From a virus, in the IMG/VR virus record IMGVR_UViG_3300008470_000394, positions 1-37,104 of that record: a stretch of 37,104 bases of DNA; one strand, written 5' to 3'. Below the pieces are notes generated by a model. The model was given only the letters and a program-made list of their open reading frames with translations, had not been told where the DNA came from and made no database searches. A program made the position numbers and the translations under genes. Of this stretch, positions 1 through 37,104 are shown one piece after another. Position 1 is the first letter of the stretch, and every line of letters starts with the position of its first letter.

Positions 1-141
1 AATGGCTGAAACAACATTCTTTAAAGATAACCAATATTACCATTAATTTTTAGGCATAAAAAAGCCCCGACTAGCGAGGCTTTTTTATTATTCCAATTTA
101 TTCTGTCAGCTTATCAGCCTTTTTTGCTGTTTCCTTCTCTT
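1..141. repeat. 141-bp direct repeat, left copy (circle-closing overlap)
   Basis: Positions 1-141 are identical to 35516-35656, at a constant offset of 35515. The left copy starts exactly at the first base of the window. It holds the first bases of the 153-residue tail gene, an intergenic terminator and the 3' end of the 67-residue gene. Joining the copies restores an uninterrupted late gene order, so I read this as the overlap of a circular or circularly permuted genome, not as a biological terminal repeat. Confidence 0.9.
58..86 (-). terminator. Intrinsic terminator, left copy
   Basis: A hairpin with arms AAAAAAGCC (58-66) and GGCTTTTTT (78-86), plus an inner CG/CG pair, lies between the 67-residue gene and the 153-residue gene that follows it across the circle junction. 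Both arms end in A/T runs, so it could work in both directions. On the minus strand it would reduce transcription into the tape-measure half of the late genes. Confidence 0.75.
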
Positions 142-301
142 TCTTAGGGTGCTTTTTGTCGTATTCCTTATGAAAGAGATTGTACATCTTTATAGTATTA
201 AGACCGAAACTTTTTTCATAAGTTTTCTTAAAAGCTTCTAGTGACATTTTACCGATTGCTGAATCATCAACAAAAGTAGTATTACCTATTTTAATAGCCA
301 T
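98..301 (-). CDS. Small tail-region protein, unknown
   Basis: This is a 67-residue basic protein beginning MAIKIGNTTF and ending in a lysine-rich tail. I chose the ATG at 301, which lies just after the stop of the upstream gene (312). Longer reading to 352 needs a non-ATG start and overlaps that gene. It sits between the tail tube candidate and the genes leading to the tape measure, where tail assembly chaperones are usual. I see no recognised domain, so a chaperone role is only positional inference. Confidence 0.6.
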   Translation of the reverse strand: MAIKIGNTTFVDDSAIGKMSLEAFKKTYEKSFGLNTIKMYNLFHKEYDKKHPKKEKETAKKADKLTE

Positions 302-311
302 ATCTAATTTA

Positions 312-1211
312 TTAAGGTTGTACGAATGTAGTTGATCCAGCAAACCCACCACCTAGCAAGTCTAGTTGATAAGTGCCTGTTGTCATTAAATCTGTAACGA
401 ATGAATAGTTTTCGTTTATTACATTTTCTGTAACAGAAGTTATAACCACGTTCGCACCTAATTCATCAGTTATAGTGAAATAAAGAGATAAATCGCCTCC
501 TAGGTAAATAATATCATCCTCACCCTTGAATCCAGTCAACACAATGCCGTCTAAATCTAAAGTTGTGGTAGTGATATTTGAAACAGTTAAAGAAACCTCG
601 CACAACCCTTGCTTATCCCCTAATGGGAGATCAAAAGTGTTTGCTGAAATATATGATATGTTAGAATCTTTTTCTGATCTCTTAATATTCCAAGAGATAG
701 TTAATCCAGCCGCCGTAGTGTTTGTTGGCTCAACCCATACAGTTGATAAAGACCCTACAGAAATTCTAGTTCCTCTAATAAACCCATCGCCAGCACGAGT
801 TCCTTTTAGGTTGCCCTCTTCATCTACTGAGTAAACAGAAAACTGTTTCCCTTTGAAAGAGTTTAAAATCTCTTCGTAGTAAGGAGACACGTTAGTGAGT
901 AAAGCTGTGTATGTCTTTGCCCCTTTTGACAATTCGGCGACATCGCCCCCGTCATAAACTTGCTGGTTCGCTACCTCTCTAACAGATACGGGGTTTTGCA
1001 TATCACTTAAGAAATACACTCTCTTTGCCGGATCTATGTTATTTCTCAACGCTTCCACCTTAGCATCTGTGTCCAAATCAGTAGGAGCTAAAACATTCTC
1101 CACATTGTTACTGTCATAAGTAGCTTGAAATGCAAGCTTCAAATCTACGCCGTACATATTTAAGCACCCTTGGCCTGTATTTATTACAGAACCTTTACAT
1201 AATTGTCCCAT
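312..1211 (-). CDS. Putative major tail (tube) protein
   Basis: This 299-residue protein has no recognised motif. Its content is beta-rich, with a C-terminal part (about residues 205-290) of alternating hydrophobic and threonine/serine strands that looks like an immunoglobulin-type add-on domain, common on tail tube proteins. The position is the main argument: it follows the head-completion and connector candidates and precedes small genes and the tape measure, the usual siphovirus order. The ATG at 1211 is 6 bases after the upstream TAG stop. It could instead be another abundant tail or decoration protein. Confidence 0.5.
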   Translation of the reverse strand: MGQLCKGSVINTGQGCLNMYGVDLKLAFQATYDSNNVENVLAPTDLDTDAKVEALRNNIDPAKRVYFLSDMQNPVSVREVANQQVYDGGDVAELSKGAKTYTALLTNVSPYYEEILNSFKGKQFSVYSVDEEGNLKGTRAGDGFIRGTRISVGSLSTVWVEPTNTTAAGLTISWNIKRSEKDSNISYISANTFDLPLGDKQGLCEVSLTVSNITTTTLDLDGIVLTGFKGEDDIIYLGGDLSLYFTITDELGANVVITSVTENVINENYSFVTDLMTTGTYQLDLLGGGFAGSTTFVQP

Positions 1212-1216
1212 CTTAT

Positions 1217-1906
1217 CTAGTTTTTAGTTTTACAATTTGTTTTTTCCTTCTTTAGCGAAATTACACCATTTAATTGAATACCACCATACTCATTAGTGAA
1301 TAACCATTTAAGTGCTCCTTTGCTGTCCTCTGTGGCAAATTTAGTATGATTTACAGTATCCACGGTGTCTATTGGGCCAACTAGTACACTAGGGAAAGCT
1401 TTCAAAAACTCATTTACAGCGTTTTCCATTGGGTCAAATAGTTCTGTGTGATAGTCGTCTGTTATCCAATCTGAAAGGTTCACAGAGTTTAAAAAGAATA
1501 AGCTTACGGTGCTCTCTCTCTCCATTGCGAAAGTAGATTTAATAAACCTTTTCTCTTTTACAGACTCCAATAGATACACAAAAGGAGCCATATCAACTTG
1601 GTTTTCTATCAGCTCATTATCTGTTTGCCTTATTGTTCCGTGAATAAAATTGAGAACAGGTATAACTATAGGAAATGATACATCCGGCAAAGAAATAGCC
1701 GTAACAGTTATTGACTGATTATTTACAAAACTTTTAACAGTGTACAACGAGCCATTTACAGTAATCTTATTACGGGTTAATAACCATAGCGTATTATTAA
1801 CATAAGCTGTGAATGTGCCATCGGTATTATCAAACCAAGATTTCACGATTATTTCGTTAGAAATTCCAGCTACAATTGTTTTTATAGTGTCTTTTATCCT
1901 CGACAT
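1217..1906 (-). CDS. Putative tail completion / head-tail joining protein
   Basis: This is a 229-residue protein without a recognised family. Its first 90 residues are strand-rich, and it ends with KKEKTNCKTKN after a hydrophobic strand. Its start ATG at 1906 shares a base with the upstream stop (TAATG), and the next gene begins 6 bases after its TAG stop, so it is coupled into the connector operon. The place just before the tail tube candidate suits a tail terminator or completion protein; this is inference from order alone. Confidence 0.45.
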   Translation of the reverse strand: MSRIKDTIKTIVAGISNEIIVKSWFDNTDGTFTAYVNNTLWLLTRNKITVNGSLYTVKSFVNNQSITVTAISLPDVSFPIVIPVLNFIHGTIRQTDNELIENQVDMAPFVYLLESVKEKRFIKSTFAMERESTVSLFFLNSVNLSDWITDDYHTELFDPMENAVNEFLKAFPSVLVGPIDTVDTVNHTKFATEDSKGALKWLFTNEYGGIQLNGVISLKKEKTNCKTKN

Positions 1907-2427
1907 TAGTAATTTTCGTTTATATATTCAAACATAATTGAGGAATGGTAATCTTTTATCTCTTGAGTAAAATACTCATCTAAAGGTATAGATATAAAGT
2001 CTATTACAGCACTCTGCCAGTCACCCTGTTGAACTTTTGTAGTCACGTTAATCCATAAGTCTTCTAGGTATTGAATCTTGTTCAGAACATCTAGAGAGTT
2101 TCCTGATTGAATGTATTCCACAACAAAACCAGCTCTTGTATTGTTGTAGTATGCTGTACCCTCTTTTCTGTGCCCATTGTACTTCCTTTTTACTATTTCT
2201 ATCAAATCATATCCCACAAGCTGCCCAAATATAGCGTTTAGGTTCGAATCATCAGTAGGTGACCAATCAGCTTTAACATCAATATTTACTGTGTGATTAA
2301 CTACTCCGTCAACCGTATTTTGAACGTAATTAATGTGATTTATTCTGTTCTTTAGATCGATGTCTGATCGATACAAACTAATGAATTCCGTAACGTCTAT
2401 AGTTAGGTTTTCTTTTACAATGATCAT
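1906..2427 (-). CDS. Unknown head-tail connector region protein
   Basis: This is a 173-residue protein, mixed helix and strand, with no motif I recognise. It overlaps the previous gene by the ATGA junction (2424-2427) and the next by TAATG, which points to translational coupling and a structural or assembly role shared with its neighbours. It lies between a glycine-rich putative structural protein and the tail completion candidate. Confidence 0.5.
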   Translation of the reverse strand: MIIVKENLTIDVTEFISLYRSDIDLKNRINHINYVQNTVDGVVNHTVNIDVKADWSPTDDSNLNAIFGQLVGYDLIEIVKRKYNGHRKEGTAYYNNTRAGFVVEYIQSGNSLDVLNKIQYLEDLWINVTTKVQQGDWQSAVIDFISIPLDEYFTQEIKDYHSSIMFEYINENY

Positions 2428-3290
2428 AACTCTACTTTGGTTAGTGATAAATAAGCAGCATACATAGTTGTAGTTCTGTTGCTGTTTGTGGTCCCAAAAT
2501 CTAATTGTAATTGGAATTGACCACCGCTCAAAGTGTCAGGTGTTATCTCAAACATAACAGACTCCCACAATTTGTTGTTAATATCTTTTGGTTCAATCTG
2601 ATACCTTTCTGGCAAAATACTAACGCCAAAGTCTTTTATATCCACAAAAGCACTGTTATTTTGGGCTGAATGCGATATGCTAAACCATATCTCTACCTTG
2701 TACATCTTCCCTATTTCCGCATTAGAGACTAAAGTAGTGTAAGTTACCCCAGTTGTTGAGTTTGTTGTCTGTTGGTTGGCTAACTGACTACTGTCGTAAG
2801 AGTATAATGGCCCTCTTTGATTAACTGCGTTAATTACAGGCTTATTAGGGTTTGTGTTATCTATAGATTGTATATCTGTACCAGCCTCTATCTCGTGAAC
2901 CTGTCCAAGGAAGTAATCACCATCGAAAAACTTTACTACCCTTTTAAAACCAACCGTTAACGCTGTAAGATCAAATTTTATCTGTTTACCTGTGTCTGAA
3001 GAATTGGCTAAATTGAACTCTTCATCATTGAATTGCGTTTTTATGTTTAGCCTTCTCCAGTCATTTAGGTTCCCGTTGTTTAATTCTCTTATGTATAGTC
3101 CTGACTGGTAGGTTTTGTAAGGTATCAATAAGACGGTTTCACTTAAAGGTTTTTCAACCAAATAAATTTCACCTATTGCTGGCACTCCCAATGTTACGGG
3201 AAGGGCATTTCTATTTATAGCAGTACCTTCCCATCCTTGACCGCCTCCTCCGCTTGACTCCTGAACGTCTAAATGAATAACTTTTCCCAT
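2424..3290 (-). CDS. Putative virion decoration or fibre-like protein
   Basis: This 288-residue protein has a glycine-rich N-terminal linker (SSGGGGQGW at about residues 12-20). A middle section resembles phage fibre shafts (EGTAINRNALP, IGEIYLV, WRRLN). A beta-rich C-terminal domain of about 100 residues follows. The pattern suits a head fibre or neck fibre encoded among connector genes, as in some phages of Gram-negative hosts. The start ATG at 3290 overlaps the upstream TAA by one base. No enzymatic motif is visible. Confidence 0.45.
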   Translation of the reverse strand: MGKVIHLDVQESSGGGGQGWEGTAINRNALPVTLGVPAIGEIYLVEKPLSETVLLIPYKTYQSGLYIRELNNGNLNDWRRLNIKTQFNDEEFNLANSSDTGKQIKFDLTALTVGFKRVVKFFDGDYFLGQVHEIEAGTDIQSIDNTNPNKPVINAVNQRGPLYSYDSSQLANQQTTNSTTGVTYTTLVSNAEIGKMYKVEIWFSISHSAQNNSAFVDIKDFGVSILPERYQIEPKDINNKLWESVMFEITPDTLSGGQFQLQLDFGTTNSNRTTTMYAAYLSLTKVEL

Positions 3291-3622
3291 TATCTTTTAA
3301 GAATTAATTTTGGCGAAAGCTGCCCTGTAGTTTCTCCGTTTGGATTATAAACAATCCTAAAGTAAACCCACGGAATATGAGTGTCATCTAACCCATCAAC
3401 AACAGCGACATTTTCAGAGGCAACCTTGTAAGATTTCCATACTGAGTCGTCATTACTCACCTCAAGAGTATATGACCCTGTAGACGTAGTTAGTGAGTCT
3501 TCACCCATAGAAAATGACCATGCATAATTCCCGCAAATAGCCACGGAGTCTGTGATAAACGCAGTAGTTGCGTCAATAGGCGTAACCCCTAAAACCTTTA
3601 ATAATAAATCTATTGGGTTCAT
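3290..3622 (-). CDS. Small beta-rich structural protein, unknown
   Basis: This is a 110-residue protein. I chose the ATG at 3622 (MNPIDLL), which overlaps the upstream TGA as ATGA; reading from 3628 would need TTG. The C-terminal two thirds has a pattern reminiscent of small jelly-roll or immunoglobulin-like add-on domains (TGSYTLEVSNDDSVW, then IPWVYFRIVYNPNGETTGQ). Its place between the connector candidate and the fibre-like protein suggests a virion component. The function is not established. Confidence 0.5.
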   Translation of the reverse strand: MNPIDLLLKVLGVTPIDATTAFITDSVAICGNYAWSFSMGEDSLTTSTGSYTLEVSNDDSVWKSYKVASENVAVVDGLDDTHIPWVYFRIVYNPNGETTGQLSPKLILKR

Positions 3623-4122
3623 AACCAACTTGTTTTTTCTCCTTGCTGTCCGTTATAAGACGGGTAGTCATCGGAATTATGACAAATAAAATATTGTACT
3701 GCTGAATATGTTTCAATTGCAGCGTTGTAAATGTTATTTAAAAATGTAGGTGAAACTAGCATTGAAACCTCTGGGCTAGATTTAACCGTCCCAGAAATAC
3801 TGTTTTTGTAATTCTGATCTCTCACATATTCAAAATATATGAAATCGATTAGCATTTGTTTAATCCCTTTGCTTTTAATTATTCCACAATTATCATCTAA
3901 ACAAAAATCATTGAATATAGATAGATAGATTTGATCCTCTGGTATTTGTGGAGTCCCAGTAGTTAAGTCAGTAGTAAATAACTCATACAATTGACACCCT
4001 AATAAATCGATTAAATATTCTTTCTCGAACTGCTCAATATAAGAGTCTAGGTCTTTTGCCGTGAATACGTTTTGAGAAATATTCTTCTTTCCTGTAAAAT
4101 CCTCAGATGTGACTATACTCAT
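3619..4122 (-). CDS. Putative head-tail connector protein (DUF6712-like)
   Basis: This is a 167-residue mostly helical protein. The start is the ATG at 4122 (MSIVTSEDF). The open frame runs back to 4140 only through a TTG inside the terminator hairpin at 4128-4154, so the longer reading is rejected. Helical proteins of this size, two genes after the capsid in Bacteroidetes phages, are usually head completion or adaptor proteins. The DUF6712 comparison is from memory of family architecture and is tentative. It ends in an ATGA overlap with the next gene. Confidence 0.5.
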   Translation of the reverse strand: MSIVTSEDFTGKKNISQNVFTAKDLDSYIEQFEKEYLIDLLGCQLYELFTTDLTTGTPQIPEDQIYLSIFNDFCLDDNCGIIKSKGIKQMLIDFIYFEYVRDQNYKNSISGTVKSSPEVSMLVSPTFLNNIYNAAIETYSAVQYFICHNSDDYPSYNGQQGEKTSWL

Positions 4123-4127
4123 AATTG

Positions 4128-4154
4128 AAAAAGCCCCCAATTTAATGAGGGCTT
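4128..4154 (-). terminator. Intrinsic terminator inside the late operon
   Basis: The stem AAGCCC (4131-4136) / GGGCTT (4149-4154) is followed on the minus strand by a T run, directly ahead of the ATG at 4122. It lies just after the capsid and the small gene behind it, so partial termination here would give more capsid transcript than connector and tail transcript. Confidence 0.75.
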
Positions 4155-4167
4155 AGTTTATTTAGTT

Positions 4168-4368
4168 TTACTTACGCCTTCTTTTGTTAGCATCCTCAAT
4201 CTTCTTAAGCCTTTCGTTATATGACTCAATTAAGGCCTCAGATTCTTTGTTTGCAGATGAAACAAAACCTTTGTCAAGGTATTTTGATGCCGTTTTTATT
4301 CCTATATCTACTGATTTTCCAGCAGGTACACCCATTGGGTTTTTTTCGTTGAATTTTACTAGTGCCAT
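4168..4368 (-). CDS. Small post-capsid protein, unknown
   Basis: This 66-residue, strongly basic protein starts MALVKFNEKNPMG and ends in a charged helix with RRRK. It starts 8 bases after the capsid stop with an A-rich leader (AATAAAT before ATG). It is followed at once by a terminator, so capsid and this gene form the 3' end of one transcript. A head-associated role is inferred from position only. Confidence 0.6.
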   Translation of the reverse strand: MALVKFNEKNPMGVPAGKSVDIGIKTASKYLDKGFVSSANKESEALIESYNERLKKIEDANKRRRK

Positions 4369-4375
4369 ATTTATT

Positions 4376-5736
4376 TTAAGCTTTTGTTAATGCTATTTTT
4401 GCTGCTTCAATAGAGGGTACGTGAAGAAATGCGTTCGCGTGAACGTTTCTTATTACTAATGCTTTTCTTAAAGTACCTTTCAATCTGATCCTATCCTCTA
4501 AGAAATCAGAAGCGTGTTGAGTCGCAATTGTCAACGTCATACCACGTGCTGAATAAACAACCGCTTTTGTCGTGTCCATAATGTACGCTTCATCAACAGG
4601 AACTAAAGGATTATCAATTACTGGAATTCCTTTTACTCTGATTGTTCCATCAGCACCGATAGTGACTAACTTATCAGCTTGAGAATTACCGTCAGCATCT
4701 TTAGTCAATAACATCAATTCAGAATCACATCCGTTCATCATAATCAATGTAGGATTGAAATACTTTCTACTTCCGCCGCCTGACTCAGTTATTTGACGCG
4801 CTCCCGTTGACACTACGTTTCCAATAGTAGGAGTTTGAACAGATGATGCTAGGCACTCGATTGGAGAACCAACACCAACTGACCAAGTTTGAGCGATTGA
4901 GTCAATACCTGTGATTTCATCACCAATACAGTACCTAATAAATATTGCTCATCAAGTTTAAGCATAATGTTCTCCATTAAGAAAATCTCAATTTCAGAAC
5001 GAATGAAAGAAAAATCCTCTAAAGCTTCAGAACAAACAGGGATTGAATCACCTATTTTCTTGATGCTTACTTCTTTTTCTTCCCAATCTATTTCACTTTC
5101 TGGAATAGGCGCACACTCAGCAACGTTGTTAGCGTTTCTATTAAGTGTTTTTTGATCAACATACTTGATTTTACCGCCTGAATTAGTGACAGTAACAGAT
5201 CGAAGAATGTTTTCAAGCGTTAAATTTCTAACCGGCACTTTTCCCACACTAGGAATAATAACACTTTGAGTGCTGTCAATAACTGACGCTGTTGTTACGT
5301 CCGCTTTAGTAGCCACTTCTATTTCAATTGATCCCGAATTGGTTTTAAGCCCATCAAGGTCTGACTGTCTATCAGTAAACGCCTTAATGATCATTTCAGC
5401 ATCCTCCTCAACAGAACCGATAACAGATTTTTGTTGAAACTCAGAAATAACCTTTCCCATTGTCTCCATCTGTTTGATGAGAGATTTCAAAGTGTCGTTT
5501 TTAACAGTGTTAAGCTCTTTTTCCAAATCTTTCAATTTCTTGAACTCCTGAGGGTTGTTCTCCTCGCTTGCTTTTTCCCCTACTGTCTTAAGTTCTGCTC
5601 TAATGGCGTCAAGCTCTTGTTTTAGGTTTAATTCTTTTGCTTCTGAATAAGCTAATATTTGCTCATTGTCTAATTCAGATTTTCCCTCTGTTGTCAAGCT
5701 TTTAAACTTTCCATCTAGTAACCAAGGTTTTTTCAT
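4376..5736 (-). pseudogene. Major capsid protein, HK97 fold, interrupted by a 1-base frameshift
   Basis: Two frames together encode a Phage_capsid (HK97-like) protein of about 453 residues. The first (5736 to about 4930) has a long coiled coil at about residues 35-110, like the HK97 delta/scaffolding region, then the start of the capsid core. After residue Gly in YLLG the frame breaks. The next frame continues GDEITGIDSIAQTW through the core, including GIPVIDNP, and ends at 4376. Restoring one G near 4930 (reading ACTGGTATT for ACTGTATT) gives YLLGTGIGDEITG. No slippery heptamer is visible, so programmed shifting is unlikely. A sequencing or assembly error is the simplest explanation; a real lesion would make the phage defective. 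Confidence 0.85.
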
Positions 5737-5769
5737 CTTTTTCTTTTTTTAATTTTAAAATACTAACTA

Positions 5770-6576
5770 CTATAAAAGGTGTTTTAGATTTCTTTGAGTG
5801 GCTTCTGCCGGTTCAAATATCGGAGTGCTTACAGCGTTTCCTTCTTTCCCTAATAAACCTGTACTACTATTGCTACCGGCCAACACTAAAGAACTTTCTG
5901 AAATGTTTTTTGCTTCTTTCACTACCCAAAAATAACTGATTTCTTCCTCAAAGTCAGTAATATTAGCGATTTCGCCAATGTATTTATTATATGCTTGCAA
6001 TTCTTCCTTGTCTCTCTTGTCTTGTGAATTCATAGCAAGCTCCACATTCACATATTGCATTCTCACACTAGCCTCAATATCGTCACCGCTATTTAGCCAT
6101 TCTTTTACTGAGTCGTTAATGATGTCAGTTTTCAAAAACTTGTAAATTAAAGCCTGCGTTTCACCTTCATACCCTGTACCTATAGCACTGAAAGGAATGT
6201 CAGCAATCAACATTTTGACATTCTGTTTCTTTACTACCACGTGACTCATTTCCATCTTATGATCAGTTACCAAGTAATTTTTACCCTGTCTCTGCTGTAC
6301 TGATCTGTTCCAAATACCTTTAACGTGTAAGTCTTTGTGACTGTCAAGTATGTTTGTTGTATTAACTACAATAAACTCGTGATCATCATCTATTTGAACG
6401 TTCTTTAACGTTTCAATTCTCAAAAGCTTCTTACCAAGGGGTACGCCGACGTGTTTATCATAAGACTTTAAAACGTTAGCTTTCTTCTGGTCAATGATAA
6501 GACTTTTGTTCGCTTGCAAAGCTCTGAACATATCAGTCTCATTATTAAAATCCTTATCTAGTTCTTTGCAAATCAT
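5770..6576 (-). CDS. Putative prohead serine protease
   Basis: This is a 268-residue protein directly between portal and capsid genes, the standard place for the head maturation protease. A likely S78/U35-type catalytic set can be proposed. His106 lies in VTDHKME. Ser170 lies in DDIEASVRM, comparable with the family's LSxG-type segment. Glu227 lies in SESSLVLAGSN, comparable with the family's EVSLVxxGAN strand. The residue assignment is inference by pattern. The protein would cleave the N-terminal coiled coil from the capsid protein. It ends with TAG 34 bases before the capsid start. Confidence 0.7.
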   Translation of the reverse strand: MICKELDKDFNNETDMFRALQANKSLIIDQKKANVLKSYDKHVGVPLGKKLLRIETLKNVQIDDDHEFIVVNTTNILDSHKDLHVKGIWNRSVQQRQGKNYLVTDHKMEMSHVVVKKQNVKMLIADIPFSAIGTGYEGETQALIYKFLKTDIINDSVKEWLNSGDDIEASVRMQYVNVELAMNSQDKRDKEELQAYNKYIGEIANITDFEEEISYFWVVKEAKNISESSLVLAGSNSSTGLLGKEGNAVSTPIFEPAEATQRNLKHLL

Positions 6577-6673
6577 CTTTCAAGATATAGTTATTTGAAT
6601 TAACTTTCAACATTTTCTTTTGGTTTTCGCTTTTTATCCTTTCTCTAATGCTTTTATCTTTGATTTCCGACAT
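6554..6673 (-). CDS. Possible 39-residue small protein
   Basis: An ATG at 6673, two bases after the portal stop, opens a 39-codon frame (MSEIKDKSIRERIKSENQKK...). It is highly charged and predicted helical. It overlaps the protease start by 23 bases. The tight spacing behind the portal supports a real, coupled gene, but it could be only a leader for the protease. Confidence 0.4.
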   Translation of the reverse strand: MSEIKDKSIRERIKSENQKKMLKVNSNNYILKDDLQRTR

Positions 6674-6674
6674 T

Positions 6675-7832
6675 TTATTTAGATGTTGGTTGATTTTCTG
6701 GTTTTCCTTTTAATAATACAGACGCTTGAAACAAATCAATCTCGCCTTCGTCAACTCTTTCGAGAACCATCTGCTCAAAAGTAAGTGATTTCTTCAATGC
6801 CTCTACCTTTCTTTCGTTCACTTTTATACTGTAATTAACTGTGAATTTTTTATTAAGGAACAATTGAGCATTGTAATTTAGCAGTTGCATAGTAGGGATA
6901 TAGACTTGTTGGTATGCGCCTTTCTGAGCCTCTGCCATATTATTGTAAGATGTATTATCTCCGTCTCCAAATAGTTTAGAATCAAGGCCGAATGCTGGTG
7001 CAATTATTCTTAGTTTATTTATCTTGTTCTCTGTTAATTTTAAATCAGCGGGAGACATCCCTACCTGAACAAAATCAATATTAGCATTAGTCACTCTCAC
7101 TTTATTGTAATTCACGGCCCCACCCGACTTCTGTTGAAAATCCTCTTGAGTGTCTTTTTTCTCAGTTGGTGTCATTGGTCTATCTGATTTGTTAGTTACA
7201 AAACCAATAATACCCCTATTTTTAAATATAGAAGCTTCGGCTGTTGTTATCTCATTACAAGATATAACCTCTCCCCACATTGGTTCCATAGGAGAGAGTC
7301 CATTGTGTGAATCTTTCACAGAGTCGCACTCTGGATCTGGCATAACGATATGTATCACATCATTAATATCTAAAGGTGTTGGCCTAGAATCTGTAAAAGG
7401 TTTGTAGTTATACCCTATTAAAATACCTTGGTTGTTTATGATGTTTGTTACTATTTTTGATTTCAGCACTTTAAAACTTCCAAACCCTATATTATCTGTA
7501 TAAAGGAAATAAAGTTCACCTGTAGTCTCGAATTGGATCAATGCGTCTTCTGTAAGTATCTTAAACCTTTCGTAAGTGTCAAAGTATTCACCATCTTCTA
7601 TTTCTGAACCGCTTCCGTTTTTAATTGAACTTTCAAGTGATTGGCACGTTTTAGCTATCTTGTTTATAACCATATAAACGTAAGCGTTCTTTTTGTACCC
7701 TTCTTTTATGTAGTCTTTCTTACCTGTGAAGAATTGACCAAAATAACCATCAACTATTTCTAGTGCTTGATTAACAGAGCTATTGAGGTTTTGCTTTAAA
7801 GTAGACCCCCAATTCATTATTTTTTTTAACAT
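6675..7832 (-). CDS. Phage portal protein, HK97 family
   Basis: This is a 385-residue portal protein, close to the usual size of HK97-type portals. It contains the early segment GYKKNAYVYMVINKIAKTCQSL and the HGLSPMEPMW stretch that matches the family's typical SP(L/M)xxxW segment. Near the C-terminus a segment around SYNNMAEAQKGAYQQVYIP corresponds to the helix preceding the barrel and crown. Twelve copies would form the DNA channel at one capsid vertex and bind the terminase. It is 5 bases after the large terminase stop and is followed by the protease and capsid. Confidence 0.9.
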   Translation of the reverse strand: MLKKIMNWGSTLKQNLNSSVNQALEIVDGYFGQFFTGKKDYIKEGYKKNAYVYMVINKIAKTCQSLESSIKNGSGSEIEDGEYFDTYERFKILTEDALIQFETTGELYFLYTDNIGFGSFKVLKSKIVTNIINNQGILIGYNYKPFTDSRPTPLDINDVIHIVMPDPECDSVKDSHNGLSPMEPMWGEVISCNEITTAEASIFKNRGIIGFVTNKSDRPMTPTEKKDTQEDFQQKSGGAVNYNKVRVTNANIDFVQVGMSPADLKLTENKINKLRIIAPAFGLDSKLFGDGDNTSYNNMAEAQKGAYQQVYIPTMQLLNYNAQLFLNKKFTVNYSIKVNERKVEALKKSLTFEQMVLERVDEGEIDLFQASVLLKGKPENQPTSK

Positions 7833-7837
7833 AGCAA

Positions 7838-9040
7838 TTATAAATATAATGTAACTCCGTACCTGATCGCATCCATAGCGTGATTGTCTTTATCCTGTGG
7901 ATTGTTTAACATTATTCCTGTTGAATTGTCTTTTTTGTACTTGTATGCCTCAAGTTCGTTAATTATATCCTTTGAATCCTTATGAACAAACAAATTATGC
8001 CCTTTTACGGTGTTTATCCCTGATAATATAGATCCAGCGCCTTTTGTGCATCTTATTGCTGTCAAATCTAACATTACTAATTCGGCTATACTTTGAGGTT
8101 GAGATGAATCACAAACAAGGTAAGCATCTTTACTTATTTTCCCTTCTAACCTATCTTTAATATCTTGATTAACTAGTCCTGTTTCATAAATAAGCTGCTT
8201 AAAATATAAGTTGTTCTCAACTTTTTTTATTTGAACGCACGCTGTAGGGTCGTTAGTGAATCCAAAATCAAGACCTACGTTAACCCAGTCAAAACCTTCT
8301 GGCTCGTCTTCGTATGTTGACCATTCCGGATACACTAAACCTTCTTGAACAGCTCTCTCTCCAAGACCGTAAACCTTCCACTTAAACACGTCAGCCGTCT
8401 TGTTTTTTGTGTTTTCTTCGTTGGGTCTTCTTTCGTCTTCTTTCAGGTGTAAGTCTTCGTTATTCCACGGGTTATAAGACAGTATTTTGGCTCTCGCTTT
8501 TTTTGGCGCAAACTTATTATTAAGAACTGTTGTTTTGTGAATCTTGCAGTCTGGCCTCTTTTCCATATTGTATATATGGTGTTGTTTTGCTGACGGGTTA
8601 TAATCAAGCATAAAAAAATCAGAGGTTCTTTGCTCTAGCTGATCGATAGTATCCTTAGAAATATTCATTGCCTCATTAAGCCAGAATACGTCTTGTGTTA
8701 ATCCGTGAGCCTTCATTATATCATCATTTACACCTACAAACCTTATCAAATTGCCGTTTATTTCTAAAGTGCAATCATACTTAACTTTCTCAGGTCTACA
8801 CCACCATATTAAAGCTTTTTTAAAATCAATCAACAAAGTGGATTTAAGAGTTACTAATGTATCTCTTCCTACTGTTATTGTCTTTCCTGTGTTATTTATA
8901 GCATACCATATAATAAACTGACATATATCAACCGTTTTACCAGAACGAGAACCGCCCTCTAGCAAAAGCCCTGTCTTCTCTTTATGATTATTCAAAAGGA
9001 AGTTGAAATTTGTTTGACAATTAACCCTGACCCTTTTCAT
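7838..9040 (-). CDS. terL: Terminase large subunit, PBSX-like
   Basis: This is a 400-residue DNA packaging motor. The N-terminal ATPase shows Walker A GGSRSGKT (29-36) and Walker B DVFWLNEA (117-124), then the DYNPSAKQHHIY segment typical of PBSX-type terminases. The C-terminal nuclease shows GLDFGFTNDP (256-265), an acidic residue in VCDSSQPQS (about 311) and a final DKDNHAMDAIRYG motif. These are the acidic clusters expected of an RNase H-like nuclease. The ATG at 9040 overlaps the end of the small terminase gene by 20 bases, so the subunits are translationally linked. Confidence 0.95.
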   Translation of the reverse strand: MKRVRVNCQTNFNFLLNNHKEKTGLLLEGGSRSGKTVDICQFIIWYAINNTGKTITVGRDTLVTLKSTLLIDFKKALIWWCRPEKVKYDCTLEINGNLIRFVGVNDDIMKAHGLTQDVFWLNEAMNISKDTIDQLEQRTSDFFMLDYNPSAKQHHIYNMEKRPDCKIHKTTVLNNKFAPKKARAKILSYNPWNNEDLHLKEDERRPNEENTKNKTADVFKWKVYGLGERAVQEGLVYPEWSTYEDEPEGFDWVNVGLDFGFTNDPTACVQIKKVENNLYFKQLIYETGLVNQDIKDRLEGKISKDAYLVCDSSQPQSIAELVMLDLTAIRCTKGAGSILSGINTVKGHNLFVHKDSKDIINELEAYKYKKDNSTGIMLNNPQDKDNHAMDAIRYGVTLYL

Positions 9041-9446
9041 CTGTTATGGTTATATTTATATCGATGGGTAGCTTTTCATCTTCTTTTACCTCTATCTCTT
9101 GACTATCTTTCCACCCCATATTTTTTAAAGCGAAAATGGACCCCGTACACGTCTTTGATAAAAGCATCTCCTCGTAGGACATTTCAATAACTAAAGAAGC
9201 TCTTTTTAACATGTACGAATATTCTATATTTTTTTTATACTCGTAAAAAGTTGATCTGCTATCGAAACCAAGATACAATGCCAACCCCGTTATTGTTGGC
9301 CTCTTTTTATATTCCTGTTTTTCATCAATCAAACTATCAAAGAAATCGTTTATTTTCAACTCCATATCTTCTGGACTTGAATATATTGGAGGTTTCCCAG
9401 AGTTTGTTAATCCTTTCGCAAATTGGTTTCCTTTAGGTGCTGCCAT
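9021..9446 (-). CDS. terS: Terminase small subunit
   Basis: This is a 141-residue DNA-recognition subunit. I chose the ATG at 9446, giving MAAPKGNQFAKGLTNSGKPP, the characteristic opening of many small terminase proteins. The open frame to 9464 uses a non-ATG start beside the upstream hairpin. An HTH-like segment (ITGLALYLGFDSRSTFYEY, about residues 55-75) would contact the packaging site. The middle helices would oligomerise and the acidic C-terminus (VKEDEKLP) would meet the large subunit. It opens the late operon and overlaps terL. Confidence 0.9.
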   Translation of the reverse strand: MAAPKGNQFAKGLTNSGKPPIYSSPEDMELKINDFFDSLIDEKQEYKKRPTITGLALYLGFDSRSTFYEYKKNIEYSYMLKRASLVIEMSYEEMLLSKTCTGSIFALKNMGWKDSQEIEVKEDEKLPIDINITITDEKGQG

Positions 9447-9466
9447 ATCTTTTAATAATAACACAA

Positions 9467-9499
9467 AAAAACCTCACTAACTAAGTCTTTGAGGTTTTT
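9467..9499 (-). terminator. Intrinsic terminator before the late operon
   Basis: A hairpin with arms AAAAACCTCA (9467-9476) and TGAGGTTTTT (9490-9499) is followed on the minus strand by seven Ts. It separates the early/accessory minus-strand genes from the terminase genes. No clear TAnnTTTG box is visible between here and 9446, so the late promoter may lie upstream of the hairpin, with antitermination, or be of an unknown type. Confidence 0.8.
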
Positions 9500-9631
9500 A
9501 TTATTTATGATTTTAACTAATTATTAAATATTGTTTAAATAACAATTTAATACGAAGTTGTTATTTAAAGTATGTAAACACATATTAAAAAATCTAAACA
9601 ATGTTATTTAACTACTATTACGTATAGCCCT

Positions 9632-9650
9632 GTGTTGTATGTAATTAAAT
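9632..9650 (+). repeat. 19-bp inverted repeat, left arm, flanking a methyltransferase gene
   Basis: The sequence GTGTTGTATGTAATTAAAT matches the reverse complement of 10335-10353 at 18 of 19 positions. The two arms enclose the methyltransferase gene almost exactly, starting 16 bases beyond its stop codon and ending at its start codon. Confidence 0.75.
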
Positions 9651-9665
9651 AAAAAGCTTCTGTGG

Positions 9666-10336
9666 TTAAAATAAGGTCAGTTGCTTTTTATAATCATTAT
9701 ACTCTTTCACTCCATTATCAAAGTAGGTTTTATCTATTTCACAAATATCTAAATCATACCCTTCTTTATCACAAGCTTTTGCAATTGTCATACTTCCTCC
9801 GTGCGTATCTATTATCTTCATACCTTTTTCAGCATATTTATTTAATATCCACCTATAAAGCATTATTGGTTTTTGTGTTGGGTGTATTCGCTTCTCTTTG
9901 TTTTTCATATCGTACTGTAACATTCCGTGCCACGTTATTTCTACGAAATCAATTTTATTTAACCAGCTCAAATAAGCAAGTTCACCTGTGCTATAAGTTG
10001 GCATTGTTACGTTCTTGTGCCAATACAACATACCACCTTGTAGGTTAAAGAAGTTTGCACCCCAAATTATTTGCTTTTTACTTACTCTTTTTAGCTCTTC
10101 AAAATATTCATCAGTAGGTGTTGAGTTATCCCAATTTGTCTTTTTATAGGTAGTAAGTTTAGCCAAACTTGTTTTTTCGTGATTTATACCGTTAAATCCG
10201 TTATTTTTTTATCTGCATCAATACCATAAGGTGGATCAACAATAGCTAAATCATAGTAGTTATCAGGTTTAGTTTTCATAAACTCAATGTTATCAATATT
10301 GTAAAAATTTATTTCGCTCATATTTATCTTTTTCAT
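9666..10336 (-). pseudogene. DNA methyltransferase (N6_N4_Mtase-like), frameshifted in a 7-A tract
   Basis: The 5' frame starts at the ATG at 10336 (or 10321) and encodes about 50 residues with a beta-class catalytic motif IVDPPYGID, stopping at 10184. The 3' frame carries the rest: GANFFNL, the IHPTQKPIMLYRWIL motif and the cofactor-site remnant IIDTHGGSMTIAKA, ending KKQLTLF. The frames join if the T7 run at 10204-10210 (seven As in the coding sense) had eight, giving a protein of about 223 residues. No restriction partner is adjacent, so a protective or regulatory orphan methyltransferase is likely. The cause may be homopolymer sequencing error, phase variation or ribosomal slippage at AAA AAA A. 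The gene lies between 19-bp inverted repeats. Confidence 0.8.
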
Positions 10337-10353
10337 TTAACTACATACAACAC
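10335..10353 (-). repeat. 19-bp inverted repeat, right arm
   Basis: This is the partner of 9632-9650, with 18 of 19 bases matching as an inverted repeat. The methyltransferase start codon (10334-10336) touches its inner edge and its outer edge merges into the palindrome at 10347-10395. Confidence 0.75.
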
Positions 10354-10395
10354 TAACTAAAACAGCATTAAAACGCTGTCTAGTTTAACCGTTGT
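10347..10395. repeat. Nested imperfect palindrome (attC-like shape)
   Basis: Paired segments from outside in are ACAAC/GTTGT (10347-10351, 10391-10395), AACTA/TAGTT (10355-10359, 10381-10385) and ACAGC/GCTGT (10362-10366, 10375-10379). Small unpaired bulges separate them. This segmented stem resembles folded integron attC sites, but the RYYYAAC/GTTRRRY core boxes are not met, so it may only be a terminator-like hairpin. Confidence 0.55.
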
Positions 10396-10401
10396 AAAAC
10401 A

Positions 10402-10635
10402 TTAAACATCACTTCTATATCCTTTGCTTTTCAATTGTTGCTTAATAGCTATAACAGCATCTTCATCATCTGGTAACGATTTTACAACAATCTGTATAGG
10501 TAAAATATGTACGAGTTCAGCTATTATTTCTTCTTTACACTCTTCATCAATATTACTCCACCAGTCATCAAATCCACCCCTACTATTAAGTACATCAATC
10601 ATTTTCGTTGCTAATTCTTCTCTGTTGTCTATCAT
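10402..10635 (-). CDS. Small acidic protein, unknown
   Basis: This is a 77-residue protein beginning MIDNREELATKMIDVLNSRGG, rich in acidic residues, with WWSNIDEECKEE in the middle and a basic C-terminus (KSKGYRSDV). It starts at an ATG after an A-rich leader and is followed by the nested palindrome at 10347-10395. I recognise no family. It sits among small accessory early genes, some of which could counter host defence; there is no direct evidence for that here. Confidence 0.55.
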   Translation of the reverse strand: MIDNREELATKMIDVLNSRGGFDDWWSNIDEECKEEIIAELVHILPIQIVVKSLPDDEDAVIAIKQQLKSKGYRSDV

Positions 10636-10699
10636 TTTTTCAGTTATTTAATCGTAAATTTTCTACCAATACAGTTAGCCATTAGCGATAACACTCTTT

Positions 10700-10999
10700 T
10701 TAGTTTCCACACATATCGCATCTTCTTAACTTCTTGCAGTTAGATATATCTTTATTTACAAAGCCACAATTCTCTATACCTAATTCAAAGTTACATATTA
10801 GGGTATCGCTAACAGGATATAAAACCAATAAAGCTTTATCTATCTGAGAGATTTCAGTCTTACGTTTAGCTATTGATTCTGAGTATTCGGGGTTATTTGC
10901 ATCTGCAAGGCTTAATTCAAGTTCTGCTCCTGCTTTTCTTCCTTTAAGTAGTTTTTTTACGTAGTCCATATTCGGCTTTACTGGGTTTATATTGGTCAT
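10700..10999 (-). CDS. Small helical protein with C-terminal cysteines, unknown
   Basis: This 99-residue protein has an N-terminal helical region (about residues 10-60). Its cysteine-bearing C-terminal half ends NCKKLRRCDMCGN, with earlier cysteines in LICNFELGIENCGF. The spacing could bind a metal, but a full zinc-ribbon pattern is not convincing. Its first residues (MTNI) recur at the start of the frameshifted gene at 11872-12143. It starts 3 bases beyond the stop of the upstream gene. The function is unknown. Confidence 0.55.
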   Translation of the reverse strand: MTNINPVKPNMDYVKKLLKGRKAGAELELSLADANNPEYSESIAKRKTEISQIDKALLVLYPVSDTLICNFELGIENCGFVNKDISNCKKLRRCDMCGN

Positions 11000-11002
11000 T
11001 AT

Positions 11003-11233
11003 CTATAATAAGGCAAGTTCTTTTTTAACCTCATACCAATATATTTCATCACCGTTGATTTCAAAATCTGGGCTACCATCATATTTAGGGAAGTTGAACG
11101 CACTTATGATCTCATCAACACAAACCAAAGCGAGTTCCTTCGCTAGTCCTGTTTTTTCTGGGGTATCCCATCCATTTATCACTGGTAGGTATTTCCACAG
11201 TAATTGCTTTGCTTTTTCTTTAGTCTGTACCAT
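11003..11233 (-). CDS. Small protein, unknown
   Basis: This is a 76-residue protein starting MVQTKEKAKQLLWKYLPV, with an amphipathic N-terminal helix and a strand-rich acidic C-terminus (DFEINGDEIYWYEVKKEL). It starts just beyond the long palindrome at 11243-11338 and is closely followed by the next gene. I recognise no domain. Confidence 0.55.
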   Translation of the reverse strand: MVQTKEKAKQLLWKYLPVINGWDTPEKTGLAKELALVCVDEIISAFNFPKYDGSPDFEINGDEIYWYEVKKELALL

Positions 11234-11242
11234 AGCTTATAA

Positions 11243-11338
11243 TAGATAACACGCTGTATAAACCATAAGCAAATACAGAGTGTTGGTTAATAATTTATTT
11301 CTTTGGTGTGCTTACGGTTAATACAGTAACGTTATCTA
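11243..11338. repeat. 96-bp imperfect palindrome (attC-like shape)
   Basis: Paired segments from outside in are TAGATAAC/GTTATCTA (8 bp), CTGTAT/ATACAG (6 bp), AACC/GGTT and TAAGCA/TGCTTA, each separated by 1-4 unpaired bases, around an AT-rich loop of about 37 bases. The stop codon of the RHH gene (ending at 11336) lies in its right arm. The segmented stem with bulges resembles attC sites or a large terminator. The exact attC core consensus is not met. Confidence 0.65.
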
Positions 11339-11473
11339 TAATTTAGGGAGGTGCTTCGTAAGCAAGGTTCTTAGTACGTGAGTCATACTTTCATCTTGCT
11401 TACCTGCTTCCTTCCTTAATCTAGCTAATAGGTTATCTGATAACCTAAAAGCTGTTTGTTTCTTGTTTGCCAT
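11336..11473 (-). CDS. Ribbon-helix-helix (CopG-like) regulator
   Basis: This is a 45-residue protein beginning MANKKQTAFRLSDNLLARL. The pattern is typical of a short RHH fold: a beta strand with alternating side chains (QTAFRL), a first helix (SDNLLARLRKEAGKQ), a short turn (DESM) and a second helix (THVLRTLLTKHL). Such proteins bind DNA as dimers, often to tandem repeats. Its ATG at 11473 shares a base with the upstream stop (TAATG). The operon promoter carries three copies of TTGTATAAC, an obvious candidate operator for autoregulation. Confidence 0.75.
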   Translation of the reverse strand: MANKKQTAFRLSDNLLARLRKEAGKQDESMTHVLRTLLTKHLPKL

Positions 11474-11694
11474 TATTTAACTATATCAAATTGATGTATG
11501 AGTGTTCCAGAGTTTTGATTTCCTTCTTTTGATTTGAACAACTCAAAAAAATCATTTGTTTCAACTGTTCCAAATCCAAATGTGATTTTGTACTCTGTTC
11601 TACCCATTTTAGCTAATCCTGTTTTCTCGTTAACTGTAACTAATCTCCCTATTAAACTTTTGTTGTTAGCTTTTAATATTTTTAAAGTTCTCAT
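11473..11694 (-). CDS. Small beta-rich protein, unknown
   Basis: This 73-residue protein begins MRTLKILKANNKSLIGRLVTV. Its strand-turn-strand pattern (SLIGRLVTVNEKTGLAKMGRTEYKITFGFG) could form a small barrel. It is the first gene behind a well-formed Bacteroidetes-type promoter (11715-11745) and is coupled to the RHH gene by TAATG. I recognise no family; a small RHH-partner or single-domain regulator is possible. Confidence 0.6.
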   Translation of the reverse strand: MRTLKILKANNKSLIGRLVTVNEKTGLAKMGRTEYKITFGFGTVETNDFFELFKSKEGNQNSGTLIHQFDIVK

Positions 11695-11708
11695 ATCTCT
11701 CGTTGTTT

Positions 11709-11755
11709 GTTATACAAATATAGCTTTCTTATTTAGTTATACAATAGTTATACAA
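11709..11755. promoter_or_regulatory. Three direct repeats of GTTATACAA (candidate operator)
   Basis: Perfect 9-base repeats lie at 11709-11717, 11736-11744 and 11747-11755, written TTGTATAAC on the transcribed strand. They overlap or flank the promoter at 11715-11745. Tandem direct repeats over a promoter are the usual target shape for RHH repressors, and an RHH gene is the second gene of this operon. Confidence 0.65.
11715..11745 (-). promoter_or_regulatory. Bacteroidetes-type promoter
   Basis: On the minus strand the -7 box is TATATTTG (11722-11715), a perfect TAnnTTTG. A 19-base spacer separates it from ATTG (11745-11742), close to the TTTG -33 element. It lies about 20 bases ahead of the start codon at 11694 and below the terminator at 11807-11841, as expected for a new transcription unit. 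Confidence 0.75.
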
Positions 11756-11806
11756 AGAAAGTTTCGTTTATATCAAAAAAAAATAGATAACAAGGTATAA
11801 AAACAA

Positions 11807-11841
11807 AAGCCTAACCAAGTGTATTACATATAGTTAGGCTT
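11807..11841 (-). terminator. Intrinsic terminator
   Basis: A hairpin with arms AAGCCTAAC (11807-11815) and GTTAGGCTT (11833-11841) is followed on the minus strand by TTTTGTTTTTA. It closes the replication-gene operon that ends at 11872. Confidence 0.85.
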
Positions 11842-11871
11842 ATTTCGTAGGCTTCAGTTTTTATACAACCG

Positions 11872-12143
11872 TTAGCAAACATTAAGTTTTCTGATTAATG
11901 TTTGCACTCGGTAGCACTCTTTTTGTTTTTCCTCTAAGTTCAGATTGTTGTCAGCAAGTACATACTCTTTGTATGTGTAAAGAGTAGCATTTACATCATC
12001 TATTAGCTCAAGATTGCTAACAAGATATAAATCTAAAAGCTCCTTAATTGCCTTCTCTTCATCAAACTCACCTTGCTTTGTGTAACTGTTTTCTAATATA
12101 TGTTTCAAGTTCTTTTCATATCTTCAAGTTTTATATTGGTCAT
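11872..12143 (-). pseudogene. Small unknown gene with an apparent 1-base frameshift
   Basis: An ATG at 12143 overlaps the upstream stop (TAATG) and reads MTNIKLEDMKRT before TGA. The frame shifted by one continues KNLKHILENSYTKQGEFDEEK to the stop at 11872. Adding one A to the run of four at 12113-12116 joins them into about 90 residues: MTNIKLEDMKKNLKHI. The alternative is a TTG start at 12108 with no coupling. The encoded protein is helical and acidic with a cysteine-containing end; its function is unknown. Confidence 0.6.
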
Positions 12144-12928
12144 TAAGAGTAAATCAGGTCTTCAACACCAACACACAGAAGCTCTGACAAATACCTTTCT
12201 AATAAATGAGATTTGTACCTCTTTATCACTTTATTATAGGCTATACTTCCTTTTACTATTAGCCCACCCTCTTTGTCTTTACCGTCTGCTTCTTTATACT
12301 CTTCATTACTAAGTTCCTTCCATTTAACACTGTCTTTGTAGTCTGGGATTTTACCCATCCTTTTCAAACAATCAAAATATCTTACACCGTGCATTAGTTC
12401 AAACCCTTTCGACTTACCATTAATGAATTTTGTGTTTAATTCCTTGAATGTATCAGTGTCCGCCTTAAGTAACAAAGCTATCTTGTCTTTCTCGGTCGTA
12501 TCCGTAAGTTCTAAGCAAGGGTTTACTGTGTTTGTGTACTTTGCTAACCTTTTAGCTCTGTAAGCCTTGTAGTGGTACAGAACAGAGCCTAAAAAGTCAG
12601 TACTGAACTTATTATAATGCTCTATCTTCTTTTCAAGCTTCATTGATGAATTTAGTTTTATAGCTTTTTCCACCTCTGAAAAAGAAACATCTGAAAACTC
12701 AACACACCAAAAGTCAATTATTGCCTGCGACTCTATATCAATCATTGGCTCAGACAACCCAATCAAGAAACCTATACCACTTATCTTTTGAAGAAGACTT
12801 ATAATCTCTTTTGGCTCATAGTTTCTTATTTTTTTAGTGTTGAAATGAAGATCTACTATTTCGTCATTGTATTTTATTTGAGTTTTAACTTCTTTTAACT
12901 TATTACTGTGTAAACTAATATCTCTCAT
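12143..12928 (-). CDS. Putative replication accessory protein, unknown
   Basis: This is a 261-residue protein, mostly helical, with no recognised motif. It overlaps the end of the DUF4373 replication gene by 14 bases and is translationally linked to the following small gene by TAATG. In phages of this type the gene directly after the DnaD-like initiator is often a helicase loader or other replication accessory protein. No Walker motif is visible, so an AAA-type loader is not supported. Role by context only. Confidence 0.5.
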   Translation of the reverse strand: MRDISLHSNKLKEVKTQIKYNDEIVDLHFNTKKIRNYEPKEIISLLQKISGIGFLIGLSEPMIDIESQAIIDFWCVEFSDVSFSEVEKAIKLNSSMKLEKKIEHYNKFSTDFLGSVLYHYKAYRAKRLAKYTNTVNPCLELTDTTEKDKIALLLKADTDTFKELNTKFINGKSKGFELMHGVRYFDCLKRMGKIPDYKDSVKWKELSNEEYKEADGKDKEGGLIVKGSIAYNKVIKRYKSHLLERYLSELLCVGVEDLIYS

Positions 12929-13742
12929 TACTTTCTTGGTTTTTGTTTTTCATTAATTCAAGTCTGTTGTGATTATCTTGAAACTTTTCAATTCTTGTTT
13001 GTTTTTCTTGTTTTTTGTTACCGTTATTATTGAAGTTGTTTTTAATCCAAGTTTTAATTCTTCTTGAAGTACTAAATGAAGACTGCTTCTCGAATCTCAT
13101 TTTTTTATCTTTGTCTCCGTGTTCTGTCCAGTAATCAATAAACTCATTACTGTGTTTTATTTCATTTGGAAATTCACAATTAAATAAATCAGTTGTTGAT
13201 TGTGAAAACTTTAGTTTTCTACTAATTATAGTTTCTTTTGTTATTGTTTCTTTTGTTTTATTATACTCTACTATACTATGGGGATTTACGGGTGTTTTAT
13301 TCACACTTAAACTTTGTTTAGTGTTACCTTTACCTTGTTTAAGTATGCCTTTACTTGTTAAAAGTAGTATTAATCTTTTTTTGTCAATACAATTGTTTGA
13401 CCTTTTACTGTAAGCGTCTTGAATACTATCAATAAAAGATTGACACCAAATAATTTTATTTTCATTCCATAATTCAGCGTCGAACTTATCTAATTCAACT
13501 AAATCTCTAACTATAGACTCAAGCGTATCTACACTCACCTTACATTTAGCAGAAAGAAACATTATTGTACTCTTTTTGCTTAAATCAAGATAGTGGTAAT
13601 CCGCCTTAGCTAACCCTCTTAATATTTTAATAAATACAGCGAAACCATCATTACCATAAGTTTCTTCGATATAAAACATCTTTGTGCCTTCTTCACAAAT
13701 AAATGGGAAGTAGTCAACATTATTTCTTTGAGGTCTTGCCAT
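12915..13742 (-). CDS. DUF4373-type replication initiation protein
   Basis: This is a 275-residue protein whose first 120 residues fit the DUF4373 (Lin1244/Lin1753-like) N-terminal domain: MARPQRNNVDYFPFICEE, YGNDGFAVFIKILRGL, then a helical stretch ending at IIWCQSFIDSI. It is followed by a polar linker (about 140-180) and a C-terminal region ending in a basic helix (KTWIKNNFNNNGNKKQEKQ). Members of this family are phage replication proteins related to DnaD/initiator wing domains. The start overlaps the stop of the upstream gene at 13742. Confidence 0.75.
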   Translation of the reverse strand: MARPQRNNVDYFPFICEEGTKMFYIEETYGNDGFAVFIKILRGLAKADYHYLDLSKKSTIMFLSAKCKVSVDTLESIVRDLVELDKFDAELWNENKIIWCQSFIDSIQDAYSKRSNNCIDKKRLILLLTSKGILKQGKGNTKQSLSVNKTPVNPHSIVEYNKTKETITKETIISRKLKFSQSTTDLFNCEFPNEIKHSNEFIDYWTEHGDKDKKMRFEKQSSFSTSRRIKTWIKNNFNNNGNKKQEKQTRIEKFQDNHNRLELMKNKNQESNERY

Positions 13743-13981
13743 TATACTAGCGATTTAAGTATCATATTAATGTCCACCAAAGAAAAAATTATTTTGAACT
13801 TTGTATTTATTTTTCCTAACTCTTTTTCTGATTGTTTTTTTACTATGTGTCTACCAATAGCACTATGTTTCATCATAATCTGTTCGCTGATCACAAATGA
13901 AGAGAAAGCCATATCCCACAACCTGTAAAAGTTATTTTCCCTTATATATTTTATCTTTCTTTTTTTGATTGAGAAGCTCAT
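13742..13981 (-). CDS. Small basic protein, unknown
   Basis: This is a 79-residue very basic protein (MSFSIKKRKIKYIRENNFYRLW) with a hydrophobic C-terminal stretch (FKIIFSLVDINMILKSLV). It overlaps the DUF4373 gene start by one base. The basic N-terminus suggests nucleic acid binding. I recognise no family. Confidence 0.5.
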   Translation of the reverse strand: MSFSIKKRKIKYIRENNFYRLWDMAFSSFVISEQIMMKHSAIGRHIVKKQSEKELGKINTKFKIIFSLVDINMILKSLV

Positions 13982-14037
13982 AATATCGATTAATATTTGT
14001 TTAAAATCTGTTTACTTTTTAGGCATAGAAAAAACGA

Positions 14038-14205
14038 TTAAAGTAACCCTATTGCTTTTAATTTTGACAATTCACTGTCTTTCCAGTCATTATGCTCGAC
14101 CCTCTTATAAAAAGTCCTTCTACTAATCCCTAAATAAGACATAACCCACGTTTTTGTTCGTCCTTGTGCTTCTATGTTCATCATTATATCTTTGGTCCCT
14201 TTCAT
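14038..14205 (-). CDS. Small HTH DNA-binding protein
   Basis: This is a 55-residue protein starting at the ATG at 14205. The central part TKTWVMSYLGISRRTFYKRV is a clear helix-turn-helix: the Gly-Ile-Ser turn is followed by a recognition helix RRTFYKRVEHNDW. Such short phage proteins act as transcription regulators or as DNA-binding parts of replication or packaging complexes. It lies between a terminator (14247-14286) and the replication genes, so it may be the first gene of that operon. It was too short for a default ORF threshold. Confidence 0.75.
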   Translation of the reverse strand: MKGTKDIMMNIEAQGRTKTWVMSYLGISRRTFYKRVEHNDWKDSELSKLKAIGLL

Positions 14206-14246
14206 TACTTGAATATATACATTTATGTTTACATGTGATAATTAAA

Positions 14247-14286
14247 AAGAGGGTTATTTATACAACCACGTTAAAACAACCCTCTT
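14247..14286 (-). terminator. Intrinsic terminator
   Basis: A hairpin with arms AAGAGGGTT (14247-14255) and AACCCTCTT (14278-14286) is followed on the minus strand by TTTTTAATT. It ends the recombination-gene operon after the HrgC-like gene. A second, weaker inverted pattern (GAAGAT...ATCTTC, near 14300-14315) lies just upstream. Confidence 0.85.
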
Positions 14287-14355
14287 CTTTCCACATTATA
14301 CGAAGATGATAAATCTTCTACTACTCGAAGGTGTAGCTTTACCCTTGTTGATTAT

Positions 14356-14640
14356 TTATTTTATTGATTTATAGTGTATTTTTCTGACTAGATACTGTTT
14401 GTCTTTTATGGTTGCCGGTAAGTACCCTTTTTCAACAAACCTCTTTATCTTCTTTTTATTGTAAAAGAATGGCACAAACAACCAACTGATTCCACAAGTA
14501 CAAACAGCCAATAAAAAGTGCCTGAAAGCGCCTGTTAAATCACCTATAAACAAGGGAAAGAATATTCCAAACACAAGGCTTTTAAAACTGTAGCCTGTTG
14601 ATAATCTCCTTTCTATTCCGTTTTTCTCTAATTTTATCAT
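14356..14640 (-). CDS. HrgC-like small membrane protein
   Basis: This is a 94-residue protein with two membrane segments (about residues 20-38 and 42-60). The order matches HrgC-type proteins: GYSFKSLVFGIFFPLFIGDL, a second hydrophobic helix, then FVPFFYNKKKIKRFVEKGYLPA, which is the family's YNK-xx-I-xxx-IEKGY signature. HrgC-like proteins occur in prophages and phages with no settled function; superinfection exclusion or stress-related roles have been considered. It is the last gene before the terminator at 14247-14286. Confidence 0.55.
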   Translation of the reverse strand: MIKLEKNGIERRLSTGYSFKSLVFGIFFPLFIGDLTGAFRHFLLAVCTCGISWLFVPFFYNKKKIKRFVEKGYLPATIKDKQYLVRKIHYKSIK

Positions 14641-14662
14641 TCTGTTGTTTTTAATGGTATGA

Positions 14663-14995
14663 TTACTCCTTAATATCTAGAGCGAAATCAGTATATTTTT
14701 TAACTGTCTTTTCTCTTAATCTATAAAGCATATCGTGAAATTCTGCGCTTATCCTGTCTGCTTCGTTTTCGGCTTCCTTGCTTTCTTTACTCCAAGACTT
14801 TACGCAGTTGTTGGCGGCGTTCCGAAGTACTGTAAATTCAAATTTTTGCCTACCTTTAAATTCTCGGCTACTCAGGTAATCAATTTGCTCATCAAGTGCT
14901 TTTATTATACCTACTAACAAATTTGTATTAGCAATTTTTAATATGTCTGCTCTGTTTTTATCTGTTAGTTCTGAATTAATATCTTTACTATTCAT
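14663..14995 (-). CDS. Unknown early protein, helical
   Basis: This is a 110-residue, almost wholly helical protein with abundant charge, likely coiled coil in its C-terminal half (ESKEAENEADRISAEFHDMLYR). Its ATG shares a base with the stop of the DUF1367 gene (TAATG). A partner role in the recombination module is possible. I recognise no family. Confidence 0.55.
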   Translation of the reverse strand: MNSKDINSELTDKNRADILKIANTNLLVGIIKALDEQIDYLSSREFKGRQKFEFTVLRNAANNCVKSWSKESKEAENEADRISAEFHDMLYRLREKTVKKYTDFALDIKE

Positions 14996-15408
14996 TATGC
15001 GTAGTGGTTTAAATTGTTTAAAATATCGTTCTCATCCCATTTAAAAATAAGAACTACTGTGTCAATAAACTTAGAGTAAAGTTCCTCAAACTCCGTGTTA
15101 TCCATTTTTGCGAAACTTATACTTTTAGCTTCGTACACCATAACGCCCCTGTGGTTAACATATTGAACATAGTACCCCGCCGCTTTTGTTAACTCCTTCC
15201 TTAATTGATCTATATCTTGGAAAATATCTTGGTTATGAAATACCATATTGATTAAAGAGAAGAACTTTTTATGAAACTTCAGATTTCTAGGCTTCGTAAC
15301 AACACATTTAAACATTTCATTAGCCTTTAGCTTTTTAGATTTTTCAAAATCTGAATCGTTGGCCAATTTAAACGTGTTGTTAAGTTGCTTGATCAAGTAT
15401 AGTTCCAT
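14995..15408 (-). CDS. DUF1367 family protein
   Basis: This is a 137-residue protein with the features of DUF1367: an N-terminal MELYLIKQLNNTFKLAND, the segment RNLKFHKKFFSLINMVF (about 42-58), a middle LRKELTKAAGYYV, and the strongly conserved AKSISFAKMDNTEFEELYS (about 99-117). DUF1367 proteins are encoded in recombination and nin-like regions of many phages, next to ERF, SSB or RusA genes, as here. Their biochemical role is not settled. The TAG stop of the next upstream gene lies 3 bases before its start. Confidence 0.85.
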   Translation of the reverse strand: MELYLIKQLNNTFKLANDSDFEKSKKLKANEMFKCVVTKPRNLKFHKKFFSLINMVFHNQDIFQDIDQLRKELTKAAGYYVQYVNHRGVMVYEAKSISFAKMDNTEFEELYSKFIDTVVLIFKWDENDILNNLNHYA

Positions 15409-15410
15409 TT

Positions 15411-15710
15411 CTAACCGTGAGTGTTTATTTTTGCAATAGATAATTTATGACTTTCTTCCCATAAGTTGATGAGTCTATTATCTTGGTGTTTTATTTTACC
15501 TTCTAGTGCCTTGTTGCTTGCGTTGATATCTTCTATTTCGATGATAGCTTTTCCTGTGATTTCTGAAGAAACTTTCAAATCTGAAATTGAATCGTAAAGA
15601 GAGTTTTTTACTTCTTGATTATTTTTTATTTGAAACCTGTACCTTTTTACATTGTTTTCGCAGGTTTGAATCTTTGTTTTTAACTGATTTGCTTTTTTAT
15701 CTAAATTCAT
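15411..15710 (-). CDS. Coiled-coil early protein, unknown
   Basis: This is a 99-residue protein from the ATG at 15710 (MNLDKKANQLKTKI); the frame extends to 15716 only by TTG. It is predicted coiled coil almost throughout (DKKANQLKTKIQTCE, KALEGKIKHQDNRLINLWEE), so it probably oligomerises. It lies in the tight early operon between an unknown gene and DUF1367. No family recognised. Confidence 0.55.
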   Translation of the reverse strand: MNLDKKANQLKTKIQTCENNVKRYRFQIKNNQEVKNSLYDSISDLKVSSEITGKAIIEIEDINASNKALEGKIKHQDNRLINLWEESHKLSIAKINTHG

Positions 15711-15720
15711 AATCAATGTT

Positions 15721-16158
15721 TTAAATGTCTATGCCTAGCGACTTTATTTCAACAATTTCAGACTCCTTCCATAAGTAAGAGTTTTTTAATCTAGCCCTGT
15801 ATTCGTTGTCAGAGATACCTATGCGGCGCAATACTTCCTTCAATTGTATTTGGGTGCTTAAAAACTTCTTTCCTATACCGTTAAACCGTTCAGCAAATTT
15901 TAACCTTTTAGCTGTTTCTGATTTACTTATAGGCGTATTGTCTTTATCTGTTCTCAGTCTTCTTAAATACTGAATATGAGCCTTTGATATGGTTACTATA
16001 TTCTCAAAACTAAACTTAGTACCGTGACCAAAACCACTTTGTACCGTGGAGTCTTCTTTGGTGGCTCTTTTATTGATGTCAATCCAGTACGACAACCCTT
16101 TGTCGATATCTGTGTTTAGATCAATAGTAACACCATTATTAAACAGATGGTTTTCCAT
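15721..16158 (-). CDS. Unknown early protein
   Basis: This 145-residue protein has a polar N-terminus, a helical middle (KAHIQYLRRLRTDKDNT, KSETAKRLKFAERFNG) and an HTH-like C-terminal segment (TQIQLKEVLRRIGISDNEYRARL) that may bind DNA. It starts 2 bases after the stop of the small HTH gene upstream, within the recombination operon. Function unknown. Confidence 0.5.
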   Translation of the reverse strand: MENHLFNNGVTIDLNTDIDKGLSYWIDINKRATKEDSTVQSGFGHGTKFSFENIVTISKAHIQYLRRLRTDKDNTPISKSETAKRLKFAERFNGIGKKFLSTQIQLKEVLRRIGISDNEYRARLKNSYLWKESEIVEIKSLGIDI

Positions 16159-16159
16159 A

Positions 16160-16351
16160 TTATTTTTTAGGTAGTGAGAGTTTTTTAGGTTCTCCGTTTT
16201 TAAGTGTGACGATTAATCTTTTATCGGTTATCATTTTCTCAATCGTCGGCCTAGATATCCCAATATTTTCCTGAACCTCTTTGACTGTGTAGTCTTTGCC
16301 AGTTTCTAAACTGTCTAGTTTAGAAGTGTTTTTCGGTACTCTCTTAGCCAT
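16160..16351 (-). CDS. Small HTH protein (excisionase/MerR-like fold)
   Basis: This is a 63-residue protein. Residues 21-50 (YTVKEVQENIGISRPTIEKMI and following) match a winged-helix or excisionase-type HTH: helix, GIS turn, recognition helix, then a short wing with basic residues (KNGEPKKLSLPKK). Its start overlaps the end of the upstream gene by 8 bases. With no integrase in the window, a regulatory role is more likely than excision. Confidence 0.65.
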   Translation of the reverse strand: MAKRVPKNTSKLDSLETGKDYTVKEVQENIGISRPTIEKMITDKRLIVTLKNGEPKKLSLPKK

Positions 16352-16619
16352 TTTTCAGTAATTCTTTAAGGTGATCAAGATCAACAACTCTTGTGGGTTT
16401 AGAGGGTAGATTCTTATTGTCTCCTCGAAGAAAAAGCATTTCTCTTGTTACTGTATGGTAAACAGATATGAAGATTATTTGCTCTCCTTTTATTAATCTT
16501 ATTCTTTGCCCCTTGTCTCTCGTTCTGTTCTCAAACGACCATCTACCTTTCTCAGCAAAACCTGCTATCAATTCAACCTCTTCTGAAGAGAACACGATTT
16601 TTCTTTTTATTGATTTCAT
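16344..16619 (-). CDS. Unknown early protein
   Basis: This is a 91-residue strand-rich protein (RKIVFSSEEVELIAGFAEKG, RIRLIKGEQIIFISVYHTV) with a basic core and a short C-terminal helix. It follows the DUF3127 gene by 9 bases and overlaps the HTH gene. I recognise no family. Confidence 0.5.
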   Translation of the reverse strand: MKSIKRKIVFSSEEVELIAGFAEKGRWSFENRTRDKGQRIRLIKGEQIIFISVYHTVTREMLFLRGDNKNLPSKPTRVVDLDHLKELLKNG

Positions 16620-16628
16620 AGCTATCTT

Positions 16629-17009
16629 TTAAAATGGTAAATGATCTTTCTGTTCCAATGTTTCTGCTTCTGAATATGTTGACGGCCGAGACGGTGGGAG
16701 AGCGTATGATGATTCTTGGATGCCTTGATCAATCTTCCAAGCATCAAGATTAACGAAATACGATGTTTTACCATCTTTCTCCCATTTCTTGCCTTTTATG
16801 TTGAAGTGCACTTTAATACTATCACCGACACTGAAGGGCGATAACGTATCGCATTTTGCCTGAATAAGTTGAAATTTAATATTCTCAGTATACACACTGC
16901 CGCCTGCGTTATCCTCTGTCTCTATTACAAATTCTCTCTTTTTGAAACTGTCGCTTACTTGCACTTCTTCGAACTTTTCAATTAGCTTACCTTCTATTTC
17001 AAATGACAT
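16629..17009 (-). CDS. DUF3127 protein, probable ssDNA-binding protein
   Basis: This is a 126-residue protein that fits DUF3127 well: MSFEIEGKLIEKFEEVQVSDSFKKREFVIE, then IKFQLIQAKCDTLSPFSVGDSIKVHFNIKGKKWE, then GKTSYFVNLDAWKI. The layout is that of an OB-fold. The C-terminus is a low-complexity linker ending DHLPF, resembling the acidic DDxPF tip of single-stranded DNA-binding proteins. DUF3127 is typical of Bacteroidetes, which supports the host assignment. It lies 1 base beyond the ERF stop, so ssDNA binding and strand annealing are probably coupled. Not a canonical SSB by sequence. Confidence 0.85.
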   Translation of the reverse strand: MSFEIEGKLIEKFEEVQVSDSFKKREFVIETEDNAGGSVYTENIKFQLIQAKCDTLSPFSVGDSIKVHFNIKGKKWEKDGKTSYFVNLDAWKIDQGIQESSYALPPSRPSTYSEAETLEQKDHLPF

Positions 17010-17010
17010 A

Positions 17011-17718
17011 TTATTTACTTAATTTTTCCTTTAATTCGTTTTTAAGTTTTTCGTGAATAGGTTGTATCTTGTTGCCCATAGCGGAATACACCCCCCCTAA
17101 TTTTTCCAATGTTTCACATTTTTTAAGCTTTACAGCCCATTCGTCAATAACCCTCTGTTTTTTTATCGTTTCTTTTTGCTCATCAGATAGATGTTTCTCC
17201 TGAAAAGAGTCTGGATCGTCCTTGTCAGTAGGAACATTGAAATATTTTAAAAAGAAGTATCTTTCCGCATAAGTAAGGGCGCTGCCAACCCCTTTTTCAT
17301 CCCCATTAAGACCAGAAGAAAAGAACAGGTTCTCATCAGTTTCACCCGTTGCAGTATCTACCCACGTGAAACGCATTTCTAAAGAATACAAAGTCTCATA
17401 AACATCTATGAAAAATTTCTCTTCTTTTTGTCCTGAGTCTACGGTGTTGCCTTTATTGTCTTTTACTTGAGGCTTAAAACTTTTAAATTTTTCTTTGTCG
17501 TGTTTACTTTTAATAAGAACTCTTTCACTTTTCATTCCTAAAACTTCGGTTTTAAGAAGTATTCCAGCCTCGTTAAGTAATGGATTAAATGTTCCTAAAA
17601 CCAGACTAGGCGTAGCATAAGAATATTGATAACTGTCTTTATCCATCTGTAAATAAGGTACTTTCTTCTTTACTTCTAGAAGTTTTTCGAATAATTTTTT
17701 TTTATGTTCCGTCATCAT
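17011..17718 (-). CDS. erf: ERF family single-strand annealing protein
   Basis: This is a 235-residue recombinase of the ERF superfamily. Diagnostic segments are YQYSYATPSLVLGTFNPLL (about 30-48) and the signature GVGSALTYAERYFFLKYFNV (about 143-162), followed by DKDDPDSF. ERF proteins anneal complementary single strands during phage recombination and genome circularisation. It is the first gene of the leftward early operon, behind a candidate TACATTTG promoter, followed by DUF3127 and DUF1367 genes. The first two codons are both ATG (17718 and 17715); the start is one of these. Confidence 0.9.
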   Translation of the reverse strand: MMTEHKKKLFEKLLEVKKKVPYLQMDKDSYQYSYATPSLVLGTFNPLLNEAGILLKTEVLGMKSERVLIKSKHDKEKFKSFKPQVKDNKGNTVDSGQKEEKFFIDVYETLYSLEMRFTWVDTATGETDENLFFSSGLNGDEKGVGSALTYAERYFFLKYFNVPTDKDDPDSFQEKHLSDEQKETIKKQRVIDEWAVKLKKCETLEKLGGVYSAMGNKIQPIHEKLKNELKEKLSK

Positions 17719-17738
17719 CTTTTTGTTTTAATACCTTA

Positions 17739-17769
17739 CAAATGTAAACTAATAATACTAACAAAGAAA
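17739..17769 (-). promoter_or_regulatory. Leftward early promoter candidate
   Basis: On the minus strand, TACATTTG (17746-17739) fits the Bacteroidetes -7 box TAnnTTTG exactly. TTTC lies 19 bases upstream (17769-17766), near the TTTG -33 element; a TTTG at 15 bases is the alternative. The ERF start codon is 21 bases downstream. Confidence 0.65.
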
Positions 17770-17794
17770 GGTTTTAAAGTATTTATTTTTAAAG

Positions 17795-17830
17795 TTTGGT
17801 GTGTCCCTACATTATACCTATATTAGGGAC
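17795..17830 (+). promoter_or_regulatory. Rightward promoter overlapping a GTCCCTA/TAGGGAC operator
   Basis: TTTG (17795-17798), a 20-base spacer and TATATTAG (17819-17826) make an approximate Bacteroidetes promoter for the plus-strand genes. A 7-bp perfect inverted repeat, GTCCCTA (17803-17809) and TAGGGAC (17824-17830), overlaps the spacer and the -7 box. A protein bound there would block this promoter. The first gene downstream encodes an RHH-like protein. Confidence 0.6.
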
Positions 17831-17863
17831 GTAGAATAAAGTGAAACTATTTAATTTAACATT

Positions 17864-18034
17864 ATGGCTAAGAAGATAAAAACCGAAAAAGGTGAAGAAA
17901 TGAAAATATACGTTCGCCCATCTAAGAAACTAATAATGGTTGAAATGGCAAAAAAAGAAGGGTTCGAAAACTCAATGAGTGCGTTTGTTAATATGTGTAT
18001 AGATAAGCTAATGAGAAGTAAAGGGGGTGTTTAA
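17864..18034 (+). CDS. Small RHH-like regulator
   Basis: This is a 56-residue protein starting MAKKIKTEKGEEMKIYVRPS. The strand MKIYVRP is followed by a helix (SKKLIMVEMAKKEG), a turn (FENSM) and a second helix (SAFVNMCIDKLMRS), the size and order of a ribbon-helix-helix domain. It is the first gene of the only plus-strand operon, just behind a promoter carrying a palindromic operator, so it may repress its own operon and perhaps the divergent ERF operon. It was too short for a default ORF threshold. Confidence 0.7.
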   Translation: MAKKIKTEKGEEMKIYVRPSKKLIMVEMAKKEGFENSMSAFVNMCIDKLMRSKGGV

Positions 18035-18054
18035 TTGTTTCAAAATATAAATTT

Positions 18055-18447
18055 ATGGAAAACATATTATTAAGAAAAATAGTACTAACAGCCTTTAATA
18101 GGTTATCAAATCATATCGCAGACACTTGTCAAAACAGTGGGTCCAGTTTTGTTGAAAGAAATAGGTGGAATTATAAAATTGAATCTAATTACGGGCATAG
18201 TGTGGCTTTTGAATGTACTTTGCTTACCTCTGTCTCATCAATGGTTAGCCTTAAGAGCTCGCTACCCGTTTTCGTATTGTCAGAAATTAATATTTACTCA
18301 AAACAGGAAAAAAAAGTTCAGCTAATCACAAGAGATAATAATCATCGTGTTGATTTCGATCTCCTCCAAGCACATATTGTTTATTTGATAAGAAGTTACC
18401 AACCAGAAAAGGTTGAGAGATGTATTTTCAACCATTTTAAAAAATAG
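18055..18447 (+). CDS. Unknown early protein
   Basis: This is a 130-residue protein with a helical N-terminus (LLRKIVLTAFNRLSNHIADTC), a polar serine-rich middle and a C-terminal helix. The ATG at 18055 follows the RHH gene by 20 bases. It ends in TAG one base before a possible RusA start. No motif recognised; it is not a shadow, since no minus-strand gene covers this span. Confidence 0.55.
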   Translation: MENILLRKIVLTAFNRLSNHIADTCQNSGSSFVERNRWNYKIESNYGHSVAFECTLLTSVSSMVSLKSSLPVFVLSEINIYSKQEKKVQLITRDNNHRVDFDLLQAHIVYLIRSYQPEKVERCIFNHFKK

Positions 18448-18448
18448 A

Positions 18449-18940
18449 ATGAAAAAGTTTAAGCTAGTGCAAAGGAGTATTGAAGAGTGTAAAATGATGA
18501 AATTTCATTTTGATTTTGAGGTCGTACCTAAACAGTCTGCAAGATTCGGAAATGGGAGAGTTTTTAAAGATAAAAAAGTTCTCGATTTTGAAAGATTAGT
18601 CACAACTGAGGCAAAAAAACAACTTCAAGGTTTCAATAGTGAAAAGGGGCACTTAGATGGGCCTATATACTGTGAAGCTACTTATGTTTTTAATCTGCCT
18701 AAAAACGCCCCTAAGTGGGCTGTACAGGGTTTAGAAACCGGGAAAAAAGTATACAAATGCACTACACCCGATGTAACAGATAATGTAAATAAAGGCATAA
18801 TAGACGCCCTGTCCCCTTTGATAATGGATAACGATTCTAGAATATCCCTGTTCAAAGCGCGTAAGATTTACGGGGTTAAACCGAGAATAGAAATCGCTTT
18901 TTATGAACTACCAAACCCAGAAAAAGATAATTATGAATAA
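18449..18940 (+). CDS. rusA: RusA family Holliday junction resolvase
   Basis: This is a 163-residue endonuclease from the ATG at 18449. A start at 18494 (MMKFHFDFEV) is equally possible and places the conserved N-terminus closer to residue 1. RusA landmarks are KQSARFGNGRVFKDKK, then the acidic signature TTPDVTDNVNKGIIDAL (Asp108, Asp111, Asp119 in this numbering), then DNDSRISLFKARKIYG and a final PRIEIAFYEL strand. RusA cuts four-way DNA junctions made during recombination and replication, complementing ERF. It is encoded in the opposite direction to ERF. Confidence 0.88.
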   Translation: MKKFKLVQRSIEECKMMKFHFDFEVVPKQSARFGNGRVFKDKKVLDFERLVTTEAKKQLQGFNSEKGHLDGPIYCEATYVFNLPKNAPKWAVQGLETGKKVYKCTTPDVTDNVNKGIIDALSPLIMDNDSRISLFKARKIYGVKPRIEIAFYELPNPEKDNYE

Positions 18941-18961
18941 ATCAAAACAATTTTTCGAAAA

Positions 18962-19024
18962 CAATATTACAAACCATAACGGCTAAGAACTTGATTGCAT
19001 GGCATTTTACACCTTGTTGTATTG
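18962..19024. repeat. Imperfect palindrome with shared motif
   Basis: The outer arms are CAATATTACAA (18962-18972) and TTGTTGTATTG (19014-19024), with 9 of 11 positions pairing, and there is an inner CCAT/ATGG pair. The right side contains GCATTTTACACCTTGTT (19002-19018), which matches 19461-19477 at 15 of 17 positions, so the two palindromes are related. It fills most of the gap after rusA. Confidence 0.5.
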
Positions 19025-19059
19025 AAGTACTGGTGATTAACCATTGAATTAAATTGACT

Positions 19060-19185
19060 ATGGAAACAGAAATAAAGAAAAACGGAAAAGGGCACGATAT
19101 TTATATTAATGGTGGTTGGGTAATGTGGGTTGTTGGGAGTAAAAGAAACGCAAACAAAGAATTAAAAATTTACTTAAAAAAATAA
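19060..19185 (+). CDS. 41-residue protein, unknown
   Basis: A frame from the ATG at 19060 to the TAA at 19185 encodes METEIKKNGKGHDIYINGGW and a lysine-rich end (KELKIYLKK). It stops 2 bases before the next ATG (19188), so the pair appears translationally linked. The N-terminal hairpin-like pattern is typical of very small phage proteins; no function recognised. Confidence 0.55.
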   Translation: METEIKKNGKGHDIYINGGWVMWVVGSKRNANKELKIYLKK

Positions 19186-19187
19186 TT

Positions 19188-19409
19188 ATGGAATTAGTAG
19201 GAAGAAGTTTTGAAATACACACAACAGGAAGAATGACTGTTACAAGTATGAACGCTGACGGTTACCAACAATGGAAAATTGACAGTGTAAAAAGTGAAGG
19301 TGTTCTGTGGTGCGAACTTAAAAGTACCAATATGTCAATGTATAGTGGTGGAGGTTATTTTAAAGAATTTACTATTGGAGAAGTTAAGAGGTACTTAAAG
19401 ATTAAGTAA
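19188..19409 (+). CDS. 73-residue protein, unknown
   Basis: This small strand-rich protein (MELVGRSFEIHTTGRMTVTS, GVLWCELKSTNMSMYSGGGYF) ends in a short basic helix (GEVKRYLKIK). It sits between two related palindromes, as one unit with the 41-residue gene, giving a cassette-like layout. No family recognised. Confidence 0.55.
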   Translation: MELVGRSFEIHTTGRMTVTSMNADGYQQWKIDSVKSEGVLWCELKSTNMSMYSGGGYFKEFTIGEVKRYLKIK

Positions 19410-19424
19410 CAAATTAACTTAGTA

Positions 19425-19489
19425 TTAATGCTAATGACCAGTGTAAACGCTTTTTTTATTGCGTTTTACACCGTGTTAGGCATTATTAA
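19425..19489. repeat. Imperfect palindrome / hairpin (attC-like)
   Basis: The inner arms are GTGTAAACGC (19441-19450) and GCGTTTTACAC (19461-19471) around a T-rich loop. Outer pairing AATGC-TAA with GTTAGGCATT (19475-19484) extends the stem. The GTTAGGC box fits the integron GTTRRRY core, but the left partner (GCTAATG) departs from RYYYAAC. It could also end the preceding transcript. Confidence 0.6.
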
Positions 19490-19510
19490 ATTAACAGATA
19501 AAAAAACAAG

Positions 19511-20239
19511 ATGATAGATTTATATAAAGGTGATTGTTTGGAGATAATGAAGAAAATAGAAAGTGGCTCAGTTGATGCAATAATAACAGACCCTCCATAC
19601 GGAACGACTGCTTGTAAATGGGATAGCGTTATTGATTTTGATTTAATGTGGGAACAACTAAACAGAATTATAAAACCTAATGGTGCAATTGTATTATTTG
19701 GTTCAGAACCTTTTAGTAGTGCGTTGAGAATGAGTAATATTAAAAATTACAAGTATGATTGGATATGGGAGAAGCCAAAAGGAACAGGTTTTTTAAATGC
19801 TAAAATACAGCCTTTAAGATATAGTGAATTGGTATCTGTGTTTTATAAAAAACAATGCACATACAACCCTCAAAAAACAACAGGACATAAACCATCTAAT
19901 AAATCAAGTGCTAAAAGTATCAAGGAAACTGATGTTTACGGCAAATTTAATAAACAAGAAAAAGGAGGACAGACAGATAGACACCCTAAAAATATAATAA
20001 AATTTAATAACGTTAATTCTTCAAAAGGAATAATACACCCAACACAAAAGCCAGTTGCACTAATGGAGTACCTAATTAAAACATATACCAACGAAAACGA
20101 AACTGTTTTAGATTTTACGATGGGTTACGGAAGTACTGGAGTAGCTGCAAAGAATTTAAACAGAAACTTTATAGGTATTGAGCAAGACGAAAAGTATTTT
20201 AAGATAGCTGAGAATAGAATACAAAGCACTCTCCTTTAA
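19511..20239 (+). CDS. Site-specific DNA methyltransferase (N6_N4_Mtase), first tandem copy
   Basis: This is a 242-residue amino-methyltransferase of beta-class order. The catalytic motif is TDPPYGT (DPPYG at 27-31), followed by ACKWDSV, a variable target-recognition part (about 85-175), IHPTQKPVALMEYLI, and then the cofactor site DFTMGYGSTG (201-210). The usual motif has FxGxGS; here Tyr replaces the Ser seen in the second copy (TMGSGSTG). No restriction endonuclease is adjacent, so it probably protects phage DNA or alters its expression. A near-identical C-terminal end recurs in the next gene. Confidence 0.9.
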   Translation: MIDLYKGDCLEIMKKIESGSVDAIITDPPYGTTACKWDSVIDFDLMWEQLNRIIKPNGAIVLFGSEPFSSALRMSNIKNYKYDWIWEKPKGTGFLNAKIQPLRYSELVSVFYKKQCTYNPQKTTGHKPSNKSSAKSIKETDVYGKFNKQEKGGQTDRHPKNIIKFNNVNSSKGIIHPTQKPVALMEYLIKTYTNENETVLDFTMGYGSTGVAAKNLNRNFIGIEQDEKYFKIAENRIQSTLL

Positions 20240-20252
20240 TAAACTAAATAAT

Positions 20253-21005
20253 ATGATAGATTTAAGATTAGGTGATTGCCTTGAAGTAATGAAAACAATT
20301 GAAAGCGGTTCAGTTGATGCAATAATTACAGACCCACCGTACGGAACAACAGCGTGCAAATGGGATTCAGTAATAGATTTTGAATTAATGTGGTAGCAAC
20401 TAAATAGAATTATTAAGCCTAATGGTGCAATTGTGTTATTTGGTTCAGAACCTTTTAGTAGTGCTTTAAGAATGAGTAATATTAAGAGTTACAAGTATGA
20501 TTGGATATGGGATAAAGTAACTTCTGCAAATTTTATACAATTTAAAAATGTACCCGCAAAATGTTACGAAAATGTGTGTGTTTTTTACAAAATAAAACCG
20601 ACATATAATCCTGTAATGGAATTAAAAGAAAAGAAAAATTTAAGACCAATTAGCAACAAAAAAACATCAAACAGAAAGATATTTAAAATGGCAAGCGGTG
20701 AAGAAAAAAGAGGTGTTAATTATAGTGATAAATTAAAATACCCTAGAGCTATTCAAGTTTTTAATAGAATGGCTAAAGAATGTAACACTTTAAACAGACA
20801 ACACCCAACGCAAAAACCTATTGCTTTAATGGAATACCTAATAAAAACCTATACAAATGAGAGTGAAACAGTATTAGATTTTACAATGGGAAGCGGATCA
20901 ACTGGAGTAGCTGCAAAGAATTCAAACAGAAACTTTATAGGGATAGAGCAAGACGAAAAGTATTTTAAGATAGCTGAGAATAGAATACAAAGCACTCTCC
21001 TTTAA
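20253..21005 (+). pseudogene. Second tandem DNA methyltransferase, interrupted by an in-frame TAG
   Basis: The frame starts at the ATG at 20253 with MIDLRLGDCLEVMKTIESGS and keeps DPPYGTTACKWDSVIDFELMW. A TAG at 20394-20396 (codon 48) then replaces the Glu of copy one, and the frame continues unbroken to 21005. Both catalytic and cofactor motifs are present (DPPYG; DFTMGSGSTG). The central recognition region differs strongly from copy one, while the last 60 bases are almost identical. TAG is a normal stop elsewhere here (1217, 5770, 34842), so code reassignment is unlikely. A pseudogene, a suppressor-dependent gene or a base-call error remain open. Confidence 0.8.
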
Positions 21006-21032
21006 TTATGCCTAACACATATCTATACGCCA

Positions 21033-21121
21033 TTCAAAAATTGCACACGGTTTAAACGATTTAAACAAAGATTTTTAATCAAAACTTAGAAAAACTGGTT
21101 TTTGTTCGTGTGCAATTATTG
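21033..21121. terminator. Long imperfect palindrome between convergent operons
   Basis: The arms are TTCAA-aa-ATTGCACACG (21033-21049) and CGTGTGCAAT-ta-TTGAA (21106-21121, approximate ends), around a loop of about 57 bases that also contains TTTAAAC direct repeats. It separates the rightward methyltransferase genes from the leftward end of the lysis genes. A bidirectional transcription block is likely, though the long loop and lack of a clean T run are unusual. GCCTAAC at 21010 fits the attC RYYYAAC core. Confidence 0.5.
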
Positions 21122-21161
21122 AACATTGTTTTTTAATTCACTAAACAATTAAAAAAGAAGA

Positions 21162-21578
21162 CTAACTTCTAGCTTTCTTTTTTAATTTCTCATACATTCT
21201 AATAGCTCCAAAACCAAGCATACTAGTAACTAAAGGCATTAATCCATCAGTATTTAGAGGGTACTCTAGTATTTCGTTCTTATCTAAACACATTCTTGCC
21301 CATAAATAAGAACCCAAAATATATTGTGGGATATAAAAAGAAGCTAAAGATATCCCACAAACCCAACCTATAAAAGGTCTCCACCCAGAAACAAACAAAG
21401 AAGAACTTTTACATTCTGCTAAGTTTATCTCTGTTTGCAGTTTGTTGAAGGCTATATCTAACTTACCTTTTTCTTCTTGTGTTGTGGTTAATGTATTAAC
21501 TATCTTATTAATACCACCCAAACCATCTTTTACAACAGCACCTACTGCTTGCCCTGCTTCTTTACCTAATCCAAACAT
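21162..21578 (-). CDS. Holin, GTA 3TM type
   Basis: This is a 138-residue protein that matches the 3TM holin family named for gene transfer agent release (GTA_holin_3TM). The N-terminal amphipathic part contains EAGQAVGAVVKDGLGG. The diagnostic segment SGWRPFIGW (64-72) opens the first membrane helix. A second hydrophobic stretch and MPLVTSMLGFGAIRMYEKLKK follow. It would make the membrane lesion that releases or activates the lysin. It is the last gene of the late operon, 2 bases after the small membrane gene. Confidence 0.85.
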   Translation of the reverse strand: MFGLGKEAGQAVGAVVKDGLGGINKIVNTLTTTQEEKGKLDIAFNKLQTEINLAECKSSSLFVSGWRPFIGWVCGISLASFYIPQYILGSYLWARMCLDKNEILEYPLNTDGLMPLVTSMLGFGAIRMYEKLKKKARS

Positions 21579-21580
21579 AA

Positions 21581-21748
21581 TTACAAATCTTTTGTTTTGT
21601 GTTTCAATACCTCTATCTCTATATCTTGTTTATGGCCTTTCTTTTTACCCTCGTCTATTTTAATTAATATGCTTTTAACAGTATAGAAAAGAAGGATCAT
21701 AAAAAAGCTACCACCTGTTACAAATGATATTATCGGATGCTCTTCCAT
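21581..21748 (-). CDS. Small single-span membrane protein in the lysis cassette
   Basis: This is a 55-residue protein from the ATG at 21748, which shares a base with the upstream stop (TAATG). One membrane helix (about residues 6-26, ISFVTGGSFFMILLFYTV) is followed by a charged, probably helical tail (KIDEGKKKGHKQDIEIEVLKHK). N-in or N-out topology cannot be settled. By size and place it could be an antiholin or an inner-membrane spanin; neither is proven. It was too short for a default ORF threshold. Confidence 0.65.
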   Translation of the reverse strand: MEEHPIISFVTGGSFFMILLFYTVKSILIKIDEGKKKGHKQDIEIEVLKHKTKDL

Positions 21749-22326
21749 TACTTAAAATCTTCTTTTTCCAACAAAGTATATGTAAAAGAATTACCGTATA
21801 GTTCACTAGATACCTTAGCCAATGACAAAGCAACATTTAATTGATTTTCGTGACAGTGAACTTGACAACCAGCGGAATAACCTCCTATAGTATTTTTCCC
21901 GTATGCGTGATGCTCGTTTATACCGAATAACCCCGTATCAATAATGCTTTTATCAATTACGTTGTCTTTGTTTATGTCTCTGTAAACACTACACTTAGCC
22001 TTTTGCACAAAAGCCTCATATTTACCTCTGTGAAGACCTATTTTGTGCATACCTAAATACTGAGCAGGAACAAGTAAAGCGCACCCTTTAGGGTTCAAAA
22101 ATTTTTCCTTTAAATACTTATAGCCAGCGTCAGTAGTGAAGTTATCAAATTGAAATACTTGACCAATACCACCAATTACAACAGCGACTAAATAGGAGTC
22201 ATCAAATGTGTTTGTAAGCTCATCACTTAATCTTACGCCTATCCTGTTAATGCTTTTTTCTGACTCAAAAAACCTATAACCTTTCCTTAGCATTGTTTTT
22301 TTCACCTTGTCATAACAATATTTCAT
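21748..22326 (-). CDS. Candidate lysin, L,D-transpeptidase-like (YkuD-like) motif
   Basis: This is a 192-residue protein. The key stretch is GINEHHA (135-141), then GGYSAGCQV (148-156). This His...Ser-x-Gly-Cys order is shared with YkuD-type L,D-transpeptidases and with a family of phage proteins encoded beside holins. Cys154 would be the active nucleophile. Its position between a small membrane protein and the holin-side genes supports a role in cell wall cleavage. It has no signal peptide, so it would need the holin. The enzymatic identity is inferred, not established. Confidence 0.5.
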   Translation of the reverse strand: MKYCYDKVKKTMLRKGYRFFESEKSINRIGVRLSDELTNTFDDSYLVAVVIGGIGQVFQFDNFTTDAGYKYLKEKFLNPKGCALLVPAQYLGMHKIGLHRGKYEAFVQKAKCSVYRDINKDNVIDKSIIDTGLFGINEHHAYGKNTIGGYSAGCQVHCHENQLNVALSLAKVSSELYGNSFTYTLLEKEDFK

Positions 22327-22523
22327 AACTCCTTATTTTTCTTTTCTCTAATATAATGCCCTCTAACCACGTAAATCAATGAGCAAAGCGCCGTAATAGA
22401 CCCTAAGAAGTGAGACATTTCTCCAGTGATCACCATAGACCATAATTCGTCGCTGAAAACCGCTAAAACGGCAGCTATGACAGTTTTAGTCTCAGTGACT
22501 AAACCCCAAAAAATGTCTATCAT
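22323..22523 (-). CDS. Small membrane protein, holin-like
   Basis: This is a 66-residue protein with one or two hydrophobic stretches (about 6-22 and 36-52: FLGSITALCSLIYVVRGHY) and a basic tail (REKKNKEL). It overlaps both neighbours by ATGA junctions, upstream of the lysin candidate. It could be a second holin or an antiholin. Confidence 0.6.
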   Translation of the reverse strand: MIDIFWGLVTETKTVIAAVLAVFSDELWSMVITGEMSHFLGSITALCSLIYVVRGHYIREKKNKEL

Positions 22524-23050
22524 TCGGTTAACCCTTTAAAATAAATGATAGTATGTTTGTGTGTGTCGTGAATATTAACTGGCAAACCACTAGTAACCAT
22601 TAAAAGGTGATTATCAAAAGATGATAAATAACCTTCCTTTATAGCTGTTGTTTTAAAGTATTTCTTAGGTTCGTAGGACTCCCCGTCAGGCTTAAACATT
22701 TCCCTGTTTTCGTCATAGAAATATTCCAAGGCTTCTGATTGCTCGACAGGCTTTTGAGTTGATACATTGACAAAATCGCTACCTGTTGCGAAAGGTGGTT
22801 TTTCTGTTACTTGTGACACCCATACACCTTCTATCTGTAACTGTGTGATCATCGGTAAACTTATTTCTCTCTTTAATTGATTTGAATTCTGTTCCGTAGC
22901 TATTGTTCTACATAAGGTCACCCCATCGTCAAGCAAATATTCAACACATTGCATTGATAAAGACTTAACAAAAGGGTTTGAGATCTCTTCCTCAAAAACA
23001 TTCTTCTGAAAATCAAAATTCACCTTGTAATATTTTTGTATCTTTTTCAT
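22520..23050 (-). CDS. Tail-associated protein, unknown
   Basis: This is a 176-residue protein beginning MKKIQKYYKVNFDFQKN and strand-rich. It lies directly after the LRR-like fibre gene and before the lysis cassette, where fibre chaperones or cap proteins are frequent. It has no recognisable domain. Confidence 0.5.
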   Translation of the reverse strand: MKKIQKYYKVNFDFQKNVFEEEISNPFVKSLSMQCVEYLLDDGVTLCRTIATEQNSNQLKREISLPMITQLQIEGVWVSQVTEKPPFATGSDFVNVSTQKPVEQSEALEYFYDENREMFKPDGESYEPKKYFKTTAIKEGYLSSFDNHLLMVTSGLPVNIHDTHKHTIIYFKGLTE

Positions 23051-23051
23051 A

Positions 23052-25112
23052 TTAATTTACTCCTACAGACCATCCTGCGTTTATTAGTGTTATTACTGCC
23101 GCTAACCCATCAAAACCGCCACTCGTAGCGTCTGCCACTGCGTTTGATCCGTCAATCGTTATCGTCCCTGTTATGTATTGTGTGCTAAGCGCAGCTAAAT
23201 CTACTAGTATGTGATTAACTATATCCGACGTGTAATTATTAGACTGAAGATTTATAGAGTCTGGGAGCGTGTTAACTCCAGTAAACCCCGTAAAATTTAT
23301 ATAACCCATAACTGGGCAAGACTTTACATTTATTGCTGAAGGTCTAGAGGTTAACGCTGTATTGTATACCGATTTTAAAACTACAGAAGTAAGATCTGTA
23401 CATCCTGATATATTAAGACCTCCGTTAAGGTTCTGAAACCCTGATAAATCTAATGAAGTAGAGCCTGTAGACACGATAGAAGTGCTTGAAGGCATAAGAA
23501 ATTCGCTGCCATTAATAGGAAATAATATCTCAAAAGAAGCGCCTGTACTGCTAAATGATAGTTTAGTGGTAGGTATTAATAATTGCCTAGTCAGATCAAC
23601 GTTATTGTCTATCCCACATAATAAGAACTCTAAATTTGCGGGTCTACCTTGTATTAAAGTGTCTGAAATAGGCATTAATAAAGACGATAAAACAGTATTA
23701 CTTGTATATCTTAGTGTTACTCCTGACACCCATCCGGATACGGAAAGATCAACTATTGGTATTAAGCAATTGTTGCATATTTGGCTACCCAATACATTCG
23801 CACCGTAGATTATTGACGTCAAAGGGTTGTTATTTATAACTAAACTAAAGCCTTCTTTGATGTAATCTGAAACATTAAAAGCATCCACGTTTTGATATGA
23901 AAGGGTTATAGACGTGATGTTTTTCTTTTCTAACGTGTCAACAAGCAGGGTTGTTAAGTTGCCTTGGTTTGATAGTAACTGGCTTAATAGAATGTCGCAA
24001 TCTATGAATTTATATCCTGTAAAATCCGCTATAGTATCAGGAAGAGACGTATTTATTCCATTAATTAAAGTAAATGTAGTTGTTAATGGTGGTGGCAAAT
24101 CTAAGAATGATAAGTTAGAGTTGTTATCCCAGTGACATTCACCAACGAAATCAACAAAGCCAGACATATCTAAGGATAATATATCGTTACTCCCAAAATC
24201 AAGAAGTGTCACAGGGGCAATCACCATTAGAGGTAGGCTCAATATGGACAAGGTATTAAACTTTATAATTTTAATAGTGCCCCCTAAATGATACCAACCA
24301 GACATATTAAATTCAGTTACATTAGTGTTCCCAATAACCAACATATCACCATTTAGATCTAACTTATCAAAAGTTAACGCCCCCGATTTTTTACTTACGG
24401 GAAGCTTGAGATCTGTCATTTGCCTACCTATTCCGGAGGTAGCTTGTGTTGTTGATATGTCTAGATGATGCACCCCTTGAAGCATACTTATGTCTATGGC
24501 CCCCTTTATTGTGTTTCTAAATGACGCAATTGTTAATGATATGTCCTGAGTATTAACGCCAGCGTTGAATATTGGACGACCAGATGTTACTCCTGTGTTG
24601 TTGGTAAATAAAATATCAACTACACCGCCAAACATAACACCAAAAGAGGTAAAATCAATATCAGAATCCATTTCCTTGGCAATAAATGAATTCATTGAGA
24701 CATCATTTTCAAGAAGGGGAAACTTAACCCCTGAAAAATCATTATCCCAATCATTAATCCCGAAATTAAATGATGTACATCGAACTAAGTCAGATATTTC
24801 ATATCCGCTCATTCTTATTGGTACAGTTGGAACACCTGCGTCTACAGCCTCTTTTAATACAAAAGATGTTATTACATTACTATTAGTAAACTTAAAATCA
24901 AAAGAATGAGCGGTATTATCACCTGTTAAGTATGTTTGAGACTCAGATCCTATGAAAATTCTCTCAGTCTCTTTAGCTAAACCATCAACGTCTACCCTGT
25001 GAGCTGTATCTATTGTGGTTGGTAGTGTGCCTATGTAAGATATTAAAAAACCCTTTGCACCAAAAGAACTAACTTTGAAATGTTTACCTCTAGATCTTAT
25101 TCGCTGCCTCAT
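23052..25112 (-). CDS. Putative receptor-binding protein with leucine-rich-repeat-like solenoid
   Basis: This is a 686-residue protein. The first 40 residues are basic (MRQRIRSRGKHFKV) and probably anchor to the tail. Most of the rest is a repeated pattern such as LDLSGFQNLNGGLNISGCTDLTSVVL, LDISTTQATSGIG, LDFGSNDILSLDMSGF and LVINNNPLTSIIYG, with Asn, Ser and Leu at set spacing, as in BspA-type or other irregular leucine-rich repeats. The end (DATSGGFDGLAAVITLINAGWSVGVN) forms a capping motif seen in similar phage fibre proteins. It probably reads a host surface ligand. The exact fold needs modelling. Confidence 0.65.
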   Translation of the reverse strand: MRQRIRSRGKHFKVSSFGAKGFLISYIGTLPTTIDTAHRVDVDGLAKETERIFIGSESQTYLTGDNTAHSFDFKFTNSNVITSFVLKEAVDAGVPTVPIRMSGYEISDLVRCTSFNFGINDWDNDFSGVKFPLLENDVSMNSFIAKEMDSDIDFTSFGVMFGGVVDILFTNNTGVTSGRPIFNAGVNTQDISLTIASFRNTIKGAIDISMLQGVHHLDISTTQATSGIGRQMTDLKLPVSKKSGALTFDKLDLNGDMLVIGNTNVTEFNMSGWYHLGGTIKIIKFNTLSILSLPLMVIAPVTLLDFGSNDILSLDMSGFVDFVGECHWDNNSNLSFLDLPPPLTTTFTLINGINTSLPDTIADFTGYKFIDCDILLSQLLSNQGNLTTLLVDTLEKKNITSITLSYQNVDAFNVSDYIKEGFSLVINNNPLTSIIYGANVLGSQICNNCLIPIVDLSVSGWVSGVTLRYTSNTVLSSLLMPISDTLIQGRPANLEFLLCGIDNNVDLTRQLLIPTTKLSFSSTGASFEILFPINGSEFLMPSSTSIVSTGSTSLDLSGFQNLNGGLNISGCTDLTSVVLKSVYNTALTSRPSAINVKSCPVMGYINFTGFTGVNTLPDSINLQSNNYTSDIVNHILVDLAALSTQYITGTITIDGSNAVADATSGGFDGLAAVITLINAGWSVGVN

Positions 25113-25990
25113 TAGTTATAGTTTTCAACTAGATCAAACTTTATATCGGACCCGTTGTTGTTTACGAATAATTTATCTTTTGCGTTCGGTGTTGATGATA
25201 GGGAAATCAATCCGTTACCACTATTACCAACAAGACTACCTGAGGGAATCGATAAATTCCGAAAACCTGTAGCGTCCTGTTGAATGTCAAATTCACCATC
25301 TTTCCCATTAGCAGCAATAATACTCAAAACAACATCACCATTAAACACTGCTTTTATTTTTGGCTCATTATCAACGTCCCATATAAAAGCTCCTGAAATA
25401 GTACCTTTATCTATGTAAGGTGTCACTGTTGTCGTTGGTAGTGCTTGGTTAGTGAATGTTAAGCCGTCCCATATCAAGACCTGACCAATGGCTATTCCTG
25501 AAATCGAATAAGGTATAGGTTCGTAGATACGATCTACACGCCAACTATTAACCGCTATCTTGCTAACTTTTATATATTGATTTTGATTTGTTGACTCGTA
25601 AAAAGGAATTATATTCCCTTGTGAGTCTTGCAACACAACCCCAGAAGTACTTATTCTAGTTACGGATGCGGATGTTGAATTAACAAAAAAAACATCAGGA
25701 ACACCTGAAGCCGTGGTGTCAGGGAGCAAAACAATAAACTCACTTGACTGAGTGGCTATCATTGTTCTCTGGTTATCTATTAGTGACGGTTGATAAGTAA
25801 CGCCATTTAATATCTCTGCATTTGATAATTCTCTAAGATACTCAGAATCAGAAAGAAAATTAAGAGTAGAGTCTATTTGATTGAGGTTTCTTTCCCTGTG
25901 AAATGATGGGGTAATCTCTTTTAAGGTGTTATCGGGCAAAAATATATTTTGATCCTCGTCCTTTAGTTCGATTCTTGTCTTTTTAGCCAT
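25112..25990 (-). CDS. Putative tail fibre or fibre-linking protein
   Basis: This 292-residue protein has a charged N-terminus (MAKKTRIELKDEDQN) and a beta-rich body (GVTYQPSLIDNQRTM, SGIAIGQVLIWDGLTF). Its glycine/serine-rich C-terminal part resembles phage fibre shafts (SLVGNSGNGLISLSS, DKLFVNNNGSDIKFDLV). Start and stop codons are shared with both neighbours (TAATG twice), placing it in the tail tip/fibre module. It probably links the baseplate to the receptor-binding protein. Confidence 0.55.
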   Translation of the reverse strand: MAKKTRIELKDEDQNIFLPDNTLKEITPSFHRERNLNQIDSTLNFLSDSEYLRELSNAEILNGVTYQPSLIDNQRTMIATQSSEFIVLLPDTTASGVPDVFFVNSTSASVTRISTSGVVLQDSQGNIIPFYESTNQNQYIKVSKIAVNSWRVDRIYEPIPYSISGIAIGQVLIWDGLTFTNQALPTTTVTPYIDKGTISGAFIWDVDNEPKIKAVFNGDVVLSIIAANGKDGEFDIQQDATGFRNLSIPSGSLVGNSGNGLISLSSTPNAKDKLFVNNNGSDIKFDLVENYN

Positions 25991-26895
25991 TATCTTCTAA
26001 ATCTTTTTTTATAGTTCTTTTCTGAGTCTTCAGATTCTATTGTTAACAACCCGTTAGAATTATTACTGTTTAATGTTAATGATGGGTCGTTAATGATCAT
26101 TTTATATGCGCTTGTTTGATCTTGGTTAAACCTTAATAAATTATAGTCGAAAAGATCAAAAGAAGCTTCTATAATCATAGGGTATAACCTGTTCACCACC
26201 TTTGCAGGTAATAAATGTAATTCTATTTCATACACATTAAACACAAAAACCTCTCTCATTTTTGTTGTATTACTAGAAGATAAGAATGTTTCTTTGTTTT
26301 GGTTTGGTTTAATTCCTAAAATATTACCTTGTAACCTGAAATTATAGTGCTCCTCTATAGGCGACCCCGTTGAGTTGTAAACAAATTGTGGGTTGTCAAA
26401 CTGCCCCTTGTTTAAAAACCTAAACAATAGCGTGCCGTCGGCTCTATTTTCATTATATGGCACTGAGTTGTATGGGTGGTAAAGAATTGTTTGGTCAGGC
26501 TCATTTGAGAAGTCCGAAAACCTAAACTCAATCATATATTTACCAGTAGGGTAATCACTCCATAAAATTTCTGTTGTGCAATAATTATAAGCGCCGTCTA
26601 TAACAATGCTCTTTACCAATAAAAATTCTCCACCAGACAAAGATGCCCCTATTAGATAAAAATCACCAACGCCGTTTTGGAAAAACCTCGCTGTAAATCT
26701 TGATTTATCAGAAGACGCAATATTGGGTACTTCTGTATTAAAAACCATCTCTTCATAAGGAGGTTCTACATCACAAATACTAAATTCACTATCAACTTTA
26801 GGCATTGATACTAGCACACTAGGCGCATCAATACGATGCGCTATACCTGTGTTTGTCATCAAAACACCCCCTATTATGTTTTTAACTATTGTCAT
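25990..26895 (-). CDS. Tail tip / baseplate protein, unknown
   Basis: This is a 301-residue beta-rich protein with no family I recognise (MTIVKNIIGGVLMTNTGIAHR). The order, after the 846-residue protein and before the fibres, suits a distal tail component. ATGA overlap at its start and TAATG at its end point to coupled translation. Confidence 0.5.
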   Translation of the reverse strand: MTIVKNIIGGVLMTNTGIAHRIDAPSVLVSMPKVDSEFSICDVEPPYEEMVFNTEVPNIASSDKSRFTARFFQNGVGDFYLIGASLSGGEFLLVKSIVIDGAYNYCTTEILWSDYPTGKYMIEFRFSDFSNEPDQTILYHPYNSVPYNENRADGTLLFRFLNKGQFDNPQFVYNSTGSPIEEHYNFRLQGNILGIKPNQNKETFLSSSNTTKMREVFVFNVYEIELHLLPAKVVNRLYPMIIEASFDLFDYNLLRFNQDQTSAYKMIINDPSLTLNSNNSNGLLTIESEDSEKNYKKRFRR

Positions 26896-29432
26896 ATATC
26901 ATAACCGTTTGAGTATCCGTCCGAATAGGCCCCCGTTGATGGTGATAAATCAATGCCTCCCAATCTAAACGACAGGCTATTCGATACGGAACTATTAATG
27001 TAAGTTACATTTGTTCTGCATTCCATTACAAGATTTCCAGAATCTTCATAAAACAAAGGCAATGTGTCCCCTTCTAATGGTATTAATGGGCTTTCTGTGT
27101 TTGTTGTGAGCCTGTTGGTGAATATTTCATAAATACTGTAAGCACTTTCGTTTTTAGCAGATATCCTAGTGACAGCAAACCACTCCAACGGGTTAGGTAC
27201 ACCTGCTGCAGAGGGTGTAAAAGTTACTTTTATTTTTGTTTCTTCATTCTCTGATATAAATCCACTTAAATCTTGACCGTTTTCATTTGTTGTCTTCACG
27301 CTTGTTACTGACCACAAAGCAGGGGGGATACCCACCCTAGAAACTTCATCTTCATCGTAATCATATATCTTGAAATTCTGACTTAAATGGTAATATGTCG
27401 ATTCTATGCCGTCAGAAATAACATCTACAGCAATATTTAGCTTAACTTCATAGCTGTTTTTTTCCGAATAATTATTTGACTTTGTGTTGAAACCGTCATT
27501 TAATTGGTCGGAGTCTTGAAAATTCGTAGGTACATTATCTAAACTAGGAAGTGTTTTTATTTGTTGCCAATCTATCTTAAAAGGAACATTAAATTCGTAG
27601 TCAATTTTATCGGCTATCTCACTTACTGTTTGAACTTTGACCATCCAAAATTTATTATTATCTCCAGAAATTGGGAAGTTTCTGGAGATATCAGTGTCCA
27701 TATTTTGAACTATAGTATAATCAGTAATAATGCTGCCTAGATCTTTGTTAATATCTAATGAATTGGTGAAATCTATTTCATAACTAGATATTTCGAAATA
27801 ATCATCGGTTATAATAGGGAATGTTTTTGAAGAGTCTACAGCGATTAGGCCGACTCTAACTTTTCCAATCCTTATAGATTTATAAATATTTGTGTCTCCA
27901 TTAAATAGGTTTATTGAACTGTTTGTGGTTTTCTCAAGAGTGAAATTAACATAACAACCATCTTCGATCCATCCATTTATGTTTCCGTACGGTATACCGT
28001 CATTTGAGGTGTTGAATATATTTAATAAAGGTATATTTATCAACCCGTCAACATCTGTGTCAGTGGAGAATAATTGATAATCAACCAAAATGTTTGATTT
28101 ATCTCTTAATCTTATGTCTGCATTCGAGTCAGTAGAAGGCATTACTGAAAGCCCGTATTTTATACTGTCAGATAACAGTTCTTTTTGAGATTCTGAATAA
28201 TTAGTAGTGAAGTTTATCTTTATTATGTTTGATCCTATTAGTAAACAGCTAATATCTCCAAAAACATCTGTCCCTATGTTTGTTGTCCCTATTTGCAATT
28301 GAGTAACAGCTCTAACAAAAGTATCGTCAAAATCTAGTTGAGAGGTTGAGTAACTCCCGTTTTTAGGGAAAATAATATGCATAACACTAACAATCTGACC
28401 GTTTGAAAAAGTAAAGTCCTTAGATTGTATAGATATTTCGACTCTTGTTTTTGTGTTTGTAGATAAACTTGTCTTAGGTAGCCCAGTATCATCATCAGTG
28501 AATGAAAGAGATGATAAACTATAATTATTAGGGAACCCATTATAATTCTCACCATACCATCCGACAGAACCTAAAGATTCCGAAAAAGAGAACACTTTAG
28601 TACTGTTAGAATTGGAATAAACATCCCTAAATTCACAATTAAATATATACTTTGTTGACTCATCACCAAAATAAAGCGGTGGATTCACTATAGTTTCAGG
28701 ATTATAGTAATTATCATTTGAGTCAAATATTTGAGGTTGTATTACAACATTGCTTAATATCCTAAACACTTGTATTCCGTTTGATATTGTTGTAGTCGGG
28801 CAATCTCCTAACCCGTCATCATCTATAGTGATAACGAGGTCTGAGTAAGATATAAAAGAAACTCTTTTTCTTGATGAGTATCCATCATTAGAACCATTGA
28901 CAGACATATTTTGAAGAGTGGGTGTTAATTGATAAATATCCTCAATAAAGTAAGATCTATCGTTACCAGTCACAGAATCTGTATAATTCTCTGACGTTGA
29001 AGAGTTGGCAACAAAGTTATCTCTAAAAAACAAAGATCTTAATGGCGTTATGTTTACAATGTAAATCTCATTTGTCTCTAGTGATTTAATTAAAGAAGAA
29101 CCTGTGTAACTTATTTCGTTCTCAGAAACAAAAGAAACCGTCCCAATCTGTTTAAAAAGATTGTCTGCTGTTCCTGAGTTCGTCGCGCCGACAATAGTCA
29201 CATTGTCTCCTTCCTGAAATCCGTCATCAAAAAAAGACCCCCCGTCATCCCTGACTATATAAGCAAAGTCGTCTGTTATATGCCAAGATAGTTCTGGCAA
29301 ATACGTGATTGTTTCAATCTCTATAAAAAAAGAAAACAGTAAAGACTCATTTACATTTGCCACCAAGCTAGTAGATGATAATCCTCCGTGGTCAGGTGTC
29401 CAAGTTTTATTTTTTATTCTAGCGAAGCTCAT
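26892..29432 (-). CDS. Large tail tip protein, beta-rich
   Basis: This is an 846-residue protein, mainly beta, with many Asn/Asp/Ser turns and no motif pointing to an enzyme. Its size and place behind the tape measure and the 566-residue tail protein fit a tail-tip structural (Tal- or fibre-base-like) protein. It overlaps the small coiled-coil gene by 14 bases at its start. It starts MSFARIKNKTWTPDHGG. A fibre with host contact is possible. Confidence 0.5.
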   Translation of the reverse strand: MSFARIKNKTWTPDHGGLSSTSLVANVNESLLFSFFIEIETITYLPELSWHITDDFAYIVRDDGGSFFDDGFQEGDNVTIVGATNSGTADNLFKQIGTVSFVSENEISYTGSSLIKSLETNEIYIVNITPLRSLFFRDNFVANSSTSENYTDSVTGNDRSYFIEDIYQLTPTLQNMSVNGSNDGYSSRKRVSFISYSDLVITIDDDGLGDCPTTTISNGIQVFRILSNVVIQPQIFDSNDNYYNPETIVNPPLYFGDESTKYIFNCEFRDVYSNSNSTKVFSFSESLGSVGWYGENYNGFPNNYSLSSLSFTDDDTGLPKTSLSTNTKTRVEISIQSKDFTFSNGQIVSVMHIIFPKNGSYSTSQLDFDDTFVRAVTQLQIGTTNIGTDVFGDISCLLIGSNIIKINFTTNYSESQKELLSDSIKYGLSVMPSTDSNADIRLRDKSNILVDYQLFSTDTDVDGLINIPLLNIFNTSNDGIPYGNINGWIEDGCYVNFTLEKTTNSSINLFNGDTNIYKSIRIGKVRVGLIAVDSSKTFPIITDDYFEISSYEIDFTNSLDINKDLGSIITDYTIVQNMDTDISRNFPISGDNNKFWMVKVQTVSEIADKIDYEFNVPFKIDWQQIKTLPSLDNVPTNFQDSDQLNDGFNTKSNNYSEKNSYEVKLNIAVDVISDGIESTYYHLSQNFKIYDYDEDEVSRVGIPPALWSVTSVKTTNENGQDLSGFISENEETKIKVTFTPSAAGVPNPLEWFAVTRISAKNESAYSIYEIFTNRLTTNTESPLIPLEGDTLPLFYEDSGNLVMECRTNVTYINSSVSNSLSFRLGGIDLSPSTGAYSDGYSNGYDI

Positions 29433-29652
29433 CTTCCAATCTTTTCTTCAGTTTAATTAACTCTTCTTGTTTCCCTTTTTTATCCAAAGAAAGCATTAAT
29501 TTCATAGCAGAAGCTGCTTTTTTTGCTTTTTTGTTCAAAGGGTCTGACTCTGGAATACTTTTAGATATATCATTAATAGATTTATTTAATATGTTTGAAT
29601 ACCTGTTTATATCCTTTAACACTTTGTTTATCTCTGAATTTGTGCCTTGCAT
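29419..29652 (-). CDS. Small coiled-coil tail protein, unknown
   Basis: This is a 77-residue charged helix protein (MQGTNSEINKVLKDINRYSN to KRLEDELR), likely a coiled coil. It fits tightly between two large tail genes, starting 2 bases after one stop and overlapping the next start by 14 bases. It may be a tail assembly helper. Confidence 0.55.
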   Translation of the reverse strand: MQGTNSEINKVLKDINRYSNILNKSINDISKSIPESDPLNKKAKKAASAMKLMLSLDKKGKQEELIKLKKRLEDELR

Positions 29653-29653
29653 A

Positions 29654-31354
29654 TTACTCTTGCTCTACGTAGGTTTCTTTAAGTTTATTAGTGTAAGTTT
29701 TACTAATATAATACTCTATTTTAGCAAGGCTTAAGGATGGTGAATAATTAATCTTTAAAGCGGTGCATTCATCGCCATTTATGTTCGTAAATAATGGGTT
29801 ATCTAATAAAGATACATAATCTCCTAGTGTCATTGGTAAGTTGTCGTTTGCTTTGTTTATAAATTGCCCTTTCTTACCATCAACAACAAAACTCCTATAA
29901 GCATAATCTTTCAAGTAGATCTCTTTTGCTGTCCTGTCCCTGAATCCTGAAGGCAAAACAAAATGTTGCCCGTTGTTGGTTGTGTTTCCTTTCCATACAA
30001 TAGGTACACCCCATATTTCATCGCTTACCTTTATACACCCTATTGTCTTATTGAAATCAAAACTTAAAACATCTGACAACCCAAGGAATGACGAGAACTG
30101 ATTAAAAGCCTCTAATAAAGGGTTAACAGCCTCCTCTAGACCCGTCAACTCTGTTTTACTATTGCATATTTGAACACCTAAAAATATATCATTTAAGCCT
30201 TTTGGTATGGCTGTAGTTTCATTTTCAATGGTGGACTGTGTTAATATTTTGAATGACGTTCCTTTGTAGTTTATCCTTGTATATTCATTGTTTACATCAC
30301 CTTGATATTGTATTATCTTAACAGGCGTCAAGTCTTCTATGTTTGGGGACTCTTTCTCATCTAAAACGTCAGGCATCACATAATAGCTGCTACTCATCCA
30401 TATCTCGTGCCCTTCAGGATATATTAAAACGTTATTATTCTTGTCAATCTTAACCAAACTATTAGATTCCTTTAAAACAAACAAAAGCATCTCAGAAACC
30501 CTTATTTCATTATCTAAATCGTTAGGTAGTCCAGTATTGTAATTATCTTTAAATGAAGATAAGTAGCTAATGCTTTTAATATCATTAGTAGTCTGTATAG
30601 AGTTATAACCTAACTCCTTAAACACCACCTCTAATATCTCTATCGGTTTTATGTATTTTCTTGTTGTTGGTATAGGTAATACTAACCGTATAAATTCAGA
30701 AACCATCTTACTATAAGCTAGAACCATTCCTGCAAAAAGAGCCACGTTAAAAAGCAACATAGCTACAGCATATATTGCGGCAGACAACGACCCAAAAGCG
30801 CCAGAAGCTAGCGCAGAAACAAAACTGGCTATTTGCTGCCCTAGATTCTGAGCTGTCCTAACTAGCTCGATCGTCATCATAACAATCATCATACCTGCCA
30901 TAAATATTTCTGATTGCTGGTTGACCCTAACTACAGCAACGGAAACATCATAAGAAGGGAACACTAGTGTTTGATCAAAGAAATCGAATGTCAACACTCT
31001 TATTTTGTCTTCAAAATCTTGTATGTTTTTATCTGAAATTATTGCACACCTTACTTTTGTCTCGTCTATTATTAAGAAGTTTTTAGATAGATCGATTAAT
31101 AATGGCAGTGTAACAATGTCATTATTTGACTGTATTGTTAATGTCAACCCTATCCTTTGTAAGATGTCACCATTGTTATAATGCTGTATAATAAAGTCTG
31201 CCGATTTATTAAGAAAGGTTAATTGATCAATTCCCAAAACTGCCTGTGGCTGAGACTTTCCAAAGTCCGCAGTCAAGTCTATGTTAGGGAATTCTAACGT
31301 ATCTGCTGGTTCATTCAGCCCGTCAATATCTAAAGAAAATAATAACTCGTCCAT
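29654..31354 (-). CDS. Tail tip protein with a hydrophobic central segment
   Basis: This 566-residue protein starts at the ATG at 31354, coupled to the tape measure stop by TGATG; GTG at 31357 is an alternative. The first 130 residues and the C-terminal half are beta-rich. Residues about 151-229 are strongly hydrophobic with two or three helices (MAGMMIVMMTIELV, LSAAIYAVAMLLFNVALFAGMVLAY), which is unusual in a virion tail protein. By order it would be a distal tail or baseplate hub protein. The hydrophobic part could insert into the host membrane during DNA delivery. No family is recognised. Confidence 0.55.
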   Translation of the reverse strand: MDELLFSLDIDGLNEPADTLEFPNIDLTADFGKSQPQAVLGIDQLTFLNKSADFIIQHYNNGDILQRIGLTLTIQSNNDIVTLPLLIDLSKNFLIIDETKVRCAIISDKNIQDFEDKIRVLTFDFFDQTLVFPSYDVSVAVVRVNQQSEIFMAGMMIVMMTIELVRTAQNLGQQIASFVSALASGAFGSLSAAIYAVAMLLFNVALFAGMVLAYSKMVSEFIRLVLPIPTTRKYIKPIEILEVVFKELGYNSIQTTNDIKSISYLSSFKDNYNTGLPNDLDNEIRVSEMLLFVLKESNSLVKIDKNNNVLIYPEGHEIWMSSSYYVMPDVLDEKESPNIEDLTPVKIIQYQGDVNNEYTRINYKGTSFKILTQSTIENETTAIPKGLNDIFLGVQICNSKTELTGLEEAVNPLLEAFNQFSSFLGLSDVLSFDFNKTIGCIKVSDEIWGVPIVWKGNTTNNGQHFVLPSGFRDRTAKEIYLKDYAYRSFVVDGKKGQFINKANDNLPMTLGDYVSLLDNPLFTNINGDECTALKINYSPSLSLAKIEYYISKTYTNKLKETYVEQE

Positions 31355-34300
31355 CACCTTAGTCTTTTGTGTGTCTTCTCTGTTCCTGTTTGTTTTTTTA
31401 CTTCCCTTGTTACTATCCCAGAAATAACATCGTAATCCACCTTGTCGGCTTGTATTTTACCAATAGACTTAGATACTAGCTTAGTCTCTTTTATCAGTTC
31501 TTTTATGTGTGTATCGTCTTGTTTTTCTGTTTTTATATATTGTACACCTCCGTGTTTTTCACTATCTCTCAAGCGTTGCTGAACAGCTTCAGTAGTAAAT
31601 AAACCCATCTTCTTCTGTTCGTCGGTTTGTTTCTTGGTATGTACAGCTTCATTATTATGCAACAACATAATCCTTCCGCCGTCTTTATCTAATGGGTTAG
31701 ACACTGTACCCGTGTCATCTATTCCATCTTTTGCAGATACTAATTGATCTATAAACGCTTTGCTTATTAAAACATCTCTAGTGGCCTTGCCTACTGGGTT
31801 TTCGTCTCCTGCTTGTGCGTAAGAAGAAAGAAGCCTAAGATATGTTAGACCCAACTCAACAGTTTTTTCTCTTTTAACTGTTCTTGCCCTTTCTTGTTCT
31901 AGTTCCAGTTGTTTCTTTCTCTGGAAATCAATCGCTTCCTCTTGTAATTCACTTTGAGCTGTTGCGCTGTCTATTTGCTTCTGTTCTAGCGATTTTGAGG
32001 CTTCTAATTCATCGTCAATTCTGTCTAATTTCTTCTTAAATAATGCATCTGATAAATTCTCAAGAAAGGTTAAACCGTCTTCAATTAGTTTTTTTCTTTC
32101 TTCTTCTGTCTTTTTTGTTGCCGCTAATGATTTTGCATCTTCTTCGGCTTTCTTGTCGGCCGCATCTTGCTGTTCATTAAGTAGTAGATCATTAAGCTCT
32201 TTTTCTAGCTCTAGTCTTGCTGTTGAATCTTCCTCTAGTAAATCAATCCTTTCTTCTAGGTTCTTTTTTTCTAGTTCATTTTTCTCTTTTCCTAGTGTTT
32301 CGAACTTATCCTTTTGTTTGCTATCAAGTGTGTCTTGCTGTAGTGATATCTCTCTTTGTAGTTCCAAATTCTCCCTATCGCTTTCGTTAAGTGATTTAGA
32401 ACTTTCTTTGTTTGCTTCGTTTAGGTCTTGTTTTATTTTCAAAGACTCCTTCAGTCTCTTCTCTTCAATTTCACCAAGGTCTAAAAGACGTATCTTATTA
32501 AATATTTCCTGTTGATCTGACTCGTTTAATATTCCTGATATAGCCGCTTTTGTTAGTTTAGCTTTTGAAATCTCTTTTTCCGACTCTGTTAAATCGCTGT
32601 TTAGGTCAATAGAAAGCTTTGCCTGTTTTGTTATCAACCCAACAGACTCATTAAACAAGTCTTCTTCTAGTTTTTTATTTCTGTTTAATGCTCTTGCTCT
32701 CTCTTCTTGTGTCGACTCATTACTTTCAATTATCTTTTCATTTAAGGCAAATTGTTTTTCTCCGAACTCTTCAATTATATCTAATCTTTGTTCAAAACTA
32801 TCCCTAAACGTTTTCCTATTCTTCTCATCTTGATCCCGTTGAAAACTTAAAGCTTCGGTTTGTTTTTCAACACGCTCCACAAAAGCCTCTGTGAATGCAT
32901 TTTCAGCATCGTCTGACACTTTTAACGCAACCCCTTTCTGTGCTAAAACTTTGTTTAGGTCTTCACCCGTCTCTATCTCTTTTAATTGAGCAGAAGAAAA
33001 CAATGCAGACCTCAACAACTCCCCTTTTATAGCTTGTATAGTTAGTTTTTCTTTTGTTAATGCTAGTTGTTCCTCTAAATCAGCAAAACCTATTGCCGCC
33101 TTCCTCGCTTTATCAAGTATTAGCTCCCTTCTAATGAAGCCCACAGTGTCATCATCTGACATATCCTGTAGTATTTGCCTTTTCTCAGCCAATCCTGCTA
33201 GTGCTCTGGTTTGCTTTAGTATAGCTATTTCGGTATTTTGTTGTAGTATTAAAAACTCATCTTGAAAATCTATAGCTTCATCAGTCCTATTAAGAAAACC
33301 GTCAAAAGACTTTGTGATCTGATCCCACCCTTCAGCAAAAGTCACATTCTTTTCTGCCGACTCTTCTTGTTTTTCATTCAGGGTGTCTATTTCTTTTTGA
33401 ACTGCCATCACAGCAGCCTTAGCATCATCAGACCAAGGCTGAAGGGCAGCCCTTGATTGTGCTAAGAAAAGCTCCATCTTCAATGAAGCCGATTGTATCC
33501 CGTCTGAAATACTAGTGACAATACCACTTATGCTTTGACTCAAGGCTGTGAATATTGTTTTAACCCCTTGAAAAGCATTAACTAAAGAAGCGAATAAAAC
33601 CTTCACAGACTCGGTAAACTTACTCAACGCCCTAGCACTTTCTAAAGACGCTTCTCTTGATGTTCCAAAAGATTCCGACAACTTAGCTAACAACCCAATA
33701 ATAAGGCCTACACCAATAGCTTTTGTAGCTGTGCCTAGTGATTTACTCGCTTTCTCTTGGTCTTTTGTTGCGTCAGTTACGTCTTTAATCGCTTCCTCCT
33801 GCTTTTTTAATTCTTTCCTAAGCTCTTTTGCTTCCTTTGTGTTTTTGTCTCCTTCTGCTACCGCGTCCTGATACGCATCAGTTAATATCTTAAGCTTCTT
33901 CTTTTGGTCTTCAAACGAGTCTGTTAACCCTTCGGTTGCGCTTTTGTAATTACCTATGTTTATTTTATTCTTTATAAACTGGTCGCAACTATCGCTTAAC
34001 TGCTCAGTCAGAGCATCAATCTCATCATTAAACTTTTGTAGATTGACATCACCAAAATCTAGTTTATCAGTCTCAATTCTTAATGCTTTTATCCTGTCTT
34101 TTAATTCGTTTTTATTATTTATAGATTGAGTCTCCAAGATTAGTTCAGCTTCTAAATCCTTTCGTCTTTGCCTGTTAATCTTTTGAAGCTTTATCTTCTC
34201 CTTTATCTCTTCATCAGTAAGTTTCTTTGTTTTTTCTTTCTCCTTGTTGCTTTTCTCTTCTTGTTTTATTTGATCCTTCTTTGTTTTTACTTCTTTTTCA

Positions 34301-34578
34301 TTCTGCTTCTGTAACTCAGTATTGAGTTTAGCGGACAATACGTCTAGCTTCTGCTTTCTTTCTACTTGTTTTATTAGGTCTTCCTGTATATTTACAAGAT
34401 CCTGAACACCCTTTTTAGTAGATATGTCTATCTTTTTTAAGGTGGACTCATATTGAATACCTAGTTGCTCTATTTCTTTAGACAGGTTCTCCACCCCTAG
34501 AATCATAGCTTCAATTCCTTTTACCGATTTCAGGAAGGGTTCTGGGCTTACTATTTTATCAAATTCTGTTGTAGCCAT
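31354..34578 (-). CDS. Tail tape measure protein
   Basis: This is a 1074-residue protein with extensive coiled coil (about residues 60-285 and 640-900, dense in Lys/Glu/Gln heptads), a hydrophobic stretch (about 280-310, TKAIGVGLIIGLLAKL) and further short hydrophobic parts (VKVLFASLVNAFQGVKTIF). The C-terminal segment (RIMLLHNNEAVHTKKQTDEQ) resembles ends of tape measure proteins in related phages. It sets tail length and passes with DNA into the cell. About 0.15 nm per residue would predict a tail near 160 nm. Preceded by small chaperone-like genes. Confidence 0.9.
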   Translation of the reverse strand: MATTEFDKIVSPEPFLKSVKGIEAMILGVENLSKEIEQLGIQYESTLKKIDISTKKGVQDLVNIQEDLIKQVERKQKLDVLSAKLNTELQKQNEKEVKTKKDQIKQEEKSNKEKEKTKKLTDEEIKEKIKLQKINRQRRKDLEAELILETQSINNKNELKDRIKALRIETDKLDFGDVNLQKFNDEIDALTEQLSDSCDQFIKNKINIGNYKSATEGLTDSFEDQKKKLKILTDAYQDAVAEGDKNTKEAKELRKELKKQEEAIKDVTDATKDQEKASKSLGTATKAIGVGLIIGLLAKLSESFGTSREASLESARALSKFTESVKVLFASLVNAFQGVKTIFTALSQSISGIVTSISDGIQSASLKMELFLAQSRAALQPWSDDAKAAVMAVQKEIDTLNEKQEESAEKNVTFAEGWDQITKSFDGFLNRTDEAIDFQDEFLILQQNTEIAILKQTRALAGLAEKRQILQDMSDDDTVGFIRRELILDKARKAAIGFADLEEQLALTKEKLTIQAIKGELLRSALFSSAQLKEIETGEDLNKVLAQKGVALKVSDDAENAFTEAFVERVEKQTEALSFQRDQDEKNRKTFRDSFEQRLDIIEEFGEKQFALNEKIIESNESTQEERARALNRNKKLEEDLFNESVGLITKQAKLSIDLNSDLTESEKEISKAKLTKAAISGILNESDQQEIFNKIRLLDLGEIEEKRLKESLKIKQDLNEANKESSKSLNESDRENLELQREISLQQDTLDSKQKDKFETLGKEKNELEKKNLEERIDLLEEDSTARLELEKELNDLLLNEQQDAADKKAEEDAKSLAATKKTEEERKKLIEDGLTFLENLSDALFKKKLDRIDDELEASKSLEQKQIDSATAQSELQEEAIDFQRKKQLELEQERARTVKREKTVELGLTYLRLLSSYAQAGDENPVGKATRDVLISKAFIDQLVSAKDGIDDTGTVSNPLDKDGGRIMLLHNNEAVHTKKQTDEQKKMGLFTTEAVQQRLRDSEKHGGVQYIKTEKQDDTHIKELIKETKLVSKSIGKIQADKVDYDVISGIVTREVKKQTGTEKTHKRLR

Positions 34579-34581
34579 TAT

Positions 34582-34815
34582 CTATGAGTTGATTCTTTTT
34601 AAATATATTCTCTCTAATCTCACAAGGTATGAAAAGTACTTATCTGTACTCAATTTTTCTGGGTCTAAAGGAAAGCTTATATTCAAGTCAGTTTCAATAG
34701 TTATTAATGAATCATATAACGTCGTAGTCTCTCCATTAATAGTAGGCTTCATACCTTGTATTTCGATCTTGGCTTTCATAGCTTTTAATCGGTCACCCTT
34801 TATGGCTCCAGTCAT
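34582..34815 (-). CDS. Small protein ahead of the tape measure, possible tail chaperone
   Basis: This is a 77-residue protein from the ATG at 34815 (MTGAIKGDRLKAMKAKI); GTG at 34833 would add six residues. It ends 3 bases before the tape measure start. Small helical or mixed proteins in this place usually chaperone the tape measure. No sequence signature confirms it here. Confidence 0.5.
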   Translation of the reverse strand: MTGAIKGDRLKAMKAKIEIQGMKPTINGETTTLYDSLITIETDLNISFPLDPEKLSTDKYFSYLVRLERIYLKRINS

Positions 34816-34841
34816 TAACAGGCATAAACTCACTATTTTTG

Positions 34842-35105
34842 CTAATTTCCTTTTTTGTTCTTTTGTTGATATTTAGCTAACCATTCATTATAAATAACGT
34901 CCCAGTTTTTAACCATTTCATTATTCCATCCTATCTTTAGTTTATCACTCCATATTAGCAAGGGTTTAAACTTAAAGCTTTCCATAAAAACCCTAAGACG
35001 TGATTTCTTACCAAGAAGAAGCACGTCACCTGTCTCGTTTATATCAAACCACAAACATACAGGCAGTTTTTTAATTGAATTGTAATATTCTGATTTTAAT
35101 TTCAT
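34842..35105 (-). CDS. Small protein, possible tail assembly chaperone
   Basis: This is an 87-residue mixed helix-strand protein, rich in Trp and Lys (IWSDKLKIGWNNEMVKNWDVI). Its start lies inside the 3' end of the preceding gene (34-base overlap), and it ends in TAG. The pair with the next gene resembles the G and G-T type chaperone pair in order only; no slippery site was found. Confidence 0.5.
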   Translation of the reverse strand: MKLKSEYYNSIKKLPVCLWFDINETGDVLLLGKKSRLRVFMESFKFKPLLIWSDKLKIGWNNEMVKNWDVIYNEWLAKYQQKNKKGN

Positions 35106-35532
35106 CTGCTATCTTTTTACAAAGCAATACCTCGCTTTCTTTTGTCAACTTGTTAATATCTTCGCCAAACTCAATATAAAGATCCGTGTTGTCTTTGATG
35201 GGGTTTGCCAAGATGTCGAAAAAAGTTTTACCTACAATAACCCTTATGGTCGAATAGAACTCTCCTGTAAAGTTCAGGTCTATAACTTGTATTTGCAAAC
35301 CTGCTTCAGACCTTATTTGTTTTGTTGTTGGTGAGTACTCACCTTGTAATCCTATATTACGTCCTTCTATAGGGCTGTTGTTACCATCTATACCCTTTGA
35401 TAGTTGGCCCTTGTTCAGCTCAACTATGAAGTCTTTTATCTCCTTAGTAGAGAATATTTCTAACATTAAGGATTCGAATTCTAGCAAGTCCTTTAACTGT
35501 TCTAATCGTTTTATGAATGGCTGAAACAACAT
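35071..35532 (-). CDS. Phage tail-region protein (head/tail assembly family), unknown role
   Basis: This is a 153-residue protein. The pattern QLSKGIDGNNSPIEGRNIGLQGEYSPTTKQIR, then LNFTGEFYSTIRVIV, recalls a family common in phages of Bacteroidetes in which a similar stretch (GVDxxGxxLGEYSPxT) is followed by a beta-rich part. It has no agreed function. Its start codon (35530-35532) lies in the 141-bp repeat, so the gene is complete here although it spans the circle junction. Confidence 0.55.
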   Translation of the reverse strand: MLFQPFIKRLEQLKDLLEFESLMLEIFSTKEIKDFIVELNKGQLSKGIDGNNSPIEGRNIGLQGEYSPTTKQIRSEAGLQIQVIDLNFTGEFYSTIRVIVGKTFFDILANPIKDNTDLYIEFGEDINKLTKESEVLLCKKIADEIKIRILQFN

Positions 35533-35572
35533 TCTTTAAAGATAACCAATATTACCATTAATTTTTAGGCAT

Positions 35573-35601
35573 AAAAAAGCCCCGACTAGCGAGGCTTTTT
35601 T
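35573..35601 (-). terminator. Intrinsic terminator, right copy
   Basis: This is the second copy of the hairpin at 58-86, inside the repeat. On the circle it is one and the same element. Confidence 0.75.
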
Positions 35602-35612
35602 ATTATTCCAAT

Positions 35613-35656
35613 TTATTCTGTCAGCTTATCAGCCTTTTTTGCTGTTTCCTTCTCTT
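35613..35656 (-). pseudogene. Truncated 3' end of the 67-residue tail-region gene
   Basis: Only the last 44 bases of the gene at 98-301 are present, ending with its TAA at 35613. The upstream part is replaced by unrelated sequence from 35657. This cut falls at the end of the exact repeat and so reflects the junction, not gene decay. Confidence 0.8.
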
Positions 35657-35922
35657 GCATCTACCTAATTCTTTAATTATTTTTTCGTTTATCCTCACCA
35701 TTGAAACAAAAATAACTTTTTGCTCATATTCCTTTATTATCCAAATATACTTTATCCAAGAAAATATATTTTTGTCTAAGTACTTTATTAGTATTCTTTT
35801 TCATTATCTCAATACCAAAGAACAAACGTAATATATAGAAAATTATTCTCATACCCATCTTTATATGTAGAGAGTTCTCACTTAATAAAACTTATCTATA
35901 AAATTTTCCTAAATTCACATAA
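35657..35922. other. AT-rich non-phage intergenic sequence
   Basis: These 266 bases after the repeat are very AT-rich, with no supported gene or RNA on either strand. They lie between the phage end and the 3' end of the transporter gene. They hold no clear hairpin terminator that I can see. Confidence 0.6.
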
Positions 35923-37104
35923 CTATTTTCTGTTCACTTTAATTAGTTTAACTGTTCTTACAACTGAAACACCTAATGACAAAATAATTATAATAATCAA
36001 TATAATACAAATCGGACGAGTGAAAGCAGGCAAAATACTTCCACCAAAAATTAATAAGGAGCGCCTCAATTCTTTTTCTGCCATCGGTCCTAGAATTAAA
36101 GCTAAAATAATTGGTACATAAGAAATTTTAGCTTTTTGCATAATATATCCGAGGATACCAAAAATGAACATAATTACAACATCAATAATATTATTCCTCA
36201 AAGCATATGAACCAATAACGCTCAATACAATTATACAAGGAGATAAAATAGTTGTGGGAATTTTTACTACTTGAATAAATATCTTGGCTCCTGCTAATCC
36301 AAATATACACATTGCAATATTAGACAAAAATAAAGAAAATATTAGAGTATATGTTACTACTCCATGTTTTATGAAAAGCTCCGGACCAGGAATTAGGCCA
36401 TGTATTAATAAGCCCCCTAAAAATACTGCAGAAACAGAGTTACCAGGTATCCCTAAAGTTAAAAGTGGAACCAATGAACCCCCAGTAACTGCATTATTGG
36501 CAGCCTCTGAGCCAGCAACTCCTTCAATACTTCCTTTGCCAAACTCTTCGGGATGTTTGGAATTACGTTTTGCTTCACTATAACCAATATAGGCTGCTAT
36601 ATCTGTTCCGGCTCCCGGAATTATTCCTATTATTGTTCCAATAATGGTAGAACGGATAAAGGTTAAAAATGTCCTTTTTAGATCAGACAAGGTAGGAATA
36701 ATTTTATCTTTTATTATACTCTTTTTTACCTGTATTGATGTCCGTGTAGTCTCAATAATGCTCATAGCTTGGGAAATTGATACTAATCCAATAATTACTG
36801 GTAATAATGGTAATCCATCAATTAAAGAACATTGACCCCAAGTAAATCTCAATTCACCAGATATTATATCAATCCCAGTTAAAGCTACAGCCAATCCAAA
36901 AAAACCTGAAATTAAACCTTTTAATAATGAATCACTAGAAACAATTATGATTATAGTAAGGCCAAATACAGCCAGGAAAAAACGTTCAGGTGGTCCAAAT
37001 TTCAAAGAAAGCTTTGCTAAGGCCGGTGCAATAATTAAAAGAGATAAGGCACTAAATAAGCCTCCAAAAGTTGACGAGACTGTTGATATTCCTAAAGCTC
37101 TTCC
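35923..37104 (-). CDS. tctA: Tripartite tricarboxylate transporter, large membrane subunit TctA (3' part)
   Basis: The open frame runs off the window: 393 residues of a protein of usually about 500. Frame to the edge reads GRALGISTVSSTFGG, then KFGPPERFFLAVFGLT. The TctA signature GIIPGAGTDIAAYIGYSEAKR, the segment GVAGSEAANNAVTGGSLVPLLTLGIPGN and LIPGPELF are all present, with many membrane helices. TctA is the permease of the TTT family that takes up citrate and other carboxylates with a periplasmic binding protein (TctC). It ends in TAG. No phage would be expected to carry it; it is probably from a bacterium and joined by assembly. Confidence 0.9.
   Translation of the reverse strand, partial: GRALGISTVSSTFGGLFSALSLLIIAPALAKLSLKFGPPERFFLAVFGLTIIIIVSSDSLLKGLISGFFGLAVALTGIDIISGELRFTWGQCSLIDGLPLLPVIIGLVSISQAMSIIETTRTSIQVKKSIIKDKIIPTLSDLKRTFLTFIRSTIIGTIIGIIPGAGTDIAAYIGYSEAKRNSKHPEEFGKGSIEGVAGSEAANNAVTGGSLVPLLTLGIPGNSVSAVFLGGLLIHGLIPGPELFIKHGVVTYTLIFSLFLSNIAMCIFGLAGAKIFIQVVKIPTTILSPCIIVLSVIGSYALRNNIIDVVIMFIFGILGYIMQKAKISYVPIILALILGPMAEKELRRSLLIFGGSILPAFTRPICIILIIIIILSLGVSVVRTVKLIKVNRK

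Follow-up and report, generated by a model that had tools for sequence, protein, structure and literature searches.

Inverted repeats at the edges of a phage DNA methylase gene are very probably the outer boxes of an integron-type cassette

A DNA methylase gene in a viral genome is framed by a pair of 19-nt inverted repeats, and the locus raises the question of what these repeats are. We analyzed the window, meaning the whole stretch of 37,104 nucleotides, which comes from one virus record (IMGVR_UViG_3300008470_000394). Four features make up the locus, with the arms and the hairpin named according to the reading argued below:

9666–10336, minus strand: DNA methylase gene (N6_N4_Mtase; from protein family and ORF reading), frameshifted at 10204–10210.
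9632–9650, plus strand: Arm 1, putative R' box GTTGTATGT (9634–9642) plus extension; array start in integron polarity.
10335–10353, minus strand: Arm 2, putative R'' box ACATACAAC (10343–10351 on the plus strand) plus extension; touches the start codon.
10343–10399, minus strand as in our covariance model R1 (plus in integron polarity): attC-like hairpin of the methylase cassette (covariance model and folding).

The repeats exceed chance and, as the original prediction had stated, sit at the edges of the gene. The plus strand at 9632–9650 (GTGTTGTATGTAATTAAAT) and the minus strand at 10353–10335 (GTGTTGTATGTAGTTAAAT) differ at one of 19 positions, and the pairing reaches 24 nt at 92% (9632–9655 with 10330–10353). 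Arm 2 overlaps the first possible ATG of the gene (10336–10334), and Arm 1 stops 16 nt past the stop codon (9666–9668). Inverted pairs matching at 18 of 19 positions and no more than 1.5 kb apart occurred twice in the window and in none of 40 first-order Markov shuffles. There was no further copy of the 19-mer in the window at up to three mismatches (shuffle mean, 0.03 matches). The pair was beyond chance by both types of shuffle. A window of 34% G+C might favor chance similarity in AT-rich DNA, the alternative raised at the outset, but the shuffles, together with recurrence of the arms in a second contig and across the family (see below), refute it and leave it a negligible probability.

One of the two arms is part of an attC-like hairpin. 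On the minus strand, the methylase gene is preceded by the hairpin TTTTACAACGGTTAAACTAGACAGCGTTTTAATGCTGTTTTAGTTAGTGTTGTATGT, whose right end is the arm. In homologues from unrelated contigs the stems differ while the architecture and loop are the same, and this also holds for another cassette of the window that carries methylases (19427–19483). Among 15 aligned sites, nine of 16 base pairs vary on both sides with pairing kept, and the window sites tested fold as single strands with z of about -3. Structure rather than sequence is thus conserved in hairpins of the 10343–10399 type, as it is in attC sites. A search of Rfam gave no match above a gathering score. The box GTTAGGC fits the textbook R box GTTRRRY, and GTTGTAT and GTTATCT do not; most boxes here depart from it, with T at box position 5 in 18 of 33 matched units, and we count this against an integron reading.

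We searched the window with R1, for which two window sites were among those used in building the model; the E-values come from a short calibration. The sites and units found were:

11242–11339, minus strand: attC-like site outside the model-building set (R1 E 0.0012; folding).
11783–11879, minus strand: attC-like site outside the model-building set (R1 E 2.9e-6; folding).
12013–12150, minus strand: weak attC-like site (R1 E 0.25; matching boxes GTTAGCAAT and TTTGCTAAC).
11331–11791, minus strand: cassette with ORF 11473–11694, from its matched ends GTTATCTAT and ATAGATAAC.
11003–11251, minus strand: probable cassette with ORF 11003–11233; ends GTTATCTATTATAAG and CTTATTATAGATAATG read by eye.
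19427–21016: second cassette, with two more methylases.
19427–19483, plus strand: attC-like hairpin of the second cassette (R1; folding).
19511–21005, plus strand: two tandem methylase copies within the second cassette, 85–87% identical in two blocks.
21001–21018, minus strand: outer arm of the second cassette, GTTAGGCATAATTAAA, with its box at 21016–21008; array start in integron polarity.

Within units, opposite ends agree far more often than chance would give. In the window the ends pair as GTTATCTAT with ATAGATAAC, GTTAGCAAT with TTTGCTAAC, and GTTGTATGT with ACATACAAC. At least five of six informative box positions were common to 28 of 60 neighboring site pairs, compared to 3.8% of unrelated pairs, so that units end in complementary R' and R'' boxes as those of integrons and integrase-less attC clusters (CALINs) do. 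At arm position 11, each of the 33 matched units (mostly chosen on positions 4–9, with a few added by eye) has an A on one side, and only three have it on the other. The lone mismatch of the 19-mer falls at this position and is therefore an instance of a family-wide asymmetry. Based on these results, we consider it very probable that the repeats around the methylase gene represent the outer pair of recombination boxes in an integron-type cassette.

The unit between the arms moves as a block. Compared among the window and three contigs (L003, L004, and L230), the methylase cassette was 71–93% identical between the arms, and the 200 bp outside were at background (22–36%). The original prediction had proposed searching for the arm around other genes, and an 18-mer scan of IMG/VR found it in six contigs. 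One of these (L078) is a true second instance, where the 18-mer flanks a methylase of only 45% identity on both sides; another (L075) has a nearly empty arm pair, and the other four have no paired arm. The nearly empty units, near 2649–2666 in L075 and near 470–500 in L078, have matching boxes about 30 nt apart and look like cassettes whose gene was lost. A terminase-based search for close phages found none, and phages sharing the replication gene were too divergent for an empty-site comparison. Neither an empty site nor an excision circle was seen, a point against an integron reading.

Movement as a block, with long and nearly perfect inverted repeats flanking a gene, is also what a transposon or MITE-like unit served by a transposase in trans would give. 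However, the DNA next to the arms (left, CGTATAGCCCT; right, TAACTAAAACAG) shows no target-site duplication, the arms match only within a unit and differ between cassettes, a hairpin adjoins one arm, and the units stand in tandem. These properties make a transposon quite improbable. The proposal of a mobile cassette with terminal inverted repeats therefore stands as to the cassette, given the identity profile and the second instance in L078, and falls as to the repeats, which belong to an integron-type unit with attC-like hairpins and are not transposon-type ends.

Arrays of such sites also occur in chromosomes of Bacteroidota. At E ≤ 0.001, R1 sites were present in 57 of 395 genomes from a Bacteroidota class, several of them in one-strand clusters. 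A tyrosine recombinase lay upstream of the array, co-oriented with the cassettes, in eight of the ten genomes searched for recombinases (neighborhoods were inspected in eight of the ten). Four of these (G400, G280, G059, and G215) were spotted first by coordinates. Another eight recombinase loci were then tested, which added G364, G284, G231, and G199; four recombinase loci of these genomes (L232, L235, L239, and L240) had no adjoining array. Between the recombinase and the first attC there was an exact copy of that attC's 9-nt box in all eight cases, often with a palindrome ahead of it (G284, G400, and G364).

The array recombinases differ from canonical IntI. Six have intact frames of 374–406 amino acids and two are fragments. 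The six intact proteins match XerA/integron models and score below the IntI cut-off; TIGR02249 matches array recombinases only as two pieces, under its cut-off. In the recombinase that was aligned, that of G400, about 42 residues are absent at the extra domain of IntI4 (2a3v), so that it does not have the IntI-specific additional domain near patch III, which is described as necessary for integron recombination; its absence also counts against an integron reading. Among 20 Bacteroidota genomes with sites, none had a canonical IntI above the cut-off. The array-side recombinases at L233, L234, L237, L194, L193, and L231 have an N-terminal extension and no IntI-specific domain.

The chromosomal arrays resemble sedentary chromosomal integrons in having a recombinase, a junction site, and an array whose cassettes carry attC-like sites and lie on one strand. 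They differ in that the recombinase reads along the cassettes, has no IntI-specific domain, and falls below the IntI cut-off. In the part of the literature that was covered, we found no publication on these arrays. We think it reasonably likely that Bacteroidota have an integron lineage of their own, with an XerA/integron-type recombinase that does without the IntI-specific domain, a same-direction and often palindromic junction site, and cassettes with 9- to 11-nt boxes, and that a methylase-rich phage pool, its genes backwards to the site, exists in parallel.

Class 1 integron sites have extra unpaired bases on the R'' side, an A after R'', and a C before R'. Judged by these features, integron polarity runs opposite to the R1 strand. 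The host arrays agree with the reversed polarity, running from recombinase to junction, A-type arm, gene, and hairpin. We considered whether the arm at 9632 is an array end that lost its hairpin, and ruled this out by the polarity of the stem, by arm position 11, and by the host arrays, which together make this arm the start of the phage array, with no hairpin missing. In integron polarity (plus strand) the methylase cassette spans 9634–10391 and consists of box R', the gene backwards, box R'', the hairpin, and the next box.

Gene direction was uniform within each setting. Among units with an ORF of more than 60 amino acids, genes run forward in integron polarity in 26 of 26 chromosomal units and backward in 15 of 15 phage units. 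All phage cassettes checked have the hairpin and the G/T-type arm at the 5' side of the gene and the A-type arm at the 3' side. One possibility is that the backward genes match the direction of phage transcription. The constant side of the hairpin also bears on the earlier proposal of an invertible segment, here an on/off switch for the methylase, which inverted arms at the edges of a gene would suit. There is no recombinase in the window, tyrosine recombinases included (no PF00589 match), and the related phage cassettes checked have no flipped allele and only the one orientation, so that inversion is very improbable.

With an integron-type cassette as the preferred reading, we placed the methylase unit in its array. 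The sites at 10343–10399, 11242–11339, and 11783–11879 are all on one strand and close together, with no integrase nearby, as in a CALIN. The methylase cassette is, with high probability, the end unit of such a cluster, first in integron polarity, and the cluster reaches to about 12150; the stretch 10402–10820, between two sites, is assigned to units in part. The sequence CGTATAGnnnTGT precedes both array starts in the window (9610–9633 and 21017–21035), and a common target site is possible.

The methylase frame is broken. The interruption, overlooked previously, is at a run of seven T's (10204–10210, plus strand), and the open part is only the C-terminal ORF, 10166–9666. Homologues in L003 and L004 are open across this position. 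The homopolymer frameshift may be phase variation, decay, or a sequencing error, and the copy at 9666–10336 would accordingly be inactive, switched off, or misassembled. The second tandem copy in the second cassette has a stop codon early in its frame. Because two of the three cassette methylases of this phage are interrupted, their present benefit is uncertain.

The arms are not intrinsic to the methylase gene, since most of the 191 homologous methylase genes tested have none. The protein family is identical to that of phage orphan DNA methylases, from which the present gene differs in traveling as a cassette. Phage hairpins precede genes in the direction of transcription and could thus be regulatory leaders of phage early genes, the arms being a by-product of sequence conservation at gene edges. 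Under this explanation the arms should not match inside units while differing between them, as they do; moreover, arms and hairpin are both missing from most of the homologous methylase genes, and the chromosomal copies of the site stand behind genes. We regard a leader as most unlikely.

Integron-type cassettes have been described in phages. Qi et al. (2023; PMC9892861) found CALINs in phages, including Polaribacter phage P12002L with methylase cassettes, and five of six phage attC sites tested, which are relatives of the present sites, recombined with IntI1. P12002L (L082) shares with the window the hairpin architecture, the CGTTTTAATG loop, matched cassette ends, methylase cargo, and lack of an integrase, and the window is another, distant phage genome. 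On the orientation of the P12002L sites, Qi et al. went no further than "divergent directions"; the extended boxes, the position-11 asymmetry, and the consistently backward ORFs are described here. In P12002L, a stretch of about 60 bp ending in GGTAAAACTTGTTTTATCCGTT lies before two different arrays (before 29237 and 37263) and is a candidate insertion site. Another phage contig (L228, in G403; 37 kb), which shares the replication gene with the window, carries nine attC-like sites that all lie on one strand and are interspersed with several methylase-like genes.

By analogy with known integrons, a recombinase of the host would most likely act on phage or cassette DNA that has folded as a single strand; we look to the host because the phage has no such enzyme. 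Cutting at G|TT, which at Arm 1 is expected at G9634|T9635, would move cassettes in and out. From established phage biology, the methylases would shield phage DNA from host restriction, and the phage would gain ready-made anti-restriction genes.

Integron cassettes in phages have been known since 2023, from few genomes. The present case accounts for a puzzling repeat, supplies a model for attC sites of the Bacteroidota type, and links the cassettes of phages to chromosomal arrays with a recombinase that does not have the domain described as necessary. It makes two questions testable: whether integrons function without the IntI-specific domain, and whether anti-restriction methylases circulate among phages as ready-made cassettes.

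The window also carries an exact direct repeat of 141 nt (1–141 and 35516–35656), with a host-like TctA transporter gene (35923–37005) to the right of the second copy. The repeat could mark the ends of a prophage within the chromosome of a bacterium, or it could be a joint made in assembly.
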